The notes under the pieces: model-generated
What the model was told of the DNA's origin: nothing
The model's input: only the letters and a program-made list of their open reading frames with translations
Databases searched by the model: none
Origin: Dissulfuribacter thermophilus
GTDB taxonomy: Bacteria > Desulfobacterota > Dissulfuribacteria > Dissulfuribacterales > Dissulfuribacteraceae
Reading direction: 5' to 3'
DNA: 64,000 bases
Assembly (NCBI RefSeq): GCF_001687335.1
Contig: NZ_MAGO01000001.1
Span: 310,001-374,000, forward strand
Shown: in pieces, positions 1 through 64,000 of the stretch
Layout of the letters: every line of letters starts with the position of its first letter
Numbering within the stretch: the stretch's first letter is position 1
Position numbers and translations under genes: made by a program

Positions 1-1
1 T

Positions 2-151
2 CTTATAGAGGACTCTCACTGGGTGAGCCAAAGGCTTAAAGAATTAATTAAGAAAAGTCCTGATTCATATTGGTTAATTACAGTAGAAGTAACCCTTGCG
101 TATGGCTTTCAAGGGTTTGAGAAAAAAGCCCCAAGAAATATAGAGAGTTAA
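2..151 (+). CDS. C-terminal end of an unidentified protein (5' end outside window)
   Basis: An open frame enters from the left edge and gives 49 residues ending at TAA 149-151. The tail reads as plausible protein (SYWLITVEVTLAYGFQGF) followed by a basic end. There are too few residues to name a family. It lies on the same strand as the dsr operon, but a promoter-like sequence separates it from the next gene, so it is probably a separate transcription unit. I do not recognise it. Confidence 0.45.
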   Translation, partial: LIEDSHWVSQRLKELIKKSPDSYWLITVEVTLAYGFQGFEKKAPRNIES

Positions 152-169
152 TCCAATAAAGATTGTGTC

Positions 170-198
170 TTGACACACAAGAACAACTTTAATATAGA
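170..198 (+). promoter_or_regulatory. Candidate sigma-70 promoter of the dsrMKJOP operon
   Basis: A perfect -35 hexamer TTGACA (170-175) is followed by 17 bases and then TATAGA (193-198), which reads TATAGAAT with the next bases. It lies 55 bases before the start of the RsbRD-type gene that leads the dsrMKJOP operon. Hexamers and spacing are seen directly; the role is inferred. Confidence 0.6.
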
Positions 199-252
199 AT
201 GACTCTCAATTCATCGTGAATCTTGTTGAGGGGATTTTTGGGAGAGGTACCT

Positions 253-792
253 ATGGCAGAGGCTCAAATGAGGCTAAGAGAAATTATAAGAACCAAGGAA
301 GCGGATATCCTCAAGGAGTGGAAGCAGACACTGCTTGATACATATCCCCAAGATGCCGTTAAATTTATTCAAGGTCAGAAGAATCAATTTGCCAATCCTG
401 TGGGGCACATTTTTGATACGGGGCTCACAAAGTGTTTTTCCAATCTCATCTTCACCGACGATAATGAAGGGGTTAAGGAATCTCTGGATGAAGTAATACG
501 AGTGAGGGCAGTACAGGATTTCTCGCCAGCAGGGGCTTTGGCATTCATATTCGATCTAAAGGGTATTATCAGGGCCTATTGCCTAGAGCAGATAATGAAA
601 GAAGACCTCTTGGAAGAATTGTGGCGTCTGGATGCGAGGATTGATGAGGCTGTGCTCATCGCATTCAATATTTACGCCTCTTGTAGGGAAGAGCTTGCTG
701 AAATCAGGGTCAACGAGGTCAAAAGTAACGTTTACTTCCTGTTGAGGAAGGCAAAGATGCTGGTAGAGGAGTCTCCTGATAAGGGAGTTTAA
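253..792 (+). CDS. RsbRD N-terminal-domain-like protein heading the dsrMKJOP operon
   Basis: A soluble, mostly helical protein of 179 residues. It resembles the RsbRD N-terminal family (MRLREIIRTKEADILKEW, then a region with LDEVIRVRAVQDFSPAGALAF), a non-heme globin-like sensor fold in stressosome-related proteins. A TTG at 223 is in frame, but ATG 253 has GGAGAGG just upstream, so 253 is preferred. It sits 43 bases before dsrM on the same strand. Similar small proteins precede dsrMKJOP in other sulfate reducers, as far as I recall. A sensing or assembly role for the Dsr membrane complex is inference. There is no kinase or STAS domain, so this is the isolated sensor module. Confidence 0.65.
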   Translation: MAEAQMRLREIIRTKEADILKEWKQTLLDTYPQDAVKFIQGQKNQFANPVGHIFDTGLTKCFSNLIFTDDNEGVKESLDEVIRVRAVQDFSPAGALAFIFDLKGIIRAYCLEQIMKEDLLEELWRLDARIDEAVLIAFNIYASCREELAEIRVNEVKSNVYFLLRKAKMLVEESPDKGV

Positions 793-835
793 TATATTAA
801 TTTAATTTAAAGTCTTATAAAGCGAGGTAGATGAT

Positions 836-1819
836 ATGAGAGTTGTCATGCCTTTATTCTTAGTGGTTGGCCTGGCACTGACTGCATGGGTTGGCTGGGC
901 TATTCATCTTCAAGGATTATTTGGTGTCCTGGTTCCTTATTTGGCTGCCCTGATTTTTGTGGTTGGATTTTGTGTGAAGGTGGTAGACTGGGCCAAGTCT
1001 GCCGTACCGTTCAAGATTCCGACCACAGCTGGCCAGCAAAAGTCATTGCCGTGGATCAAGCACGCAAAGATTGAGAGCCCATTCACCACAGGTCAGGTGA
1101 TCCTCAGGATGTTTTTCGAGGTCTTTTTCTTCCGTTCACTCTTTAGAAACGTGAAGGGTGAGCTGAGGAGTGGACCAAGTCTTATTTACGGTCCGACCAA
1201 GTGGCTATGGCTTTCAGCGATTATGTTTCACTATGGATTTCTCATGGTCATACTTCACCATCTGAGACTTGCGACATATCCTGTTCCAGGTCCCATCGCA
1301 TTGCTTGATAAGATAGATGCAATGTTCCAGATCGGTGCTCCACCTATCTATCTTAGTAGTCTACTCCTTCTCATTGGGGTTGTTGCCTTGTTTTTGAGGA
1401 GAGTTCTGATACCTCAGGTGCGCTACATTTCGCTTGTCAATGATTACTTCCCGCTGTTCCTTATTTTTGGAATAGTGGTGAGTGGTATGCTCATGCGCTA
1501 TTTTGTTAGGACTGATATTGTGGCAGTAAAGGCACTTGTCATGGGTCTCGTCACGTTCCACCCTGTGGTACCAGAGGGGATTGGGGCAATTTTCTATATT
1601 CATTTGTTCCTCGTCTGTTGTCTCTTTGCCTATTTCCCCTTTAGTAAGCTCATGCATATGGGCGGTGTCTTCATGAGCCCGACTAGGAACTTGCCTAATA
1701 ACAACAGGGCAGTTCGCCATGTGAATCCATGGAATCCAAAGGTAAAACTCCACACCTACGAGGAGTGGGTTGAGGACTATAGGGATAAACTCGAAGAGGC
1801 AGGAATACCAACAGATTAA
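836..1819 (+). CDS. dsrM: DsrM, cytochrome b subunit of the DsrMKJOP complex
   Basis: A membrane protein of 327 residues resembling the gamma (cytochrome b) subunit of respiratory nitrate reductase. In DsrMKJOP it binds two hemes b and passes electrons from menaquinol to DsrK. Several hydrophobic spans are visible: residues 3-50, a central pair with histidines (SAIMFHYGFLMVILHHLR), and VVALFL, FPLFLIFGIVV and FYIHLFLVCCLFAYFPF. The C-terminal tail is hydrophilic and cytoplasmic-looking. The length fits the family. dsrK follows after 18 bases, and the order M-K-J-O-P is conserved, which makes the assignment firm. Confidence 0.93.
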   Translation: MRVVMPLFLVVGLALTAWVGWAIHLQGLFGVLVPYLAALIFVVGFCVKVVDWAKSAVPFKIPTTAGQQKSLPWIKHAKIESPFTTGQVILRMFFEVFFFRSLFRNVKGELRSGPSLIYGPTKWLWLSAIMFHYGFLMVILHHLRLATYPVPGPIALLDKIDAMFQIGAPPIYLSSLLLLIGVVALFLRRVLIPQVRYISLVNDYFPLFLIFGIVVSGMLMRYFVRTDIVAVKALVMGLVTFHPVVPEGIGAIFYIHLFLVCCLFAYFPFSKLMHMGGVFMSPTRNLPNNNRAVRHVNPWNPKVKLHTYEEWVEDYRDKLEEAGIPTD

Positions 1820-1837
1820 TAAAAAAGGGTGAGAGAT

Positions 1838-3457
1838 ATGGCAGTACCAAAACCAAACGAACTTTTAAAAATAGATCATAAACCTCCCAAGAAATGGTGG
1901 ATGGATACAAAGCCCACTTTTAGGCCTGGGACATATAGTTATCCATCCAAGCCAAAGAACATTGAGATCCTGGACATGTGGAATCCTAGGGAGTGGTCGC
2001 CAACTGATGAAGATTGGAAGCTCCCAGAGGATTGGAAGGAAAGGATTCTTGAGGGTTTCAGAGATCTGTTGAAAAAGTATAGATCTCTGAAGGTATTCAT
2101 GGACATATGTGTTCGTTGTGGAGCCTGTGCAGACAAATGCCATTTCTTCATAGGTTCCGGCGATCCTAAAAACATGCCAGTTCTACGCGCCGAGCTTATG
2201 CGGTCGGTTTACAGGGGAGAATTTACTAAGGCAGGTCAGATCCTTGGGCGTTGGGCTGGGGCGCGTGAACTGACATACGACGTCGTAAAGGAATGGTTCT
2301 ATTACTTCTATCAATGTACCCAGTGTAGGCGTTGTTCTCTGTTCTGCCCATATGGTATTGATACAGCCGAGATCGACCTTGCAGGTCGCCATCTGTTGAA
2401 TCTAGTTGGTTGTAACATAAACTGGATGATGGAGCCTGCGGCAAATTGTTACAAGGTTGGAAACCATATTGGTATTCAACCTCATTCCTTAAAGGACATG
2501 ATCGACTTCTTTGTGGAGGATATTGAAGACCTTACTGGGGTAAAGATAGAAGTTCCCTTTATGAAGAAAGGGGCTGAGGTCCTATTCGTGACACCTTCAG
2601 GTGACTTCTTTGCCGACCCGGGTACTTACACCTTCATGGGCTATCTCATGCTTTTCCATGAGATAGGCCTTGACTATACCATGAGCTACTATGCAGCTGA
2701 GGGTGGTAACTTCGGGTTTTTCACAGGTACCATTGAAAATGCAAAGAAATTGAATGCCAAAATATATGCTGAGGCAAAAAGGCTTGGTGTAAAGTGGATA
2801 CTAGGCGGTGAGTGTGGGCACATGTGGCGTGTGGTCCACCAGTACATGGATACCCTTACCGGGCCAGCTGACTTCTTGGAAGTGCCCAAGTCTCCCATTA
2901 CTGGTACTGTGTTTGAAAACGCCAGATCTACTAAGATGGTCCACATTACGGAATTTACTGCAGACCTCATCAAGCATGGTGCCATCAAACTAGATCCAAG
3001 CAGAAATGCAGGTATAAAAGCCACGTTCCATGATTCCTGTAACCCATCACGCGGTATGGGATTGTTTGAAGAGCCGAGATACGTGCTCAAGAACGTGGTT
3101 CCAGAATTCTATGACATGCCTGAGGATACAATTAGAGAAAAGACTTTCTGCTGTGGTAGTGGATCAGGTCTCAATAACGACGAGTTCATGGAAATGCGCA
3201 TGAGGGGAGGACTCCCAAGGGCCAATGCAGTTAAGTACGTGCGCGACCGTTACGGCGTCAATACCCTGAGCTGTGTTTGCGCAATTGACAGGGCAGTCTT
3301 GCAGCCATTGGTCAATTATTGGGTACCAGGAATAACTGTTACTGGTGTGCATGAACTTGTCGGCAATGCCCTTGTGATGAAGGGTGAGAAAAAGCGCACT
3401 GTCAACTTAAGACAGGAGCCCATACCAGGAATGGAGGAGGAAGAAGGAGATGTATGA
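1838..3457 (+). CDS. dsrK: DsrK, HdrD-like iron-sulfur subunit of the DsrMKJOP complex
   Basis: The cytoplasmic catalytic subunit (539 residues), related to heterodisulfide reductase HdrD. It is thought to reduce the DsrC trisulfide or disulfide using electrons from DsrM. Two ferredoxin-type cluster motifs are visible near residues 90-105 (CVRCGACADKC) and 162-175 (CTQCRRCSLFCP). A CCG-type domain carries HDSCNPSRGMG and FCCGSGSG, ligands of the noncubane [4Fe-4S] centre. A GTG at 1829 is in frame, but ATG 1838 sits behind AAGGGTGAGAG and is the better start. The stop overlaps dsrJ by 8 bases, so the two are translationally coupled. Confidence 0.93.
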   Translation: MAVPKPNELLKIDHKPPKKWWMDTKPTFRPGTYSYPSKPKNIEILDMWNPREWSPTDEDWKLPEDWKERILEGFRDLLKKYRSLKVFMDICVRCGACADKCHFFIGSGDPKNMPVLRAELMRSVYRGEFTKAGQILGRWAGARELTYDVVKEWFYYFYQCTQCRRCSLFCPYGIDTAEIDLAGRHLLNLVGCNINWMMEPAANCYKVGNHIGIQPHSLKDMIDFFVEDIEDLTGVKIEVPFMKKGAEVLFVTPSGDFFADPGTYTFMGYLMLFHEIGLDYTMSYYAAEGGNFGFFTGTIENAKKLNAKIYAEAKRLGVKWILGGECGHMWRVVHQYMDTLTGPADFLEVPKSPITGTVFENARSTKMVHITEFTADLIKHGAIKLDPSRNAGIKATFHDSCNPSRGMGLFEEPRYVLKNVVPEFYDMPEDTIREKTFCCGSGSGLNNDEFMEMRMRGGLPRANAVKYVRDRYGVNTLSCVCAIDRAVLQPLVNYWVPGITVTGVHELVGNALVMKGEKKRTVNLRQEPIPGMEEEEGDV

Positions 3458-3836
3458 TTCAGGTAAGGTCATCATAGGACTCGTAATATTTGTGGCGATA
3501 GCTACCTTCCCATTTTGGTTTGGTATGGGCAAGGCTGCACCCATGCCAGAGCCAGTAATCATGACCAAGGGCCAAAAGTGCGTAGAGTCCAAAGATTACA
3601 TGCGTGCCTCCCACATGTACTTATTAAATGTGTGGAGAGATCAGGCCTTGAGGGATGGTAATCGTGTATATGAAAATAAGCGTGGGGAGAAGGTTACTAT
3701 TTCGCTCCAAAATACCTGTATGAAATGTCATTCCAACAAGGAAAAGTTTTGCGATAGGTGCCATGACTATGCAGAAGTAAAACCCTATTGCTGGGATTGC
3801 CATTTCGTCCCGAAGGAGAGTAAGCAATGGAATTAA
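3450..3836 (+). CDS. dsrJ: DsrJ, periplasmic triheme cytochrome c
   Basis: A membrane-anchored multiheme cytochrome of 128 residues. The N-terminal hydrophobic anchor (residues about 8-27) is followed by three closely spaced CxxCH heme c motifs: CMKCH, CDRCH and CWDCH. Three hemes is the usual count for DsrJ. AAGGAG precedes ATG 3450, and the gene overlaps both dsrK and dsrO. The other cysteine, near residue 43, could contribute an unusual heme ligand, as reported for DsrJ in general; that point is family knowledge and cannot be read from the sequence alone. Confidence 0.93.
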
Positions 3837-4657
3837 AGAGAAGGGATTTTCTAAAAATAGTAGGTGGATCTGCCTTGATAGGGGGGAGCGCCATTTCGGC
3901 GTTGGTTGAAGAGGCAGGAATAGCCCACGCCAGTCCCCACGAGGAACATGGCCATAGTGCCGAGGAAGATCACGGCCATGGCCATATTGAAGAAGCATCG
4001 GGGATCCGTTGGGCGATGGTTGTGGATATGCGTAAATGTTCTGAGCAGGAAGGGTGCAGAGACTGCATTAATGCATGTCACTACGTCCATAATGTGCCAA
4101 ACTTCCCAGATCCAAAGGAAGAAGTTAAATGGATTTGGAAAGATGAATATCACCATGTATTTACAGACATCTCTACACTAGATCCCTATGTGCCAGAACA
4201 TATTAAAAGGCATCCATTTTTGGTACTTTGTAACCATTGTGACAATCCTCCATGCGTGAGGGTGTGCCCTACAAAGGCGACCTTTAAGAGGCCAGATGGC
4301 ATAGTCGCCATGGATTACCATAGGTGCATAGGATGTAGGTTCTGCATGGCAGCTTGCCCCTATGGCTCCAGGAGCTTTAATTGGCGAGATCCGCGATTGG
4401 GACTCAAGGGGAGAGAGCTAAACTACGAATTCCCCACAAGAATGAGGGGTGTTGTTGAAAAGTGTAATTTCTGCGTGGAGAGGTTAGCTCAAGGCAAGAT
4501 TCCAGCCTGTGTCGAAGCTTGTAAACATGGGGCTTTGACCTTTGGTAATCTGGCTGATCCTAATTCAGAGGTGAGGGCTCTGTTAAGGGAAAACTATGCC
4601 CTTAGACGTAAGCCACAGTTAGGTACCAAACCATCTGTATTTTACATTATCGCATAA
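3827..4657 (+). CDS. dsrO: DsrO, Tat-exported ferredoxin-like iron-sulfur protein
   Basis: A periplasmic iron-sulfur subunit of 276 residues. The N-terminus has a twin-arginine motif (KRRDFLK) and a hydrophobic stretch ending near ISALVEEAG, which marks it for Tat export. A His-rich linker ([16 protein letters not shown]) follows. Several cysteine groups typical of NrfC/HybA-type proteins follow: [42 protein letters not shown] and [16 protein letters not shown]. DsrO is expected to carry four [4Fe-4S] clusters and to work with DsrP and DsrJ on the outer face of the membrane. tatC lies about 6 kb downstream. Confidence 0.93.
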
Positions 4658-4669
4658 GGTGAGGGAGCC

Positions 4670-5827
4670 ATGATAGAAAAAGCATTACAAGGTAGTTCAA
4701 GATATTGGACCTGGATAGGTTTCCTGCTCGTCTTAATCGGAGCGGGTTTCATAAGCTATCTTTATCAGCTTAAGACCGGTCTCGGCATAACAGGAATGAG
4801 TAGGGACGTGTCCTGGGGTGTTTATATCGCCCAGTTCACCTATCTCGTCGGTGTTGCAGCTGGGGCTGTTATGTTGGTTATCCCAGAGCTCCTACATGGC
4901 TATCATCCCTATAGACGTGTAGTTGTATTCGGAGAATTTTTGGCAATTGCTGCTGTCACCATGTGTTTGTTGTTCATAGTTGTGGATATCGGGCAGCCAG
5001 CAAGACTCTTTAATGTCCTTTTACACCCGACTCCCAACTCAATTTTATTTTGGGACATGATTGTCTTAAATGGGTATCTGTTAATCAACATTATAGTTGG
5101 TTATAATACCTTACTCTGTGACAAGAAGGGAATACCTGTACCCAAATGGGTGAAATTCTTTGCCTACGTTTCCATTCCCTGGGCATTCAGTATCCATACA
5201 GTTACTGCATTTTTGTATTCAGGCCTCCCAGGCAGACATGCATGGCTGACCGCTATAATGGCACCCAGGTTCCTTGCTTCAGCATTTGCATCAGGGCCTG
5301 CGTTGTTAATCCTGCTCCTCCTTATTGTGAGGAAGGTCAGTAAATACGATCCTGGTGAAAAGGTATTGCAGTCAATAGCAAAGACAATTTGCTACGCAAT
5401 GATTGCCAACCTTTTCTTTGTGGGGCTTGAATTCTTCACCGCCTTCTACAGTAATATCCCAAGCCATATGCACGGATTGGAATACCTCTTTTTTGGACTT
5501 CATGGACATGATCAGCTAGTCCCATGGATGCAGACTGCAGGTGTGTTAGGATTTCTTGGGGTATTTATACTCCTGATTCCGCCTCTGCGTAGAAGGATTG
5601 GATTCCTGGCCCTTGCTTGCGCCGCAATAATTGCATCGACATGGACTGATAAAGGTGTTGGATTGGTTATTGGAGGATTTGTCCCAAATCCATTTGAAAA
5701 AATAACAGAATACCATCCAACCTTTCCGGAGATTACAATTGCCATCGGGATTTGGGCCGTAGGATTCCTTATACTCACTGTACTTTATAAGGTAGCGATC
5801 TCCGTTAGGGAGCAAGAGCTAAACTAG
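4670..5827 (+). CDS. dsrP: DsrP, NrfD/PsrC-type quinone-interacting membrane protein
   Basis: An integral membrane protein of 385 residues with about ten hydrophobic segments. It belongs to the NrfD/PsrC family of heme-free subunits that exchange electrons with menaquinone. Recognisable stretches are SWGVYIAQFTYLVGVAAGA and IPWAFSIHTVTAFLYSGLPG. It is the last gene of the dsr operon, 12 bases after dsrO, behind a GAGGGAG ribosome binding site, and is followed by a strong terminator. Together with DsrO and DsrJ it forms the JOP half of the complex. Confidence 0.93.
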   Translation: MIEKALQGSSRYWTWIGFLLVLIGAGFISYLYQLKTGLGITGMSRDVSWGVYIAQFTYLVGVAAGAVMLVIPELLHGYHPYRRVVVFGEFLAIAAVTMCLLFIVVDIGQPARLFNVLLHPTPNSILFWDMIVLNGYLLINIIVGYNTLLCDKKGIPVPKWVKFFAYVSIPWAFSIHTVTAFLYSGLPGRHAWLTAIMAPRFLASAFASGPALLILLLLIVRKVSKYDPGEKVLQSIAKTICYAMIANLFFVGLEFFTAFYSNIPSHMHGLEYLFFGLHGHDQLVPWMQTAGVLGFLGVFILLIPPLRRRIGFLALACAAIIASTWTDKGVGLVIGGFVPNPFEKITEYHPTFPEITIAIGIWAVGFLILTVLYKVAISVREQELN

Positions 5828-5852
5828 ATAAAGAATTTCATAAATGTGAAAT

Positions 5853-5886
5853 AAAAAGGCGGCCCTTTAGGCCGCCTTTTTGTTTG
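5853..5886 (+). terminator. Rho-independent terminator of the dsrMKJOP operon
   Basis: A perfect 7-bp GC stem GGCGGCC / GGCCGCC (5858-5864 and 5870-5876) with loop CTTTA is preceded by an A-run and followed by TTTTTG. The flanking A and T runs extend the stem. It lies 25 bases after the dsrP stop. Confidence 0.9.
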
Positions 5887-5906
5887 AGCTGTTAGCTCGG
5901 GAGTAA

Positions 5907-5933
5907 TTGACACAGAATATTTTAACGTATAAT
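5907..5933 (+). promoter_or_regulatory. Consensus sigma-70 hexamers just before the PHP phosphoesterase gene
   Basis: Perfect TTGACA (5907-5912) and perfect TATAAT (5928-5933) are separated by 15 bases, a short spacer. The expected start of transcription (about 5940-5943) coincides with ATG 5943, which implies a leaderless or nearly leaderless mRNA. The promoter lies directly after the dsr terminator. Confidence 0.6.
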
Positions 5934-5942
5934 GTGTCTTTT

Positions 5943-6806
5943 ATGGAAACCTGCGATCTTCATACCCACACCACAGCTTCTGATGGCTCAGATAGCCCAA
6001 AGGATCTTGTTAAACTTGCTACAGAAGTAGGTCTTAAAGCCATATCCATAACAGATCACGATACAATAGAGGGCTTGGATGAGGCCATATCCATGGGCAA
6101 CGCCTTGGGTATAAATGTTATACCTGGGGTGGAACTGAGCGTCATTGCCCCAAAGGGTAATATGCACATACTTGGGTATTTTATAAGGCAGGATTCAGAA
6201 CACCTTAAGGCAACTCTTGGTATTGTCCAACAGGCCAGGGCCAATAGAAATCCAAAGATAATTAAAAAGCTAAATGAATTGGGAATCCCCATTTCCCTTG
6301 AGATGCTCGAACAGTTGTCCAAGGGGGGCCAGATAGGACGTCCTCATTTTGCCCGTGCACTGGTAGAACTAGGGGCTGTGAAAAATGTTCAGGAGGCCTT
6401 TGAAAAGTACCTTAAACGGGGAGCAAAGGCCTATGTACCCAAATCAGTGTTGAGTCCAGAGGAGGCTATTGAGACCATTCATATGGCAGGTGGTCTCGCT
6501 GTGCTTGCACACCCTTTTAGTCTAAAATGTGAAAATATTACGGAGTTGAAGGGTATTGTGGAGGGACTTGTTGAAAGGGGACTAGATGGAATGGAGTGTT
6601 ACTATAGCGAGCATTCACCTTCTTTCACTCAGTCTCTTATTGAACTTGCAAACTCCTTTGGGTTGGTAGTCACAGGCGGGACAGATTACCATGGTAAGGC
6701 AAAACCATATATACATCTTGGCAGGGGAAAGGGTAATCTCTCCATTCCCTATGATTGCGTAAAAGACCTGAATAATAGACTTGAGGAAAAAGCCTTTCAT
6801 GCGTAA
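5943..6806 (+). CDS. PHP-domain phosphoesterase (RNase AM / nucleoside 3',5'-bisphosphate phosphatase type)
   Basis: A metal-dependent PHP-superfamily hydrolase of 287 residues. The four PHP motifs are visible: CDLHTHTTASDG at the N-terminus, ITDHDTIEG, a central LAHPF, and the C-terminal GGTDYHG. The insertion with GRPHFARALVELG is typical of the YciV/TrpH branch, which removes phosphate from nucleoside 3',5'-bisphosphates and trims 5' ends of small RNAs; that function is by family. ATG 5943 lacks a Shine-Dalgarno sequence. The in-frame TTG 5907 lies inside the -35 element of a consensus promoter, so it is disfavoured. The gene overlaps the next one by 8 bases. Confidence 0.85.
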   Translation: METCDLHTHTTASDGSDSPKDLVKLATEVGLKAISITDHDTIEGLDEAISMGNALGINVIPGVELSVIAPKGNMHILGYFIRQDSEHLKATLGIVQQARANRNPKIIKKLNELGIPISLEMLEQLSKGGQIGRPHFARALVELGAVKNVQEAFEKYLKRGAKAYVPKSVLSPEEAIETIHMAGGLAVLAHPFSLKCENITELKGIVEGLVERGLDGMECYYSEHSPSFTQSLIELANSFGLVVTGGTDYHGKAKPYIHLGRGKGNLSIPYDCVKDLNNRLEEKAFHA

Positions 6807-8400
6807 GGGCCTTTTTTCTCTGCTTGCAGCACTCCTCATACTATTTCCCTATAACCTATCAATAACTAATGCCCAAGACTATGGAGATGCTGTTGTAGTA
6901 GGCTCTATTGGCGATGCCTCCATTTTAATTCCCATGCTTGCCACAGATGCAACAAGTCACGAAATAGCTGGGTTAATTTTCAATGGACTGGTGAAGTATG
7001 ACAAGGATCTCAATCTAGTGGGTGACTTGGCTGAATCATGGGACATTTCAGCGGACCGTCTCACCATAACCTTTCACCTAAAAAAAGGGGTTAAGTGGCA
7101 AGACGGCGTGGAATTTACATCCAAGGATTGTCTGTTCGGATTTAAGCTCATCACTGACCCCAATACTCCAACTGCATATGCAGGGGATTTTAAAGAAGTT
7201 GAAAAGGCCGAGGCACCAGATCCCTATACCTTTAGAGTAACGTATAAAGAACCCTTCGCACCAGCCTTAAGTTCATGGGGAAATCTGGTAGTTCTCCCCG
7301 AACATCTTCTTAAAGGCAAGGACATCACAAAGGTTGATTTTGGTCGACATCCAGTGGGACTTGGTCCCTTTAAATTGAAGGAATGGAAGACCCAAGAGAA
7401 GATCGTCTTGGAATTCAATCCTCAATACTTTGAGGGAAGGCCTTTTTTAAATGGCTATGTAATGAGAATTATACCAGATCCTGCTACGATGTTTCTCGAA
7501 CTCAAAAGCGGTGGCCTGGATTGGATGGGGCTTAGTCCGATTCAATATAGACGTCAGACATCAACCCCATTTTTTGAAAAAAACTTTAAAAAGTACAAAT
7601 ATCTTTCATTTTCATATACATATCTTGGATATAATCTTAGGGATCCCCTCTTTAAAGACAAAAGGGTGCGCCAGGCCATTTCCTATGCCATTGACAAAGA
7701 GGAGATAGTTAGGGGAGTCCTTCTAGGCATGGGGGTCCCTGCCACTGGGCCCTATAAACCTGATGCCTGGTTCTATAATCCTAATGTGAAACGCTATCCA
7801 TATGATCCTGAGCGTGCCAGGGCCCTGCTCAAAGAGGCAGGATGGGAAGATCATGACGGTGACGGTTGGTTAGATAAAGATGGAAGGCGTTTTTCTTTTA
7901 CAATCATTACCAATCAAGGCAATGCCCTGAGGGACAAGACAGCCCAGATCATACAGTGGAGATTGAAGCAGATAGGCATTGAGGTCAAGATACGCACAAT
8001 TGAGTGGACTGCCTTTATCAATGATTTTATAGACAAGAGGCGGTTCCAGGCAGTTATACTAGGTTGGACCCTTGGACAGGATCCAGATATATACGACATA
8101 TGGCACTCTTCAAAGACTGGGCCAAAAGAGTTAAATTTTATTGGATATAAAAACAAAGAGGTTGATGAGTTACTTGTTCAAGGCAGACGCACCTTCAATC
8201 GTGAAAAGCGAAGACAGATTTATTGGAGAATTCAAGAGATATTGGCTGAGGATCAGCCATATACGTTTTTATATGTGCCAATGAGCCTTCCCATTATTCA
8301 CAAAAGATTTAGGGGAATTGAACCTGCTCCAGCAGGCATAAGTTACAACTTTATCAGATGGTGGGTCCCCAAAAACGAGCAAAAATATATAATGCCCTAG
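6799..8400 (+). CDS. Peptide/dipeptide ABC transporter, periplasmic substrate-binding protein
   Basis: A family 5 extracellular solute-binding protein (DppA/OppA type) of 533 residues. The signal peptide ([19 protein letters not shown], cleavage near NAQD) has no lipobox cysteine, so the protein should be free in the periplasm. Family landmarks include [35 protein letters not shown] and the [15 protein letters not shown] linker. ATG 6799 is preferred over the TTG at 6781 because GAGG lies 12 bases upstream. The start lies inside the stop region of the PHP gene, and two permease genes follow directly. The substrate cannot be read from the sequence. Confidence 0.88.
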
Positions 8401-8401
8401 A

Positions 8402-9397
8402 ATGGAAATATTGAGATTTTTATTAAAGAAAATCCTCTGGCTCATACCCACGTTCTTTGGGATAACAATAATCTCGTTTACTGTCATGCACCTTGCACCA
8501 GGAGAGCCCATGGTTATTCAAACGGATTTTAATCCGAAAATGACTCCAGAAATGAGAGAGAGACTGAGAAAACAATATGGGCTGGACAAACCTCTATATG
8601 TACAATATCTGAGATGGGTTAAGGGATTGTTGACCCTTGATCTGGGGCGATCATTTGCTCCAGACAGGCGTCCAGTGTGGGATAAGATCAAAGAAAGGCT
8701 CCCTATAACTCTCCTTATTAATGCCTTGTCTATCCTACTTATAATTTTAGTGGCCGTTCCCTTAGGGGTTAGTGCAGCAATTAGACACAATAGCCTTTTT
8801 GATCATATTACAACAGTTGTCGTCTACATCGGCTATGCAGCGCCGTCATTTTGGATAGCACTTTTGTGTATGATACTATTTGGGGTCAAATTAGAATGGC
8901 TGCCAATCTCAGGGCTTCATTCTCTCATGGGCTATGCGTCCATGAGTCCCTGGGAGAAATTCCTTGACTGGATTAAACATCTCATATTACCGGTTTCAGT
9001 TTCTGCAATAGGCGGGCTTGCTGGAATGAGTAGGTATATGAAGAGCTCAATGCTAGAGGTCCTTCGTCAGGACTATATAGTGACTGCAAGGGCCAAAGGT
9101 CTACCTGAAAGAACGGTCATATACAAACATGCACTGAGAAATGCGCTCCTTCCACTTATAACCATACTAGGCCTTTCCATACCAGGACTAATTGGAGGTA
9201 GCGTCATATTTGAGTCCCTTTTTGCCATACCAGGTGTGGGCCAGCTTATGTGGACCAGTGTAATGGCCAGAGATTATCCGGTCCTAATGGGAAATCTTGT
9301 TATTGTGGCAATTCTTACGCTCATTGGAAATCTCCTTGCAGATATAGGATATGCATTGGCTGATCCACGGATCAGGACAGGAATGAGGAGTGACTAA
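8402..9397 (+). CDS. Peptide ABC transporter permease, DppB/OppB type
   Basis: An inner-membrane permease of 331 residues. It shows the DppB pattern: an N-terminal membrane segment ([21 protein letters not shown]), the periplasmic loop with [20 protein letters not shown], and the EAA-like cytoplasmic loop ([20 protein letters not shown]) that docks onto an ATPase. It begins one base after the stop of the binding-protein gene. The expected partner dppC follows, but after 121 bases because a palindromic repeat lies between them. Confidence 0.9.
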
Positions 9398-9404
9398 TGA
9401 TTCA

Positions 9405-9507
9405 ACCCAAATTATGCAATTGGCGAGTTTGCCCAAGATGCGAGGCGCACCGGAAGCAGACGTACTTAGGTACTTCAAGTCGCAGTGCATAATTTGGGTG
9501 CAAACTC
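9405..9507. repeat. REP/MITE-like palindromic element between dppB and dppC (copy A)
   Basis: A perfect 14-bp terminal inverted repeat ACCCAAATTATGCA (9405-9418) pairs with 9486-9499. GAGTTTGC (9425-9432) also pairs with GCAAACTC (9500-9507). The interior has a second palindrome around GTACTTAGGTAC. The core (CAAG, GCGAGGCGCA, GAAG, ACGTACT, GTAC, CGCAG in order) resembles the element near 26.2 kb, so the two belong to one family. It fills the dppB-dppC gap and could form an attenuating or processing hairpin in the mRNA. Confidence 0.75.
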
Positions 9508-9518
9508 AAGGCTAAGAT

Positions 9519-10361
9519 ATGAGTTGGACTAGATTATTTAAAGATCTGCTGAGAAATCCTATGTCAGCTACGGGGCTCGTGCTCGTGTTTCTCCTGGCAG
9601 TGGTTGCCATATTTGCCCAATATATCGCGCCTTATAATCCTCAACAGATAGATACCTATCACATCTTAGAGGCCCCAAGCGCACTTCATCCCCTTGGGAC
9701 AGATTCCCTTGGTAGAGACGTGCTTTCAAGGCTCATATACGGTGCAAGGATTAGTCTCCTTGTGGGTATTGTAGCAGTGGGCATTGCAACGGCGATTGGG
9801 ACAGTACTAGGGGCTATTGCCGGATTCTATGGGGGAATCTGGGACATCCTGATTATGCGTCTCGTGGACATAATGTTGTGTTTCCCAACTATATTCCTTG
9901 TAATGGCGGTAATTGCTTTTTTGGAGCCATCCATATGGAATATCATGGTGGTAATAGGACTTACGAGCTGGATGGGGGTGTGTAGGCTAGTTCGGGCAGA
10001 ATTCATGAGTCTTCGATCAAGGGATTTTGTACTCGCAGCAAAGGTTATAGGCGTAAACGACATGAGGTTACTATTTAGCCATATTCTTCCAAATGCCATT
10101 GCTCCAGTCATTGTGTCAGCTACTCTGGGGGTGGGAAGTGCAATATTGACTGAGAGTGCGTTGAGTTTTTTGGGGATAGGTGTACAGCCTCCTACCCCTA
10201 GCTGGGGGAATATGTTGACTTCTGGCAAAGACAACATTGAGATAGCCTGGTGGCTTTCAGTATTTCCTGGACTTGCAATCCTCCTCACAGTACTGGCATA
10301 CAACCTTTTGGGAGAGGGGCTTCGGGATGTGCTTGATCCTAGGATGAAAAAAAGGGGTTAA
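9519..10361 (+). CDS. Peptide ABC transporter permease, DppC/OppC type
   Basis: An inner-membrane permease of 280 residues. Features are the N-terminal LLRNPMSATGLVLVFLLAVV segment, the family motif HPLGTDSLGRDVLSRLIYGAR, an EAA-type loop (RDFVLAAKVIGVNDMRLLF) and the end LLGEGLRDVLDPRM. It completes the binding protein-permease-permease set. No ATP-binding subunits (DppD/DppF) follow; the next gene, tatC, is convergent and overlaps the end by 4 bases. The ATPases must be encoded elsewhere or shared with another transporter. Confidence 0.9.
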   Translation: MSWTRLFKDLLRNPMSATGLVLVFLLAVVAIFAQYIAPYNPQQIDTYHILEAPSALHPLGTDSLGRDVLSRLIYGARISLLVGIVAVGIATAIGTVLGAIAGFYGGIWDILIMRLVDIMLCFPTIFLVMAVIAFLEPSIWNIMVVIGLTSWMGVCRLVRAEFMSLRSRDFVLAAKVIGVNDMRLLFSHILPNAIAPVIVSATLGVGSAILTESALSFLGIGVQPPTPSWGNMLTSGKDNIEIAWWLSVFPGLAILLTVLAYNLLGEGLRDVLDPRMKKRG

Positions 10362-11092
10362 GACCTCAGTCTTTGGATAATCTCCAGGGCCCATATGCTT
10401 ATTTCATAGAGAAGTAGGAGGGGTACTGCCAGGAGCGTCTGATTGAGTACGTCGGGGGTTGGAGTAAAGATTGCTGCAATTATAAAGGCCCCAAGAAGGG
10501 CATATTTGCGGTTGCGTCGCAGCATGGTGGTATTGACTATGCCCAAGAGACCAAGGAAGACTAATATCAGAGGGAGTTCAAAGGCTAGACCAAACCCTAG
10601 AAGTAGCCGTACTACTAGGGTGAAATATTCAGAAATGCTTGGATAGAGGGTAAGCATATCCGATTCATAGCCTGCAAGGAACTTGAAGGCCGTAGGAAAT
10701 ACTACAAAGTATCCAAAGAGGCCCCCTCCAACAAAAAAAGCTGAGCCAAAGATTATGAATGGGAAGAGTAATCTCTTTTCATGGGCATACAGTCCTGGTG
10801 CTATGAAGGCCCAGATCTCAAACAGTATCCAAGGGGAGGCCAGAAATATTCCGGTGGTGATCGCAAGTTTGAGATAGGTAAAGAATGCTTCAGGATAGGA
10901 AGTAAAGATTAGGCTTCTACCTTCAGGTAATACGTCAAGAAGTGGAATTGAAAGGGCCTTAAAGATGGGTTCAATGAAAGCGTATGAGACGCATGCCAGG
11001 ATGCTTACAACAACGAGAGACCTTATGAGTCTCTGTCTTAGTTCTCTAAGGTGTTCAGTAAGAGGTAATTCGTTTTGAGTTTCAGAAATCAT
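10358..11092 (-). CDS. tatC: TatC, core of the twin-arginine translocase
   Basis: A polytopic membrane protein of 244 residues that recognises twin-arginine signal peptides. Landmarks are LTEHLRELRQRLIRSL at the N-terminus, the conserved FTSYPEAFFTYLKL and AGLYAHEKR-type region, and LLGFGLAFELPLILVFL with its conserved glutamate. An upstream in-frame ATG at 11128 would extend it into the peptidase gene. ATG 11092, behind GGAAG, gives the usual N-terminus and overlaps the peptidase stop by 11 bases. DsrO encoded nearby is an obvious Tat substrate. No tatA or tatB is next to it. Confidence 0.92.
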   Translation of the reverse strand: MISETQNELPLTEHLRELRQRLIRSLVVVSILACVSYAFIEPIFKALSIPLLDVLPEGRSLIFTSYPEAFFTYLKLAITTGIFLASPWILFEIWAFIAPGLYAHEKRLLFPFIIFGSAFFVGGGLFGYFVVFPTAFKFLAGYESDMLTLYPSISEYFTLVVRLLLGFGLAFELPLILVFLGLLGIVNTTMLRRNRKYALLGAFIIAAIFTPTPDVLNQTLLAVPLLLLYEISIWALEIIQRLRS

Positions 11093-12170
11093 AAATCCAT
11101 CTTCCACTTCCCAAAAGTTCGACTCCATCTTCTTTAATCACCACCATGTCCTCTAGCCTAACGCCACCTTCGCCAGGGATATAAATACCCGGTTCTACTG
11201 TGACAACACTATTTGTATGTAAGCGCCTCCGGTACCGTGGCGAAAGGTTTGGGGGTTCATGTACAGAAAGACCTACACCATGGCCAAGGCCATGGACAAA
11301 GTAATTTCCAAAGCCGTGTTCCTTTATTTTTGCACGGGCTATATGGTCGGCATCTCTTCCAGTCATTCCTGCTCGGATGGCTTTCTGCGCAGTCTCCTTG
11401 GCCTCCTTTACGCAGGCATAAATCTCTTTGAATTTGTCAGTAGGCTCTCCAAAGAAAATAGTCCTGGTCATGTCAGATGCATAGCCTTCTATTTTTACTC
11501 CCATGTCGATGATAACAGGTTCGTTTTCTTTTATGATCCTGTCTTGAGGTATTGCGTGGGGAAGGGCTGCATTTGGACCAGAGGCAACTATCGGTGGAAA
11601 GGAAGGGCCTTCAGAGTACTTGTAAATATTTTCAAGTATTATTACGCTGGCTTCTCTTTCGGTCATCCCTGGCCCCAGCCTAGATAGGGCCTTTTTAAAG
11701 CAGAGTTCCCCAACTTCTACAGAGCGCCTTATGAGCTCAATTTCTTCTGGTTCCTTTTGGAGTCTATAGGTTAGTATGAGGTCATCATACTCTATGAATT
11801 CTATATTTTTACAGGTTACTTTTATTTTCGTAAATAGTCTTACGTTTATTGAAGATGCCTCAAAGCCAATTCGTTTCACATTTACGTGCTTCAAGATCTT
11901 TGCAATGGCCTTGTGAAGACCATTTTTACATACCACTATATTGATGCCACTTGTCTCTTCCTTGGCCTGCAGGTCATAGCGGCCGTCTGTAAATAGATAG
12001 GCCTCATCTCTAAGGACCAGGAGGATGCCAGAAGATTCCTTACAGCCAAGATCTTCAGCAGTAAACCCAGAAAGGTAACGCCTTGATTCCGGACTTGTAG
12101 CAAGGAATCCGCCAAGTTTTTTCTTGGAAAGGGCCAGACTCAGAGTTTTTCTCCGTCGTGAATAATCCAT
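11082..12170 (-). CDS. Xaa-Pro aminopeptidase/dipeptidase, M24B family
   Basis: A cytoplasmic metallopeptidase of 362 residues cutting next to proline. It has a creatinase-type N-terminal domain (residues about 1-125, LATSPESRRYLSGFTAEDLG) and a pita-bread M24 catalytic domain. The metal ligands are visible in IDMGVKIEGYASDMTRT (two Asp), GHGVGLSVHEPP (His), TVEPGIYIPG (Glu) and VRLEDMV (Glu). GGAGG (12180-12184) lies 9 bases before ATG 12170. A promoter-like pair is found upstream. It overlaps tatC and is probably cotranscribed with it. Confidence 0.9.
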   Translation of the reverse strand: MDYSRRRKTLSLALSKKKLGGFLATSPESRRYLSGFTAEDLGCKESSGILLVLRDEAYLFTDGRYDLQAKEETSGINIVVCKNGLHKAIAKILKHVNVKRIGFEASSINVRLFTKIKVTCKNIEFIEYDDLILTYRLQKEPEEIELIRRSVEVGELCFKKALSRLGPGMTEREASVIILENIYKYSEGPSFPPIVASGPNAALPHAIPQDRIIKENEPVIIDMGVKIEGYASDMTRTIFFGEPTDKFKEIYACVKEAKETAQKAIRAGMTGRDADHIARAKIKEHGFGNYFVHGLGHGVGLSVHEPPNLSPRYRRRLHTNSVVTVEPGIYIPGEGGVRLEDMVVIKEDGVELLGSGRWIYDF

Positions 12171-12209
12171 TTATTTTTTCCTCCAGAAGATCAATCCTTC
12201 AATTAAGCA

Positions 12210-12237
12210 TTTATAGTTTATCATATAATATTTTCAA
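12210..12237 (-). promoter_or_regulatory. Candidate sigma-70 promoter for the M24 peptidase and tatC
   Basis: On the minus strand TTGAAA (12237-12232) and TATAAA (12215-12210) are 16 bases apart, 40 bases before the peptidase start, in an AT-rich stretch. Confidence 0.5.
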
Positions 12238-12269
12238 CAAGTTGCTTGTAGTGTAAATTAACTCCTAGA

Positions 12270-12311
12270 ATCCGGATTACCCACCCCTTGTTAAATTGGG
12301 GCGTGTAACAA
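12270..12311. promoter_or_regulatory. Palindromes upstream of the orphan radical SAM gene
   Basis: ATCCGGAT (12270-12277) is a perfect 8-bp palindrome. TTGTTA (12288-12293) and TAACAA (12306-12311) form an inverted repeat with a 12-base spacer. They lie 32-73 bases before the radical SAM start and may be operator sites. The symmetry is seen directly; the function is inferred. Confidence 0.3.
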
Positions 12312-12342
12312 AGCTTTTACCCTACAGAAAGTTGGACATGCT

Positions 12343-13632
12343 ATGAAAAGAGAAGTTCACCCTGACTCTATACCCTATTTGGTGTTAGCAGATGAAGAGG
12401 GCAATATATTTGATCATCCCCATTTGAGGATGGCAGGGAGATCTGGCAAGGCCCTTCATCCTGTCTTCCCAGAGGATCTGATCCCACTTCCGGAAGGGAG
12501 TGAATTGTTTGTGCTTCCTGGTCGGATTCCTGTTGGATGGGACATGGACAGGGATGAGATGGTGGCAACCCATGAAGGACCAAATGGTGAAAAGGTCTAT
12601 TCAGTAGCGGCATTTATGTCCCCAGCCCATACACAAGTTGCACTTCCCGCCTATTTAAAAGAGGACAATGCCCAGCCCCTTCCACTTTTCGCTTATACTG
12701 CAGTTGGTTGGTGGAAGGACAGATTTTGGGTAGCTGGCTTTAGAAGTGATCCAGACAGGCGTCAGGATGTAAGGCTATTTAACCCAAAGAAGATCATTAG
12801 TAGGACTAAAAGAAAGCTAAAGGAGTATCCCAAAAATCGTCTGATACAACACCTTGGCAAGTGTTGTCTTACATATGGTTGTCCTGCAGCAAAAAATTTC
12901 TTTTTGGAGCGTTTTGAGGCCCCTCTTCCAACTTCTACTGCCTGCAATGCCCAATGCATCGGATGCCTTTCATATCAGCCTAACTGCGACGTACCTTCTA
13001 CTCAAGAGAGGATGAAGTTCATTCCAACAGTTGAAGAGATTTGTGAGGTGGCTGTACCCCATTTAAAAAACGTAAGACGGGCAATAGCCAGTTTCGGACA
13101 GGGGTGCGAGGGAGAACCCCTTATGAATCCAAAGTTGCTGGAAAAGGCAGTAACTCAAATTAAAAAGTCCACTACTACTGGTACGTTAAATCTTAATACC
13201 AATGCAAGTCGTCCAGAGGCAGTTGAGCGCTTGAGACGTGCTGGTCTCGATTCAATTAGGATAAGTATGAATTCAGTGAGGCGTCACCTATATGAGCCGT
13301 ACTATAGGCCCAAAGGCTATAGCCAAGATGACTGTTTCGAAAGCTGGAAACGCATGAAGGAACTTGGTGGCTTTGTATCCCTGAATCTCTTTATTATGCC
13401 AGGGATTACTGATGAGATAGAAGAGATTGAGAGACTTTCGGCATTAATTGAAAAGTTTGGACTAGATTTAATACAACTGAGGAATCATAACATAGACCCA
13501 GACTGGTACCTGGATTCTATTAATTATGAGCCATCTTCTCAAAGAGCAGGGGTTAAAGGATTTGTAAAGATATTAAAAAAGAAGTTTCCCAAACTGCGAT
13601 TTGGTTATTTCAATCCATCTCTACGGCCGTGA
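12343..13632 (+). CDS. Radical SAM protein of unknown function
   Basis: A protein of 429 residues with the radical SAM cluster motif CNAQCIGC (CxxxCxxC) near residue 199. It is preceded by an unusual N-terminal domain of about 190 residues (LVLADEEGNIFDHPHLRMAG, later GRIPVGWDMDRD). Extra cysteines lie before (GKCCLTYGC) and just after (YQPNC) the motif and could hold a second cluster. The downstream barrel has GQGCEGEPLMNP and LNLNTNASRPEAVERLRRAG, as in AdoMet radical folds. I do not recognise the substrate, and there are no maturation or peptide genes nearby. It is monocistronic and convergent with the EAL/HDOD gene. Confidence 0.8.
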   Translation: MKREVHPDSIPYLVLADEEGNIFDHPHLRMAGRSGKALHPVFPEDLIPLPEGSELFVLPGRIPVGWDMDRDEMVATHEGPNGEKVYSVAAFMSPAHTQVALPAYLKEDNAQPLPLFAYTAVGWWKDRFWVAGFRSDPDRRQDVRLFNPKKIISRTKRKLKEYPKNRLIQHLGKCCLTYGCPAAKNFFLERFEAPLPTSTACNAQCIGCLSYQPNCDVPSTQERMKFIPTVEEICEVAVPHLKNVRRAIASFGQGCEGEPLMNPKLLEKAVTQIKKSTTTGTLNLNTNASRPEAVERLRRAGLDSIRISMNSVRRHLYEPYYRPKGYSQDDCFESWKRMKELGGFVSLNLFIMPGITDEIEEIERLSALIEKFGLDLIQLRNHNIDPDWYLDSINYEPSSQRAGVKGFVKILKKKFPKLRFGYFNPSLRP

Positions 13633-13650
13633 TGCACCTAAAGGATAAAT

Positions 13651-14871
13651 TTAGATGTCTCTAAGATAGTTTGCCCATTGAGCGGCTTCCAAATAGCATT
13701 TTGTAATGTCTTCATAGCTAAGATTGAAATATTCACTACATTTTTTTAATCCATTTTCATTAGCCCGTTCATAAGCCAGCATTAGGTAGAGGAATGGAAA
13801 GAGTGGCCCGGATTTCTCTACTAATGCCTTAATAATAGAAGGATGAACCTTTATCTTTTTAAAGAGTTCATCCATAGGCCTTCCCGTCATGGTGTCAATT
13901 AGGCTAAGTATACCAAGTAAAAAGATTGTAGGAGAAACGTGATGTTGCCCAATCTTTATGGCAATTAGCTCCCCAAAACGGGCCCTGGTACTAGCAATAA
14001 TAATGAGTTCCTCTGGTTGGTCTTCACATAAATTAGCCATTAATACAAGGGAAAGCCATCGCCTTATTTCCGTTTCTCCTATTAGTGTGATGGCCTGTTC
14101 AACGCTTTTGACCTCATTAGGGAGTGAAAAGGCGGCTGAGTTGATCAAATTTAGGAGCTTAAATGCCAGGGCTGGATCGTGTTTGATAATCTTGACTAGC
14201 TCTTCGGACTCAATCTCTGGCCTCTGGACTAGAGAAAATAGTTTAAGATAGGTCCATTTGGTAGGAGAGACATCCTCGCCTCTTATTATGGTGGGTTTTT
14301 CAAAAAAATATCCTTGAAAATACTTGTAGCCGAGTTCGATAGCATCTCGGTATTCCTTTTCATGTTCTATTTTTTCTGCAAGAAGTGAGACATCATACCT
14401 TTTGAGGAACTTTGTGAGCTGTTCTATTTCCTCTATATTTGTGGTCACCCAGTCAACCTTTACGATGTCTGCAATATGGAGGAGCTCCAGTGATCTGTCT
14501 TTAAGGAAAAAGTCATCAAGGGCAATCTTATACCCCTTGTTTTTGAGGGTCTTACAGGCATCAAGGACTTCATTGTCGATATCTATATTCTCAAGTAGTT
14601 CAATTACTATATGATTTGGTGCAATATCTACAGGAAATTCTTGTAATAGGTTTTCCTTTGTAAAGTTTATAAAAGCCTTCTTCCCACCTAAGATTTTTTG
14701 AAAGTCTAAACTGTAAAATAGGCTGTAGAGGACCTGATTTGTGGCCATAGTCCCATTGATTATAGGAAACTCATTGGATTGCTCCCCTGCCCTATAAAGT
14801 ATTTCATAGGCAACGGTCTCTTTTTTGAGATCTAGTATTGGTTGTCTTCCTATATAGAGCGGTTTAATCAT
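13651..14871 (-). CDS. EAL/HDOD two-domain signalling protein (YuxH type)
   Basis: A cytoplasmic protein of 406 residues. The N-terminal half is an EAL-like domain (YIGRQPILDLKKETVAYEIL) in which the signature reads EIL, with other catalytic positions uncertain. A cyclic-di-GMP binding rather than cleaving role is therefore likely. The C-terminal half (from about residue 200) is an HDOD domain (IIKHDPALAFKLLNLINSAAFSLP). It is the last gene of the chemotaxis operon, 33 bases after the DnaJ-like gene, which suggests a link between chemotaxis output and cyclic-di-GMP. Confidence 0.85.
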   Translation of the reverse strand: MIKPLYIGRQPILDLKKETVAYEILYRAGEQSNEFPIINGTMATNQVLYSLFYSLDFQKILGGKKAFINFTKENLLQEFPVDIAPNHIVIELLENIDIDNEVLDACKTLKNKGYKIALDDFFLKDRSLELLHIADIVKVDWVTTNIEEIEQLTKFLKRYDVSLLAEKIEHEKEYRDAIELGYKYFQGYFFEKPTIIRGEDVSPTKWTYLKLFSLVQRPEIESEELVKIIKHDPALAFKLLNLINSAAFSLPNEVKSVEQAITLIGETEIRRWLSLVLMANLCEDQPEELIIIASTRARFGELIAIKIGQHHVSPTIFLLGILSLIDTMTGRPMDELFKKIKVHPSIIKALVEKSGPLFPFLYLMLAYERANENGLKKCSEYFNLSYEDITKCYLEAAQWANYLRDI

Positions 14872-14904
14872 CTGACTTCTTTTCTATTATTGGAGCTATT
14901 GCTA

Positions 14905-15888
14905 CTATTCGGGCAAAATAGTCTTGCAAATGGATTTATAGGTCAAACAAGCAGGTCCTTTGACAGGCCAAAGGCCCCTAAGGAGTTCAAGTAAGATCCT
15001 TGCCTGGGGGGGAGGAGGCGTCTTAGGCATTGATATTTTTATCTGTATTCTATGATCTCCTCGTTTTCCATTTTCCCCGATCCATCCTCTGCCTTTTAGA
15101 ACAAATTCATGGCCATCACATGTACCTGGAGGTATCAAGAGGGTTTCATTACCATCAATAGTCTTAACCATTACTTCTCCTCCGAGTAGTGCATCCCATA
15201 AATCTAATTCTATTTGAGATGTGACATCAAGTTCAGAAAGCCTCCAGTTTTCTGGAAAACGAATTCCAATTTCAATAAAAGCAGGACCGATTCCCAATTC
15301 ACTATTCCCATCAATGCGTAATATAGTACCTGGCAAGGTCCCTCTGGGTAATTTAATAAAAACCTCTCTTTGTCTTTTGATATAGCCCCTTCCAAAACAG
15401 GTTTTACATTTGACCTGGTCAGAAAATCCTGTAGCACCACATGCTTTGCAAATAATTCGAATGTTGCTTTTCCCCCAGGAAAGCAGCTTATAGCCCTTAC
15501 CAGCACATTCTTTACAAACAGGCCTTTTCCCGTGCCACCTGTATCCAAGGCCATCACAGGCAGGGCATTTGACCTCTGCACCTTGAAGCTCTATATGGAT
15601 TCTTTTCCCAAAGAAGGCTTCCTCTACAGACACTTCGATGAACAGAAAAGAATAACCTTCTGAAGTGAAACTCTCAAAGAGAAATGAATCGTCCACAACA
15701 ATAGCGTCAAGGTTGAGCATCCGACAGAGTTCATGATAGGCTTCGCTAATTTGAATAAAGCGCTTTTGGGCCCAGACATCACCGGGGAACAGGTCTGGGT
15801 GGCAAGATCTTAAGAGTCTCCTATACGCTCTTTTTATTGTTGTAAAATTTGCATCTTCTTTTAGGCCAAGTATCTTCCAGGGGTTCAA
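14905..15888 (-). CDS. DnaJ-like J-domain protein with zinc-finger and C-terminal substrate domain
   Basis: A protein of 327 residues with an N-terminal J-domain (residues 1-55, HPD motif in SCHPDLFPGD). A DnaJ zinc domain follows with four repeats of the CxxCxGxG type (CPACDGLG, CKECAGKG, CKACGATG, CKTCFGRG). The C-terminal beta domain (LPRGTLPGTILRIDGNSELG) completes it. The Gly/Phe linker of true DnaJ is missing and an insertion of about 50 residues replaces it. It lies between cheW and the EAL/HDOD gene, so a dedicated co-chaperone role for the signalling cluster is possible. It is probably not the housekeeping dnaJ. Confidence 0.8.
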   Translation of the reverse strand: MNPWKILGLKEDANFTTIKRAYRRLLRSCHPDLFPGDVWAQKRFIQISEAYHELCRMLNLDAIVVDDSFLFESFTSEGYSFLFIEVSVEEAFFGKRIHIELQGAEVKCPACDGLGYRWHGKRPVCKECAGKGYKLLSWGKSNIRIICKACGATGFSDQVKCKTCFGRGYIKRQREVFIKLPRGTLPGTILRIDGNSELGIGPAFIEIGIRFPENWRLSELDVTSQIELDLWDALLGGEVMVKTIDGNETLLIPPGTCDGHEFVLKGRGWIGENGKRGDHRIQIKISMPKTPPPPQARILLELLRGLWPVKGPACLTYKSICKTILPE

Positions 15889-15894
15889 GGTCCG

Positions 15895-16419
15895 TTAGTT
15901 TACATCCTGCTGTTTTTCTAGCTCGCTCGGCGGTGCCTGAAGATTTTCACTGTCTAATATTATAAGTAGTTTTTCTGGAAGTTTACACACATTTTTTACA
16001 TATTTTTTTTCTACTCCGTGAATAAGGTCAGGTGGAGCTTCAATCTGTTCCAGCGGAACTGGCATAACATCTCCAATCTGTTCCACCAATAGGCTGATTG
16101 GCTCTTCTCTGTCGCCCATGATAAGATTATTTAATTGTTCAACTGGTTTTGGGTCTTTGATTGTAAGGCCTATTCTCTTACCTAAGTGTATGGCAGTAAG
16201 TATTTGACCTCTGAGATTCACAACCCCTGCGACGTATTCTGGTGCAAGTGGAACAGGGGTGATGTCCAGGGCCCTATTGATTTCAATGACATCTTCAATT
16301 GGAAGGCCAAAGAAATGTTCGCCAAAATAGAATGTTGCAAACTGGGCTGTAAGGTCCCTTACGGCTTCGAGTGACTTGTCACTATTTTTTACTGGGAGGT
16401 TTTCCTTTTTTTCAGCCAT
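15895..16419 (-). CDS. cheW: CheW coupling protein
   Basis: A CheW-like protein of 174 residues linking receptors to CheA. After a polar N-terminal tail of about 25 residues, the CheW fold is clear: FYFGEHFFGLPIEDVIEINR, TPVPLAPEYVAGVVNLRGQI, and LLVEQIGDVMPV. The NLRG segment is the conserved receptor/CheA binding loop. It follows cheA after 15 bases. No methyl-accepting receptor gene is present in the window. Confidence 0.92.
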   Translation of the reverse strand: MAEKKENLPVKNSDKSLEAVRDLTAQFATFYFGEHFFGLPIEDVIEINRALDITPVPLAPEYVAGVVNLRGQILTAIHLGKRIGLTIKDPKPVEQLNNLIMGDREEPISLLVEQIGDVMPVPLEQIEAPPDLIHGVEKKYVKNVCKLPEKLLIILDSENLQAPPSELEKQQDVN

Positions 16420-16434
16420 AGATTCCTCCTTATC

Positions 16435-19152
16435 CTAAGCTGCCTGGGCCATTTCCTTGGTTTTAAGAAGGTTGCGAATGGATTCGAGCACCATGTCTCT
16501 ATTTAGTTTAACTTGGTATTCATCTATGCCAGAATCTTTCCCCCTCTTTCTATCTTCTTCCCCTGACAGAGAAGTAACTGCTATGATGGGAATGTGTTTT
16601 AGGGACGGATCGTTTTTAACACGTCTTGAAAGTTCAAAGCCATCCATGTTTGGCATCTCTATATCGGTAACGAGTATGTCTATTGGCTCAGAATTTATGA
16701 TTTCCCAAGCCCGTTGACCGTCCTCTGCTGTGATTACATTGTAACCAGCTGATATTAAATAAGAACTTAGTAGGTTTCGATAGAACGTAGAGTCTTCTGA
16801 AAGGAGTACCTTTGCGCCATCTTGTCCGGATACACCCTCTGATCCCTGGTCAAAGAAGTCTGGGTCAAACATCTGGACAATCTGGTATACGTCAATGAAA
16901 AGCGTTGTTTTATTTTTTATTATTGCGGACCCCAATATTCCCTCTTGCTTAAAAGTACTTTCATCAACGTCAATTACAATATCCAGACTGTCTTCGATCT
17001 GGCTTACTAGAAAGGCTACATCCTGGTGATTCATGTGGAAGATTATTAAGTGATATTCCTCTTGTTCAGGAAGAGGAGATATTGGGAGGAAATTTTCGAG
17101 ACGAATGACTGGGATAGAATGTCCACGGTACTGGATTACTTCTCTTCCACCTACAAATTCAATCTCAGAGACCTTAATCTTGTCCAAACGGTTTACAAGG
17201 GCAAGAGGGATAGCGAAAAATTCTTGGGGAGCTACTGTAAAAAGGAGCAAGAATTGGCGTTCTTCTCCTGATTTGACCTGTTCTTCCATGAGTTGTGCCT
17301 GTTTAAGGGGCTCTTCTCCTCTCAAGCTGAGAGCAGAGGTGAGTCCAACGACGTCTAGAATAAGGGCTACCCTTCCATCTCCCATCAGGGTTGTACCTGC
17401 AAAGGCCGGTATGTGCTTAAGGTGCTTTCCAAGGGGCTTAACAACTATTTCTTCAGAGTCATGGATACCATCGACCACAAGGCCGAATTGTCTGTCTCCA
17501 GAGTTCAAAACCACAATGTTTAAGCCAGTAACAGGTCTCTCATCAGACACAGTTTCAGGGAGCTCAAGTATTCTATTCAAACGGATTAGGGGTAAGATTT
17601 CTCCTCTTAACCTGTAAAATTCAGAGTTTCCTATCATCTGGACATCTTTTTCCATTTCATCTGGAGACAGATGAACCAATTCCACTAGATTTACCTGGGG
17701 GATACAATAACGCTGGCCCCCACAGCGGACTACTAAGGCTGGGATTATGGCAAGGGTAAGGGGAATCTTGATCCTCACTACAGTGCCCTGGTCCACTTCG
17801 CTTTGTAGTTCTACTGTCCCGCCTAATTTTTCGATATTTGTCTTGACTACATCCATCCCAACGCCGCGGCCAGATATATTTGTGACCTTTTCAGCTGTTG
17901 AGAAGCCTGGCTGGAATATGAGCATGAGGGCATCACGATTGCCTAAGTTCTGGGCCTGTTCTGGAGTAATTACTCCTTTTTCAATGGCCTTTTTCTTGAT
18001 CTTTTCAGGATCAATTCCAGCTCCGTCGTCTTGAATCTCTATTATGACTTGCCCACCCTCATGATATGCCCGCATGATGAGAGTACCCGCAGCTGGTTTA
18101 CCTTTTTGGATCCTTACGTCTGGGGGTTCTATCCCATGGTCTATGGAGTTTCTCACCATATGGGTTAGGGGATCTTTTATTGACTCAATAATTGAGCGGT
18201 CTAACTCTGTCTCTGCACCTTCAATCTTTAATTGAACCTGCTTTTGAGCACTCCTAGACAGATCCCTTACAATCCGAGGGAATTTATTAAATACATTGCC
18301 AACAGGCTGCATCCTGGTCTTCATTATCTGTTCTTGTATCTCTGTAACGGCAAGGCTTAGTCGCTGACTGGCAGTCAGAAGTTCGGTGTCGCTGAGTTGG
18401 CTTGCAATTTGGGTGAGTCTATTTCTTGATAGGACGAGTTCTCCAGCAAGATTCATTAGCTTGTCAAGCAGGTGAACGTCTACCCTAACGTGGGTTTCGG
18501 TAAGTTGGGGAGTTGTTGGAGGTGGCCCGGTTTTCTTATTTGCCTGGGCTTTTGAATTCGACGGCTTACTTTCTTCGGATTTTGGAGGTTCTTTGTCCTT
18601 TGGGGGCTCTTCCTCTTTATTTGAGAGATCTTCTTTTACCGCTTCTTTAGGAACTTCTACCTTTTCTTCATTATTTTGAGGGAGGGGTTCTGCCTTTACT
18701 TCTTTATCTTCTGTGTCAGCTTTTTCCTCTTTTTTTGTAGAGGAGGCGGAGGCTCCTTTTGCGATTTTCTCAGCAAAATTTCTCAATTCAACTATGAAAT
18801 CCAGGTATTCTATATCATCTGGCTCTTTTCCCGTCTGTTCCAGCGAGGCGAGGATTGCCTTTATGTAGTCCACTGCCTGGAGGAGCATTGTGGCGATGTC
18901 TTCATTTATGGTGACTACTCCATCCCTTAACTTGCTGAGGATATCTTCTGCAAAGTGAGCAATACCTTCGAGGGTTGTAAAGCCAAAGAAACCAGCAGTC
19001 CCTTTAATTGTGTGGACCGTACGAAATATGCTCTTTATTAGGTCCATATTGTGTGGATCCTGTTCGAGCTCCACAAACTGCTGGTCCAAAAGTTCTAGGT
19101 TTTCCTTAGATTCTGCCAAAAAATCTTTGAGGATTTCTTCTTCCATTCCCAT
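16435..19152 (-). CDS. cheA: CheA-type hybrid histidine kinase with two CheW-like domains and a receiver
   Basis: A protein of 905 residues. Domains in order: HPt with phosphorylatable His47 (FRTVHTIKGTAGFFG); a long charged Glu/Lys/Pro linker (about 130-225); dimerisation and HATPase domains (MVRNSIDHGIEPPDVR, DDGAGIDPEKI, GRGVGMDVVKTNIE); a CheW-like P5 domain; a second CheW-like domain (about 660-780); and a C-terminal receiver (ILVTDIEMPNMDGFELSRR). An upstream start at 19182 is possible, but GGAGG precedes ATG 19152. It is longer than classical CheA because of the extra CheW domain and receiver, as in gliding or alternative-function chemosensory systems. Confidence 0.92.
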   Translation of the reverse strand: MGMEEEILKDFLAESKENLELLDQQFVELEQDPHNMDLIKSIFRTVHTIKGTAGFFGFTTLEGIAHFAEDILSKLRDGVVTINEDIATMLLQAVDYIKAILASLEQTGKEPDDIEYLDFIVELRNFAEKIAKGASASSTKKEEKADTEDKEVKAEPLPQNNEEKVEVPKEAVKEDLSNKEEEPPKDKEPPKSEESKPSNSKAQANKKTGPPPTTPQLTETHVRVDVHLLDKLMNLAGELVLSRNRLTQIASQLSDTELLTASQRLSLAVTEIQEQIMKTRMQPVGNVFNKFPRIVRDLSRSAQKQVQLKIEGAETELDRSIIESIKDPLTHMVRNSIDHGIEPPDVRIQKGKPAAGTLIMRAYHEGGQVIIEIQDDGAGIDPEKIKKKAIEKGVITPEQAQNLGNRDALMLIFQPGFSTAEKVTNISGRGVGMDVVKTNIEKLGGTVELQSEVDQGTVVRIKIPLTLAIIPALVVRCGGQRYCIPQVNLVELVHLSPDEMEKDVQMIGNSEFYRLRGEILPLIRLNRILELPETVSDERPVTGLNIVVLNSGDRQFGLVVDGIHDSEEIVVKPLGKHLKHIPAFAGTTLMGDGRVALILDVVGLTSALSLRGEEPLKQAQLMEEQVKSGEERQFLLLFTVAPQEFFAIPLALVNRLDKIKVSEIEFVGGREVIQYRGHSIPVIRLENFLPISPLPEQEEYHLIIFHMNHQDVAFLVSQIEDSLDIVIDVDESTFKQEGILGSAIIKNKTTLFIDVYQIVQMFDPDFFDQGSEGVSGQDGAKVLLSEDSTFYRNLLSSYLISAGYNVITAEDGQRAWEIINSEPIDILVTDIEMPNMDGFELSRRVKNDPSLKHIPIIAVTSLSGEEDRKRGKDSGIDEYQVKLNRDMVLESIRNLLKTKEMAQAA

Positions 19153-19157
19153 TTTTT

Positions 19158-19979
19158 TTATCCTCCAGCTTTTTTCCAACACACTGTTTTCCCGAAGGTT
19201 ACTCGTTTCATCGATGGATCAAGCCCTACCGGCGTTTCAGTGGCCCCAAAAAATAAGTAGCCTCCTGGCCTTAGGACCTTAACCAATTTGTCTGTGATTT
19301 TCTTTTTTGTCTCTTGGTCAAAGTAGATGAGAACATATCTACAAAATATGCAATCAAACTGCCCCAGCCCTATAAACGGATTTAATAGGTTAAAGGTTTT
19401 AAAGTGGACTAACTTTTTCAATTTGTCCTGTGCAATCCAAAAGGCCCCCTGTTGTTTAAAGTACTTGATCAGCATGGTGACGGGCAGCCCTCTGTTTACT
19501 TCAACCTGGGTGTATCGGCCTGCCTGTGCCTTTTCAATGGCCTGTCTTGAAATATCAGTCCCTAGTATCTCCACTTTCCAGTTTGCAAGTTGAGGAAAGT
19601 GTTCCTGAATAATCATTGCAATGCTGTATGCTTCTTGGCCAGTAGAAGCAGCAGCACTCCAAAAACGAAGTTCCTTTTTGGACTGATTCTTCTCCATTAA
19701 CTCTTTTATGATGTGGTTTTTCAAGGTATCAAAGGGGTGTTGATCCCTGAAGAAATAGGTTTCATTCGTGGTCATGGCCTCGATGATCTGTTCCTTTAAC
19801 TTGGGAGTCATTTTGAATTTTGCCTGTTGATATAGGCTATCTATATTTTTGAGGCCTAATACCTTGCAGAGCTCATTTAGTCTGCTTTCGAGAAGATATT
19901 CCTTGCCAGTTGAAAGGGCTATTCCGCTTGAATCCTTTACTAGCTGGGAGAAGAATTTAAACTGTTCAGGTTTGATCAT
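19158..19979 (-). CDS. cheR: CheR, chemoreceptor glutamate methyltransferase
   Basis: An S-adenosylmethionine-dependent methyltransferase of 273 residues. It has the helical N-terminal domain (residues 1-75) and the catalytic domain with NETYFFRDQHPFDTLKN, the SAM loop FWSAAASTGQEAYSIAMI, and the ending FFGATETPVGL. It lies 21 bases after cheB. The matching receptors are not in the window. Confidence 0.93.
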   Translation of the reverse strand: MIKPEQFKFFSQLVKDSSGIALSTGKEYLLESRLNELCKVLGLKNIDSLYQQAKFKMTPKLKEQIIEAMTTNETYFFRDQHPFDTLKNHIIKELMEKNQSKKELRFWSAAASTGQEAYSIAMIIQEHFPQLANWKVEILGTDISRQAIEKAQAGRYTQVEVNRGLPVTMLIKYFKQQGAFWIAQDKLKKLVHFKTFNLLNPFIGLGQFDCIFCRYVLIYFDQETKKKITDKLVKVLRPGGYLFFGATETPVGLDPSMKRVTFGKTVCWKKAGG

Positions 19980-20000
19980 CTCTTCGTCCTTTGCCTCACC

Positions 20001-21110
20001 TTAATTTCTACAAATTTCCAGTATGGACTGTGTAATCATATCAAGAGGACATATTTTGTCTGCGAGTCCTGCTTCCACAACAAATCTGGGCATACCGTAG
20101 ACCACGCTGGTCTCTTCATCTTGGGCGATTATATATGCCCCCTTGGCCTTTAGGACCCTGCAGCCATTCGTGCCATCTTGGCCCATGCCAGTCATAACGA
20201 CTCCAACTACTCTTCCCCTATATGCATCTGCTAATGATTCAAACAGTGGGTCAACTGCCGGTCTACAGCTGTTAACAGGGGGATCTTGGGAGAGCCTTAC
20301 CAGGTGGTTACTATCATTTCTTATAATCTTCATGTGGAAATCCCCTGGGGCAATATAGACAGTACCAGGCTTTACTAATTCGCCGTTTTCTGCCTCTTTG
20401 ACCAGGAGTTTTGATTTGGAGTTGAGCCTGTCGGCAAGCTGTTTAGTAAAAACAGGCGGCATGTGCTGGACCAAAAAAATAGGTAGTCTGAAATTTGCTG
20501 GAAACTTTGGGATTACCTCACTTAATGCATTAGGTCCGCCAGTAGATACGCCGATGGCTACTGCTTCGGGTCGCTGAGCCATTTTGCGTAAATCAGTCAC
20601 TCTGTTTAAAATTGTTTGTGTTTTGAGTGCTGAGGGAATTGGCCTGGATTTTTGATTGACAGTTTTTGTTGACGGAGGCGTTCTTCTTAACCCCCCTTTT
20701 CTATTCATGAAATCTGCACATGCAATAATCTTTGGTATGAGTTCCTGTTCTATTTTCTTTTGACTTTCTGAGAATGCCCTAGTCCCAGTGGGCTTCTGAA
20801 CGAAATCAAATGCACCTTTTGATAGGGCCTCTAATGTAATTTTGGCCCCTTGAGTTGTTAGGGTGGAAAACATTATTATCCCTACTTGAAGCCTCAACCG
20901 CTTGAGTTCATCTAGGGTTTCAATCCCGTCCTTTTGAGGCATCTCAACATCTAGGACAACGACATCAGGTCTTAGGGTGCGAATTAATTTGATGGCTTCA
21001 ACACCATTTTCTGCTGTACCAATTACTTTTATTCGAGGATTTTTTTGGAGGGTGTCTTGAAGAATACGTCTAAAAATTATTGAGTCATCAACTATTAAAA
21101 CTTTTATCAT
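20001..21110 (-). CDS. cheB: CheB, chemoreceptor methylesterase/deamidase with receiver
   Basis: A protein of 369 residues. It has an N-terminal receiver domain (LIVDDSIIFRR, VVVLDVEMPQKDGIETL) and, after a linker, the CheB esterase domain with GVSTGGPNALSEVI (catalytic Ser), FLVQHMPPVFTKQLADRL (catalytic His) and VVMTGMGQDGTNG (catalytic Asp). Receptor demethylation is activated by receiver phosphorylation in this family. The gene overlaps cheY by 4 bases. Confidence 0.94.
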   Translation of the reverse strand: MIKVLIVDDSIIFRRILQDTLQKNPRIKVIGTAENGVEAIKLIRTLRPDVVVLDVEMPQKDGIETLDELKRLRLQVGIIMFSTLTTQGAKITLEALSKGAFDFVQKPTGTRAFSESQKKIEQELIPKIIACADFMNRKGGLRRTPPSTKTVNQKSRPIPSALKTQTILNRVTDLRKMAQRPEAVAIGVSTGGPNALSEVIPKFPANFRLPIFLVQHMPPVFTKQLADRLNSKSKLLVKEAENGELVKPGTVYIAPGDFHMKIIRNDSNHLVRLSQDPPVNSCRPAVDPLFESLADAYRGRVVGVVMTGMGQDGTNGCRVLKAKGAYIIAQDEETSVVYGMPRFVVEAGLADKICPLDMITQSILEICRN

Positions 21111-21478
21111 AGGCCGAGTACCATTTTTACCTTTTCCTCAAGCATGTCTGGTGTAAATGGTTTCATGAGATATTCATTTGCCCCAGCCATGACAGCCTTG
21201 ATAACGTTTTCCTGTTGGTTTTCTGTTGTGACCATCATTATTTTCGTGTCTTGCCACTTGGGATTTTCTCTAATTTTTACTAGACAATCATATCCTTCCA
21301 TCTCTGGCATGTACCAATCCAAGAAGACGATGTCGAATGGTCCCTGGGTTTCAATCTTTTCAAGGGCGATCTTTCCATTTTCGGCCTCAACTATTTCATC
21401 AAAGATATTCATATGCTGGAGAGCTGCCTTCACGATGTTTCTCATTGACTTGGAATCATCCACTACTAAAGCCTTCAT
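21107..21478 (-). CDS. cheY: CheY single-domain response regulator
   Basis: A receiver-only protein of 123 residues. Acidic pocket and phosphoacceptor are in VVDDSKSMRNIV and FLDWYMPEMEGYDCL; the conserved Thr/Lys pair is in MMVTTENQ and EYLMKPFTPDML. It is the first gene of the minus-strand chemotaxis operon, read from a sigma-28-like promoter about 100 bases upstream, and is translationally coupled to cheB. Confidence 0.94.
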   Translation of the reverse strand: MKALVVDDSKSMRNIVKAALQHMNIFDEIVEAENGKIALEKIETQGPFDIVFLDWYMPEMEGYDCLVKIRENPKWQDTKIMMVTTENQQENVIKAVMAGANEYLMKPFTPDMLEEKVKMVLGL

Positions 21479-21570
21479 GTTAAAGACCCCTGTTGATTTT
21501 ATGTAAAATTTGATAAACCATTTTCGTCTCCACTTTTTGGTTTTATTTTTAAGTAGTAATTCTTTATTCT

Positions 21571-21597
21571 TTATCGAAAATTCGGAAAAAATATTTA
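21571..21597 (-). promoter_or_regulatory. Sigma-28 (FliA)-like promoter of the chemotaxis operon
   Basis: On the minus strand TAAA (21597-21594) is followed by exactly 15 bases and TTCGATAA (21578-21571). The E. coli FliA consensus is TAAA-N15-GCCGATAA, so 10 of 12 positions match. It lies 93 bases before cheY. This would place the operon under flagellar-class control. Confidence 0.5.
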
Positions 21598-21628
21598 AGC
21601 TTTTTTGGAGGCAATCACACTGGAAACA

Positions 21629-21644
21629 ACTACGATATTGTAGT
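21629..21644. promoter_or_regulatory. Short inverted repeat in the cheY-ileS intergenic region
   Basis: ACTAC (21629-21633) and GTAGT (21640-21644) flank GATATT, about 90 bases before ileS. It is a possible operator or weak hairpin. Nothing else firm is visible in this divergent intergenic region beyond the sigma-28-like promoter. Confidence 0.25.
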
Positions 21645-21734
21645 ATCTATGGCACTTCAGTGAAGAAGAATTGATTTTGTGCCCACATAAAAAAGTTTCA
21701 TAGAATTTTAAAGAAATGAGAGGGTATTAAAGAG

Positions 21735-24617
21735 ATGGATTATAAAAATACGCTTAATCTTCCCAGTACAGCCTTTCCTATGAAGGCAAATCTTCCAAAC
21801 CGTGAACCTGAATTTCTAAATTATTGGAAAGAAATAGGTCTTTATATGCTGCTTCAGTCTAAGCCCAGTCCAAAGGGACATTTTATCCTCCACGATGGAC
21901 CGCCTTATGCAAATGGGCACATCCATTTAGGGCATACTGTTAATAAGGTCCTAAAGGATATAATTGTGAAATCTGCAGCTATGCGAGGCCTTAAAAGCCC
22001 CTATGTCCCTGGTTGGGACTGTCACGGGCTTCCTATAGAGCACAATGTGGAAAAAGAGCTTGGTAAAAAGAAAAGAGAGTTGACACAGGTTGAGATAAGA
22101 CAAAGGTGCAGAGAGTACGCAAAAAAGTTTGTCGACATACAAAGAGATGAGTTCATACGGCTTGGGGTAATAGGAGACTGGGAAAATCCTTATCTTACCA
22201 TGGCCAATGAGTATGAGGCCTCTATTGCAGAAGCCTTTTGTGAGATATATCTAAAAGGCCTTGTAAAAAAGAGAAAAAAGCCTGTTTATTGGTGTCCATC
22301 TTGTGTAACTGCCTTGGCTGAGGCAGAGGTGGAGTATGGAGATCATACCTCTCCTTCCATCTTCGTAAAATTTAAGGCTGGGGAGGACCTTTTAAGTTTT
22401 CTAAAAGAGAGACTGGAACTGTCCTTTAATACCTTATCAGTGATTATCTGGACAACCACTCCATGGACCATACCAGCCAACCTGGCCATAGCCCTACATC
22501 CTGATTATGACTACGTAATTGTGGAGGCCTGTGGTGAAGAGTGGATTGTGGCGGAAGAGAGGCTGCTTCCTCTTTTGACGGAACTGTCGCTAGAGCAAAA
22601 GGATGTAAAAATTCTTGGGCGTGTAAAAGGAGTGGAACTCGAAGGCCTTCATGCCATTCATCCCTTTTTGCCTCGAGAGAGCCTCATAGTCAATGCCACC
22701 TATGTTACTCTTGATGCAGGTACAGGTTGTGTCCATACTGCACCAGGCCATGGAGAAGACGACTATGAAACTGGTCTTCGCTATGACCTCGATATTTATT
22801 CTCCTGTTGATGACTATGGACGCTTCACAAAAGAGGTTCCAGATTTTGAGGGCCAAAACATTTTTAAGGCCAATGATGGGATCATTGCGCTCTTAAAGGA
22901 CAAAGGGGCTCTTGTCCATAGCTCTAAGATTACCCATAGTTATCCTCATTGTTGGAGGTGTAAAAAGCCTGTCATTTTTAGGGCCACAAGCCAGTGGTTT
23001 ATTTCAATGGAGAATGGGGATCTTAGGAAGAGGGCCCTTGACGCCATTAATGAGGTCAAGTGGATACCTGATTGGGGAAAAGAAAGAATAAAAGGAATGG
23101 TGGAAACAAGGCCTGATTGGTGCATCTCGAGGCAGAGGGCCTGGGGTGTTCCAATTACAGTATTTTTATGTGAAGAATGTGAGACCCCTTACCTAGACGA
23201 AGCGGCCTCTAAGAGGATTGTTGAGATCTTTAAAGAAGAGGGGGCAGATGCCTGGTTTAAACGACCAGTGAGTGACTATATCAAACAGGGAACTAAATGC
23301 CCTAATTGCGGCAGCACGACCTTTAAAAAAGAAAATGACATACTCGATGTGTGGTTTGATTCAGGGGTGAGCCACAGGGCTGTATTAGAAGAGAGAAAAG
23401 AGTTGTCATTCCCAGCGGATCTTTATCTTGAAGGAAGTGATCAGCACAGGGGCTGGTTCCAAAGTTCCCTTTTGACTGCTGTTGCTACCCGTTCAGGAGC
23501 TCCGTACAAGGCGGTGCTTACCCACGGTTTTGTTGTGGACGGTAAGGGAAAGAAGATGTCGAAGTCTGTGGGAAATGTAATCCCTCCTGAAAAGATTATT
23601 AAGCGCTATGGTGCAGAGATCCTAAGATTGTGGGTTAGCGCAGAGGACTACAGGGACGATATAAAGATCTCTGATGAGATTCTCAAACGATTGAGCGAGG
23701 CATATAGAAAGATAAGAAATACCATTAGATACATACTTGGAAACATTTCAGACTTTGATCCTGAAAAGGATATGGTCCCCTTTGATGAACTCGGAGAATT
23801 CGACAAGTGGGCCATCTTTAGGCTCCAGGAATTGACTGAAAGGGTGAAAAAGGCATACCTTGACTACAAATTCCATATAGTATTCCATAGGTGCTATCAA
23901 TTTTGTACAGTTGACCTCAGCGCCCTCTATCTCGATGTCTTAAAGGATAGACTATATTGTGAATTAAAAGATGGGAAAAAGAGGCGTTCAGCACAGACTG
24001 TGCTCTATATAATAGGTCGTGATCTTCTTAGACTCTTAGCCCCAATCCTTTCGTTTACAACAGAAGAGGCATGGAAGTATTTGCCAGGAAAAAGTGGTGA
24101 AGAAAAATCCATATTTCTCCAGGAATTCCCTGAAGGGACATACCTGGATGAAGATAAGGCCTTTTTGGATAAGTGGGATCGCATTTTGAAGATTCGTTCT
24201 GAGATTACTAAGGCCCTTGAGATTGCTCGGAAAGATAAACTTATTGGGCTAGCTCTTGATGCGAGGGTTAACCTTGTTACAACGGATCAGGAACTGAGGA
24301 GTTTCATAGAGGAGAACATTGATCAACTCAGAGATCTTTCGATTGTCTCCCAGATGGTTACCAGCGATCCTGAAAATGTCTCCTCTTCAGAAGAGGATGG
24401 TGGTGAAGTATTCATCTGGAACTCTGAAGAGATCTCTGCTCTTGAGGTCAGAGTTCAAAAGGCCTTTGGTCAGAAGTGTCAGAGGTGTTGGACCTGGAGT
24501 GAAGAGATTGGAAAGGATGAGAACTTTAGCGATGTTTGCCCTAGGTGTGCTGGGGTGTTGGGAGTGTTGAGTTTTGAGTTGAAGGAAGAAAGAGCAAATA
24601 GAAGTGTTGAGTTTTGA
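21735..24617 (+). CDS. ileS: Isoleucyl-tRNA synthetase
   Basis: A class I aminoacyl-tRNA synthetase of 960 residues charging tRNA-Ile. The HIGH-type motif is in PPYANGHIHLGH and the KMSKS motif in GKGKKMSKSVGNVI. The editing domain contains TTTPWTIPANLAIA, and the C-terminal zinc finger has CQRCWTWS and CPRCAGV. After the zinc finger the last 20 or so residues are encoded by a GTTTTGA-type repeat, which looks like an added tail. The next gene begins 3 bases after the stop. Confidence 0.96.
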   Translation: MDYKNTLNLPSTAFPMKANLPNREPEFLNYWKEIGLYMLLQSKPSPKGHFILHDGPPYANGHIHLGHTVNKVLKDIIVKSAAMRGLKSPYVPGWDCHGLPIEHNVEKELGKKKRELTQVEIRQRCREYAKKFVDIQRDEFIRLGVIGDWENPYLTMANEYEASIAEAFCEIYLKGLVKKRKKPVYWCPSCVTALAEAEVEYGDHTSPSIFVKFKAGEDLLSFLKERLELSFNTLSVIIWTTTPWTIPANLAIALHPDYDYVIVEACGEEWIVAEERLLPLLTELSLEQKDVKILGRVKGVELEGLHAIHPFLPRESLIVNATYVTLDAGTGCVHTAPGHGEDDYETGLRYDLDIYSPVDDYGRFTKEVPDFEGQNIFKANDGIIALLKDKGALVHSSKITHSYPHCWRCKKPVIFRATSQWFISMENGDLRKRALDAINEVKWIPDWGKERIKGMVETRPDWCISRQRAWGVPITVFLCEECETPYLDEAASKRIVEIFKEEGADAWFKRPVSDYIKQGTKCPNCGSTTFKKENDILDVWFDSGVSHRAVLEERKELSFPADLYLEGSDQHRGWFQSSLLTAVATRSGAPYKAVLTHGFVVDGKGKKMSKSVGNVIPPEKIIKRYGAEILRLWVSAEDYRDDIKISDEILKRLSEAYRKIRNTIRYILGNISDFDPEKDMVPFDELGEFDKWAIFRLQELTERVKKAYLDYKFHIVFHRCYQFCTVDLSALYLDVLKDRLYCELKDGKKRRSAQTVLYIIGRDLLRLLAPILSFTTEEAWKYLPGKSGEEKSIFLQEFPEGTYLDEDKAFLDKWDRILKIRSEITKALEIARKDKLIGLALDARVNLVTTDQELRSFIEENIDQLRDLSIVSQMVTSDPENVSSSEEDGGEVFIWNSEEISALEVRVQKAFGQKCQRCWTWSEEIGKDENFSDVCPRCAGVLGVLSFELKEERANRSVEF

Positions 24618-24619
24618 GT
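24567..24619. repeat. GTTTTGA heptamer repeat overlapping the ileS 3' end
   Basis: TTGAGTTTTGAGTTGAAGGA (24567-24586) and a second TTGAGTTTTGAGT (24607-24619) match the units found at 27.1 and 31.9 kb. Here the repeat is translated as the IleS C-terminus (SFELKEERANRSVEF) and supplies its stop codon. Confidence 0.75.
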
Positions 24620-24620
24620 G

Positions 24621-25217
24621 ATGAGCGCTTTTAGTGATTGGTGCAGGGGGTGGTCCAAATGGTACCTACTCCCTGTGGCAAAATTTTTGGGGAAAATGGG
24701 ATTTACCCCAAATGGGGTCACAGTACTTGGAGCAGTTGCCTATCTTATGTGCGGTATAGTACTCGCTACTGGACACAGGGGACTGGCTGGGTGGCTGTTG
24801 GCCCTCTTTGGTCCCCTTGACGTGGTAGACGGCCTACTTGCAAGGGAAAAAGGACAGGTGAGCCCTTTTGGGGCATTTTTAGACTCAACAATTGACAGAT
24901 TTGCAGAGTTTTTTCTGTTTTCTGGGCTCCTCTTCTACTTTTATAAAATAGGGGATCTAAATATCTTTAACTCTTTTCTGATTTTATCTGCCATGACAGG
25001 CTCTCTCCTTGTAAGTTACACCAGGGCAAGGGCAGAGGCCCTTGGATTTACATGTAAGGTGGGACTCCTTACGAGATTCGAGCGTCTTCTTATATTTGCA
25101 TGCAGCTTGATATTTGGATTTGTTGAGGTGGCATTGGTGTTGCTTGCGTTCTTTACCCATATCACCGCTATACAACGAGTGATTCATGTATGGCGTCAGG
25201 CCAGGATAAAGGACTGA
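24621..25217 (+). CDS. CDP-alcohol phosphatidyltransferase family protein
   Basis: A membrane enzyme of 198 residues transferring a phosphatidyl group from CDP-diacylglycerol to an alcohol. The family signature DG-x2-AR-x8-G-x3-D-x3-D is complete in VDGLLAREKGQVSPFGAFLD followed by STID. Hydrophobic segments follow. The acceptor (glycerol phosphate, serine or inositol phosphate) cannot be decided from the sequence. An in-frame GTG at 24618 precedes ATG 24621; both lie in the repeat after ileS, and no good ribosome binding site is visible, so coupling to ileS translation is likely. Confidence 0.85.
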   Translation: MSAFSDWCRGWSKWYLLPVAKFLGKMGFTPNGVTVLGAVAYLMCGIVLATGHRGLAGWLLALFGPLDVVDGLLAREKGQVSPFGAFLDSTIDRFAEFFLFSGLLFYFYKIGDLNIFNSFLILSAMTGSLLVSYTRARAEALGFTCKVGLLTRFERLLIFACSLIFGFVEVALVLLAFFTHITAIQRVIHVWRQARIKD

Positions 25218-25220
25218 GCC

Positions 25221-26066
25221 ATGACTACTGATTGTGGCCGCCTGTTTGTGGTAGGTACTCCTATTGGAAACCTCAGTGACCTGACTCTACGGGCAGAAGA
25301 GGTCTTAAAAGAGGTTAGGGTAGTAGTGTGCGAGGATACAAGGCGGACCAGAAAGCTACTGTCGCAGTTAGGGGCAAAGGCTAGGCTCATTAGTTGTTTT
25401 GAGCAAAAAGAGGAGTTGTGCGCAAAAGATGTGGTCAATATGCTTCTTGAGGGAGTCGATTGTGCCTATTGTTCCGATGCTGGCACCCCAAATATTTCAG
25501 ATCCTGGAAGGCGCCTGATAGAGGCTGTTTATAAGGCAAATATCCCCATAATACCAGTCCCAGGGGTGTCAGCAGTAACGGCGATTCTAAGTTGCTCGCC
25601 ATTCAAGGGAGATAGATTCTTCTTTGCCGGCTTTTTACCTGAAAAACAAGGGCCGAGACAGGAGTTCTTAAGGGGAATCAAAGAGGTTGAGTGCCCAATA
25701 GTATTTTTCGAAGCACCTCACAGGGTGAAAAGGGCTCTTAGGGACGTGATGGAAATTATTGGAGATAGATCCATTGTAATGGGAAGGGAGCTTACAAAAA
25801 TACATGAAGAGTTGGTATTTGATCGTGTCTCAGGGCTCATTAAAAGATTTGAACAAATTGAGCCTAGGGGCGAATTCACATTTTGTATGGAGGGTGCAAA
25901 AGCTGGGGCAAAAAGTGAGGATTCAGAGACGATCCAAGAGATTGAAGCCCTTTTGGATCTAATAAAACACGGGAAATATGGTACTCGAGAACTTGCCACA
26001 TTGATTTCAAGGATTTCAGGGATAAAGAAAAGTACCATATACAATCTTGCGGTCAAAAAGGGTTGA
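25221..26066 (+). CDS. rsmI: RsmI, 16S rRNA (cytidine-1402-2'-O)-methyltransferase
   Basis: A tetrapyrrole-methylase-fold enzyme of 281 residues that modifies C1402 in the ribosomal decoding centre. Landmarks are LFVVGTPIGNLSDLTLRA, VCEDTRRTRKLL, YCSDAGTPNISDPG, VPGVSAVTAILSCS and FFEAPHRVKRAL, all diagnostic for RsmI. It starts 3 bases after the phosphatidyltransferase stop. Confidence 0.95.
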   Translation: MTTDCGRLFVVGTPIGNLSDLTLRAEEVLKEVRVVVCEDTRRTRKLLSQLGAKARLISCFEQKEELCAKDVVNMLLEGVDCAYCSDAGTPNISDPGRRLIEAVYKANIPIIPVPGVSAVTAILSCSPFKGDRFFFAGFLPEKQGPRQEFLRGIKEVECPIVFFEAPHRVKRALRDVMEIIGDRSIVMGRELTKIHEELVFDRVSGLIKRFEQIEPRGEFTFCMEGAKAGAKSEDSETIQEIEALLDLIKHGKYGTRELATLISRISGIKKSTIYNLAVKKG

Positions 26067-26124
26067 AAAGGGATCAACTCAGCTAACTCATTTTAAGATT
26101 GGCATACAATAAAAATGGTAACCC

Positions 26125-26277
26125 CTCACAGGGCACTGACCCGCAAGAAATGTATAACATGCCAATTTGTATTTGCTTGCAGGGTGCCGTAGATACAAGG
26201 CGGAGGGCATGAAGGCGTACTCCCTGTACGTCGAATGCCCGACAACGCAGTAGATGCGGTGCCCTGTGAGCAAATAC
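26125..26277. repeat. REP/MITE-like palindromic element upstream of kdsB (copy B)
   Basis: CTCACAGGGCAC (26125-26136) pairs perfectly with GTGCCCTGTGAG (26259-26270). A nested 109-bp unit is bounded by GTATTTGC (26169-26176) and GCAAATAC (26270-26277). Its core (CAAGGCGGAGGGCA, GAAGGCGTACT, GTACGTC, CGCAGTAG in order) resembles the copy at 9.4 kb. It fills most of the rsmI-kdsB gap and would fold into a long RNA hairpin. Confidence 0.75.
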
Positions 26278-26315
26278 TAAAAATGATGAATGATCCATGG
26301 AATGGAGGGACTAAC

Positions 26316-27071
26316 GTGCCGACTGGATGTGAATATTACAAAACATACGCCATTATTCCAGCACGCATTGGCTCAACGCGTCTTCCACGCAAGCCTCTCT
26401 TAGAGATAAATGGTCTTCCTCTTATTATCCATTGCCTAAATTCAGCTAAATCTACAGGCCTTTTTAGCGATATAATTGTTGCCACTGATTCAAAAGAGAT
26501 TCTCGATGTAGTCGAGGCCCATGGCGGTAAAGGGCTACTTACAGACAAAGGGCATCCTTCTGGAACAGACAGGGTCTTTGAGGCAGCTTCAAAGCTGGCT
26601 TTGGGAGAAGAAGACATCATAGTGAATATTCAGGGTGATCAACCTGTTGTTCATAGAGATGTAGTAAAGAAGCTAATTGCATTTTTGGAAGATAGACCAG
26701 ATGTAAAAATGGCAACCCCTGCGTGTCCGGCCCTAGTTGAGGAGGTGCAAAATCCCAATAGGGTTAAGGTGGTGCTGTCAAAGGACGGGCTGGCCCTTTA
26801 TTTTTCACGTGCTCCAATTCCATATCTGCGGGATGGAGACACTGATCCTGGGTATTTGAGGCACATAGGAATATATGCCTACAGGAATGGATTTTTAAAA
26901 CAGTTCGTATCTCTCCCCCAAGGCCGTCTTGAGGTAATAGAAAAGCTAGAGCAACTTAGGGCCCTTGAATTTGGCCATAAAATAGGGGTGGTATTGGTGG
27001 ACAGAGCGCCACTAGATGTTGATACCATGGAAGACCTGAAAGCGGTAGAGGAGTATCTTAAAAAGTTTTGA
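26316..27071 (+). CDS. kdsB: KdsB, CMP-KDO synthetase
   Basis: 3-deoxy-manno-octulosonate cytidylyltransferase, 251 residues, activating KDO with CTP for LPS inner core. Motifs: AIIPARIGSTRLPRKPLLEI (nucleotide-binding loop), VATDSKEI, GGKGLLTDKGHPSGTDRVFE, NIQGDQPVVHRD, and YLRHIGIYAYRNGFL. The frame is open back to 26235, but GTG 26316 sits 7 bases behind GGAGGG and gives the normal family length. The earlier ATGs fall inside the palindromic repeat. Its stop codon overlaps a GTTTTGA repeat. Confidence 0.94.
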   Translation: MPTGCEYYKTYAIIPARIGSTRLPRKPLLEINGLPLIIHCLNSAKSTGLFSDIIVATDSKEILDVVEAHGGKGLLTDKGHPSGTDRVFEAASKLALGEEDIIVNIQGDQPVVHRDVVKKLIAFLEDRPDVKMATPACPALVEEVQNPNRVKVVLSKDGLALYFSRAPIPYLRDGDTDPGYLRHIGIYAYRNGFLKQFVSLPQGRLEVIEKLEQLRALEFGHKIGVVLVDRAPLDVDTMEDLKAVEEYLKKF

Positions 27072-27100
27072 GTATTGAGTTTTGAGTTGAAGGAAAAAAG
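27063..27100. repeat. GTTTTGA heptamer repeat between kdsB and murI
   Basis: AAGTTTTGA is followed by GTATTGA, GTTTTGA and GTTGAAGGAAAAAAG. The first unit carries the kdsB stop codon. It is the same unit and orientation as the ileS copy. It lies between two convergent genes. Confidence 0.75.
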
Positions 27101-27105
27101 GGCGA

Positions 27106-27915
27106 TTAGGCCTTTTTGACCTCTATGGGTTCTTTAATAAAGCGCTTTATGACTTCTTGGGTAACAGGGCCCAGGTCTGAAAAGTAGAATACGTCTTTTT
27201 TCTCTGGGATAGTGTCTTTTAGGTCAAAATTGGCCTTCACATGGTTGTAAACTAGTCTTGCTACCTCCTCAGAAGGGTCCACAATATTGGTCCTTTTACC
27301 GATCTTCTCCTGAATTATATCTTTTAACATGGGATAATGGGTACAGCCCAAGACAAGGGTGTCTACGCAGCGGAGCTTTAGAGGATGAAGGTATTTTTTA
27401 ACGATCATTTTTGTTTCCCGTCTGTCGAACCAACCCTCTTCAACCAATGGAACAATGAGTGGGCAAGGTTTAGCAATTATTACATAGTCTTCTGATATCT
27501 TTTTTATTTCTCGTTCATAAATTCGGCTTTCTATTGTTGCCCTGGTGCCTATTACGCCAATGCGTTTGTTTTTAGTGACCCTCACAGCTTCTTTGACAGA
27601 TGGGGTTACAACTTCAAATATTGGGCAATCAAAGGTCTCTTTTAAAAACCCAGTTGCAGTGCTTGCTGCGCTGTGACAGGCAATAACAATAATATTGGCC
27701 CCAGCTTCTAGGAGAAACTCGGTATCTTCTTTTGCAAATTGTTGGATGGTCTGGGCGGCCTTGGTGCCATAGGGAGTCCTTGCTGTGTCGCCAAAATAAA
27801 TAAGAGGTATGTTGGGCAGAATACGTTTAAGTTCCCTGACAACGGTTAGTCCACCAACCCCTGAATCAAATACACCTATGACCGGTTTTTTAGAGTTTGT
27901 TGACTGAGTTTTCAT
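27106..27915 (-). CDS. murI: Glutamate racemase
   Basis: A cofactor-independent racemase of 269 residues providing D-glutamate for peptidoglycan. The two catalytic cysteines are in IVIACHSAAST and LVLGCTHYPML. The N-terminus has IGVFDSGVGGLTVVREL and YFGDTARTPYGTKA. It is divergent from the phosphofructokinase gene and convergent with kdsB. Confidence 0.95.
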   Translation of the reverse strand: MKTQSTNSKKPVIGVFDSGVGGLTVVRELKRILPNIPLIYFGDTARTPYGTKAAQTIQQFAKEDTEFLLEAGANIIVIACHSAASTATGFLKETFDCPIFEVVTPSVKEAVRVTKNKRIGVIGTRATIESRIYEREIKKISEDYVIIAKPCPLIVPLVEEGWFDRRETKMIVKKYLHPLKLRCVDTLVLGCTHYPMLKDIIQEKIGKRTNIVDPSEEVARLVYNHVKANFDLKDTIPEKKDVFYFSDLGPVTQEVIKRFIKEPIEVKKA

Positions 27916-28094
27916 GAAATAGTAAACATAGAAGAGAATTCAATGTAATTCAATGGTTATTTGTCGCTGTCCGCAGAGAATGAATAAGTGCTAGAGGCTG
28001 ATTTGTGCATATATTTTACAACGATTGGAACCAACGGTTTTATGCCTAAAAAAGAGAATTTTAAGGCTGAACAAAAAATAACAAGGAGCAGAAA

Positions 28095-29465
28095 ATGGAA
28101 GATGCCTCCGTATGCCCTAGAGACCCAAATGCCTTTTGTAATGTTGACGAAATTGATCTCTATGAGCAGATCGAGACCAAGATAGAAACCCTTGGTCCTA
28201 CTAAGGTCGAGAGCCCGTATACCAATAAAGGTGAGATCCATTTTGTAAAGGATGATGACCGAGTCCTTGTTCATGTCTCTGAGAAATCAATTAAAAGGCT
28301 CATTGAAGAGGGCAAAGAACCGCTGAGCTTTGAATTCGCTGGGCCTAGGGAATGGATATATTTTGATCCTTCCAAGGTAAAAGCCGCTATTGTTACCTGT
28401 GGAGGCCTCTGTCCTGGCATAAATGATGTCATACGGGCAATAGTGATGAGTCTTCACTTTGGTTATGGGGTAAAAACTATCTTTGGGATCCGTTATGGAC
28501 TCAGAGGATTTATCCCCAAGTACGGCCTTCCAGTTATGGAACTAACCCCATCGTTTGTTGAAAAGATCCACGAACTTGGAGGTACAATACTCGGATCTTC
28601 TAGGGGGCCTCAGCCCATTGACGTTGTTGTGGATACCCTTGAGAGGCTTAACTGCTCTATACTCTTTATTATAGGGGGAGATGGTACCTTCAGGGCAGGA
28701 GCCAAAATCGTTGATGAAATAAAAAAACGAGGTCTTAAGATCTCTGTAATAGCTATTCCAAAGACCATTGACAACGATATTTATCTGGTTTCTAAAACCT
28801 TCGGATTTGAAACTGCAGTGGAGATGGCATGTCAGGCCATAAGGTGTGCTCATACGGAGGCCGTGGGAGCCCCAAACTGTATTGGGCTTGTAAAGGTCAT
28901 GGGAAGACACTCGGGATTTATAGCAGCAGCGGCTACAGCAGCCTTAAGGGAAGTGAATTTTTGTCTGATTCCAGAGAGTGATTTTGACCTTGAGGGAGAA
29001 AATGGTCTATTAAATGCCTTGAGAAAGAGGCTTCTTTTGCGCGGTCATGCCGTCATTGTGGTTGCCGAGGGAGCAGGTCAAAAATACGTTTTAGGAGATA
29101 AGGTGGAAAAAGACCTTTCTGGTAATATAAAACTTGGAGATATTGGGATATTTTTGAAGGAAAGAATAAAGGCATATTTTGATTCCCTCAATATGGATTG
29201 TTTTATAAGGTATATTGATCCAAGCTATATTATAAGAAGTGTTCCGGCAAACGTGGATGATAGGCTTTATTGCGCCAATCTAGGGCAAAACGCTGTTCAC
29301 GCGGCAATGGCGGGTAAGACAGGGATGTTAGTGAGCCTCTGGAATGACAGGTACGTCCACATCCCACTTAGCTCTGCAATAAAGAAGAGGAAACAGCTGG
29401 ATCTTTCAAGCAGGCTTTGGTTGAGTGTGCTTGAGTCTACTGGTCAGTCATGTCTGAAAAACTAG
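28095..29465 (+). CDS. 6-phosphofructokinase, ATP-type of the long (plant/spirochaete-like) clade
   Basis: A glycolytic kinase of 456 residues. Landmarks: VTCGGLCPGINDVIRAIV, the GGDGT motif in FIIGGDGTFRAGAKIVDEI, which favours ATP over pyrophosphate as donor, IPKTIDNDIYLVSKTFGF, and GLVKVMGRHSGFIAAAA. The length and N-terminal extension match the group II PFKs rather than the short bacterial PfkA. AAGGAG lies just before ATG 28095. It overlaps rlmN by 16 bases. Donor specificity is inferred from GGDGT and not certain. Confidence 0.88.
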   Translation: MEDASVCPRDPNAFCNVDEIDLYEQIETKIETLGPTKVESPYTNKGEIHFVKDDDRVLVHVSEKSIKRLIEEGKEPLSFEFAGPREWIYFDPSKVKAAIVTCGGLCPGINDVIRAIVMSLHFGYGVKTIFGIRYGLRGFIPKYGLPVMELTPSFVEKIHELGGTILGSSRGPQPIDVVVDTLERLNCSILFIIGGDGTFRAGAKIVDEIKKRGLKISVIAIPKTIDNDIYLVSKTFGFETAVEMACQAIRCAHTEAVGAPNCIGLVKVMGRHSGFIAAAATAALREVNFCLIPESDFDLEGENGLLNALRKRLLLRGHAVIVVAEGAGQKYVLGDKVEKDLSGNIKLGDIGIFLKERIKAYFDSLNMDCFIRYIDPSYIIRSVPANVDDRLYCANLGQNAVHAAMAGKTGMLVSLWNDRYVHIPLSSAIKKRKQLDLSSRLWLSVLESTGQSCLKN

Positions 29466-30496
29466 ACATTAGATCCCTAACGTGTGAGGAATTAGAGGCG
29501 CTTGTAACTAGCCAGGGCTTTGAAGCATATAGGGGAAGGCAACTTTTTAAATGGCTTTGGACCCCAGGCGTCCATTCCTTTGATCGAATGTCCAATTTGC
29601 CCTTGCGCCTCAGGAGGAGGCTCAAGGAGATTTCATTTATAAATTTTATTGACCCCATAAACATCCAGGAATCAAGAGATGGGACAAAGAAGTTTGCCTC
29701 AAGGCTCAAGTGTGGTCAGGTGGTAGAGAGTGTGATCATACCCGAAGACGGTCATAACACCCTTTGTATCTCTAGCCAGGTAGGTTGCCAAATGGGGTGT
29801 TCTTTCTGTAGGACCGCTAAGATGGGTTTTATAAGGAATTTGGAGCCTTCGGAAATCGTTTTACAGGCCTTGACTGCTATTGAAATACTTGGCTCTGATA
29901 GAAAGAAACTTAGAAATATCGTATTCATGGGGATGGGAGAGCCCTTAAATAATTATGAAAATGTATCAAAGGCGATTTCGATACTTCAAGACAGGGAGGG
30001 GCTAGATTTTTCCAAACGGAGGATAACTGTCTCTACATGTGGCATCATCCCTAAAATATTACGTCTTGGAAAGGAACATGAGGTTGGGCTCGCAGTAAGT
30101 CTCCATGCATCCTTTGATAAAAAGCGCTCAGACCTTATGCCTGTAAATAGGAAGTATGGTTTGGATGACCTGCTTCAAGCCTTGAAGTCCTATCCACTTC
30201 CTAGGAGGCGTAGAATTACAATTGAGTATCTATTGTTGAGAGATATAAATGATAGCTCACAGGATGCGAGAGAGCTTGCCAGGAAATTGTCCTCTTTACG
30301 TACAAAGATAAATCTCATCGCATTTAACGAGGTCCCAGGTATACCTTTCAAGGCCCCTAAAAAAGAAGCTGTCCTAGAGTTTCAAAAGGTCCTTCAGGAT
30401 AAGGGATTTACTGTAACTATAAGAAAGAGTAAGGGGGCCGATATTGATGCTGCATGTGGACAGCTTTATGCCAGGGTAGTAGAAGCTGGGGAGTAG
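29450..30496 (+). CDS. rlmN: RlmN, dual-specificity rRNA/tRNA adenine-C2 methyltransferase
   Basis: A radical SAM methyltransferase of 348 residues that methylates C2 of A2503 in 23S rRNA and A37 of some tRNAs. Landmarks: YRGRQLFKWLW, the cluster motif CQMGCSFC inside CISSQVGCQMGCSFCRTAKM, FMGMGEPLNNYENV, and the C-terminal GADIDAACGQL containing the methyl-carrying cysteine. Confidence 0.95.
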   Translation: MSEKLDIRSLTCEELEALVTSQGFEAYRGRQLFKWLWTPGVHSFDRMSNLPLRLRRRLKEISFINFIDPINIQESRDGTKKFASRLKCGQVVESVIIPEDGHNTLCISSQVGCQMGCSFCRTAKMGFIRNLEPSEIVLQALTAIEILGSDRKKLRNIVFMGMGEPLNNYENVSKAISILQDREGLDFSKRRITVSTCGIIPKILRLGKEHEVGLAVSLHASFDKKRSDLMPVNRKYGLDDLLQALKSYPLPRRRRITIEYLLLRDINDSSQDARELARKLSSLRTKINLIAFNEVPGIPFKAPKKEAVLEFQKVLQDKGFTVTIRKSKGADIDAACGQLYARVVEAGE

Positions 30497-30518
30497 GTAT
30501 TAGGTAGTGGGTAATGGA

Positions 30519-31151
30519 ATGGTCGATGAAGCCTTGAGACTTAAGGGCATATATCTAGCTTTTGATAATGGCTCCCCTCTTTTTGAAGATTTTAATTTAA
30601 AGGTCTTAAAGGGTGAACATGTAGTAATAAATGGACCCTCAGGCTCTGGCAAAACAACCTTGCTCAAGCTCTGTTTGGGGTTCATCGTGCCAGATGAAGG
30701 CCAGATTTTTATTGACGGTATCCCTTTAAACGAAAAGACGGTTTGGACACTTAGGTTAAAGATAGGCTACTGCCCTCAGGAACCAATACTAGGAGATGGA
30801 ACTGTCGAAGATTTTTTAAAAAGGCCTTTTTCATACAAGGCAAATAAGAAAAATACCTATTCAAAAGAGGAGGTAATAGAGCTTCTCAGTCTATTGGGGC
30901 TTGACCAAAATGTACTTAAACGTCATGTATCAGCCCTCTCAGGAGGGGAAAAACAGCGGATATGTATTGTTTCTGCCCTACTTCTCAGACGAGATATCTA
31001 CTTTTTTGATGAGCCTACATCTGCCCTAGACCTAGAATCAAAGAAAAAGGTGTTAAAGCTCTTTTCAAGACTTTCAGAGAAGACAATAATTTATGTGAGC
31101 CATGATCCAGAAGTGTTGGACAGTGCTCAAAGAGTGATAAGCCTACCATGA
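30519..31151 (+). CDS. ABC transporter ATP-binding protein, FetA/YbbL type
   Basis: An ATPase of 210 residues. Walker A is GPSGSGKTTLLK, the signature is LSGGEKQRICIV, and Walker B is IYFFDEPTSALD. It overlaps the following UPF0014 permease by ATGA, the arrangement of the iron exporter FetAB (YbbL/YbbM). A GTG at 30507 is also in frame; ATG 30519 is preferred because it gives the usual N-terminus. The short G-rich stretch 30490-30517 between rlmN and this gene reads like a degenerate GGTATTAG repeat. Confidence 0.85.
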   Translation: MVDEALRLKGIYLAFDNGSPLFEDFNLKVLKGEHVVINGPSGSGKTTLLKLCLGFIVPDEGQIFIDGIPLNEKTVWTLRLKIGYCPQEPILGDGTVEDFLKRPFSYKANKKNTYSKEEVIELLSLLGLDQNVLKRHVSALSGGEKQRICIVSALLLRRDIYFFDEPTSALDLESKKKVLKLFSRLSEKTIIYVSHDPEVLDSAQRVISLP

Positions 31152-31924
31152 ATACCATTGAAATAGATGTCTATAGGTTGTCATTATATTATCTTGTTTT
31201 GATCATTCCCTTTTCTATTATCCTATGGCTAAGGCTTCCCATGGTCAAAGAGACCCTTTTGGCCGTAGTCAGAATGACGTTACAACTCACCTTTGTTGGA
31301 CTTTACCTTCAAGTAGTCTTCAAGCTCAATAATCCTTTTATAAATGCCCTTTGGCTGTGTGCCTTGATATTAGTAGCAGACCTTTCAGTCCTGAGGAGCT
31401 GCAAGATAGGCATTCTGAGGTGTCTGATTCCCATTGCATTAGCCATATTAGTTGGGCTTAGCCTACCTCTTTTGGTCTTATTGAAGGTCACCTTGGGTCT
31501 TTCTAATCCAATGGATGCAAGGTTTCTCATTCCCATAGGAGGCATGATATTAGGCAATTGTATGAGGGCCAGTATCATTGGGATACGGGATTTTTTTTCC
31601 AGGGTAAAAAAGGAGGAAAAGACCTTTTTATTGGCCCTTGGGCAAGGAGCCACCCTCTTTGAGGCCGTAAGACCCTTTATCCGCGAGGCCTTTAAGGCAT
31701 CTATAATGCCAACTGTGGCCACTATGGCCACGATTGGCCTTGTTTCCTTGCCTGGCATGATGACAGGCGTCATCCTTGGAGGACAAGACCCTGCATATGC
31801 AATTAGGTATCAAATTGCCATCATGATTGCCATTTTGTCTGGTACTGCATTAACCGTAGTCTTAGCAATCATATTTAGCCTCAAGGTCAACTTCACTCCC
31901 TTTGGTATTTACCGGTCACGGTAA
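31148..31924 (+). CDS. UPF0014 permease, FetB/YbbM type metal exporter
   Basis: A membrane protein of 258 residues with about six to seven hydrophobic segments. Family stretches: LAVVRMTLQLTFVGLYLQ, LIPIGGMILGNCMRASIIG, and MATIGLVSLPGMMTGVILGG followed by QDPAYAIRYQIAIM. With the overlapping ATPase it should form a FetAB-type exporter, linked in E. coli to iron efflux and oxidative stress resistance. That function is from family knowledge; the substrate is not shown here. Confidence 0.88.
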   Translation: MNTIEIDVYRLSLYYLVLIIPFSIILWLRLPMVKETLLAVVRMTLQLTFVGLYLQVVFKLNNPFINALWLCALILVADLSVLRSCKIGILRCLIPIALAILVGLSLPLLVLLKVTLGLSNPMDARFLIPIGGMILGNCMRASIIGIRDFFSRVKKEEKTFLLALGQGATLFEAVRPFIREAFKASIMPTVATMATIGLVSLPGMMTGVILGGQDPAYAIRYQIAIMIAILSGTALTVVLAIIFSLKVNFTPFGIYRSR

Positions 31925-31927
31925 TCG

Positions 31928-32016
31928 TCCTTCAACTCAAAACCCAAAACTCAAAACTTCTAAAGCCATTTTCCTTCAACTCAAAACTCAGAACTCAAAA
32001 CTCAAAACTTCTAAAA
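31928..32016. repeat. Two tandem copies of the GTTTTGA heptamer minisatellite (inverse orientation)
   Basis: Two units, 31928-31964 and 31971-32016, each begin with TCCTTCAACTCAAAAC and continue as CAAAACT-type heptamers ending in TCTAAA. They are the reverse complement of the ileS and kdsB copies. The block fills the whole gap between two convergent genes. Confidence 0.8.
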
Positions 32017-32017
32017 C

Positions 32018-32626
32018 CTAGAGGTGGACAGATTCGAATGCCTCTCTCAGTACAGACACTGGCCTGCCGAGGAGGGCATCGTAGGCATTTTCTTTAAGTG
32101 GACAAGATTTTTTTAATTTGTTTCGGAATTCTTGGTCCTTACGTTCTAAATCCATGAGTCCATTAGTATCATGTAAGGCAACGAGTCTCCTTATAAGAGA
32201 TGGAGCAAATAGTCTGTCGTATTCCTCGAAAATTTCCCGTAGGGTCTTATCCTTAAAAATCATCTTTCTATTTAGGAGATCCTTTAAAAACATGGAAATC
32301 AGTGGATCTGGGTTCCAACATTCCAGGGTTTTACACTCAATTGGTCGATTCTCATAGATCAGGCAGGAGTTAGTTGATTCTTTAAAAAAAATACAGGTAA
32401 AGCCTCCTATCTTTCCCTTGATTTTGATCATGTCGTAAGGTAGTTCTATGAGCATTCCTTTAACTGGGTGATATGCGAGTTCTCCTTTTCTAAAGGTTAC
32501 GAGTGCATCTGGACTGAGGACGTCATCCATGACGATTTTGTCTTCGACATGGAGGGTAGGACCGCCTTTTTGGCAACAGGTCCCGCATCTTCTGCATGAT
32601 TGGATAGTGTTATAAGAAGAAATCAT
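32018..32626 (-). CDS. YkgJ-type cysteine-cluster protein
   Basis: A soluble protein of 202 residues with the CxxCxxCC-type cluster near the N-terminus (CRRCGTCCQKGGPTLH) and a second group (CLIYENRPIECKTLECW), as in the YkgJ/UPF0153 family, which is thought to bind zinc or an iron-sulfur cluster. Function unknown. The frame is open up to TTG 32716, but ATG 32626 gives the normal N-terminus. That ATG shares the palindrome CATG with the start of the divergent gene at 32625, so any promoter would have to lie in the neighbouring coding sequence. Confidence 0.75.
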   Translation of the reverse strand: MISSYNTIQSCRRCGTCCQKGGPTLHVEDKIVMDDVLSPDALVTFRKGELAYHPVKGMLIELPYDMIKIKGKIGGFTCIFFKESTNSCLIYENRPIECKTLECWNPDPLISMFLKDLLNRKMIFKDKTLREIFEEYDRLFAPSLIRRLVALHDTNGLMDLERKDQEFRNKLKKSCPLKENAYDALLGRPVSVLREAFESVHL

Positions 32627-33209
32627 GGAAAAGAACTTTACAACAAATCTGCATCTTTTAAAGGCGCTTGAAGGGCTTTTTGAGAATGCTGATTGGGCAT
32701 TCTCAGAGATCGCCAAGGCCTTTCCAAATGAGGTTGCATGCTCTAAGGGCTGTTCTGATTGCTGTCATGCAATGTTTGATGTGTCGTTAATAGAAGCGAT
32801 TCTATTGAAAAAAGAATTTTTGGCGCTTCCAAGAAAAGTCAGACGGGATGTTGAGCGTAATTCCAAAAGGGCATTAAAGGAGTTTAGGGCAGTCTCTAAT
32901 ACTAAAGACCCCTCCACAGTCAAAATCAGATGTCCTCTTCTATCTAAACAGGATTCGTGTCTTATTTATAAGGCAAGGCCAATTAATTGCAGGACCTACG
33001 GAGTGCCCACAAATATTGATGGAAAGGCTCATGTGTGCCCCAATAGCAGATTTGAACTAGGGAAAAACTATACGACTCTAAATTTAGGTCCGCTTCAGGC
33101 GAGACTGCTTGAGCTATCGATGTCAGCCGGAGGGCCAGTGCTTGGAAGACGTAGGTGGTCTATTGCCGAAGTAATACTTGATCTAGATGAGGTATTCGCC
33201 TCACTATAG
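32625..33209 (+). CDS. YkgJ-type cysteine-cluster protein, divergent paralogue
   Basis: A protein of 194 residues with a helical N-terminal region of about 40 residues, then CSKGCSDCCHAMFDVS and CPLLSKQDSCLIYKARPINC, followed by a conserved C-terminal helix region. It is the same family as its divergent neighbour but clearly diverged in sequence. The start ATG 32625 overlaps the neighbour's ATG in CATG; the upstream AGAAGAA is only a weak ribosome binding site. It ends at a perfect bidirectional terminator. Confidence 0.78.
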   Translation: MEKNFTTNLHLLKALEGLFENADWAFSEIAKAFPNEVACSKGCSDCCHAMFDVSLIEAILLKKEFLALPRKVRRDVERNSKRALKEFRAVSNTKDPSTVKIRCPLLSKQDSCLIYKARPINCRTYGVPTNIDGKAHVCPNSRFELGKNYTTLNLGPLQARLLELSMSAGGPVLGRRRWSIAEVILDLDEVFASL

Positions 33210-33238
33210 GCCATTACATAATATTTTTCGTTAAAACA

Positions 33239-33271
33239 TTTTCCTCTCTGGCCCTTAGCCAGAGAGGAAAA
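33239..33271. terminator. Perfect 14-bp bidirectional terminator
   Basis: TTTTCCTCTCTGGC (33239-33252) pairs without mismatch with 33258-33271 around the loop CCTTA. Because the stem ends in A and T runs, it can stop transcription from both convergent genes (32625 plus strand and 33361 minus strand). Confidence 0.92.
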
Positions 33272-33360
33272 TACATATTTATCTAGATCTAGTATAAAGA
33301 AGGATTTTCAAGATACTGAAAAACAACGTATTTTAATCTATATGTGAATATGTTGAGCTG

Positions 33361-35103
33361 TTACTGGTCCAGCATGGCCTCCAGCTGAGCTATTCCCTGT
33401 TCCAGTATTTTTGCCCTTTCACTGGAGCGCGTTTGTTTAAATATGTTGAGGGCAGTTTTATATGCATCAAGGGCCTTGTTAAGGTCTCCACGCCTTTGAT
33501 AGACATCTCCAATTCCTGTAAGGTAATAACCAGCCTTTCCGGCATCACCTGCAATTTCAGCTATTTCAAGTGCCCTCATATAATAGGGCATGCATTTATC
33601 GAATTCATTTTTTCTCCTGTAAATATCTATTATTTTTTCTATTAATATTACTTCGCTAACTGGATCATCCTTTTTTTGGCAAATGGCAACAGCTCTTTGA
33701 TATAGTGGTAGGGCGCTGTTTAGATTTCCTCTAAAGCAGTTTAGATCCCCAAGTTTTTCGCAAGCATTGGCTATGCCTTTGTCATAACCCTCTTCTTCAA
33801 ATACACTCAAGGCCTCTTTGAGCTTGTCCATTGCATCCAGGCTTCTTCCCTGATTGCTGAGGACTTCTCCCTCTTCAAAGAGTTTTTGAGCCTCCTTAAT
33901 CCTTTCGTTGTCTATATTGTCCATGTCTTCTGTACTCCCTTTAATCCGTGTTAGTGCGTTTTGAGCCAGTTGAGAGACGGTAAACTCTTCAAGGCCTTTT
34001 TCCGTCAATAGGTTTACTGCATTTAAATCTTCAATAAGTGCTTCGATTGACCGGACACATTCCGATGCCCTGATAAGACCCAGTACCCAGGCAGCGAGTC
34101 CCCTAACTTCAGGGGCTTTTGCATCTAAAAATTGTATTAAATAAAAAAATGCCTTATCTTTTACACGTTCAGGATGTTTTTCTGCGATTCTGCCAAGGGC
34201 CCAAAGCACGCTGGCACGCGAATCTTCAAAGCGTCCCAATGCTAGCAACTCCCTTATAAATATATCGAAGGTGTCTGGAAGCTCTCTGATGATTTCACCA
34301 CTAGCTTCAATTGCCCCCCAGTTTGTGGCAGCAGAATCGCTGGCAGAGTAAAGGAGCCTTCTCAAAAATTCCCCTACAAAATTGGGTTTTTTCTGATAAA
34401 TAGTCTTGGCCGCACAGCCAATTGCGGTGATGGCGCGCCATCTAATGGTAGGATCAGGGCTGTAAAGTACCTGTTGGAGTCTGTTCAGGACCTTTGGTTC
34501 CGAGGCCGCCAAATATCTTATCTTGTAGAGGTAGTCTGGGTCCAGGGATTCTATGATTTTTTTTATCTCCCTTTTGCTAGCTTTTCTTTTATAGGACCCG
34601 GCCTTTTGCGCCAGGGATGGCGCTGTATCCATGGATGGTGGGCCTTGGCCCTGTTCATCCTGCACCTCGGTTTCTTTATGAGTTTTTACTGAGGTCTTGT
34701 TTTTGATTCCAAGGTCTATTTCAGATTGAGTTTTTAGGGAACGGACTTCGTCGGTAAAACGAATAAATGTAAGTACTCCCCTGACCCTTCTTTCATCCTC
34801 AGTCCTACCTGATGGATGGATTAGATGAGTCTTTAAGTCATATTGTTCAATATGTTTTTCCTTATAGTCTTCATCAGGTAGTAGTCCCCATGCCAGATCC
34901 CAATCGAAATTGCATCCATAGCCCAGGGCTTCCACAAAGGCAGCTCCCAGGTTATGACCTGTTACATCATAAACGTATACTGCCCCGCAGTCACATTTTC
35001 CATATGCGAAATCCCCAAGCCTTTTGGGCTCAAGTTCTGCAGGGGGCTCTATGAGTCGATCACAAAATGGACACCTTGGTGGATAAGGGCCTTTAAGTCG
35101 CAT
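33361..35103 (-). CDS. Zinc-ribbon, HEAT-repeat and TPR scaffold protein
   Basis: A cytoplasmic protein of 580 residues in three parts. An N-terminal zinc-ribbon-like segment has CPFCDRLIEPP and GKCDCGAVYVYD (residues about 11-45). A middle section of HEAT-like repeats includes RWRAITAIGCAA and RASVLWALGRIAEKHPERV. The C-terminal half has TPR repeats (KLFEEGEVLSNQGRSLDAMD, YLTGIGDVYQRRGDLNKALD). No enzymatic motif is seen. It overlaps the upstream TPR gene by 11 bases and is transcribed away from dsrAB. A scaffold or assembly role near the sulfite reductase is inference from position only. Confidence 0.75.
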   Translation of the reverse strand: MRLKGPYPPRCPFCDRLIEPPAELEPKRLGDFAYGKCDCGAVYVYDVTGHNLGAAFVEALGYGCNFDWDLAWGLLPDEDYKEKHIEQYDLKTHLIHPSGRTEDERRVRGVLTFIRFTDEVRSLKTQSEIDLGIKNKTSVKTHKETEVQDEQGQGPPSMDTAPSLAQKAGSYKRKASKREIKKIIESLDPDYLYKIRYLAASEPKVLNRLQQVLYSPDPTIRWRAITAIGCAAKTIYQKKPNFVGEFLRRLLYSASDSAATNWGAIEASGEIIRELPDTFDIFIRELLALGRFEDSRASVLWALGRIAEKHPERVKDKAFFYLIQFLDAKAPEVRGLAAWVLGLIRASECVRSIEALIEDLNAVNLLTEKGLEEFTVSQLAQNALTRIKGSTEDMDNIDNERIKEAQKLFEEGEVLSNQGRSLDAMDKLKEALSVFEEEGYDKGIANACEKLGDLNCFRGNLNSALPLYQRAVAICQKKDDPVSEVILIEKIIDIYRRKNEFDKCMPYYMRALEIAEIAGDAGKAGYYLTGIGDVYQRRGDLNKALDAYKTALNIFKQTRSSERAKILEQGIAQLEAMLDQ

Positions 35104-35725
35104 TGATTTTTTCTAGAAACTCAGGATGTACTGCATAGCCCAATTCTCTGGCCTTTTGGGCATGTTCTTTGGCCTTTTCAAGGTCTCCTTTATAATAGTA
35201 GGCTACTGCCAGGTTATTATGGGCAAGCCCAAAGGACGGAGCGAGCCTAACTGCTTTTTCTCCAGCCTGAACGGCGTCATCAAATTCCTTTAATTCTACG
35301 AGTACCGTGGCAAGATTTGTCCATGCAGGTACCATTTCAGGTTTTATTGAAAGTGCCTTTTTAAAGTAATCACAGGCTTTCTGCCACTTTCCCAATTGGA
35401 GATAGGCGCTTCCTATGTTTGCATATGCCTCAGCTGCCCTGGGATAAATCTCTGCGGCCTTTTTGTTTTCTTCGATACCTTCTTCAAGGCGCCCCATTTG
35501 GAAGTAAAGAGTTCCAAGATTTATGCGTATTTCGAAGGAGTTTGGATCTATTAAAAGGGCCTTTTTAAATGTGCTAATGGCATCATCTAGCCGATCGTTT
35601 CTCCAATAAGCAAGGGCTAGTCTGTGGGCCGCGATAGCAGAGTTAGGATGGGCCTTAAATTCTTTTTCAAGGTGTTGGATCATTTCCTCTTCTGTCTTTT
35701 TCGGGCTGGTCTTCCCGCTTCCCAT
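35093..35725 (-). CDS. TPR-repeat protein
   Basis: A protein of 210 residues made of about five tetratricopeptide repeats, e.g. AAHRLALAYWRNDRLDDAIS, IRINLGTLYFQMGRLEEGIE, AYANIGSAYLQLGKWQKACD and AHNNLAVAYYYKGDLEKAKE. No signal peptide is seen. AAGGAG precedes ATG 35725. It is the first gene of the pair running away from dsrAB and overlaps the HEAT/TPR gene, so the two should be produced together. Confidence 0.85.
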   Translation of the reverse strand: MGSGKTSPKKTEEEMIQHLEKEFKAHPNSAIAAHRLALAYWRNDRLDDAISTFKKALLIDPNSFEIRINLGTLYFQMGRLEEGIEENKKAAEIYPRAAEAYANIGSAYLQLGKWQKACDYFKKALSIKPEMVPAWTNLATVLVELKEFDDAVQAGEKAVRLAPSFGLAHNNLAVAYYYKGDLEKAKEHAQKARELGYAVHPEFLEKINAT

Positions 35726-35860
35726 GAAATTACTCCTTTATGTATTTTTTGTCTAAACTCGACAATCCCATAGGGTTATGCACGAGACAAAATTTAACAT
35801 GTTTGAAGCCACATAAAAAGTGAATTGTTGTTGTCCAGCGAAGTTGTATCTCTCTCAAAT

Positions 35861-35941
35861 AATAGTTGGATATAATATTTTTCTCGCATTCCACCTACAA
35901 GTTTTAGTTTTAAACTGTTTGTCATGAATAAATAGTTGGAT
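35861..35941. repeat. Two AATAGTTGGAT direct repeats upstream of the dsrAB locus
   Basis: The 317-base region 35726-36042 between the TPR gene and the small UGA-containing gene is AT-rich and has no further gene. It holds AATAGTTGGAT exactly twice (35861-35871 and 35931-35941), 70 bases apart. The first is followed by ATAAT, giving TATAAT with the final T of the repeat (35871-35876); the second by TAAATA. They may be regulator sites or alternative promoter elements. Confidence 0.45.
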
Positions 35942-36042
35942 TAAATACCATGAAATAGTAAAAAAATCCACATTATTTATGTTTAATATTTAAGGATTAA
36001 GAATTAGAGGAAATGCAATTTATAAAAAGGAGTGAATTTTCT

Positions 36043-36237
36043 ATGGATAATTTTAAATTAAATTGTAAAGTATGCGGAGGCGAGGCTGAAATTCGAGGTC
36101 GCTGAGCCTGTGCAAAGGTGGTCTGCAAGGAGTGCGGACTTACTTTTTCCAAAAATGATTATTATGAGGAAATTGAACTGGCTAAAGAGCGATTAATAAG
36201 GAAATTTGATGTGAATATCAATTCAGCTCGTACTTGA
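36043..36237 (+). CDS. Candidate selenoprotein: small zinc-ribbon-like protein with in-frame UGA
   Basis: ATG 36043 follows AAGGAG by 11 bases. The frame gives 20 residues (ending CKVCGGEAEIRGR), an in-frame TGA at 36103-36105, and then 43 further residues of clearly protein-like sequence (UACAKVVCKECGLTF and a charged helix) to TGA 36235-36237. Read with selenocysteine at position 21, the protein has 64 residues and the pattern C8-x2-C11, U21-x-C23, C28-x2-C31, that is, a U-x-C motif between two zinc-ribbon CxxC pairs. A 6-bp SECIS-like hairpin begins 16 bases after the UGA. Its stop codon lies inside the dsrAB promoter. Alternatives are a nonsense mutation of a Trp or Cys codon in a Lar-like zinc ribbon, or a sequencing error. 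Confidence 0.55.
36121..36139 (+). promoter_or_regulatory. SECIS-like hairpin downstream of UGA 36103
   Basis: GTCTGC (36121-36126) pairs with GCGGAC (36134-36139) with one G-U pair; the loop AAGGAGT has two Gs and begins 22 bases after the UGA. This fits the general bacterial SECIS geometry. Caution: the CKECG codons themselves favour such a hairpin. Confidence 0.45.
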
Positions 36238-36263
36238 CAAGAAATGCACAAGCAGATTATAAA
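36234..36263 (+). promoter_or_regulatory. Candidate sigma-70 promoter of dsrABD
   Basis: TTGACA (36234-36239) and TATAAA (36258-36263) are 18 bases apart. The -35 hexamer overlaps the stop codon of the small UGA-containing gene. The transcript would have a leader of about 115 bases before dsrA. Confidence 0.6.
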
Positions 36264-36307
36264 GGGTTCTACCCTATTTAGGGGCAAAAAATGTGTTTTT
36301 CCTGAAT

Positions 36308-36355
36308 GGTGATTCATTATTGCCTAAGGCAAATACTGTATCACCACCTAAGGCA
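36308..36355 (+). promoter_or_regulatory. Hairpin-rich dsrA leader with repeated CCTAAGGCA
   Basis: GGTGAT (36308-36313) pairs with ATCACC (36340-36345) and encloses a second stem TTGCC/GGCAA (36320-36324, 36328-36332). The near-palindrome CCTAAGGCA occurs twice (36323-36331, 36347-36355), 24 bases apart. The symmetry suits either a dimeric regulator or a structured 5' leader controlling dsrA. The ribosome binding site GGAGGG (36374-36379) lies just after it. Confidence 0.5.
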
Positions 36356-36387
36356 TAAAAATATCTAATATAAGGAGGGCGATGTAA

Positions 36388-37680
36388 ATGGCGGATGTCA
36401 AAAAACATGACACCCCCATGGTCGACGAGCTTAAAAGCGGACCATGGCCAAGTTTCGCAGATGACATTGAACAGGCAGGGTTAAAAGGCAAGCAGGCCTG
36501 CCTCGATCTCTTGGGGCAGCTAGAGCTTTCCTACAAGCACAAGGAAACTCACTGGAAACATGGTGGAATCGTTGGTGTTTTTGGTTATGGTGGTGGAGTC
36601 ATTGGTCGTTATTCCGACGTGCCAGATAAATTCCCAGCAATTGCACATTTCCATACAGTACGTGTAAATCAGCCAGCAAGTAAATTTTATACCACAGCCT
36701 TCTTAAGGAAGATTTGCGATATATGGGATCATAGAGGAAGTGGTATGACCAACCTTCATGGTTCCACTGGTGATATGGTCCTTCTTGGTACCAGTACAGA
36801 CCAGCTTGAGCCCATTTTCTATGACTTGACACATCAGGTTGGTGCTGACCTTGGTGGTTCTGGTTCAAACCTCCGTACACCTTCATGCTGTGTAGGTAAG
36901 GCAAGGTGTGAATGGGCCTGTATAGATACCCAGGATATTTGCTACAATCTCACCATGACCTATCAGGACGAACTTCACAGGCCTGCCTTCCCATATAAGT
37001 TTAAGTTTAAGGTATCAGGATGCCCCAATGACTGTGTTGCAGCTATCGCACGTTCAGACTGTGCAATCATCGGTACCTGGAGGGATGATATAAGGATTGA
37101 TCAGGAGGCTGTTAAGGCCTATATCGGCGGTGAGTTAAAGCCAAATGCTGGTGCTCATAGTGATCGTGACTGGGGTCCATTCGATATACAGAAAGAAGTT
37201 ATCGATCTCTGCCCCACCAAATGTATGTGGATGGAAGATGGTGAGCTAAAGATCAATAATCGTGAATGTACCCGTTGTATGCACTGCATCAATGTCATGC
37301 CAGAAGCGCTTCGTCCTGGTACTGATACTGGTGCTACTATTCTTGTGGGTGCAAAGGCTCCGATCCTTGACGGTGCTCAGCTCGGTACTCTTGCCATTCC
37401 ATTCATAAGGATGGATAAAGAGGACGATTACGAAGAATTCAAGGATTTCGTAGACAAGATTTGGGATTGGTGGATGGAAGAAGGAAAGAACAGAGAGCGT
37501 TTTGGCGAACTCATTCAGCGTCAGAGCCTCCAGGAGTTCATTAGAAGGGCTGAGCTCAAGCCAATTCCACAGATGGTTAAGGAGCCAAGGTCTAACCCAT
37601 ACGTCTTCTGGAGAGAAGAAGAAGTTGAAGGTGGCTGGCAGCGTGATGTGAAGGAATTCCGCGCACGCCACGCAGCATAG
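36388..37680 (+). CDS. dsrA: DsrA, dissimilatory sulfite reductase alpha subunit
   Basis: 430 residues. With DsrB it forms the A2B2 siroheme enzyme that reduces sulfite to the DsrC trisulfide in the cytoplasm. The siroheme/[4Fe-4S] ligands are in TPSCCVGKARCEWACID and in the SGCPNDC segment. A ferredoxin domain near residues 275-310 holds CPTKC and CTRCMHCINVMP. The N-terminal part with HGGIVGVFGYGGGVIGRYSD is typical. The start has GGAGGG 8 bases upstream. dsrB follows after 31 bases. Confidence 0.97.
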   Translation: MADVKKHDTPMVDELKSGPWPSFADDIEQAGLKGKQACLDLLGQLELSYKHKETHWKHGGIVGVFGYGGGVIGRYSDVPDKFPAIAHFHTVRVNQPASKFYTTAFLRKICDIWDHRGSGMTNLHGSTGDMVLLGTSTDQLEPIFYDLTHQVGADLGGSGSNLRTPSCCVGKARCEWACIDTQDICYNLTMTYQDELHRPAFPYKFKFKVSGCPNDCVAAIARSDCAIIGTWRDDIRIDQEAVKAYIGGELKPNAGAHSDRDWGPFDIQKEVIDLCPTKCMWMEDGELKINNRECTRCMHCINVMPEALRPGTDTGATILVGAKAPILDGAQLGTLAIPFIRMDKEDDYEEFKDFVDKIWDWWMEEGKNRERFGELIQRQSLQEFIRRAELKPIPQMVKEPRSNPYVFWREEEVEGGWQRDVKEFRARHAA

Positions 37681-37711
37681 TGACATAGAAAATACCGAGG
37701 AGGTGACATAA

Positions 37712-38914
37712 ATGGATAACACCAATATTGCAGAACTCGTTGCAAAACCATATGATCCAGAGCTTGCTGAAAAGCTCTACGATCCTAAGAAACCCATGGA
37801 GAACCGTATCACTGACATCGGTCCTCCACACTATGAGCAGTTCTTCCCACCTGTCATCAAAAAGAACTACGGAAAGTGGAAGAGCCACGAAATTGTACAG
37901 CCTGGTGTCATAAAATATGTGAGTGAGACTGGAGACGTATGCTTTGCTGTGCGTTGCGGGTCTGCTCGTCTTATTACAACAGATCTCATTCGCGAGATCT
38001 GCGAAATAGCAGACAAGTATTGCGAAGGCTATGTCCGTTGGACTACTCGTAACAATGTAGAATTCCACGTAACAGATGAAGAGACCCTTAAGGCACTACT
38101 TGAGGATCTCAAGAGTAGAAAATTTCCAGGTGGATCCTACAAATTCCCTGTAGGCGGTACTGGAGCAGGTATCACGAATATTGTCCACACTCAGGGATGG
38201 GTGCACTGCCACACTCCTGCTATTGATGCATCAGGTGTTGTCAAGGCAGTTATGGACGAACTATTTGACTACTTCGGTAGCCACAAGCTGCCAGCACAGG
38301 TAAGGATTGCTCTTGCTTGCTGCCTCAACATGTGTGGTGCTGTGCACTGCTCAGACATTGCAATCCTAGGAATTCACAGGAAACCCCCATTGGTAGAGGA
38401 TGATCGTATCACAGGTGTCTGCGAGATTCCACTTGCAGTCGCTGCATGTCCTCTTGGAGCCATCAAGCCTGCAACTGTGGAGATTGATGGTGAGAAGAAG
38501 AAGACAGTGCGCGTAAACCAGGATAGGTGTATGTTCTGCGGTAACTGCTACACCATGTGCCCCGCAATGCCTCTTGCAGACGGTGAGGGTGACGGAATAG
38601 CTATTCTTGTTGGTGGAAAGATCTCCAACAGGGTAAGCGCACCTAAGTTCTCCAAGCTCGTTATCCCCTACATCCCCAATGAACCACCACGTTGGCCATC
38701 CGCTGTAAAGGCTGTCAAGAACATCCTCGAAAAATATGCAGAGGGTGCAAATAAGTATGAACGTTTAGGTGAATGGGCTGAAAGGATTGGCTGGGAGCGC
38801 TTCTTCGAGGTCTGTGATATTCCATTTACCGAAAAGTCAATCGACGACTACAGACTGGCCTATGACACCTATCGCACTACCACACAGTTTAAGTGGTCTG
38901 TGCATACAGATTAA
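37712..38914 (+). CDS. dsrB: DsrB, dissimilatory sulfite reductase beta subunit
   Basis: 400 residues. It holds the functional siroheme site with [18 protein letters not shown] and the ferredoxin domain [15 protein letters not shown], plus [14 protein letters not shown] near residue 110. A strong AGGAGGTGA site precedes ATG 37712. The gene order A-B-D and the sequence type point to the reductive bacterial DsrAB; a tree would be needed to place the lineage. Confidence 0.97.
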
Positions 38915-38940
38915 TAATTATTTTTATAAGGAGATTAATC

Positions 38941-39189
38941 ATGGCAGCCAACATGGAAGAACTGAAACAAAAGATCTTGGAATTTGCCACTAAAAAGGCA
39001 GCACATAAGTCCAAGATGTACATAAAGGACCTCTACAAGGCCGATCCTGATGCAAAACCAAGGGAAATAAAGAAGGCCGCTAATGAACTAGTAAAGGAAG
39101 GAAAGCTTGAGTACTTCTCTTCTGGTTCAACTGTTATGTATGGGGTCCCAGGCTTTGGAAAGGGTCTTGAGGAGGCCTTTGAAGAGTAG
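38941..39189 (+). CDS. dsrD: DsrD, winged-helix activator of sulfite reductase
   Basis: 82 residues. DsrD is a small winged-helix protein that raises DsrAB activity and is a marker for reductive sulfur metabolism; this is family knowledge. Sequence: ILEFATKKAAHKSKMYIKDL and a wing region KLEYFSSGSTVMYGVPG. AAGGAG lies 7 bases before ATG 38941; the frame is open further upstream but without a better start. A terminator follows. Confidence 0.95.
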   Translation: MAANMEELKQKILEFATKKAAHKSKMYIKDLYKADPDAKPREIKKAANELVKEGKLEYFSSGSTVMYGVPGFGKGLEEAFEE

Positions 39190-39228
39190 GCCTGCCTGGC
39201 TTTTTGAATTCACCTAGTCATTGTTAAT

Positions 39229-39276
39229 AAAGGCCTGTAGGCATGCATATGCATCCTACGGGCCTTTACTATTTTC
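39229..39276. terminator. Terminator after dsrABD
   Basis: AAAGGCCTGTAGG (39229-39241) pairs with CCTACGGGCCTTT (39255-39267) with one G-U pair. The loop is itself palindromic (ATGCATATGCAT). ACTATTTT follows on the plus side and TTTATT on the minus side, so it may serve both convergent units. Confidence 0.85.
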
Positions 39277-39318
39277 ACTCCTATTGACTAGCTAATTGAT
39301 GCTTGAAATTGCCTAAGA

Positions 39319-40134
39319 TTATTCTGATCTAATAATGTTGTAAACTTTTCGAGGCCTAATTCCAGCTACAGAGGCAATATCTTTGATTTTCATATCGGCC
39401 GTTGCCTCGATTCCAGCATTTTTTAGTTTTGTTATTGCCTGGTGGGGATCAACATGGAATTGTTGGCACAAAGCCCTTAAAGAGAGCATACCCAGACCTG
39501 GTGGTGGAATTTCAGGTAGGGCACTGAGCCCTTTCTTTTTACCTGATGCACTAGAAATGATTTCAAAGAGTTGTCTTGGGGTGGTATTATATTCTAAAGC
39601 AAGTTTTTTTAGAGTGGTGTTCGGGGAATTTACCTTGATTCCAGACTTTTCAAGGACCTCAATGGCATCATCTAAGTTGTATCCTAAAAAGCTTGTGAGT
39701 TTTGATAACGGTACCAGTTCAGCATGACCAAATGGCGGATTCCCGAGTTTCGACATCTGCCATGATTTGACAGCATTGTTTAGGTTTAAAATTTGTTTCA
39801 TTGGAGGAAGATTGAGGATCGTACCCACTACCACGAATACTGTTATAAAAATAGAAATGTATAAAGGTAAATTGGGTTTGTTGGATTTACTCTTATTAAA
39901 TAAATAAGTTATTAAGGGAGACCAATTGAGAAACATGTGGAATAGACTGGTAACGACAAAGAGGACTCCAATACAGAGATGGAGGTCATCCCATTGTCCC
40001 TTGGTAAGGCCCATAAGGGTCCAGTTCGACCAAAAGGCAACACGTCCGTGAGGTTCAATGAACAAAATTATGCTAGATATTGTGAGTACAAACCCAGACC
40101 AAAAAAGAATCAGTGATGTAATCCGTCGAATCAT
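39319..40134 (-). CDS. DUF4405-type membrane protein with duplicated C-terminal domain
   Basis: 271 residues. The N-terminal half has three or four membrane spans with histidines (IEPHGRVAFWSNW, WDDLHLCIGVLFV, SLFHMFLNW), as in heme-b-binding DUF4405 proteins. The C-terminal half consists of two repeats of about 55 residues: LSKLTSFLGYNLDDAIEVLE and LSLRALCQQFHVDPHQAITK, each ending in an IIxS-type helix. AAGGAGGGAG precedes ATG 40134. It is convergent with dsrABD and on its own transcript. A membrane electron-transfer role next to sulfite reductase is inference. Confidence 0.75.
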   Translation of the reverse strand: MIRRITSLILFWSGFVLTISSIILFIEPHGRVAFWSNWTLMGLTKGQWDDLHLCIGVLFVVTSLFHMFLNWSPLITYLFNKSKSNKPNLPLYISIFITVFVVVGTILNLPPMKQILNLNNAVKSWQMSKLGNPPFGHAELVPLSKLTSFLGYNLDDAIEVLEKSGIKVNSPNTTLKKLALEYNTTPRQLFEIISSASGKKKGLSALPEIPPPGLGMLSLRALCQQFHVDPHQAITKLKNAGIEATADMKIKDIASVAGIRPRKVYNIIRSE

Positions 40135-40236
40135 TTCTCCCTCCTTTATTTTGAAAATATCATGGCAGCTACAATATGCCCAGGGAGAATTACAAACATA
40201 AATGATAACAAAATTCAAATTTTCTGAAAGGATATG

Positions 40237-42756
40237 ATGCTTGAGGAATGGAATTTGATAGTGTACTCTCGACCACCTATGATGGAAAAGGTAAACATTG
40301 AACGGTTCCTAGACAAAATTATAGGCCCTGCTCGTTATATTGGAAATGAAGTGAATATTAGGAATCGGAGCTGGGATGGGGCCAAGGTCCGGTGCTGTCT
40401 GGTATTCCCAGACCTTTATGAGATTGGAATGAGTCACCTAGGGCTCCACATACTCTATCATATAATTAATTCATTGGACTGGGCCCTGGCTGATAGAGTC
40501 TATTGCCCTGCTCCAGACCTCGAAAGGGAGTTAAGGGAGACTAAAACACCTCTATGGGGACTCGAGGCAAGAAGACCATTAAAGGAGTATGACTGTTTAG
40601 GAATAACTCTACCCTATGAACTGTCATTCCCGAATATTCTGACTATATTAAAACTTGCTGGGATCCCCTTTTGGGCTAAGGACAGACTGGAGACAGATGA
40701 TCCTATAATCATTGGTGGCGGGAGCACTGCATTCAATCCAGAGCCAGTTTCTGAGCTGTTTGACGCCATAGTCATTGGTGATGGTGAAGAAGCCATTGGG
40801 GAGATCCTTTCCCTGATAAGGGAGTGGAAGGAGGGAAATGGGACCAAAGAAGAGCTCCTTCGCTCTTTTACCAAGGTTGAAGGACTTTACGTTCCTCTTT
40901 TCTATACCCCTAATTACGGAGACAAGGGTGAGTTTTTAGGGCTTGAACCCACGCAAACGGCCCCTGAGCGTATTAAAAGGCGTTTTGTGAATGATCTTGA
41001 GTCAGTGCCCCTCCCTTCACCACCCCTGGTCCCCCTTGCCCGAATAGTGCATGATCGCCTTGGGATCGAGATTGCAAGAGGATGTACCAGGGGATGCCGT
41101 TTCTGCCAGGCTGGAATTATCTACAGGCCAGTTCGCGAAAGGAAAATTGAGACCATTGTCTCCTATGCAAAGGAGGCCCTAGCACAAACGGGCTTTGATG
41201 AGGTTTCCCTTTTGTCGCTGAGCACTGGGGAATATTCAAAGCTTGAACCTCTTATTTGTTCTATGATGGCCATGTTAAGGCCTGAATCTGTGGCCATGTC
41301 TCTTCCATCACTTCGCGTTGGGACCCTTACACCAAAGATTATGGAAGAGATTAGAAGTGTGAGAAAAACTGGTTTTACAATGGCCCCAGAGGCAGGCTCT
41401 GAACGCTTAAGAAGCGTCATCAATAAGGGTATAACTGAAGAGGATCTTATTGAGACGGCAAAAAAGGCCTATGAGGCAGGCTGGCAAAGTATGAAACTCT
41501 ATTTCATGATAGGCCTTCCTACAGAGGAGGATGAGGATGTTGAGGCAATTTTGGACCTTGCTCGAAAGGTAAAAGCCCTCGCTAGAAAAGGGGGAGTGAC
41601 AGTGAGCGTAGGGACATTTGTCCCAAAACCTCACACCTCCTTTCAATGGGAACCTCAGATATCTATAGAGGAATCTAGACGAAGATTGGATCTCCTCAAG
41701 CGTAACAAGAGAAGGGGGATTCGCCTCAAATGGCATGAGCCCAGACAGAGTTGGCTTGAAGGGGTCTTTTCAAGAGGAGATAGGAGGCTTTTGCCAGTCC
41801 TGATTAAGGCATGGGAAAAGGGGGCTAGACTCTCTGGATGGACAGATTATCTAGATCTCGATCCATATATTGAGGCAGGAAATTGTCTGGGAATTGACCT
41901 CAACATGTACCTGGCTGCGCGTGATATTAATAGGCCGCTTCCATGGGATCACATCGACACTGGCGTAAAGCGTCGCTTCCTTTTGAAGGAGAGGCAGCGA
42001 GCTCTCTCACTTGAGCGAACATATGACTGTAGAAAAGGGCCATGTCAGGGGTGTGGAGTATGTGATTTTAAAGAGATACGACCTATTGTCCACAGTGCTC
42101 AAGAGGTTGGACAATATGATATAAATGAGACAAAATCTGAAAAAGAAGATTCAACTATTTATTACTATACATTGAGATATGCTAAGCTCAGTGATGCAAG
42201 GTTTTTAGGTCATCTTGACACCATGAGGGCATTTCACAGGAGTGCGCGTCGAGCTAGGTTGTCTTTGGCCTTTTCAAAGGGATTTCATCCACATCCCATA
42301 TTTCAGTTTGAGGAGGCCTTAGCTCTTGGCTTTGAAAGTGTCAATAGTTACTTTACAATTGGATTGAAGCGTTCGATATCCTGTGATGAACTAAAGTATA
42401 GACTCAATGAGACTCTGCCTGGAGGATTTATGGTCCTCGAGGCCCAAGGGCCAAGTAGTGTGAAAGGCCTTGCTTGTCCAAAACAAAAGGCCTTTGTTTT
42501 GTGGTTTGAAGGTATTGAAAAGATGGATTTAGTAAAATCCATCCTAGCAAAAGGACAAGGATTTAAGGTGGTTAATAAGGGGCTGGATGATCTAGTCAAA
42601 GGAATCTCTTTACCCCATCCCTGGAATGGGAGCGGGCCTTTTTGGATATTCAATCCTCCAAAAAGTAATTTTAAAAGACCGGATCGAATACTTAAGGACA
42701 CCCTTTGGCATGAAGAGAAAACTATGCCGACTATAAGGGTGCTTGTAATTGATTAA
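40237..42756 (+). CDS. B12-binding-type radical SAM protein fused to a DUF2344 domain
   Basis: 839 residues. The N-terminal part resembles the B12-binding-type domain of this family (YEIGMSHLGLHILYHIIN, GGSTAFNPEPVSEL). The radical SAM core has CTRGCRFC within EIARGCTRGCRFCQAG and TMAPEAGSERLRSVINKGI. The C-terminal 230 residues (LRYAKLSDARFLGHLDTMRA, AFSKGFHPHPIFQFEEALAL) match DUF2344, which is often a separate gene. The fused form is common in bacteria; function is unknown, with a suspected role in RNA modification. ATG 40234 is an equal alternative start. It is followed by the CDF gene after 9 bases. Confidence 0.85.
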   Translation: MLEEWNLIVYSRPPMMEKVNIERFLDKIIGPARYIGNEVNIRNRSWDGAKVRCCLVFPDLYEIGMSHLGLHILYHIINSLDWALADRVYCPAPDLERELRETKTPLWGLEARRPLKEYDCLGITLPYELSFPNILTILKLAGIPFWAKDRLETDDPIIIGGGSTAFNPEPVSELFDAIVIGDGEEAIGEILSLIREWKEGNGTKEELLRSFTKVEGLYVPLFYTPNYGDKGEFLGLEPTQTAPERIKRRFVNDLESVPLPSPPLVPLARIVHDRLGIEIARGCTRGCRFCQAGIIYRPVRERKIETIVSYAKEALAQTGFDEVSLLSLSTGEYSKLEPLICSMMAMLRPESVAMSLPSLRVGTLTPKIMEEIRSVRKTGFTMAPEAGSERLRSVINKGITEEDLIETAKKAYEAGWQSMKLYFMIGLPTEEDEDVEAILDLARKVKALARKGGVTVSVGTFVPKPHTSFQWEPQISIEESRRRLDLLKRNKRRGIRLKWHEPRQSWLEGVFSRGDRRLLPVLIKAWEKGARLSGWTDYLDLDPYIEAGNCLGIDLNMYLAARDINRPLPWDHIDTGVKRRFLLKERQRALSLERTYDCRKGPCQGCGVCDFKEIRPIVHSAQEVGQYDINETKSEKEDSTIYYYTLRYAKLSDARFLGHLDTMRAFHRSARRARLSLAFSKGFHPHPIFQFEEALALGFESVNSYFTIGLKRSISCDELKYRLNETLPGGFMVLEAQGPSSVKGLACPKQKAFVLWFEGIEKMDLVKSILAKGQGFKVVNKGLDDLVKGISLPHPWNGSGPFWIFNPPKSNFKRPDRILKDTLWHEEKTMPTIRVLVID

Positions 42757-42765
42757 ATAGATTAT

Positions 42766-43638
42766 ATGGGGCATGGTCATCATCAAGATTCTTCGGAAAA
42801 TATAAAAGTTGCATTCTTACTCAATCTCTCTTTCACTATCCTTGAGTTTCTAGGGGGATATTTTACAAATAGCGCAGCGATATTTGCCGATGCAGTGCAT
42901 GACCTTGGGGATTGTCTCGCCCTTGCCCAGGCCTGGTATTTTGAGCGCCTTTCTCTGAGAGAGGGAGACGTTCGTTATACCTATGGATATAAGAGATTTT
43001 CAATTTTTGGTGCACTCATTAGTAGTGTGGTTCTCCTGGTAAGCTCCACCTTTATCTTGATCGAGTCAATCCCAAGGCTTATTTCTCCGGAGACCACCTA
43101 TGCTCCTGGTATAGTGGTGTTTGCCGTAGTTGGAGTTATCGTTAACGGGGCGGCAATGTTCAGGTTAAGGCACCTAAAGGGCCTAAATGCCAGGGTTGTA
43201 GCCCTTCATTTCCTTGAAGATATCCTGGGTTGGATAGCAGTACTCATCATGGGTACTATCCTGTTGTTTAAGGAAATTTACATACTGGATCCGATCCTCG
43301 CTATCATCATTACCGTATATATACTTGTAAATGTCTTTAAGAATATTAAGGGGCTTTTTGCAGTATTCATGCAAGCAGTTCCAAAGGGTCTAGACCTAAA
43401 AGAGATAGAGAAAGCTATTAAAGGCATGGGAAAAGTTAAGGACATCCATCACTTGCATCTATGGTCTCTAGATGGTGAACACCACGTGTTAACAGCACAT
43501 ATTGTTGTTGATTGTGACATAACAAAAGAAGACTATTTTTCCATAAAAAACAAAGTAAAAGAAGTAATAGCAAAATTTCCCATATATCATTCCACTATTG
43601 AGATAGAACTCGAGGGCGAATCCTGTCGAATGAAATAG
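42766..43638 (+). CDS. Cation diffusion facilitator (CDF) metal exporter
   Basis: 290 residues with six membrane segments. The start is His-rich (MGHGHH). Metal-site residues are visible in NSAAIFADAVHDLGD (HxxxD) and in HFLEDILGW. The cytoplasmic C-terminal domain has DIHHLHLWSLDGEHHVLTAH. The HxxxD pattern points to zinc or a related divalent metal. A terminator follows. Confidence 0.92.
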   Translation: MGHGHHQDSSENIKVAFLLNLSFTILEFLGGYFTNSAAIFADAVHDLGDCLALAQAWYFERLSLREGDVRYTYGYKRFSIFGALISSVVLLVSSTFILIESIPRLISPETTYAPGIVVFAVVGVIVNGAAMFRLRHLKGLNARVVALHFLEDILGWIAVLIMGTILLFKEIYILDPILAIIITVYILVNVFKNIKGLFAVFMQAVPKGLDLKEIEKAIKGMGKVKDIHHLHLWSLDGEHHVLTAHIVVDCDITKEDYFSIKNKVKEVIAKFPIYHSTIEIELEGESCRMK

Positions 43639-43682
43639 GACCGAGGTCCTTGTTCCTCTTTAGACCGGGGTCTTTTCCTTTT
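43637..43682 (+). terminator. Terminator after the CDF exporter
   Basis: AGGACCGAGGTC (43637-43648) pairs with GACCGGGGTCTT (43663-43674) with two mismatches and one G-U pair across a 14-base loop. It is followed by TTCCTTTT. The rest of the gap to 43878 is AT-rich and shows no gene. Confidence 0.65.
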
Positions 43683-43878
43683 AAGATCACCTCATATGTT
43701 AGTTCTTTAGATGAAATATGATTTAAAAGTTTAAGTTAGCTTCTTTGACTTTGCTTTATATAGTCTTTATAAAAGGCTATAAAAAAAACTATTCAAGTCT
43801 TTTTCTAATATGTCCGATAGTTAACTTAATAATATTATTGATAATCGATGACAACTACGGGAGAACGGAGATAGTTGT

Positions 43879-46050
43879 ATGACGTATCCTATCATATATG
43901 TGATAGATGACGACAAAGTATTACTAGAATTCATTAAAGATGTTTTGGAAAGAAAGGGCTATTTTACACGGCTCTATGAAAATGCGGAGGATTGTCTAAA
44001 GTCCTTGAATGAACGAGCTCCAGATCTAGTCATAGCAGATCACGCATTGCCAGGCATGGATGGATGCAGTCTCCTAGAACATATGAGAAAACAGTGTCCT
44101 AAGGCATGGCGGATTCTCATAACAGGCAAGCAGGTTGACGACCGTCTAGTTAGAGATGCTGTGAACAGGGCAGGAGTCCACCACTTCATTCAAAAGCCCT
44201 TTGGGGTAGAAGAGTTTCTATTTGCTGTGGAAAAGGCCCTTGAAGATCAACGCCAATACGTGCAATTACAGGAGCTTTTGAATGAACTAGAGGACCTTGC
44301 TCGAAAAAAGGCCAAAGAGGCCCTTTCCTTTCAGAGGCGTTATAAATCGCTATTTGAAAAGCTCCACCTTGGGGTGTTTGTGACTAAATGGGATGGAGAG
44401 ATAGTAGAACTCAACCCTTTTGGAAGGTGGCTCTTTGGGATCAAAGAAGAAAATTATATAAAGGTTTCAATAAAGGATCTATTACCAACTGAACTCATAT
44501 TTTCAAATATCCAGAGGCTACTCAAAGAAAAAGGTGAAGTAAGAGGCCTTGAAACAGTATTGATTCAGTCTGGTGAGAAGGAGAAAGAGATCCCCATAGC
44601 CATCACTGCATTTTTCCTTGAAGACCCGGATCTCGGGCGCCTAATTTTGGGAATAATAGAGGATCTCACTAAAGATGTGGAATTGAAGGCAAGGCTATTT
44701 GAGGCCCAGCTACAACTTAGGTCCACAATCGATGCAATGAAGGACTTAATCTTCACTGTCAATCGAGATCATGAAATTGTCTCCTGGAATAAGGCCATAG
44801 TGGATTTTTTGGGTGACGATTATCAGGAGTTAAAGGGAAAGAAATGCTTTGAGGTCTTTGGCGGAATTGATGGACTGTGTTGTGTTAAAGACAACCTGGA
44901 AGGTTCTGTCTGTCCATACTTTCAAAAGGTATTTGACCTCGGTCAGGAGGAGAGGAGGACATTTTGTGTCAATAAAGAAAAAGATATCTATTGGGAACAC
45001 TGGATTTATCCCATTTGTGACATATCGGGCAATGTGATGCAGGCCGTAATCGTATTTAGAGACGTTTCAGAGGACTTCAAGAAGAACCTCGAAATAGAGA
45101 GGATGAATAGGGAACTCGCAAGGCTCTATGATGAGGCGAAGAAGAAGAATCAAGAATTTGAAAAATTAATAAAGGAATTAAAAGAGGCCCAGGCCCATCT
45201 CGTTCAATCTGAAAAGTTGGCCTCCATCGGACAACTCTCAGCTGGAATTGCCCATGAAATTAATAATCCAGTGGGATTTATTAGTAGTAATTTGAATACA
45301 CTCAAGGATTACGCGGCAGATCTCGAGGAGTTCTTTCGTAAGGTCATAGAGATCGTGGACAGCGTCCAGGAAAAATGTGGTGAAGACAGCGAGGTAGCAA
45401 CACTGTTAGGCGAATTTAATGAACTCAAAGAGGAGCTGGATATTGATTTCATATTAGATGACATTGAAAATCTCATTGAGCAGAGTCTTGAGGGGACAGA
45501 GCGAGTTCGAAAGATAGTTCAGGATCTCAAAGAGTTCTCGCACAGCGGAAAGGAAGAGCTAGAGTATGCAGACATAAATAAGTGCCTTGAAAGCACCCTT
45601 AATATCGTGTGGAATGAACTGAAATACAAGGCAGAGGTTAAAAAAGACTTTGGGAAACTGCCTCTTATGCCATGTTATCCACAAAAACTCAACCAGGTCT
45701 TTATGAACATATTGGTAAATGCTGCCCAGGCAATTGAAGATCGTGGTGAAATAAGGATCAAGACCCATGTAGTAGATACTCCAAAACAAGGCATAGAGGT
45801 GATCATTGAGGATACAGGAAAGGGTATGACTGAAGAGGTCAAGAAACGGATTTTTGAACCCTTCTTTACCACCAAGCCCGTTGGTAAGGGGACAGGGCTT
45901 GGCTTACACGTAAGTTATAAGATCGTAAAGGCCCACAAGGGAGAAATAAGAGTGGAATCAGAGCCAGGGCAAGGCACTCGCTTTACCATCTTTTTACCTA
46001 TTTTAAATGAAAAAGAACTTGAAAGTGAACAGCAAAATGGAGAAAAATAG
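43879..46050 (+). CDS. Sensor histidine kinase with N-terminal receiver and two PAS domains
   Basis: 723 residues. Order: receiver (YVIDDDKVLLEFI, VIADHALPGMDG, FIQKPFGVEEF); a helical linker; PAS 1 (FEKLHLGVFVTKWDGEIVEL); PAS 2 (ATIDAMKD-type, with extra cysteines CFEVFGGIDGLCCVKD); a coiled coil; the H-box (GIAHEINNPVGF); and ATPase motifs (NILVNAAQAIEDRG, DTGKGM, GKGTGLGL). No membrane span, so cytosolic. The cysteines in PAS 2 could bind a cofactor. It starts a six-gene cluster, with each junction overlapping or nearly so. Confidence 0.88.
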   Translation: MTYPIIYVIDDDKVLLEFIKDVLERKGYFTRLYENAEDCLKSLNERAPDLVIADHALPGMDGCSLLEHMRKQCPKAWRILITGKQVDDRLVRDAVNRAGVHHFIQKPFGVEEFLFAVEKALEDQRQYVQLQELLNELEDLARKKAKEALSFQRRYKSLFEKLHLGVFVTKWDGEIVELNPFGRWLFGIKEENYIKVSIKDLLPTELIFSNIQRLLKEKGEVRGLETVLIQSGEKEKEIPIAITAFFLEDPDLGRLILGIIEDLTKDVELKARLFEAQLQLRSTIDAMKDLIFTVNRDHEIVSWNKAIVDFLGDDYQELKGKKCFEVFGGIDGLCCVKDNLEGSVCPYFQKVFDLGQEERRTFCVNKEKDIYWEHWIYPICDISGNVMQAVIVFRDVSEDFKKNLEIERMNRELARLYDEAKKKNQEFEKLIKELKEAQAHLVQSEKLASIGQLSAGIAHEINNPVGFISSNLNTLKDYAADLEEFFRKVIEIVDSVQEKCGEDSEVATLLGEFNELKEELDIDFILDDIENLIEQSLEGTERVRKIVQDLKEFSHSGKEELEYADINKCLESTLNIVWNELKYKAEVKKDFGKLPLMPCYPQKLNQVFMNILVNAAQAIEDRGEIRIKTHVVDTPKQGIEVIIEDTGKGMTEEVKKRIFEPFFTTKPVGKGTGLGLHVSYKIVKAHKGEIRVESEPGQGTRFTIFLPILNEKELESEQQNGEK

Positions 46051-47734
46051 TCCGTTAAAACAACTCATTGAGCGGTTTCCTGAACCTTTAATCCTGGTGA
46101 ATAAAAATGCCTTTTTTTATTGCAATCAGTCAGTTAAATCCCTTTTGGGAGACAGGTTAGACCCCTTAAGGTTATTCCCTGACCATGTTGTCCAAAAATT
46201 AGAGTCTGTGACCCAAGAGTCAGGAGTCTTAAAAGGCGAGGAGATTAGCCTTAACCTAAAGGATAAGGAAGAACGTCATATTGCAATATCTGGTGTGGCT
46301 GTAGGCGGAACAGGTTTGTTTCTTATTTATGACTTAACGGAAATAAAGACTCTTTTAAGGATTTTAAAAAACAGTAGGGACAAGTTTAGGACAGTCCTTG
46401 ACGCCCTACAGGATATTGTCTTCGTTGTTGACAACAGCCTTAAAATTCAGAACGCAAACTTGGCTGCTGCTCAATGGTTGAATGAAGACATTAAAAATAT
46501 AATTGGTAAAGACTGTACCATCATATACGAGAAGAATAGGCTAAAGGAAAGAGAGCCTAGTGTATCCCTTGTCAAAAAGGTTTTTGATCTCAAGGAGCCT
46601 CAACAGACTGAACTAAAATTAAATGACCCCAATGGTGAACAACGGTGGTTCTTGCAACTAGCCCTTCCAATATTTGATGACAAGGGACAGGTACGTCAAG
46701 TAGCCATTATCTTACAGAATATTCATGATCAAAAGGAAAAAGAGGCATCTATTCTGAGTCTTAATAAGGAGCTTAAAGAGAAAAACGATCGGCTCGAGAA
46801 ACTTATTAAGAGATTAAAAGAGACCCAGGCTCAATTGATTCAGACTGAGAAGATGGCATCTATTGGACAATTGGCTGCTGGTGTGGCCCATGAGATCAAT
46901 AATCCAGTGGGTTTTGTAAATAGCAATGTCCAGACTCTCAGAGATTATGTTCAAGATATTTTGGACCTCTTGGTTCTGTATGATGAGTTTAAAAATGCGG
47001 TGTTATCAGGAGAAAAGGCCAAAATCAATGAACTGGCTGATGCAATAGAGGCTAAAAAGGATGAGATAGACCTTGAATTTTTGTTGAATGATATATATGA
47101 GCTTTTGGAACAATCTGAGGATGGCCTTGAGAGAGTAAAGAAGATTGTACAGGATTTAAAGGATTTTTCCCATGTAGATCAGGCAGAACTCAAGGAAATA
47201 GATATTAATTCTGCTATACTTAGCACATTAAATGTAGTTTGGAATGAACTAAAATATAAGGCGAATGTAAAAAAAGAGCTTTCAGAAGACATTCCCTTGA
47301 TCCTTGGTTTCCCTCAGAAATTGAATCAGGTGTTCATGAATATCTTGGTAAATGCTGCTCAGGCCATTGAAGATAGAGGGGAAATAAAGATAGTGACTAG
47401 AAAGGTTGAACATCCCAGATTGGGTGTGGAGATTGAAATATCAGATACAGGGTGTGGCATGACAGAGGAGGTGAAACAGAGGATCTTTGACGCATTTTTT
47501 ACTACAAAGCCAGTGGGTAAGGGGACTGGGCTGGGGCTAAATATTGCCTACAAAATCGTTAAGGCCCATAAGGGAGAGATTAGAGTTTCTTCACAGCCTG
47601 GAAAGGGGACTACAATGACAGTTTTTCTCCCAGTATTAAACGAAGAAGAAATAAAGGATTCCCTTCAACGGGAAGAGGGGGTCGCCAGTGTTTGGATGGG
47701 GGCTTTAGAGGAGGAATTGAATGTCCAGAGATGA
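46037..47734 (+). CDS. PAS-domain sensor histidine kinase, paralogue of its neighbour
   Basis: 565 residues. Two PAS-like regions (IERFPEPLILVNKNAFFYC and VLDALQDIVFVVDN), a coiled coil, H-box GVAHEINNPVGF and the same ATPase motifs (NILVNAAQAIEDRG, GKGTGLGL). The kinase core is very similar to that of the preceding gene, including a long helical insertion after the H-box, so the two arose by duplication. There is no receiver. An alternative ATG at 46007 would deepen the overlap with the upstream gene; neither start has a strong ribosome binding site. Confidence 0.85.
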   Translation: MEKNSPLKQLIERFPEPLILVNKNAFFYCNQSVKSLLGDRLDPLRLFPDHVVQKLESVTQESGVLKGEEISLNLKDKEERHIAISGVAVGGTGLFLIYDLTEIKTLLRILKNSRDKFRTVLDALQDIVFVVDNSLKIQNANLAAAQWLNEDIKNIIGKDCTIIYEKNRLKEREPSVSLVKKVFDLKEPQQTELKLNDPNGEQRWFLQLALPIFDDKGQVRQVAIILQNIHDQKEKEASILSLNKELKEKNDRLEKLIKRLKETQAQLIQTEKMASIGQLAAGVAHEINNPVGFVNSNVQTLRDYVQDILDLLVLYDEFKNAVLSGEKAKINELADAIEAKKDEIDLEFLLNDIYELLEQSEDGLERVKKIVQDLKDFSHVDQAELKEIDINSAILSTLNVVWNELKYKANVKKELSEDIPLILGFPQKLNQVFMNILVNAAQAIEDRGEIKIVTRKVEHPRLGVEIEISDTGCGMTEEVKQRIFDAFFTTKPVGKGTGLGLNIAYKIVKAHKGEIRVSSQPGKGTTMTVFLPVLNEEEIKDSLQREEGVASVWMGALEEELNVQR

Positions 47735-48581
47735 AGGTAGCAGCAGACAGGCTGTGTTAATAGTAGATGATGAAAAGAACATCCTCCAGGCGCTGAGAAG
47801 ACTGCTCAGGAAAGAGCCATTCAAGTTGTTTTTAGCTGAGAGTGGGGAAGAAGGCCTCAAGATCTTAGAAAAAGAGAAAGATATCGACCTCATAATTTCA
47901 GATCAACGCATGCCTGGGATGACAGGGACAGAATTTCTAGAAAAAGCGGCTAATCTCTATCCTGACACCACCAGGATAGTCTTGAGCGGATATGCTGATC
48001 TGTCAACTATTACCGAATCTATAAATCGTGGCCACATCTATAAATTTCTAATGAAGCCCTGGGACGATGAGGAATTAAAGGGCGTGATCAGAGAGTGTCT
48101 AGAACTGTCTCGTCTTAAAAAGCAAAATAAAGCCCTAGAACAAGAACTGAAGCAGAGGAATCAAGAGCTTGAATGGTTGAATAAACACCTAGAAAATGAA
48201 GTGGAGCGAAGAACTCGCGCCCTACATCAGAGAAATCTAGCACTCCAACAGTATCAGCATATTCTTCACCAATTGCCTATCGGTGTGGTGGGAGTAGGAG
48301 ACAATGGAAGGATTGCATTTGTGAATAAATGGATCATGGGAAAAATGGCAAAGTGTTGCCCTGATCCTCTGGATGAAGAGCTTCAGCTTGTTTTTGGCGA
48401 GAGGATTTCTCAACAACTCCTTTCTTTAGATGAAAAAAAAACGGTCTTTTCAGTAAAGGTGAAGGATATGTGGGGAGGAGATGGGGAAGTAGTTTTAAAG
48501 GGCGCAATGATATCATTTCCAGGTGGAGCAAAGGGATATGTCCTTTTGATGGACGACTATTTTGAGGGAGATGAAAAATGA
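47721..48581 (+). CDS. Response regulator with receiver and PAS-like domain
   Basis: 286 residues. Receiver: LIVDDEKNILQALRRLL, IISDQRMPGMTGTEFLEKA, KFLMKPWDDEEL. A coiled coil follows (about 125-175) and then a PAS-like region (QLPIGVVGVGDNGRIAFVNK). There is no DNA-binding domain. GAGGAGG precedes ATG 47721 and overlaps the kinase gene. It is probably a phosphorelay intermediate for the two kinases. Confidence 0.83.
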   Translation: MSRDEGSSRQAVLIVDDEKNILQALRRLLRKEPFKLFLAESGEEGLKILEKEKDIDLIISDQRMPGMTGTEFLEKAANLYPDTTRIVLSGYADLSTITESINRGHIYKFLMKPWDDEELKGVIRECLELSRLKKQNKALEQELKQRNQELEWLNKHLENEVERRTRALHQRNLALQQYQHILHQLPIGVVGVGDNGRIAFVNKWIMGKMAKCCPDPLDEELQLVFGERISQQLLSLDEKKTVFSVKVKDMWGGDGEVVLKGAMISFPGGAKGYVLLMDDYFEGDEK

Positions 48582-49861
48582 GTGGTGAACATTCGGACAC
48601 AATTCTTTTTGTAGATGATGAAGAAAATATCCTCAAGGCGATTTATAGGCTTTTGAGGAAAGAGGGCTACGAGATTGTCACCACTACAGATCCCTTTGAG
48701 GCGCTGGATATAGTTAGAGAAAAGCATGTCTCGGTGATCGTTAGTGACCAGAGGATGCCTACTATGGCAGGGACAGAACTCCTTGAAAAGGTAAAGGAGA
48801 TAAGTCCGGATACTGTAAGGATCATCCTAACAGGATATGCAGATATGAATGCGGCTCTTGATGCTATAAATAAAGGAGGGGTCTATAGATTTATAAATAA
48901 ACCCTGGAATGATGAAGATTTTAAGGCCACCTTGAGGCAGGCTGCCTTTCAGCACTATCTAATTACTGAAAACAAACGATTAATGAAGGTTACCCAGGAG
49001 CAAAATAAAAAGCTCCAGGAATTGAATTCTCAACTCGAAAAAAAGGTCCTTGAACGCACTGAACAACTGAGAAAGAAGCATGATCAATTAAAGAAACTAT
49101 ATCATAGGCTCCAGATAAACTTTAGGGACACAGTTAGGGTCTTTATGGAGCTCATAGAGCTTTTTGATACCTTCCTGGGCGGACATTCCAAGAGGGTGGC
49201 TACGCTTTCTAGGAATCTGGCCGAGAGGATGAACATCTCAGGAGTGGACCTTGACCTTATTGAAATAGCTGGTGCATTACACGATATAGGGCTCATTGGA
49301 ATGCCAAAGGAGATCTTTCGATCGAGCTATGAAAAGCTGAGTTCTGCCCAAAAGGCCCTTTTCAGAGCCCATCCAGAGATAGGATATAGCCTTTTATACA
49401 AAATAGAGTTTCTCAGGCAAGTAGCAGTAGTGGTTAGGAGCCATCATGAACGATTTGATGGAAAAGGATTTCCAGACAAGCTACCCAATGTGTCTATTCC
49501 TATTGGGGCGAGGATTGTCAGTGTAGTGAGCGCATATGATATGTATAAATATAGGGACAAATTTGACAAGGATAAGGCGCTAAAATTTTTGAGAAAAGAT
49601 GCAGGGACTTTTTTTGATCCAACTGTAGTAAAGGCCTTCGAAGATACTCTTCACACTATTAGTCCTTTGAAAGGAGAAATGGCACTTAGTCTAGATGAAT
49701 TAAAAGAGGGCATGAGGCTTGCGAGAGAGATAAAAACTGCGTCGGGTAGAGTGCTCATGGCAAAAGATTCTGTATTGACTCAAGGGCATATTGTAAGGTT
49801 GAAGAAATTTCATCTAGTAGATCCTATAGTGGATAGGATATACGTATACTATCAGCCTTAG
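48578..49861 (+). CDS. Receiver-HD-GYP response regulator (cyclic-di-GMP phosphodiesterase type)
   Basis: 427 residues. Receiver (FVDDEENILKAIYRLLRK, IVSDQRMPTMAGTELLEK, FINKPWNDEDF), coiled coil, then an HD-GYP domain with HDIGLIGMPKEI, AHPEIGYSLL and HHERFDGKGFPD, where GYP reads GFP. HD-GYP enzymes hydrolyse cyclic-di-GMP. A C-terminal tail (LDELKEGMRLAREIKTASG) resembles the next small protein. The start overlaps the previous stop by ATGA. Confidence 0.88.
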   Translation: MSGEHSDTILFVDDEENILKAIYRLLRKEGYEIVTTTDPFEALDIVREKHVSVIVSDQRMPTMAGTELLEKVKEISPDTVRIILTGYADMNAALDAINKGGVYRFINKPWNDEDFKATLRQAAFQHYLITENKRLMKVTQEQNKKLQELNSQLEKKVLERTEQLRKKHDQLKKLYHRLQINFRDTVRVFMELIELFDTFLGGHSKRVATLSRNLAERMNISGVDLDLIEIAGALHDIGLIGMPKEIFRSSYEKLSSAQKALFRAHPEIGYSLLYKIEFLRQVAVVVRSHHERFDGKGFPDKLPNVSIPIGARIVSVVSAYDMYKYRDKFDKDKALKFLRKDAGTFFDPTVVKAFEDTLHTISPLKGEMALSLDELKEGMRLAREIKTASGRVLMAKDSVLTQGHIVRLKKFHLVDPIVDRIYVYYQP

Positions 49862-49872
49862 GAGGACTTGAT

Positions 49873-50187
49873 TTGGCTCGAGATGCATTGAAGACAGTGG
49901 ATGATCTAAAGGAAGGAATGACTCTTTCAAAAGATCTATTTTCACAGACTGGTACCCTACTTTTGAAGGGAGGTGAGGCCCTCACTGAAGATACTATAGC
50001 ATGGCTCAAGAGGCTTGATATAAAGGCGGTATGGGTGAAGGAAGGAGGACGCGAAGGATTGACCGAAGAAGAAGTAGAACGAATCAAGGAAGAACTTGAT
50101 TACAGATTTCGACGTGTTAAGGGAGATCCTTTAATGGATGACATAAGATCTTGTATTTTTCAGTTTCTTACTGGTAGGGAAGCATAA
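49873..50187 (+). CDS. Small protein homologous to the C-terminal tail of the upstream HD-GYP protein
   Basis: 104 residues from TTG 49873, which has GGAGG (49861-49865) at good spacing; no other start is plausible. VDDLKEGMTLSKDLFSQTG, then LLLKGGEALTEDTIAWLKRL, aligns by eye with the end of the preceding HD-GYP protein (LDELKEGMRLAREIKTASG, VLMAKDSVLTQGHIVRLKKF). It is a free-standing version of that accessory domain. Its stop overlaps the HDOD gene start by one base. Function is unknown; it may modulate the HD-GYP or HDOD protein. Confidence 0.75.
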   Translation: MARDALKTVDDLKEGMTLSKDLFSQTGTLLLKGGEALTEDTIAWLKRLDIKAVWVKEGGREGLTEEEVERIKEELDYRFRRVKGDPLMDDIRSCIFQFLTGREA

Positions 50188-51044
50188 TGGAGAAAATTGA
50201 TTTATCTCAGGCAATAGCCAAGGCAAAAGAACTTCCAGTACTCCCTCAAACGATTGCCCAGCTCTTACATGAACTTCAAAATCCAGATCTAGATATTGAA
50301 GAATTGTCAAAAGATATTGCTCTTGATCAGGCAATAACTGCAAAGATACTAAGGCTTGTAAACTCTTCTTTTTACGGGATGCCAGGCCAAATTGGCAATC
50401 TCAACCAGGCAGTAGTTATTTTGGGACTTGATACAATCAAAAACGTGGTGCTAACCATTGCCATGGTAAAGGCCTTCAAACTTCATGACTTAAGAGAAGA
50501 AGGGTTTATGTTAGAAGATTTTTGGCGTCATACCATTGCAACTGGGCTAATCACCCAGGCCCTTTCCAAGTTTTCTGATGCCCCTAATAAGCAGGACGCA
50601 TTTGTGGCTGGGCTCCTTCATGATATTGGAAAACTGTTACTGCTTCAGGTCGCACCTGAGGGCTTTAAACGGGCATTCAACATGGTGAAAAAAGATGAAC
50701 TATTTTTCTGGGAGGCAGAGCGAAAGCTTCTCAGTGCTGATCATACTGAATTGGGGGCATGGCTGGGTAAAAAATGGCATTTTCCAGTACATCTCCAGGA
50801 GGTTATGTATTTCCATCATAGACCTGAAAAGTCTGAAAATAAACTTGTCCACTCGGTCCATATTGCCGATGGCTTAGCCATTGCCCTGGGGATTGGAAAT
50901 AGTGGATGTACATTTGTTCCAAAGATATCCCGTAAGGCATGGGATAACTTGGGGTTATGTTCAGTGGCTCTGAGAGAATTGTTGGGAGAGATGGAAGGGA
51001 TCTTTGAAGAAGTGGGGCAGACTGCCAAAATCCTCCTGGAATAA
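50187..51044 (+). CDS. HDOD-domain signalling protein
   Basis: 285 residues forming a single HDOD domain: LPVLPQTIAQLLHELQNPDL, IALDQAITAKILRLVNSSFY, VVILGLDTIKNVVLTIAM, and GLLHDIGKLLLLQ, which keeps an HD pair. HDOD proteins act as non-catalytic or weak signalling modules in cyclic-di-GMP and motility networks. It closes the six-gene cluster; a second HDOD protein is encoded with the chemotaxis genes. Confidence 0.87.
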   Translation: MEKIDLSQAIAKAKELPVLPQTIAQLLHELQNPDLDIEELSKDIALDQAITAKILRLVNSSFYGMPGQIGNLNQAVVILGLDTIKNVVLTIAMVKAFKLHDLREEGFMLEDFWRHTIATGLITQALSKFSDAPNKQDAFVAGLLHDIGKLLLLQVAPEGFKRAFNMVKKDELFFWEAERKLLSADHTELGAWLGKKWHFPVHLQEVMYFHHRPEKSENKLVHSVHIADGLAIALGIGNSGCTFVPKISRKAWDNLGLCSVALRELLGEMEGIFEEVGQTAKILLE

Positions 51045-51184
51045 AAATCATCTTGTTAAATGCTGTATGCCTCATATAATCCCAATTACGTACTTTCCTG
51101 CATCTATTGCAAATTATAGTGCGACATGTTGTGGAATAGTTCATTAATTTTTGTGTGGTAGATTGCTTGAATATGGATCTTTCA

Positions 51185-52324
51185 ATGTTTTCAAAGGACG
51201 ACATAAAGTATATGCGTATGGCCCTTGCCCTTGGAAAAAAAGGGCTTGGAAGGACCGCCCCCAATCCAGCAGTGGGGGCAGTAGTGGTAAATGGCGATGA
51301 GGTAGTTGGCAGAGGATATCACAAAAAGGCAGGAACTGCCCATGCTGAGATCAATGCCCTCCAGGAGGCAGGCCCAAGGGCAAAGGGGGCAACCCTTTAT
51401 GTTACTCTTGAGCCGTGCAATCACTTTGGGAGGACTCCTCCCTGTACCCAAGCAATTTTAAACGCAGGTATTTCAAGGGTGGTAATTGGGGCTCTGGATC
51501 CGAATCCAAGGGTAGCAGGTGGTGGGGAGGCATATCTGAGAGAAAAAGGTGTTAGGGTAGAAGTTGGATGCCTAGAGTTTGAGGCCAAGATCCTCATTGC
51601 ACCTTTTGTAAAGCATACCTTTACAGGAAGGCCGTGGATAAGGGCCAAGGTGGCATCGACTCTTGACGGGAAGATTGCAACACGTACCTTTGATTCAAAG
51701 TGGATTACAGGCCCTAAGGCAAGGAGCTTTGGTCATAGGTTGAGACAAATATCCAACGCTATCATGGTTGGGCGCGGCACAGCTCAGTACGACAATCCCT
51801 CCCTAACATGCAGGATAAACTCAAAACAGGCTCATGACCCAATTCGTGTGATTTTAGATTCAAGGTTGAAATTGTCTCCAGATCTAAAGGTATTTCACCT
51901 GGAATCAAAGGCGCCCACCATAGTATTTTGTAGCAGAGTATCGAAAGACTCTGAGAAGTTCGATCTGCTCCGTAGTATTGGGGTAGAGGTGTTTGAGGTA
52001 GACGATGATCCTGGTGGTGGGCTGAGTCTTAAAGAGATTCTAAATATCCTTGGTTCCATGAATGTTCAATCTATGCTTGTAGAGGGTGGATCAGGACTCC
52101 TTGGGGCTTTTTTTGATCAGGAACTTGTGGATGAGGTCTTTTTCTTTTTTGCCCCAAAGATTATGGGAGGAAACGATTCAATAACATCTATAGGCGGCCT
52201 GGGGCCCCATGTATGTCAAGATGTAAAAAGGCTCTATCATATGGAGATAAGGCGTCTTGGAGAGGACTTTCTCGTACACGGCTTTATGGATGAAGGGGTG
52301 TTTTCAAAATGTTTACAGGGATAA
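51185..52324 (+). CDS. ribD: RibD, bifunctional riboflavin deaminase/reductase
   Basis: 379 residues. The N-terminal deaminase domain has the zinc motif HAEINAL and PCNHFGRTPPC; the C-terminal reductase domain has ASTLDGKIATRTFDSKWITG and VEGGSGLLGAFF. It catalyses two steps from the GTP-derived pyrimidine. In-frame GTG 51155 and ATG 51173 are alternative starts; ATG 51185 gives the usual N-terminus. The 140 bases upstream show no recognisable FMN riboswitch. It overlaps ribE by 16 bases. Confidence 0.93.
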   Translation: MFSKDDIKYMRMALALGKKGLGRTAPNPAVGAVVVNGDEVVGRGYHKKAGTAHAEINALQEAGPRAKGATLYVTLEPCNHFGRTPPCTQAILNAGISRVVIGALDPNPRVAGGGEAYLREKGVRVEVGCLEFEAKILIAPFVKHTFTGRPWIRAKVASTLDGKIATRTFDSKWITGPKARSFGHRLRQISNAIMVGRGTAQYDNPSLTCRINSKQAHDPIRVILDSRLKLSPDLKVFHLESKAPTIVFCSRVSKDSEKFDLLRSIGVEVFEVDDDPGGGLSLKEILNILGSMNVQSMLVEGGSGLLGAFFDQELVDEVFFFFAPKIMGGNDSITSIGGLGPHVCQDVKRLYHMEIRRLGEDFLVHGFMDEGVFSKCLQG

Positions 52325-52965
52325 TCCTCGGGCTCGGAACGATATCTGCAACTACTCCAAAGGGAAGGGGATTAACCTTTTCCATTTTACCAGATTTTCT
52401 CCTAGATGATCCAATGGAGGGTGAGAGCATTGCAGTAAATGGGGTGTGTCTTACTGCAACAACCATCAGTGAAAAGGAATTTACAGTTGATGTCTCTCCA
52501 GAGACTCTATCCCGTACTACTTTGGGAGAGTTGAGATCAGGGAGCAGGGTAAACCTTGAACGTGCATTAAAGCTCTCAGATAGGCTCGGCGGCCATATCG
52601 TGAGTGGTCATGTGGATGGCGTGGGAGTGATTTTAGAACGCAAGGAACTAAGGGAATTTATGGAATTTTCCGTGAGACCGCCGAAAGACCTCATGCGATA
52701 TATAATTGAAAAGGGATCCATTGCCATTGATGGCATAAGCCTTACTGTAAATGCGGTAACAGATGATACCTTCAGGGTTGCAATAATCCCCCATACCGCT
52801 AAGATCACCACTATGGGATATAGGAGGCCTGGAGATAGGGTTAATCTTGAGGTTGACCTTGTTGGCAAGTATATTGAAAAGCTGGTTGCTCCGTGGAATG
52901 GTTCGAGCCGGGGCAATACAGAGCTTGATATGGAATTTTTGAGAAAACATGGATTTTTGAGGTGA
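52309..52965 (+). CDS. ribE: Riboflavin synthase alpha chain
   Basis: 218 residues made of two lumazine-binding barrels: [32 protein letters not shown] and [12 protein letters not shown] for the first; [20 protein letters not shown] and the matching second half. It makes riboflavin from two 6,7-dimethyl-8-ribityllumazine molecules. It overlaps ribD and is followed by ribBA after 5 bases. Confidence 0.95.
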
Positions 52966-52970
52966 TAGCC

Positions 52971-54197
52971 ATGGCCGTAGCCACAATAGAAGAGGCATTA
53001 GAGGATATAAGACAGGGTAAGATGATCATCCTCGTAGATGATGAAGATAGAGAAAACGAGGGTGATCTGACTATGGCGGCAGAAAAAGTGACCCCTGAGG
53101 CCATAAACTTCATGGCAAAGTACGGAAGGGGACTCATCTGCCTTTCTCTTACAGAAGAGGACGTTGAAAGACTAAAGCTGCCAATGATGGTCTCAAGAAA
53201 TACTTCGAGGTTCGGAACGGCATTTACTGTATCAATTGAGGCCAGAGAGGGGGTTACTACTGGGATATCTGCCTATGATAGGGCGCATACGATACTTACT
53301 GCAATTGATGAACGAAATGGGCCAGAGGCAATCGCCACACCAGGCCATGTCTTTCCGCTCAAGGCCAGGCGAGGAGGTGTGCTCGTGCGTGCTGGCCAGA
53401 CTGAGGGGTCAGTGGATCTTGCAAGGCTGGCAGGTCTCAAGCCCGCTGGGGTGATCTGTGAGATCATGAAGGATGACGGTACAATGGCCAGGATGCCTGA
53501 CCTGGAGGTCTTTGCCAAAGAACATGGCCTTAAGATTGTAACCATTCGTGATCTCATTGAATATAGATTGAGGACAGAATCTTTGGTGAAGCGCGAGGTT
53601 GAGACACGGCTACCATCGCGATTTGGTGGCGAATGGCGCTTGATTGCATATTCTAGTGTGCTAGATCCCCATGAGCATCTTGCCCTAATATACGGAGATC
53701 CAGAGATCCGACCAGATGAGGAGATACTCGTCAGAGTCCATTCAGAGTGTCTTACTGGTGATGTCCTCGGCTCCCTAAGGTGTGATTGTGGTCCTCAGCT
53801 ACACAAGGCCATGCTGCAGATTGCCAACGCTGGTAGAGGCGTACTTTTGTATATGCGTCAGGAAGGAAGGGGGATTGGCCTCTTAAATAAACTTAGAGCA
53901 TATTGCCTGCAGGATAAAGGCAGGGATACAGTAGAGGCGAATCAGGAACTAGGATTTCAGGCGGACCTTAGAGACTATGGAGTTGGCGCCCAAATACTTC
54001 GAGACCTTGGAGTTCGTAAGATGCGCCTCATGACTAATAACCCCAAAAAGATTGTTGGCCTTGAGGGCTATGGACTTGAAGTAGTGGAAAGGGTTCCAAT
54101 TGAGATCCCACCTCATGAGGAGAATATCAATTACTTGAAGTGTAAGAAGGAAAAGATGGGGCATATGTTGAGTATCGTGGATGAGATAACACATTAG
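52971..54197 (+). CDS. ribBA: RibBA, DHBP synthase / GTP cyclohydrolase II
   Basis: 408 residues. N-terminal 3,4-dihydroxy-2-butanone-4-phosphate synthase domain ([51 protein letters not shown]). C-terminal GTP cyclohydrolase II ([20 protein letters not shown] zinc site, [18 protein letters not shown]). GAGG precedes ATG 52971. A G-rich degenerate repeat (54195-54222) lies after the stop, in the 89-base gap to ribH. Confidence 0.96.
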
Positions 54198-54286
54198 TAG
54201 GGAGAAGGTAGAAGGGAGAGGTGTGCGAGAATCGATTGGCCGAAGTTATGTTAATTGTTTGATTTTAAGATGAGGAGTTATAGCAG

Positions 54287-54766
54287 ATGGCAAAGGTAAT
54301 TGAAGGTAAGCTCTCTGCAGAGGGCCTGAAGGTAGGGATAGTAGTTGCACGTTTTAATGAGTTTATTTCCTCAAAGCTTCTTTCTGGGGCCATGGATGCC
54401 CTTGTGCGCCATGGGGCCAGGGAAGAAGACGTAACAATAGCCTGGGTACCAGGGGCATTTGAGATCCCTTTGATCGCAAAGAAGATGGCAAAAACTATGC
54501 GTTATGACTGTGTCATATGCCTTGGGTGCATTATTCGAGGTGCCACCCCACACTTCGATTTTGTGGCTGCAGAGGCTTCTAAGGGTATTGCTCAGACAGC
54601 TCTTGAGGTAGAGTGTCCAGTGGCCTTTGGAGTCCTTACGACTGATTCCATAGAGCAGGCCATTGAGCGAGCCGGTACAAAGGCCGGTAACAAGGGCTGG
54701 GAAGCTGCCCTTGCCGCCATAGAGATGGTAAATCTAACAAGGGCTCTAGAGGTAGATGTCAATTAG
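54287..54766 (+). CDS. ribH: 6,7-dimethyl-8-ribityllumazine synthase
   Basis: 159 residues. Lumazine synthase signature: [53 protein letters not shown] and [16 protein letters not shown] with catalytic His in the third. It overlaps nusB by 11 bases, the usual ribH-nusB pairing. Confidence 0.96.
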
Positions 54767-55187
54767 GAGAAGAGGCAGACAGATAGCCCTTCAAGTCTTG
54801 TATCAAATGGAATGGGGGGGCTGGGAGGAGGACGCGAGTGCCTCTATCTCCCGGTATCTTGAAACATCTGTTGCCAATGGGCTATCTATGGATCACCCTT
54901 CTGTCCAGTTTGCAAAATCTCTTGTTGAGGGCGTTGCAAAAAATAGATCGGTCCTCGATGAAATTATAAGAAAATATGCGAGAAACTGGCGTCTGGATAG
55001 AATGGCTATTGTGGACAGAAACATTCTAAGAATTGGGGTATATGAATTAAAATTTGTCCACGACGTACCACCCAAGGTGGCCATCAATGAAGCTATAGAG
55101 CTTGGGAAGAGGTTTGGGTCAGAAGATTCCGCCCCTTTTATAAATGGAATACTAGATGCAGTGAATAAAGACCTAGGGCTTGGGTAA
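54756..55187 (+). CDS. nusB: NusB transcription antitermination factor
   Basis: 143 residues, all-helical RNA-binding protein of rRNA antitermination. Landmarks: [45 protein letters not shown], and [20 protein letters not shown]. It lies between ribH and leuS. Confidence 0.95.
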
Positions 55188-55242
55188 AATACCTAGGCCT
55201 TGTCTTTAATCTATTATGAAGCACAGAATGCGGAGCAGAATT

Positions 55243-57753
55243 ATGAGGTACGATTTTTCAGCTATTGAGGATAAATGGCAAAGGATCTGGAACGAAAAAG
55301 AGGTTTTTCGTACAGAGGAAGCATCTGATCTGCCCAAGTTTTACTGCCTAGAAATGTTTCCTTACCCCTCTGGCAGAATTCATATGGGGCATGTAAGGAA
55401 TTATACGATTGGGGATGTATTAGCACGCCTCAAACGCATGAAGGGATTCAAGGTCTTACACCCAATGGGGTGGGACGCTTTTGGCCTGCCAGCTGAGAAC
55501 GCAGCTATAAAGCACGGTACTCATCCTGCCAAATGGACATATGAAAATATTGATTACATGCGCGATCAGCTCAAGAAGCTGGGTTTCTCCTATGACTGGT
55601 CCCGGGAGATCGCCACATGCGATTCCTCGTATTACAAGTGGGAGCAACTGTTTTTCTTGGAGATGCTAGAGAAGGGACTCGTTTATAGGAAGAAGTCTAA
55701 GGTCAATTGGTGTGAGGGTTGTCAGACTGTACTTGCTAATGAGCAGGTTATTGACGGAGAGTGCTGGCGTTGTGGTAAAGAGGTAGTCGAACAGGAAAGA
55801 GAGGGCTGGTTTTTCAAGATAACTCAATATGCTGAAGAACTCTTGTCGTGTATTGATTCGCTAAAGGGTTGGCCTGAAAAGGTCCTTACAATGCAAAAGA
55901 ACTGGATTGGCAAGAGTGTTGGCGCCGAGATAGAATTCCCCATCGATGGAAGAGATGAATCCATCAAGATCTTCACTACCAGACCTGATACCCTCTTTGG
56001 TGTTACTTTCATGAGCATATCCCCTGAACATCCCATGTGTATGAGCCTGGCCAGTGGCACAGCTGAGGAGGCTAAAGTTAGGGAGTTCTGTGAACGCTGG
56101 AAGCGTATCCCTAAACGCGAGCTACAGATGGAGGAAAAAGAAAAAGAAGGGGTGTTTACTGGTGCCTATGCAATAAACCCAGTTACACAAGAGAAGGTAC
56201 CAATCTTTGTGGCAAATTTCGTCCTGATGGATTATGGCACTGGTGCTGTAATGGCAGTACCAGCCCATGATCAGAGAGACTTTGAGTTCGCAAAAAAGTA
56301 CTCCCTTCCCATAAAGGTGGTTATACAACCTGAAGGTACGGAGCTGTCGCCTGATTCAATGGAAGAGGCCTGGGAAGGGCCAGGAGTGCTAGTTAATTCT
56401 GGCAAATTTTCTGGTTTGAAGAGCCGTGATGCAAAGGAGGCCATAGTAAAATTTCTTGAAAAGGAAGGCATTGGAAGAAAGAAGGTTAGCTTTAGACTAA
56501 GGGACTGGGGTATATCAAGGCAACGCTACTGGGGTACACCAATCCCTGTGATACACTGTGACAAGTGTGGCATAGTACCAGTTCCAAAAGAGGACCTACC
56601 AGTAGAACTTCCTCTACATGCGGATCTTCTCGAAGGTGGAAGGAGCCCTCTTCCAGAACTGGATGAATTTGTAGATGTTGAGTGCCCCCAATGTGGTGGT
56701 CGGGCAAAAAGAGAGACAGATACCATGGACACGTTTGTCGAGTCCAGTTGGTATTTCTTGAGATATTCATGCCCTCATGAGGACTCAAAGCCCCTTGATA
56801 GCCAAAGTGTGAAGGCCTGGCTTCCAGTGGATCAATATATAGGTGGAGTGGAACATGCAATACTTCACCTATTGTATTCACGCTTTTTTACTAAAGTACT
56901 TAGAGATTTAGGGTATGTGGAAATTGATGAACCCTTTACCAATCTCCTCACTCAGGGCATGGTCTTAAAAGATGGGGCAAAAATGTCCAAGTCTAAGGGT
57001 AATGTTGTAGACCCTGATGCAATGATAAAGGCCTATGGCGCCGATACTGTGAGGGTCTTTATACTCTTTGCTGCTCCACCTGAAAGAGACCTCGAGTGGA
57101 GTGATACTGGCATTGAAGGGGCCCACAGGTTCCTCACAAGGCTTTGGAGACTTGTTACGGAAAATCTTGATGATTTGAAAGAGGCTAAATGCGACCATGA
57201 ACTCCTAACAAGTGCCTCAGAGCAGGATAAGAGGCTTAAGGCCTTAAGGCAAAAGACTCATCAGACTATTTTGAAAGTCACTGAGGACTGCGAAAAGAGG
57301 TTACATTTCAATACCGCCATATCTGCCATTATGGAGCTTGTAAACGAGCTTTCCGGAGTCCTAGCTGAGGAAAAGACAAAGACCGAAAGAGACAAAGGGT
57401 TTTGGGCGGTTATAAAAGAGGCAGTAAATGCAGTGTTATTTTTACTGTCTCCCATGGCTCCACATATTACTGACGAACTCGCAGAGCTTATGGGAGAAGA
57501 GGTGCCTTTAGTAAATAGAAAGTGGCCAGTTGCAGATGAAGAGGTAGCAAAGAGCGATTCAGTGCAGATAGCAGTGCAGGTAAACGGCAAGTTGAGGGCA
57601 AAAATAGAGATTATGCGTAATGCCACAGAGGATGAAGTGAAACAGATGGCATTGGGAGATGAAAGGGTCAAGAGGCATACTGAGGGCAAGGCCATTAAAA
57701 AAGTGATATATGTCCCAGGAAGGTTGATTAATATCGTTGTGGGTGGAAAATAG
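55243..57753 (+). CDS. leuS: Leucyl-tRNA synthetase
   Basis: 836 residues. HIGH-type motif in [25 protein letters not shown] motif in [14 protein letters not shown]; editing domain with [13 protein letters not shown]; and [18 protein letters not shown] in the core. A start at 55216 is open, but GGAG precedes ATG 55243 and [13 protein letters not shown] is the usual N-terminus. Confidence 0.96.
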
Positions 57754-57757
57754 TACT

Positions 57758-58285
57758 ATGTATTTTAAAAGCAGTAACTTGCCAATATTATTGCTGTTTG
57801 CAGTATCTATTATGCTCTTTTCCTGCGGGTACCACGTTGCTAAGAGGTCTTCGGCCATACCATCTTGGATGAAAAACGTGTATATCGAACCATTTGAAAA
57901 TAATTCAAATGAACTCCTACTGGGTGCCTGGATAACTGAAGATCTCAGGCATGAATTTTTGAGGAGTTCCAGATTTGTATTGACTTCAAGAGATCAGGCC
58001 CATGTGATTATTAAGGGCAAAGTGGAAGAGGTTGAGACCAAAGGTCTATCATATGTGCGATATGACAGGGCAATTGAAAGGAGTGTCAAAGTAAAGATCT
58101 CCTTTGATCTCATAGATGCAGCCACAGGTCAGTCTCTGTGGGGAGGTGGAGAATTAGAGAGAGAAGAGGCCTTTTCTGTAGGCACTGACGTAATGAAGAC
58201 CCAGGGCCTCTTGAATGAGGCCCTGAGAAAATTAAGTCAAGATCTCTCTGAGATCCTGTATCACCGGTTAGAGGGAGTATATTAG
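57758..58285 (+). CDS. LptE-like outer-membrane lipoprotein (LPS assembly)
   Basis: 175 residues. Signal peptide with lipobox LFSC-GYH near residue 22. The rest resembles LptE/RlpB (YIEPFENNSNELLLGAWITE, IEEV-type strands, LWGGGELEREEAF), the plug of the LptD translocon. The position directly after leuS matches the leuS-lptE order of many proteobacteria. The usual holA gene does not follow; instead the convergent rpsT overlaps the end by 4 bases. Confidence 0.82.
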   Translation: MYFKSSNLPILLLFAVSIMLFSCGYHVAKRSSAIPSWMKNVYIEPFENNSNELLLGAWITEDLRHEFLRSSRFVLTSRDQAHVIIKGKVEEVETKGLSYVRYDRAIERSVKVKISFDLIDAATGQSLWGGGELEREEAFSVGTDVMKTQGLLNEALRKLSQDLSEILYHRLEGVY

Positions 58286-58554
58286 GAAGCCTTCTTTAAA
58301 TTGTTGAGCTTCTTATAGAGTCGAGAGATTTTTCTTGCAGCAGTCTTCCAATGAAGCGTCCCTTTGCTTGCTGTCTTATCAATGAATTTCTGTGCTGCCT
58401 TCAGTTTCTCTTCTGCTGCGTTTAGATCCTTTGCCTTTAAAGATTCCTCAAAGGCACGAATAAGATTCTTAATCCTAGTCTTTCTAATCCTGTTTCTGAG
58501 GCGTCTTTTTTGGTTTTGACGCATACGTTTTAACGCAGACTTATGATTTGCCAC
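58282..58554 (-). CDS. rpsT: Ribosomal protein S20
   Basis: 90 residues, basic and helical: MANHKSALKRMRQNQKRRLR and KTARKISRLYKKLN-type ending. Translation starts at GTG 58554 with GGAGGAAGG upstream. It lies 83 bases downstream of aroB on the same strand and probably has its own promoter. Confidence 0.96.
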   Translation of the reverse strand: MANHKSALKRMRQNQKRRLRNRIRKTRIKNLIRAFEESLKAKDLNAAEEKLKAAQKFIDKTASKGTLHWKTAARKISRLYKKLNNLKKAS

Positions 58555-58637
58555 GGGTTACCTTCCTCCAGTCATATTGTTAATGTCACGTACTACGTAA
58601 CTTGGACAGCGTTATATACACCCAAGATGATTTCATG

Positions 58638-59747
58638 TCAATGAATTGATCCACTAATGGATTTTAAAACGTCTTCGTCTGTTACTTCTGGGGTTATGAC
58701 AGTCTTTCCAATTCCCTCAAGCAGTACAAAGTGGACTCTCCCCCCTTTGGCCTTTTTATCGTGCCGGATCTTTACGAGGATATCTTCTGGCGAGGTGCTG
58801 GCTGGTACTGTGTGGGGAAGCCCAAGATCTTTTATGAGATTAGTCAGCCTGTTGAAATCATCTTGGGCAAGGAGGCCTTTTTCCATTGATATTCTACCTG
58901 CCGCCACCATACCAATAGCGACTGCCTCACCGTGGGTAATAGAGAAGTTACTAGATGCCTCTATGGCATGGCCTATAGTGTGACCAAAATTGAGGATCCG
59001 CCTAAGGTCTCCTTCTTTTTCGTCAAGGGCTACTACTTGGGCCTTAATCTCACATGATCTCTTTACAATATAGGCTATTACTTCTGGTTCTAGGTTTTTG
59101 CATCCCTCATGGTTTTTTTCTAGGAAAGCAAAGAAATCTGCATCCCATATGGCACCGTATTTAATAACTTCCGCAAGTCCGTTGTTTAGTTCCTTTTGGG
59201 GTAGGGTAGCCAAAACCCCTATGTCACTTAATACCAAGCGGGGTTGATAGAAGGTACCCACTAGATTTTTCCCCTCTGGGAGGTCCACGCCGGTCTTTCC
59301 TCCAACTGAACTGTCTACTTGAGCAAGAAGAGTAGTTGGGATCTGAATAAATGGGATGCCCCTCATGTAGATAGAGGCGACGAAGCCGGCAACGTCACCT
59401 GTGACTCCGCCACCAAGCGCAAGGATTACGCTCTGCCTGTCGGCCCCAAGTTCAACAAGCCTTCTTGTAATATCCTCCACTTGTTTAAGGTTCTTGGATT
59501 GTTCTCCTGCTGGAAACACTATGCTTTTAACACTTAGACCTTCTCCGTTTAGCATTGCCTCGAGGTCGTGCCCTAATAGATCATAACAGTTGGAATCGGA
59601 TATTAAAAAAAAGTCTCTTTTCCCGAATATGGACTCTATGTGTTTGCCTGCTTCACTCAGTACCCCTGGGCCAATCAGAATATCATAGGATCTATCGCCC
59701 AAATCCACGTTAACCGTGTGCCAAACAAATGAATCTGGAAGTTTCAT
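58638..59747 (-). CDS. aroB: 3-dehydroquinate synthase
   Basis: 369 residues, second step of the shikimate pathway, NAD- and metal-dependent. Motifs: LALGGGVTGDVAGFVASIYM, IPTTLLAQVDSSVGGKTGVD, LAEVIKYGAIWD, and LNFGHTIGHAIE (metal-binding His). AAGGAGG precedes ATG 59747. The 257 bases upstream contain no supported gene. Confidence 0.96.
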   Translation of the reverse strand: MKLPDSFVWHTVNVDLGDRSYDILIGPGVLSEAGKHIESIFGKRDFFLISDSNCYDLLGHDLEAMLNGEGLSVKSIVFPAGEQSKNLKQVEDITRRLVELGADRQSVILALGGGVTGDVAGFVASIYMRGIPFIQIPTTLLAQVDSSVGGKTGVDLPEGKNLVGTFYQPRLVLSDIGVLATLPQKELNNGLAEVIKYGAIWDADFFAFLEKNHEGCKNLEPEVIAYIVKRSCEIKAQVVALDEKEGDLRRILNFGHTIGHAIEASSNFSITHGEAVAIGMVAAGRISMEKGLLAQDDFNRLTNLIKDLGLPHTVPASTSPEDILVKIRHDKKAKGGRVHFVLLEGIGKTVITPEVTDEDVLKSISGSIH

Positions 59748-59936
59748 AGCGCCTCCTTTTAGACCAACTATTTTAAAGCAATTTAGGGCAAGTGCAATTA
59801 GCCATCCATCAAAAGGTGCCGGAGGATTTGTAATAAAGGTGAAACCTTGTAATTCACCAAATATGCCTGTTTGGGCGATTTTTGTTATAGAGGACCTTGA
59901 GTGGATATAAAATTTCTGAGATCAATTTTGGTGATA

Positions 59937-59954
59937 CACGTCTACTATGACGTG
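59937..59954. promoter_or_regulatory. CACGTC/GACGTG inverted repeat in the aroB-lipoprotein intergenic region
   Basis: CACGTC (59937-59942) and GACGTG (59949-59954) are separated by TACTAT. It sits between divergent aroB and the lipoprotein gene and looks like a dimeric operator. Confidence 0.35.
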
Positions 59955-60064
59955 CAGAATTCAGTTATTAGTCTTTTTAAAATCATGTTACATTTTAGAG
60001 GCCGTTGAATTTCGATGTCTTTAAAAATTTGATATGTTGTTTGGGTAAAACAACAGGGGATGAA

Positions 60065-60844
60065 ATGGTGTACAGGTATTGGATTTGTTTTTTGTTTATT
60101 GTCCTCCAGTTAGTAGCTTGCTCCCCTAAGGCTGACATTGGCAAATACGATCTATTAAAACTACAAAAAAAGGGTGAAGATCTAGATGCCCTGCGGAATC
60201 AATCTCTAAAAGTTCAGGCAGTTCATGCCAGGGGCTGGGCTAAGGTCTGGGTAAATGGTAAGGAGAATCCATCTTTAAAAACGGATATCCTATGGGCTAA
60301 GGATGAAGATGGCAAAGCTAGATTCAAGGTTTCAGGCTATGGTCCATTTTCTATTACTGTATTTGAGGCCAGTTACCAGGAAGGTATATTTAGTCTGACA
60401 TTACCCAAGGACCGTGCTGTATTTGTAAATGGTCAAGGGGATAAAGAGGTAACTAGATGTATTGAAGGTATAGTTACTAGATTAATATTTGATCCTTGGG
60501 GTATCTCGGTCTATGGAGCTCCAGACATCAAACCACTATCGCCTAATGGCCTGATGGTGCTCTCTAGGGTATGTGACAGCGCTATTGAGGCAAGTTTTAA
60601 AGACGATTTAACACCTGTATCATTAAAGATAAAAAATATGGAAATTTCATACAATCTTCCCCGCTTCTTAAAGGCTGGAATTTACGTAAACGACATTTTT
60701 ATTACCGTATCCTTCGAATTAGATGAATTAGAGTATTTGAAGAGAAGCGAAATTGAATGGGGGGGAGATGAGGTCATTTTAAAAGATTTTCGTGTTTATC
60801 CAATATCAGTCCTCTTGGATGAGATCAAGGGAATTAAGCCATAA
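60065..60844 (+). CDS. Probable outer-membrane lipoprotein (LolB/DUF4292-like)
   Basis: 259 residues. Signal peptide (MVYRYWICFLFIVLQ) with lipobox LVAC-SPK. The mature part has beta-strand-like segments, including VQAVHARGWAKVWVNGKENP and FKVSGYGPFSITVFEA, similar in style to LolB/DUF4292 lipoproteins that handle lipids or lipoproteins. AGGGG precedes ATG 60065; the frame is open from 60005 without a better site. The family assignment is tentative. Confidence 0.7.
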   Translation: MVYRYWICFLFIVLQLVACSPKADIGKYDLLKLQKKGEDLDALRNQSLKVQAVHARGWAKVWVNGKENPSLKTDILWAKDEDGKARFKVSGYGPFSITVFEASYQEGIFSLTLPKDRAVFVNGQGDKEVTRCIEGIVTRLIFDPWGISVYGAPDIKPLSPNGLMVLSRVCDSAIEASFKDDLTPVSLKIKNMEISYNLPRFLKAGIYVNDIFITVSFELDELEYLKRSEIEWGGDEVILKDFRVYPISVLLDEIKGIKP

Positions 60845-60924
60845 TCTGGGATGATGCCTTGACAACTTTTTCTCAGCTACTATGTTTGGGCCAAAGATCC
60901 TATAAAATATGTGGTTAATTTGCC

Positions 60925-61263
60925 ATGGACAAGTCCGATTCAGTCATCAGGATATTAACTACGACTTCTAATAAAGAAGAGGCTGAACGAATAGGAAAGG
61001 CCCTTGTAGAAGAGGGGCTATGTGCGTGCGTGCAAGTTTACGGTCCGATCCTTAGTATTTATCCCTGGAAGGGAAATGTTGAAAGGGATGAAGAATGGGT
61101 GCTAAGCATTAAAACCCTGGGAGACAAATATAAAGCCTGTGAGGCTGAAATCACTAGGCTTCATTCATACGAGGTGCCGCAGATTCTTGCCTTTCAAGCG
61201 GAAGCGGTATCCCAACCGTATTTAGAATGGATGAAGGCCTGGATCAGTGAAAATGAGGGTTGA
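60925..61263 (+). CDS. cutA: CutA divalent-ion-tolerance-type protein
   Basis: 112 residues, a PII-like trimeric fold: [53 protein letters not shown] and YLEWM. It was first linked to copper tolerance; the true role is unclear. A TTGACA at 60859-60864 with TATGTT 16 bases later is a possible promoter. It ends one base before hisI. Confidence 0.92.
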
Positions 61264-61264
61264 C

Positions 61265-61657
61265 ATGGGAAAAGAGGTCATAAAGCAATTGAATTTCGAA
61301 AAAACCGGGGGGCTAATCCCTGTAATTGCCCAGGACTATGAAACTGGCGAGGTCCTGATGCTGGCCTATATGAATGAAGAGGCCTTTAATAAGACTCTTG
61401 AAACTTCTAAGGCCCATTACTGGAGCAGATCTAGGGGAAAACTCTGGTTAAAGGGAGAAGAATCGGGTCACGTTCAGCTTGTAAAAGAGATCTTAGTAGA
61501 CTGTGATGGAGATACACTTTTACTTAAGGTAGAACAGATCGGCGGAGCTGCGTGCCATAAGGGATATAAAAGCTGTTTTTTCAGGCGCATTGAAGATGGA
61601 GATGCAAAGATAATTTCAAAACAGGTATTTGATCCAAAGGAGAAATATAAAAAGTGA
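61265..61657 (+). CDS. hisI: Phosphoribosyl-AMP cyclohydrolase
   Basis: 130 residues, histidine biosynthesis step 3. Motifs: [40 protein letters not shown], and the zinc/Mg residues in [20 protein letters not shown] followed by H. GAGGG precedes ATG 61265. No fused HisE domain. It overlaps hisG by GTGA. Confidence 0.95.
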
Positions 61658-62526
61658 ATAGACTTAAGTTAGGTATACCTAAAGGGAGTCTGGAAAAGGC
61701 GACTATTGATCTTTTTGCAAAATCAGGCTGGAGAATAGAGGTACATCATAGGAGTTATTTCCCTGACATCGATGACGATGAGATAGAGTGTAGCATCTGT
61801 CGTGCTCAGGAAATGAGTAGATATGTGGAGCAAGGCACCCTTGATGTTGGAATAACTGGTAAGGACTGGATACTTGAGAACGATTCAGATGTGGTAGTGG
61901 TATGCGACCTTGTCTATTCTAAGGTCTCCAAGAGACCAGCTCGTTGGGTGCTAGCTGTACCTGGTGATTCAGGGATAGAGAAAGTGGAAGACCTTGAAGG
62001 TAAAAAAGTTGCAACAGAGCTGGTCAATTTTACCAAGAGATATTTCAAAGAACGTGGTGTGAACGTCCAGGTAGAATTTTCCTGGGGGGCCACAGAGGCA
62101 AAGGTAGTAAGCGGGCTATGTGATGCCATAGTTGAAGTGACGGAGACTGGGAGTACGATCAGGGCCCATGGGTTAAAGATAATTGAAGAACTCATGGAGT
62201 CTAATCCCAGGCTTATAGCCAACAAAGAGGCCATTAAAGACCCATGGAAGAGTGCCAAAATTGAACAGATAGCAATGCTTCTTCAGGGTGCCCTTGAGGC
62301 CCATAGACTGGTAGGTCTAAAAATGAACTGCCCCAAAGCTACTTTAAATGAAGTTGTTGGACTCCTTCCAAGCCTCAACGCACCCACGGTATCACCGCTC
62401 TATGATGAAAAGTGGTGTTCTATAGAGACAGTTGTGGATGAAAAGGAAGTAAGAGAGCTTATACCAAAGTTAAAAGCTCTGGGTGCAGAAGGCATTATTG
62501 AATATTCACTGAATAAGGTTCTTTGA
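61654..62526 (+). CDS. hisG: ATP phosphoribosyltransferase, long form
   Basis: 290 residues from GTG 61654. First enzyme of histidine biosynthesis. Catalytic part: [42 protein letters not shown] and [20 protein letters not shown]-type loop. The C-terminal domain of about 75 residues ([40 protein letters not shown]) is the ACT-like regulatory domain, so it should not need HisZ. AAGGAG lies upstream inside hisI. Confidence 0.95.
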
Positions 62527-62565
62527 TTCTTTTAAAGATTGACAGATGGTTGTGCTCTGTGCTTT

Positions 62566-62686
62566 GAGGGGAAATTTTGACATTATTTACGGCCCCAAGG
62601 CTTATTATCCATCCAAGTCGTTTACTTTGCGCTGATCTCTGAGAGCAAATTTCGTGTTTTTGGGGAGGTAATTGAAATTTCCCCTC
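62566..62686. repeat. Nested inverted-repeat element between hisG and engB
   Basis: GAGGGGAAATTT (62566-62577) pairs perfectly with AAATTTCCCCTC (62675-62686). Inside it CCCCAA (62593-62598) pairs with TTGGGG (62660-62665). It differs in sequence from the elements at 9.4 and 26.2 kb. It could be a MITE-like relic or a structured RNA; the 230-base gap has no gene. Confidence 0.55.
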
Positions 62687-62756
62687 GTGGCCTATACTTA
62701 GCCTGGTCTCGCACGCCTTACTTCAATTTCGTGGCCGATCGGATACATTGTGTGAT

Positions 62757-63377
62757 ATGAGGATATTAAGAGCCGATTTAGAGGTTTGTGCCTTTAAGAA
62801 TAAGCAGTTTCCAGAGAATGATCCAGGGGAGATCGCCTTTGCAGGGAGATCTAACGTTGGTAAATCCTCTCTTTTGAATAAAATTATGGGGCGGCGAAAA
62901 CTCGTAAAGGTCAGTAGTCGTCCAGGTTTTACCCAAAGCATAAATTTTTTCTCAGTCTCTGTAAGACAGGGGGATCAGGAAGGAAATGGTTATCTCGTAG
63001 ATCTTCCAGGCTATGGCTATGCAAAGGCTCCACGGTCTGTAATCAAGAGGTGGGAACGCCTTATAGGAGACTATTTTTCCTCTGGAAGAAGAATACTTGC
63101 GGTAGTCACAATCTTTGATATACGACGGACTCCGGATCATCTAGACCTTGAATTGGTGTCGTTTTTAAGGTTTCACTCTATTCCTATTGTTCCGGTATTC
63201 AATAAATGTGACAAGCTTAGTGGAAGCTCTCTTTTTAAGAGAACAAGGGACCTATGGGAGTCCCTTGGACGCTTCGGATTTGATGAATTCGACGACACCT
63301 CTGTCTTCTGCGTATCAGCAAGGACTGGTGCCGGAATTGAGAGGCTAAAACAAGAAATTTTTAGTTCATTTTTATAA
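62757..63377 (+). CDS. engB: EngB/YihA ribosome-biogenesis GTPase
   Basis: 206 residues. G1 is FAGRSNVGKSSLLN, G3 DLPGYGYAKAP, G4 FNKCDK, and G5 CVSARTGAG. It assists 50S subunit assembly. A GTG at 62748 is also in frame; ATG 62757 gives the usual start. It is convergent with the candidate selenoprotein gene, whose read-through stop is 20 bases away. Confidence 0.95.
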   Translation: MRILRADLEVCAFKNKQFPENDPGEIAFAGRSNVGKSSLLNKIMGRRKLVKVSSRPGFTQSINFFSVSVRQGDQEGNGYLVDLPGYGYAKAPRSVIKRWERLIGDYFSSGRRILAVVTIFDIRRTPDHLDLELVSFLRFHSIPIVPVFNKCDKLSGSSLFKRTRDLWESLGRFGFDEFDDTSVFCVSARTGAGIERLKQEIFSSFL

Positions 63378-63397
63378 CGTACTGAAACTGCTGGTGT

Positions 63398-63541
63398 TTA
63401 ATCTTTAGTCTTCTTTTTGGGTCGAGACCCGACCTCGCAGCTTGGTGCAGCTCATGTAGGCACCCCAAGGCGCGGAAGTACCCATTTATTTAGGGCAAAC
63501 CAGCCAACAATAATAAGAATCAGGGTCAAAATCTCGTCCAT
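63398..63541 (-). CDS. Candidate selenoprotein: 47-residue membrane protein with in-frame UGA
   Basis: On the minus strand, AAGGAG lies 6 bases before ATG 63541. The frame gives a single membrane span (MDEILTLILIIVGWFAL), then NKWVLPRLGVPT, an in-frame TGA (63454-63452), and 17 more residues to TAA 63400-63398. With selenocysteine at 30 the end reads UAAPSCEVGSRPKKKTKD, a U-x4-C motif with a basic cytoplasmic-type tail. A SECIS-like hairpin with loop GGUCU lies 17-32 bases after the UGA. Stopping at the UGA would leave a bare membrane peptide. I recall small proteins ending LGVPTC in related bacteria, but this was not checked. It follows a MerR-type regulator gene on the same strand after 93 bases. 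Confidence 0.7.
63420..63434 (-). promoter_or_regulatory. SECIS-like hairpin downstream of UGA 63454
   Basis: In RNA the 5-bp stem GGUCG/CGACC (63434-63430, 63424-63420) closes the loop GGUCU (63429-63425). The loop starts 23 bases after the UGA. The same GGUCU is part of the apical loop of the E. coli fdhF SECIS (from memory), where the GU contacts SelB. A second stem brackets the UGA itself (GGUGC/GCACC). Confidence 0.65.
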
Positions 63542-63634
63542 ATCAAGCTCCTTAATATTTGACTGCTTGTTACAATAATAACTTTGACCCCTGATTGCAA
63601 CTTTCAGGTGTCCGTCTGCCCCAAAATTTAGTGT

Positions 63635-64000
63635 TTAATGACCCCTTTCCTTGAAGAGGCCATATGCCTTATAGGCAGTGCAGGTCTTTCGTTTTTCCGT
63701 GGGACAATTTACGATATTCCAGCACCCAGTAAATTCTAGGAGCTTCTTGATCCCAGCGATGCTTATCCCCTGATCATGAATCATTGAACGAATACAGGTT
63801 ATCCATTGAAGATCATTGAGAGAAAAATAGCGTCTTCGACCTTTTCTGAGTGGTTTTATCAGACCTTCTTTTTCATATATCCTCAATGTTCTGGGATGAA
63901 CTTCCAGCATGTTAGAGGCCGTGCCTATTGTGAAGATTGGCTGGTCAGGATCAATTCCTTCAACTGCCTGCCAAATTCCAGCATCTTCGAGTTGTGGGCC
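63635..64000 (-). CDS. MerR/HspR-family transcriptional regulator (5' end outside window)
   Basis: 121 residues are visible and the frame runs off the right edge. The MerR-type helix-turn-helix reads PIFTIGTASNMLEVHPRTLR then YEKEGLIKPLRKGRRRYFSL, as in HspR, the repressor of heat-shock chaperone operons. The short C-terminal part has three cysteines (GCWNIVNCPTEKRKTC), which could sense redox state or bind a metal. The internal ATG 63910 is not the start because conserved residues precede it. The candidate selenoprotein gene follows after 93 bases on the same strand. Confidence 0.85.
   Translation of the reverse strand, partial: GPQLEDAGIWQAVEGIDPDQPIFTIGTASNMLEVHPRTLRIYEKEGLIKPLRKGRRRYFSLNDLQWITCIRSMIHDQGISIAGIKKLLEFTGCWNIVNCPTEKRKTCTAYKAYGLFKERGH

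Follow-up and report, generated by a model that had tools for sequence, protein, structure and literature searches.

The window, i.e. the whole 64,000-nucleotide stretch of DNA analysed here, contains a short putative selenoprotein gene on the forward strand at positions 36043..36237, comprising 64 residues plus the stop codon. The start codon ATG lies at 36043, and 10 bases separate it from the end of a ribosome-binding site, AAGGAG (36027..36032, +). Codon 21 is an in-frame TGA (36103..36105, +), which the alignment of homologues marks as the probable selenocysteine codon; 43 codons follow it, and the stop codon TGA occupies 36235-36237. The predicted product, MDNFKLNCKVCGGEAEIRGR-U-ACAKVVCKECGLTFSKNDYYEEIELAKERLIRKFDVNINSART (U being residue 21), is zinc-ribbon-like, and its cysteines are laid out as C8-x2-C11, then C23, then C28-x2-C31. 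Residues G19-R20-U21 are the GxU motif of this protein, and the gene belongs to the homologues that we call group A (G-R-U). Genes as short as this one score below the annotation cut-off and can escape annotation.

Downstream, on the same strand, lie dsrA (36388..37680), dsrB (37712..38914) and dsrD (38953..39189, PF08679). Upstream, comparison of neighbourhoods revealed a divergent gene for a TPR protein that is conserved in the order (35093..35725, -), a conserved neighbour for a larger TPR/HEAT protein that carries CxxC pairs at its N-terminus (33361..35103, -) and another for a CxxCxxCC (PF03692) protein (32625..33209, +). The gene set at 836..5827 (+), about 30 kb from the selenoprotein gene, we take to be dsrMKJOP from its look and order.

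Comparison of dsrA upstream regions also placed a promoter-like element, TTGACA-N18-TATAAA, at 36234..36263 (+). Its TTGACA (36234-36239) overlaps the stop codon of the selenoprotein gene, and TATAAA follows after 18 bases; the element was not listed by the promoter scan, which demands a T at the last -10 position. The features named in the preliminary description (reading frame, CxxC pairs, in-frame UGA, ribosome-binding site, hairpin, overlap of stop codon and TTGACA) are all present in the sequence. The meaning attached there to the overlap was not supported by comparison. A TTGACA plus TATAAA-like element was found upstream of dsrA in nine of nine genomes compared, whatever gene precedes it, and in G002, where dsrA is also directly downstream, the selenoprotein gene ends upstream of the element with no overlap. 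Because the element is kept independently of the selenoprotein gene, the overlap is nothing special and looks incidental.

The dsrA leader of the window (36311-36355) contains a nested inverted repeat, TGGTGAT ... TTGCC ... GGCAA ... ATCACCA. It is common to the window genome and G002; none of the seven further dsrA leaders showed it, and it had no Rfam match.

Homologues and the probable selenocysteine codon

We searched 41 genomes, the present one plus 40 relatives from the same order, and 37 of them had a match at E<=1. We kept 61 places as order-level homologues and excluded five with E over 0.1. The 61 places split into group A (n=35), with the context G-R/K-U, and group B (n=26), mostly with R-R-U-R or similar; one copy of each per genome was a frequent pattern. 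The split was supported by 100/99 in the tree, in which the Cys forms of group A fell in at least two places (few columns, long branches). Across the phylum, the group-A profile had matches in 61 of 395 genomes, or in 52 after removing family f50, whose nine genomes were set aside as group B-like from the look of L174 and L175. The group-B tally for the phylum is a bulk count of profile matches. A profile built on four sequences gave seven loci in named genomes, with Desulfacinum hydrothermale among the carriers.

Two genomes of family f48 (G144 and G112; L138 and L139) carry the selenoprotein module as a fusion with a C-terminal domain of ~110 residues, for which no Pfam family scored above the cut-off. 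Group B has a conserved R-x-D-R-I tail at the C-terminus. In many genomes of the order, its gene (e.g. G000:C1:29504-29647) comes immediately after a fabD-like gene, with gcvH-, moaA- and murA-like genes close by; this fabD cluster was found in 17 genomes among the 26 loci, with gene names given by the look of the sequences.

The codon aligned with the in-frame UGA was TGA in 60 of the 61 order homologues of both groups, the sole exception being TGC (Cys) in G008. Among 71 group-A rows of the phylum (35 from the order and 36 from elsewhere), 68 had TGA, three had TGC (Cys) and none had TGG. The four cysteines of the two CxxC pairs that flank this Sec/Cys position are invariant columns in the alignment. 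The position of C23 is usually Asn in the homologues, so that the U-x-C proposed earlier as a motif is not conserved. The reading frame past the UGA is conserved in the homologues, and the codons after it are under purifying selection in the majority of closely related pairs (G017/G031, for instance: dN 0.03, dS 1.21), in a comparison that used 15 codons before the UGA and gave values from few sites.

The genome encodes SelA (579 bits), SelB (367 bits) and a tRNA-Sec with UCA anticodon (73.5 bits). In bacteria, a SECIS element is expected to form a hairpin immediately downstream of the UGA, with a G early in its loop. Such a SECIS-like hairpin, GGUCUGCA-AGGAG-UGCGGACU, is found at 36120..36140 (+). 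It starts 14 bases 3' of the UGA and has eight pairs, of which six (GUCUGC/GCGGAC) begin at 36121. G is second in its five-base loop (first loop G at 36129), and its pairing shows silent covariation.

The stability of the hairpin on its own was unremarkable (z -0.96). As 35 of 200 shuffles folded equally well, the energy of the single sequence proves nothing, and position and comparison carry the case. The inner pairs are weak evidence since conservation of the Cys-x-x-Cys-Gly codons largely dictates them; the outer pairs are freer. In 31 of 33 rows, the silent third position of the Gly codon pairs with base 19, where the T of TGA is base 0. The mean was 20.7 in shuffles that leave the relatedness among rows in place, and none of 20,000 shuffles reached the observed value. 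The same covariation was found in 27 of 29 distinct haplotypes. Families f39 and f72 have a different hairpin nearer the UGA, GGUAAG-GUGU-CUUACC, with versions GGUGAG-GUGU-CUCACC. Group-B stems are mostly like GCCCUU-AGGUGU-AAGGGC, and a few rows (e.g. G021, G018, G004) are unpaired in that register. A search of the site against Rfam returned no convincing RNA.

The assignment as a selenoprotein, already made in the preliminary description, is strengthened by the alignment of the UGA, which faces UGA or a Cys codon but in no case Trp, by the presence of SelA, SelB and tRNA-Sec(UCA) and by the covariation of the hairpin. On this basis, we regard the gene as very probably a selenoprotein gene.

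Outside the window, at G000:C11:19787-26000 (L185 2785-9016), there is a second SelB-like gene. It is preceded by a 90-base tRNA-Sec-like gene with a GCA (Cys) anticodon and by a formate dehydrogenase gene whose usual Sec site is occupied by TGC (NCARVCHAP). The combination of second SelB and tRNA-Sec-like gene (GCA) is also present in G031, G006 and G007, in G031 again with a TGC formate dehydrogenase. This locus looks like a system for selenocysteine insertion at a Cys codon, which would operate in a cell that also has the ordinary UGA system. Insertion of this kind is known, as summarised in PMC8124441, citing Mukai 2016.

Association with dissimilatory sulfite reduction

The typical layout in the order is dsrABD - CxxCxxCC protein - two TPR genes (-) - group A (+) - dsrP, O, J, K, M (-), with variable orientation of dsrABD. 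In most relatives, the group-A gene stands alone, divergent from the TPR gene (23 of 35 copies) and convergent with dsrP (21 of 35, within 600 bases). Judged by these gene directions, most relatives do not transcribe it together with dsr. Some dsr gene was found in the stretch examined for 25 of the 35 copies, and dsrMKJOP directly adjoins the group-A gene in many relatives, including the Cys form in G008. A dsrA gene directly downstream was seen in two of the 35 only, in the window genome and G002. Six copies (G005, G007, G009, G015, G016 and G030) had no dsr or TPR neighbour, and several others with no dsr gene in view are located at contig ends.

Genomes were counted as dsrA-positive at E<=1e-100. 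This applied to 187 of the 395 phylum genomes, and to 190 with the partial G003, G267 and G362, which were added by eye. The lists for co-occurrence were compiled manually; families were listed, and their total of ~108 counted, by eye. dsrA was found in 51 of 52 genomes with group A (59 of 61 with f50 included) and in 83 of 87 genomes with group B. Either group was present in 109 of the 395 genomes; of these, 105 had dsrA, vs 85 of the other 286 (Fisher p ~5e-37, phylogeny ignored). At the level of families, all 35 with A or B fall among the 55 with dsrA.

The preliminary description had tied the selenoprotein to the expression or maturation of sulfite reductase, with metal delivery or redox sensing as candidate roles. 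The tie itself is borne out by the dsr neighbours in the order and by the co-occurrence with dsrA, but the neighbourhood does not extend further: beyond the order, it is kept only in G300, one of 36 group-A loci in the stretches examined. Some of the other loci lie near dnaX/recR- or topA-like genes. As an association, the link of groups A and B to dissimilatory sulfite reduction is well supported.

How specific this link is depends on a competing explanation. The protein may be a general selenoprotein with an unrelated job, e.g. detoxification or metal handling, which accompanies dsr because of a shared anaerobic sulfidic habitat and descent. We consider this possible, with a probability well under one half. 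It would agree with the position of the gene away from dsr in most genomes outside the order, with the housekeeping-like neighbours (fabD, gcvH, murA) of paralogue B and with the 85 of 190 dsrA-positive genomes that carry neither group. The restriction to dsrA genomes is harder to reconcile with it. Only four of the ~205 genomes without dsrA have A or B, and two of these four are incomplete (G150, 76%; G081, 67%). The group-A Cys forms in G075 and G413 are dsrA-positive too, and with SelA in 355 of the 395 phylum genomes, the restriction is not simply explained by the use of selenocysteine.

Predicted fold and proposed role

The AlphaFold model, based on eight sequences, had a mean pLDDT of 78 and a pTM of 0.53. 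It consists of strands 14-18 and 25-28 with residue 21 in the turn between them, a short strand and a helix (37-62). By topology, the selenocysteine would be placed at the hairpin end opposite the Cys knuckles. Matches to solved structures were weak and mostly to zinc ribbons, RPB9/C11-type ones among them (best Z 4.0, best Foldseek E 0.16). Neither VIA nor Foldseek returned a strong match, and the absence of the family there carries no weight. In a profile search of the PDB, the best hit was a short zinc-finger match with E 0.017, which is not convincing as a relative, and a Pfam search of the window protein gave nothing above the cut-off.

A zinc-ribbon-like fold with weak RPB9/C11-type matches could also belong to a regulator of dsr expression that attaches to nucleic acid or RNA polymerase and uses the selenocysteine as a redox switch. 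In the window, the gene end does touch the dsrA promoter. However, small ribbons are common, and the promoter element of dsrA is kept where the selenoprotein gene is kilobases away, which makes a regulator of this type rather improbable.

Decoding of the UGA as Trp or by ordinary readthrough, without selenocysteine, is conceivable at any UGA, and the hairpin was indeed flagged by the terminator scan. The T-run after the hairpin is absent from most relatives, however, and the lack of TGG next to three TGC forms, the covariation and the Sec machinery of the genome leave this decoding very improbable. A pseudogene or chance reading frame broken by a nonsense mutation is a negligible alternative, as had been argued from the start for an old pseudogene: with the standard code the frame does stop at the UGA, and the stability of the single hairpin is ordinary, but TGA is kept in nearly all group-A rows from many families, with the downstream frame conserved.

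We favour an explanation in which the gene encodes a small, zinc-ribbon-like, UGA-decoding selenoprotein with its own SECIS element, most likely acting in an accessory step of dissimilatory sulfite reduction, and we give this a probability of roughly 65%. DsrAB, DsrC and the DsrMKJOP membrane complex have their roles in the pathway of sulfite reduction, and a central question in research on microbial sulfur respiration is by what route the sulfur product of DsrAB is passed on and removed. The UGA would be read as selenocysteine with the help of the SECIS hairpin just downstream. The four cysteines would bind zinc or, alternatively, iron, and the selenocysteine, exposed at the hairpin tip between the CxxC knuckles, would offer a reactive selenol instead of serving as a metal ligand. 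The accessory step may be one of redox or sulfur handling, e.g. persulfide or trisulfide sulfur could be reduced or transferred between DsrAB, DsrC and DsrMKJOP.

A more far-reaching version is tentative, and we would sooner bet against it than for it. It states that this family, which has no assigned function, is dedicated to dissimilatory sulfite reduction as one of its components, that its exposed selenol, carried on a zinc ribbon, handles the persulfide or trisulfide sulfur between DsrAB, DsrC and DsrMKJOP and that its genes track dsrAB phylum-wide. If true, the family would be a missing accessory factor, and selenium would gain a role in sulfite reduction.

Comparison with known systems

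The Lar restriction alleviation protein (PF14354, TIGR03655) is likewise small and has a similar first knuckle, CxxCGG. The window protein matched it with E 0.006 and 17.2 bits, below the gathering cut-off of 28.6, and Lar was rejected as an identification. To our knowledge, no Lar restriction alleviation protein contains selenocysteine.

The closest comparison is NF041197, the NCBIfam model for a dual CXXC motif small (seleno)protein. Group A resembles it in length, in the two CxxC pairs and in the selenocysteine between the pairs. The window protein scored 35.1 bits (E 1.1e-8), which is below the cut-off of 40. All 35 group-A members of the order matched at E<0.001, and 14 of them reached E 3.3e-10, which approximately corresponds to the cut-off. 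The second copy of the genome, a group-B member, scored 59.2 bits and was above the cut-off. Group A differs by its G-R/K-U-A-x-A-x-V in place of R-R-U-R-x-V and by having its own side of the tree. On these sequence comparisons, group A is filed as a sister group of NF041197 and not as a member called by the model.

Two published names come under this model. Table 1 of a 2026 review lists both OS_HP3 (RxU) and the hypothetical protein DW (GxU) under NF041197 (PMC13188914). In the deep-Sep paper, the entry for DW names Desulfosarcina as its source and reports Sec and Cys homologues, with neither a function nor a gene context given in that entry (PMC12013277). The naming in print is unsettled, as SMF39960.1 appears as DW in the table of the 2026 review (PMC13188914) and as OS_HP3 in the 2022 review. 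Group A shares with DW the G two residues before the selenocysteine (GxU), a domain of NF041197 type and the occurrence of both Sec and Cys homologues. By motif and domain, group A fits the published "hypothetical protein DW", which is known here by its description. In those portions of the literature that our search covered, including PMC13188914, PMC12013277, PMC9312934, PMC9499178 and PMC8124441, a link between this family and dsr was not found. Hence, the kind of selenoprotein is already known, although uncharacterised, and its connection to sulfur metabolism and dsr is the new part.

Follow-up and report, generated by a model that had tools for sequence, protein, structure and literature searches.

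Our comparative analyses indicate that a 47-residue protein encoded in the genome of Dissulfuribacter thermophilus is very probably a selenoprotein with selenocysteine (Sec) at codon 30, a conclusion reached from sequence alone and without any measurement of selenium incorporation, of the peptide or of its expression. The assignment is strongly supported by homology, conservation of the in-frame UGA, coding constraint beyond it, covariation in the hairpin that follows, the presence of the Sec machinery, and replacement of Sec by cysteine in genomes without selA. The protein probably represents an undescribed, multi-phylum family of mini membrane selenoproteins, nearly all with Sec, which has been missed by gene finders and by Cys-dependent screens, would serve on the cytoplasmic side of the membrane as a selenol/thiol redox element, and has a two-Sec form in one genus.

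The gene and its locus

The features of the locus are collected in Table 1, with coordinates in the window (the whole stretch of 64,000 nucleotides that was analysed, from contig NZ_MAGO01000001.1). With TGA read as U, the product has 47 residues (MDEILTLILIIVGWFALNKWVLPRLGVPTUAAPSCEVGSRPKKKTKD) and ends at a TAA; gene finders would end it at the UGA, which is very probably read through as Sec. An earlier note, made from the letters of the window, had described the Shine-Dalgarno sequence, the UGA at codon 30, the 17 sense codons between it and the TAA, the U-x4-C pair, the basic C-terminal tail, the hairpin, and the gap of 20 nt between the TAA of the read-through frame and the end of the convergent GTPase gene, and all of these elements were confirmed. 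The distance from the UGA to the hairpin loop is 22 nt. The same note had placed a Cys-rich, HspR-like MerR regulator next to the gene. The regulator is real (MerR_1, E 3.5e-18) and does resemble HspR, but at 68.6 bits it falls short of the NCBIfam HspR equivalog cut-off of 105.

Table 1. Features of the putative selenoprotein locus (window coordinates) and the loci of the two-Sec form
Feature	Position or locus	Strand	Basis
Putative selenoprotein gene, TGA read as Sec	63398..63541	-	ORF translation and homologues
Shine-Dalgarno AAGGAG, with the ATG (63541) 6 nt further on	63548..63553	-	sequence
Single predicted helix (membrane span), residues 2-25	63467..63538	-	AlphaFold2 and alignments
In-frame UGA, codon 30 (putative Sec)	63452..63454	-	homologue codon counts
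Cys35 codon, putative Sec partner (U-x4-C)	63437..63439	-	invariant in 49-row alignment
SECIS-type hairpin GGUCG-loop GGUCU-CGACC; 6 bp with a G-U pair	63420..63434	-	folding, family covariation, synonymous shuffles
MerR-family regulator gene, upstream, same strand; runs beyond the window end, 137 aa in total	63635..64000	-	MerR_1 match
Convergent GTP-binding protein gene, called engB in the earlier note; borders the locus, outside the system	62748..63377	+	sequence by eye
Two-Sec loci	L025-L029, L031-L033, L035		

Conservation of codon 30 and of the region beyond it

Among 101 distinct proteins of the family, the codon for residue 30 was TGA in 100 and TGC in one, while TAA and TAG were never found. 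This count leaves out L040, a TGC row that proved to be a chance motif in a mis-anchored row; the true TGC homologue is L115. As ordinary termination would permit TAA or TAG at this position, their absence argues that the UGA is not a plain stop. Six positions (18, 20, 23, 26, 30 and 35) do not vary across the 49 aligned rows, and the Cys at +5 is encoded equally by TGC and TGT (46 : 46), so that it is the residue, not the codon, that has been kept.

Over codons +1 to +5, single-base differences between similar pairs were synonymous in 1266 cases and non-synonymous in 415, where the full set of possible changes would give 955 : 3438. Constraint was lower over residues +6 to +11, which overlap the hairpin (631 : 807), and the closest next in-frame stop lies at least 13 codons after the UGA in all members compared. 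As the pairs are related and non-independent, these tables are descriptive and do not amount to a formal dN/dS analysis. On this comparison, the region from the UGA to the conserved Cys35 is under purifying selection, and the hairpin accounts for part of the conservation over residues 36-41.

The hairpin downstream of the UGA

Bacterial SECIS hairpins lie about 16-37 nt after the UGA and carry a G in the apical loop, and, according to the earlier note, the loop of E. coli fdhF is GGUCU. The window hairpin meets the spacing criterion, which is weak evidence at this locus alone, and taken by itself its folding is unexceptional (z = -0.10 for the 61-nt fold and -0.64 in the synonymous-codon shuffle). 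When the codons of 87 diverse members were shuffled synonymously, with the protein kept, the mean z was -1.40 (Stouffer -13.0); the control regions upstream and in the tail gave -0.21 and -0.30, respectively. The mean folding energy in 26-nt windows was -8.94 kcal/mol at +15 and -1.5 kcal/mol at +30, and in most members the apical loop starts ~17-24 nt past the UGA, at the same place in differing sequences.

In 22 sequences with the geometry of the window, 93.5% of the cells were paired and 26 cells had changed on both sides. The covariation score was 0.513 versus 0.241 in shuffled alignments; none of 500 shuffles reached the observed score, and slid registers all scored far lower. Relatedness inflates this shuffle test, the slid registers being less affected, and the 22 sequences were picked by lineage and spacing after many had already been seen to pair. 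The earlier note had proposed a SECIS-like hairpin after the UGA; it lies at 63434-63420 and gains support from the family-wide shuffles and covariation. The hairpin is exceptional as a feature of the family, not at this locus alone.

Distribution of the family and a two-Sec form

A search with the 47-residue query against 60 relatives gave E < 1e-4 in most, with one TGA inside each match. The 49-row profile matched 170 of 395 Desulfobacterota genomes, 39 of 343 from Planctomycetota and 27 of 296 from Spirochaetota; all Desulfobacterota matches listed, down to E 1.8e-9, contained an in-frame TGA, and a few of the matches in the other two phyla were weak. An alignment search of GTDB contigs yielded 80 named loci, most of them from Desulfobacterota, Planctomycetota, Spirochaetota and KSB1. 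A single contig labelled Chloroflexi was also among them; its sequence hardly differs from those of Desulfuromonadaceae members, and it may be mis-binned. Cultured carriers among these loci include Desulfacinum, Desulfuromusa kysingii and Desulforhabdus. Family members range from about 45 to 90 residues. No member was found in viral contigs with two patterns that read Sec as Cys, so that one of the two was weak for UGA forms.

Nine genomes of one genus, to which this form is confined in our sample, carry two in-frame TGAs (...PSU-GAP...PTU-DGPSC-SIG-x-QSKK), each followed by its own hairpin of about -7 to -11.5 kcal/mol. The first Sec of this form no longer has a Cys partner, which indicates that U-x4-C is not required at every Sec.

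Selenocysteine machinery and cysteine forms

The genome of D. thermophilus harbors selA (578.8 bits), selB (366.8 bits), a tRNA-Sec with anticodon UCA (73.5 bits) and selD (381 bits; G000:C10:23416-24339, L128). Its SelD is itself probably a selenoprotein, with one in-frame TGA in the gene. The earlier note had named three outcomes that would refute a selenoprotein, namely the absence of this machinery, the absence of homologues keeping Cys or UGA together with the tail, and homologues that all end at the UGA. None of them holds: the machinery is complete, the codon counts are joined by further Cys forms in Planctomycetota without selA, and conservation, purifying selection and hairpins go on past the UGA.

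These Cys forms, in which no stop interrupts the frame, were found in five well-scoring Planctomycetota genomes (G424, G740, G622, G679 and G608), with the sequences TCMGGSC (L163, the same locus as L115), TCLSGFC (L167), TCLSGMC (L169), TCLSGLC (L172) and TCMSGGC (L179). None of the five had selA over the cut-off, whereas 23 of the 26 UGA-form Planctomycetota genomes tested from the same family search did (Fisher p 0.0003), the exceptions being G564, G491 and G731. A further genome, G545, was assigned to neither group; it has selA, and its weak no-stop match (E 1.1e-4) leaves its membership doubtful. This comparison indicates that Sec was replaced by Cys where the machinery was lost. The Cys form at L115/L163 (L115 1436-1639) folds a 7-bp hairpin of the family type, GUGCGGU-GUC-ACCGCAC (-10.5 kcal/mol, equal in energy to that of the UGA form L165), and this hairpin, placed after a TGC in a genome without detectable selA, is likely a relic of Sec use. 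The idea that every Cys form keeps such a relic was not borne out: folding is weak or absent in L167, L172 and L179, and L169 takes up another fold. Because the hairpin is kept only in L115/L163, a recent change from Sec to Cys can be claimed for one of the five.

In Desulfobacterota, a count by hand gave selA in 163 of the 170 genomes with the family and in 192 of the 225 without it (Fisher p 0.0006), a comparison confounded by kinship and completeness. As selA is nearly universal in this phylum, co-distribution discriminates poorly there, and the informative contrast is that in Planctomycetota. The lack of selA over the cut-off in seven of the 170, as in the three UGA-form Planctomycetota, speaks against the assignment; missing assembly is a likely cause in draft genomes, yet one of the seven, G112, is rated 98% complete.

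The D. thermophilus genome also carries a second selB (285 bits; G000:C11:19880-21882; L002, L120) beside a tRNA-Sec-like gene, which ARAGORN calls as tRNA-Cys with anticodon GCA. This arrangement fits the known selC*/selB* pairs reviewed in PMC7609411.

Genomic neighborhood

In the window genome, the genes follow one another on the strand as an NrfD-family gene (beyond the window), the MerR gene and the selenoprotein gene, with the GTPase gene convergent; close by, a divergent set carries genes for an Fe-S protein, a cytochrome, a second NrfD-like and a second MerR-like protein. At loci of the order Dissulfuribacterales, to which the window belongs, the gene mostly follows cytochrome c7, NrfD or MerR genes. 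Across 109 loci, with some genomes represented by two records, the directly upstream gene on the same strand encodes cytochrome c7 in 17, a histidine kinase in 12 and MerR in nine, while 47 have none within 250 nt. In many Desulfuromonadales the gene lies behind a two-component pair of response regulator and histidine kinase, in many cases with an LTXXQ gene in divergent orientation, and ArsR-family and NikR genes come after it in Desulfomonile-type genomes (L055, L077, L106, L108, L116).

Regulation of the gene by its MerR neighbor, which the earlier note had considered possible, was not shown: the nine loci with MerR upstream all fall within Dissulfuribacterales, and the genes found nearby in other lineages are instead those of cytochromes, two-component systems, ArsR or NikR. 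From these counts, the MerR link appears to be local and not family-wide. The recurring theme among the neighbors is envelope redox or metal/stress regulation, with no universal partner, and as the neighbors vary by lineage, no single conserved operon reveals the function. The cluster that adjoins the gene at L193 (3627-9923) comprises genes for a PAS/sigma54-type regulator, an Fe-S protein, a cytochrome, two NrfD-like and two MerR-like proteins in divergent arms; the Fe-S protein is near the DsrO/TtrB models, below their cut-offs.

Proposed mechanism and alternative explanations

AlphaFold2 predicts one helix over residues 2-25 (mean pLDDT 95 for residues 1-10 and 89 for residues 11-20) and a tail of low confidence, and the alignments reveal a conserved collar at the helix end, N-[KR]-W-x-x-P-[KR]-x-G. 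Charge averages -0.87 across residues 1-4 and +1.98 directly after the helix, from which, by the positive-inside rule, we infer an N-out/C-in topology with Sec on the cytoplasmic side. In the proposed mechanism, SelB and tRNA-Sec(UCA), together with the hairpin that immediately follows the UGA, would insert Sec at residue 30. The product would be a single-pass inner-membrane mini-protein with an N-terminal helix and a basic collar, holding a U-x4-C redox pair directly inside the membrane and ending in a short, disordered, charged tail. We infer that U30 and C35 may form a reversible Se-S bond, and that such a membrane-tethered thiol/selenol element might protect or reduce envelope electron-transfer proteins under redox stress. 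This role is the weakest step of the proposal and can be advanced only tentatively.

Two other readings concern the decoding of the UGA, and both seem very improbable to us. The real product might be a membrane peptide of only 29 residues, terminated at the UGA, with the downstream frame incidental. TGA is indeed also an ordinary terminator in the family (31 of 102 rows), and it is established that under selenium shortage some product must end at a Sec UGA; nevertheless, a plain stop is at odds with the lack of TAA and TAG at codon 30 in the 101 proteins, the invariant Cys five residues past the UGA, the few non-synonymous changes in between, and the Cys forms, which read straight through. Alternatively, the UGA might be read as Cys through a tRNA-Cys of the selC* type and a dedicated SelB*. 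The second selB with its tRNA-Sec-like neighbor would provide for this, and some of the known pairs have a UCA anticodon (PMC7609411). However, the tRNA-Cys here has GCA and should not read UGA, the canonical tRNA-Sec has UCA, and the five Cys forms, in genomes without selA, use Cys codons.

The remaining alternatives accept a selenoprotein and differ on its role. Handling of metals or metalloids (e.g., binding of Hg, Cu, Ni or As) in place of thiol redox exchange is unlikely but deserves serious consideration, as a soft selenol adjoining a thiol suits thiophilic metals, NikR and ArsR genes lie nearby in some lineages, and the LTXXQ gene divergent from the two-component pair matches Metal_resist (E 8e-6, below the cut-off). 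It fits less well with the NrfD, Fe-S and cytochrome neighbors in Dissulfuribacterales, and the family conserves only one Cys besides Sec. These same neighbors raise the rather unlikely possibility that the protein is an accessory subunit of an NrfD, Fe-S and cytochrome c7 membrane complex, stabilized or assembled by Sec, given that in most Dissulfuribacterales loci the gene comes directly after cytochrome c7, NrfD or NrfD-MerR genes. As most loci outside this order lack NrfD, Fe-S and cytochrome genes, such a role could not be ancestral to the family as a whole.

Comparison with known systems

A Pfam scan of 49 members gave no family match over the curated cut-off. The best hit, Arabinose_trans (E 0.0052), was rejected as below the cut-off and probably due to membrane-helix composition. 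NCBIfam release 20 gave no credible match for 49, 21 and 9 aligned members, a PDB profile search gave a chance match only (E 0.67), and a literature motif search returned nothing relevant. As far as Table 1 of PMC13188914 (2026) represents that paper, its 119 prokaryotic families/subfamilies include no recognizable one-span T-U-x4-C protein, although, like the present family, they feature short redox motifs such as UxxC and some small hypothetical proteins. An earlier description elsewhere remains a real but modest chance, with supplements and some recent work outside the scope of our literature search. Cys forms are rare in this family, so that methods needing Cys homologues are weak here, and the deep-Sep paper states that its own method may fail to identify families without them correctly. 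The family provides a natural Sec/Cys contrast tied to the presence of selA, together with a two-Sec derivative, and its cultured carriers allow tests of selenium dependence.

The eukaryotic proteins SELENOK and SELENOS are small, cross the membrane once and carry Sec in a disordered tail at the C-terminus; in SELENOS a Cys lies close to it. The present family would work like them, as a small single-pass membrane protein with Sec in its tail, but its Sec lies beside the membrane collar and not at the very end, and the Pfam scan of 49 members, which presumably included SELENOK and SELENOS models, matched neither. With SECIS-dependent selenoproteins such as formate dehydrogenase and SelD, it shares the in-frame UGA, a hairpin downstream within the coding region, the SelA/SelB/tRNA-Sec/SelD machinery, and Cys where selA is absent; unlike them, it has no catalytic domain or thioredoxin-like fold, only one helix and a tail. 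Taken together, the insertion mechanism is already known, and what is new is a family of one-span mini-proteins, nearly all with Sec, together with a two-Sec derivative.
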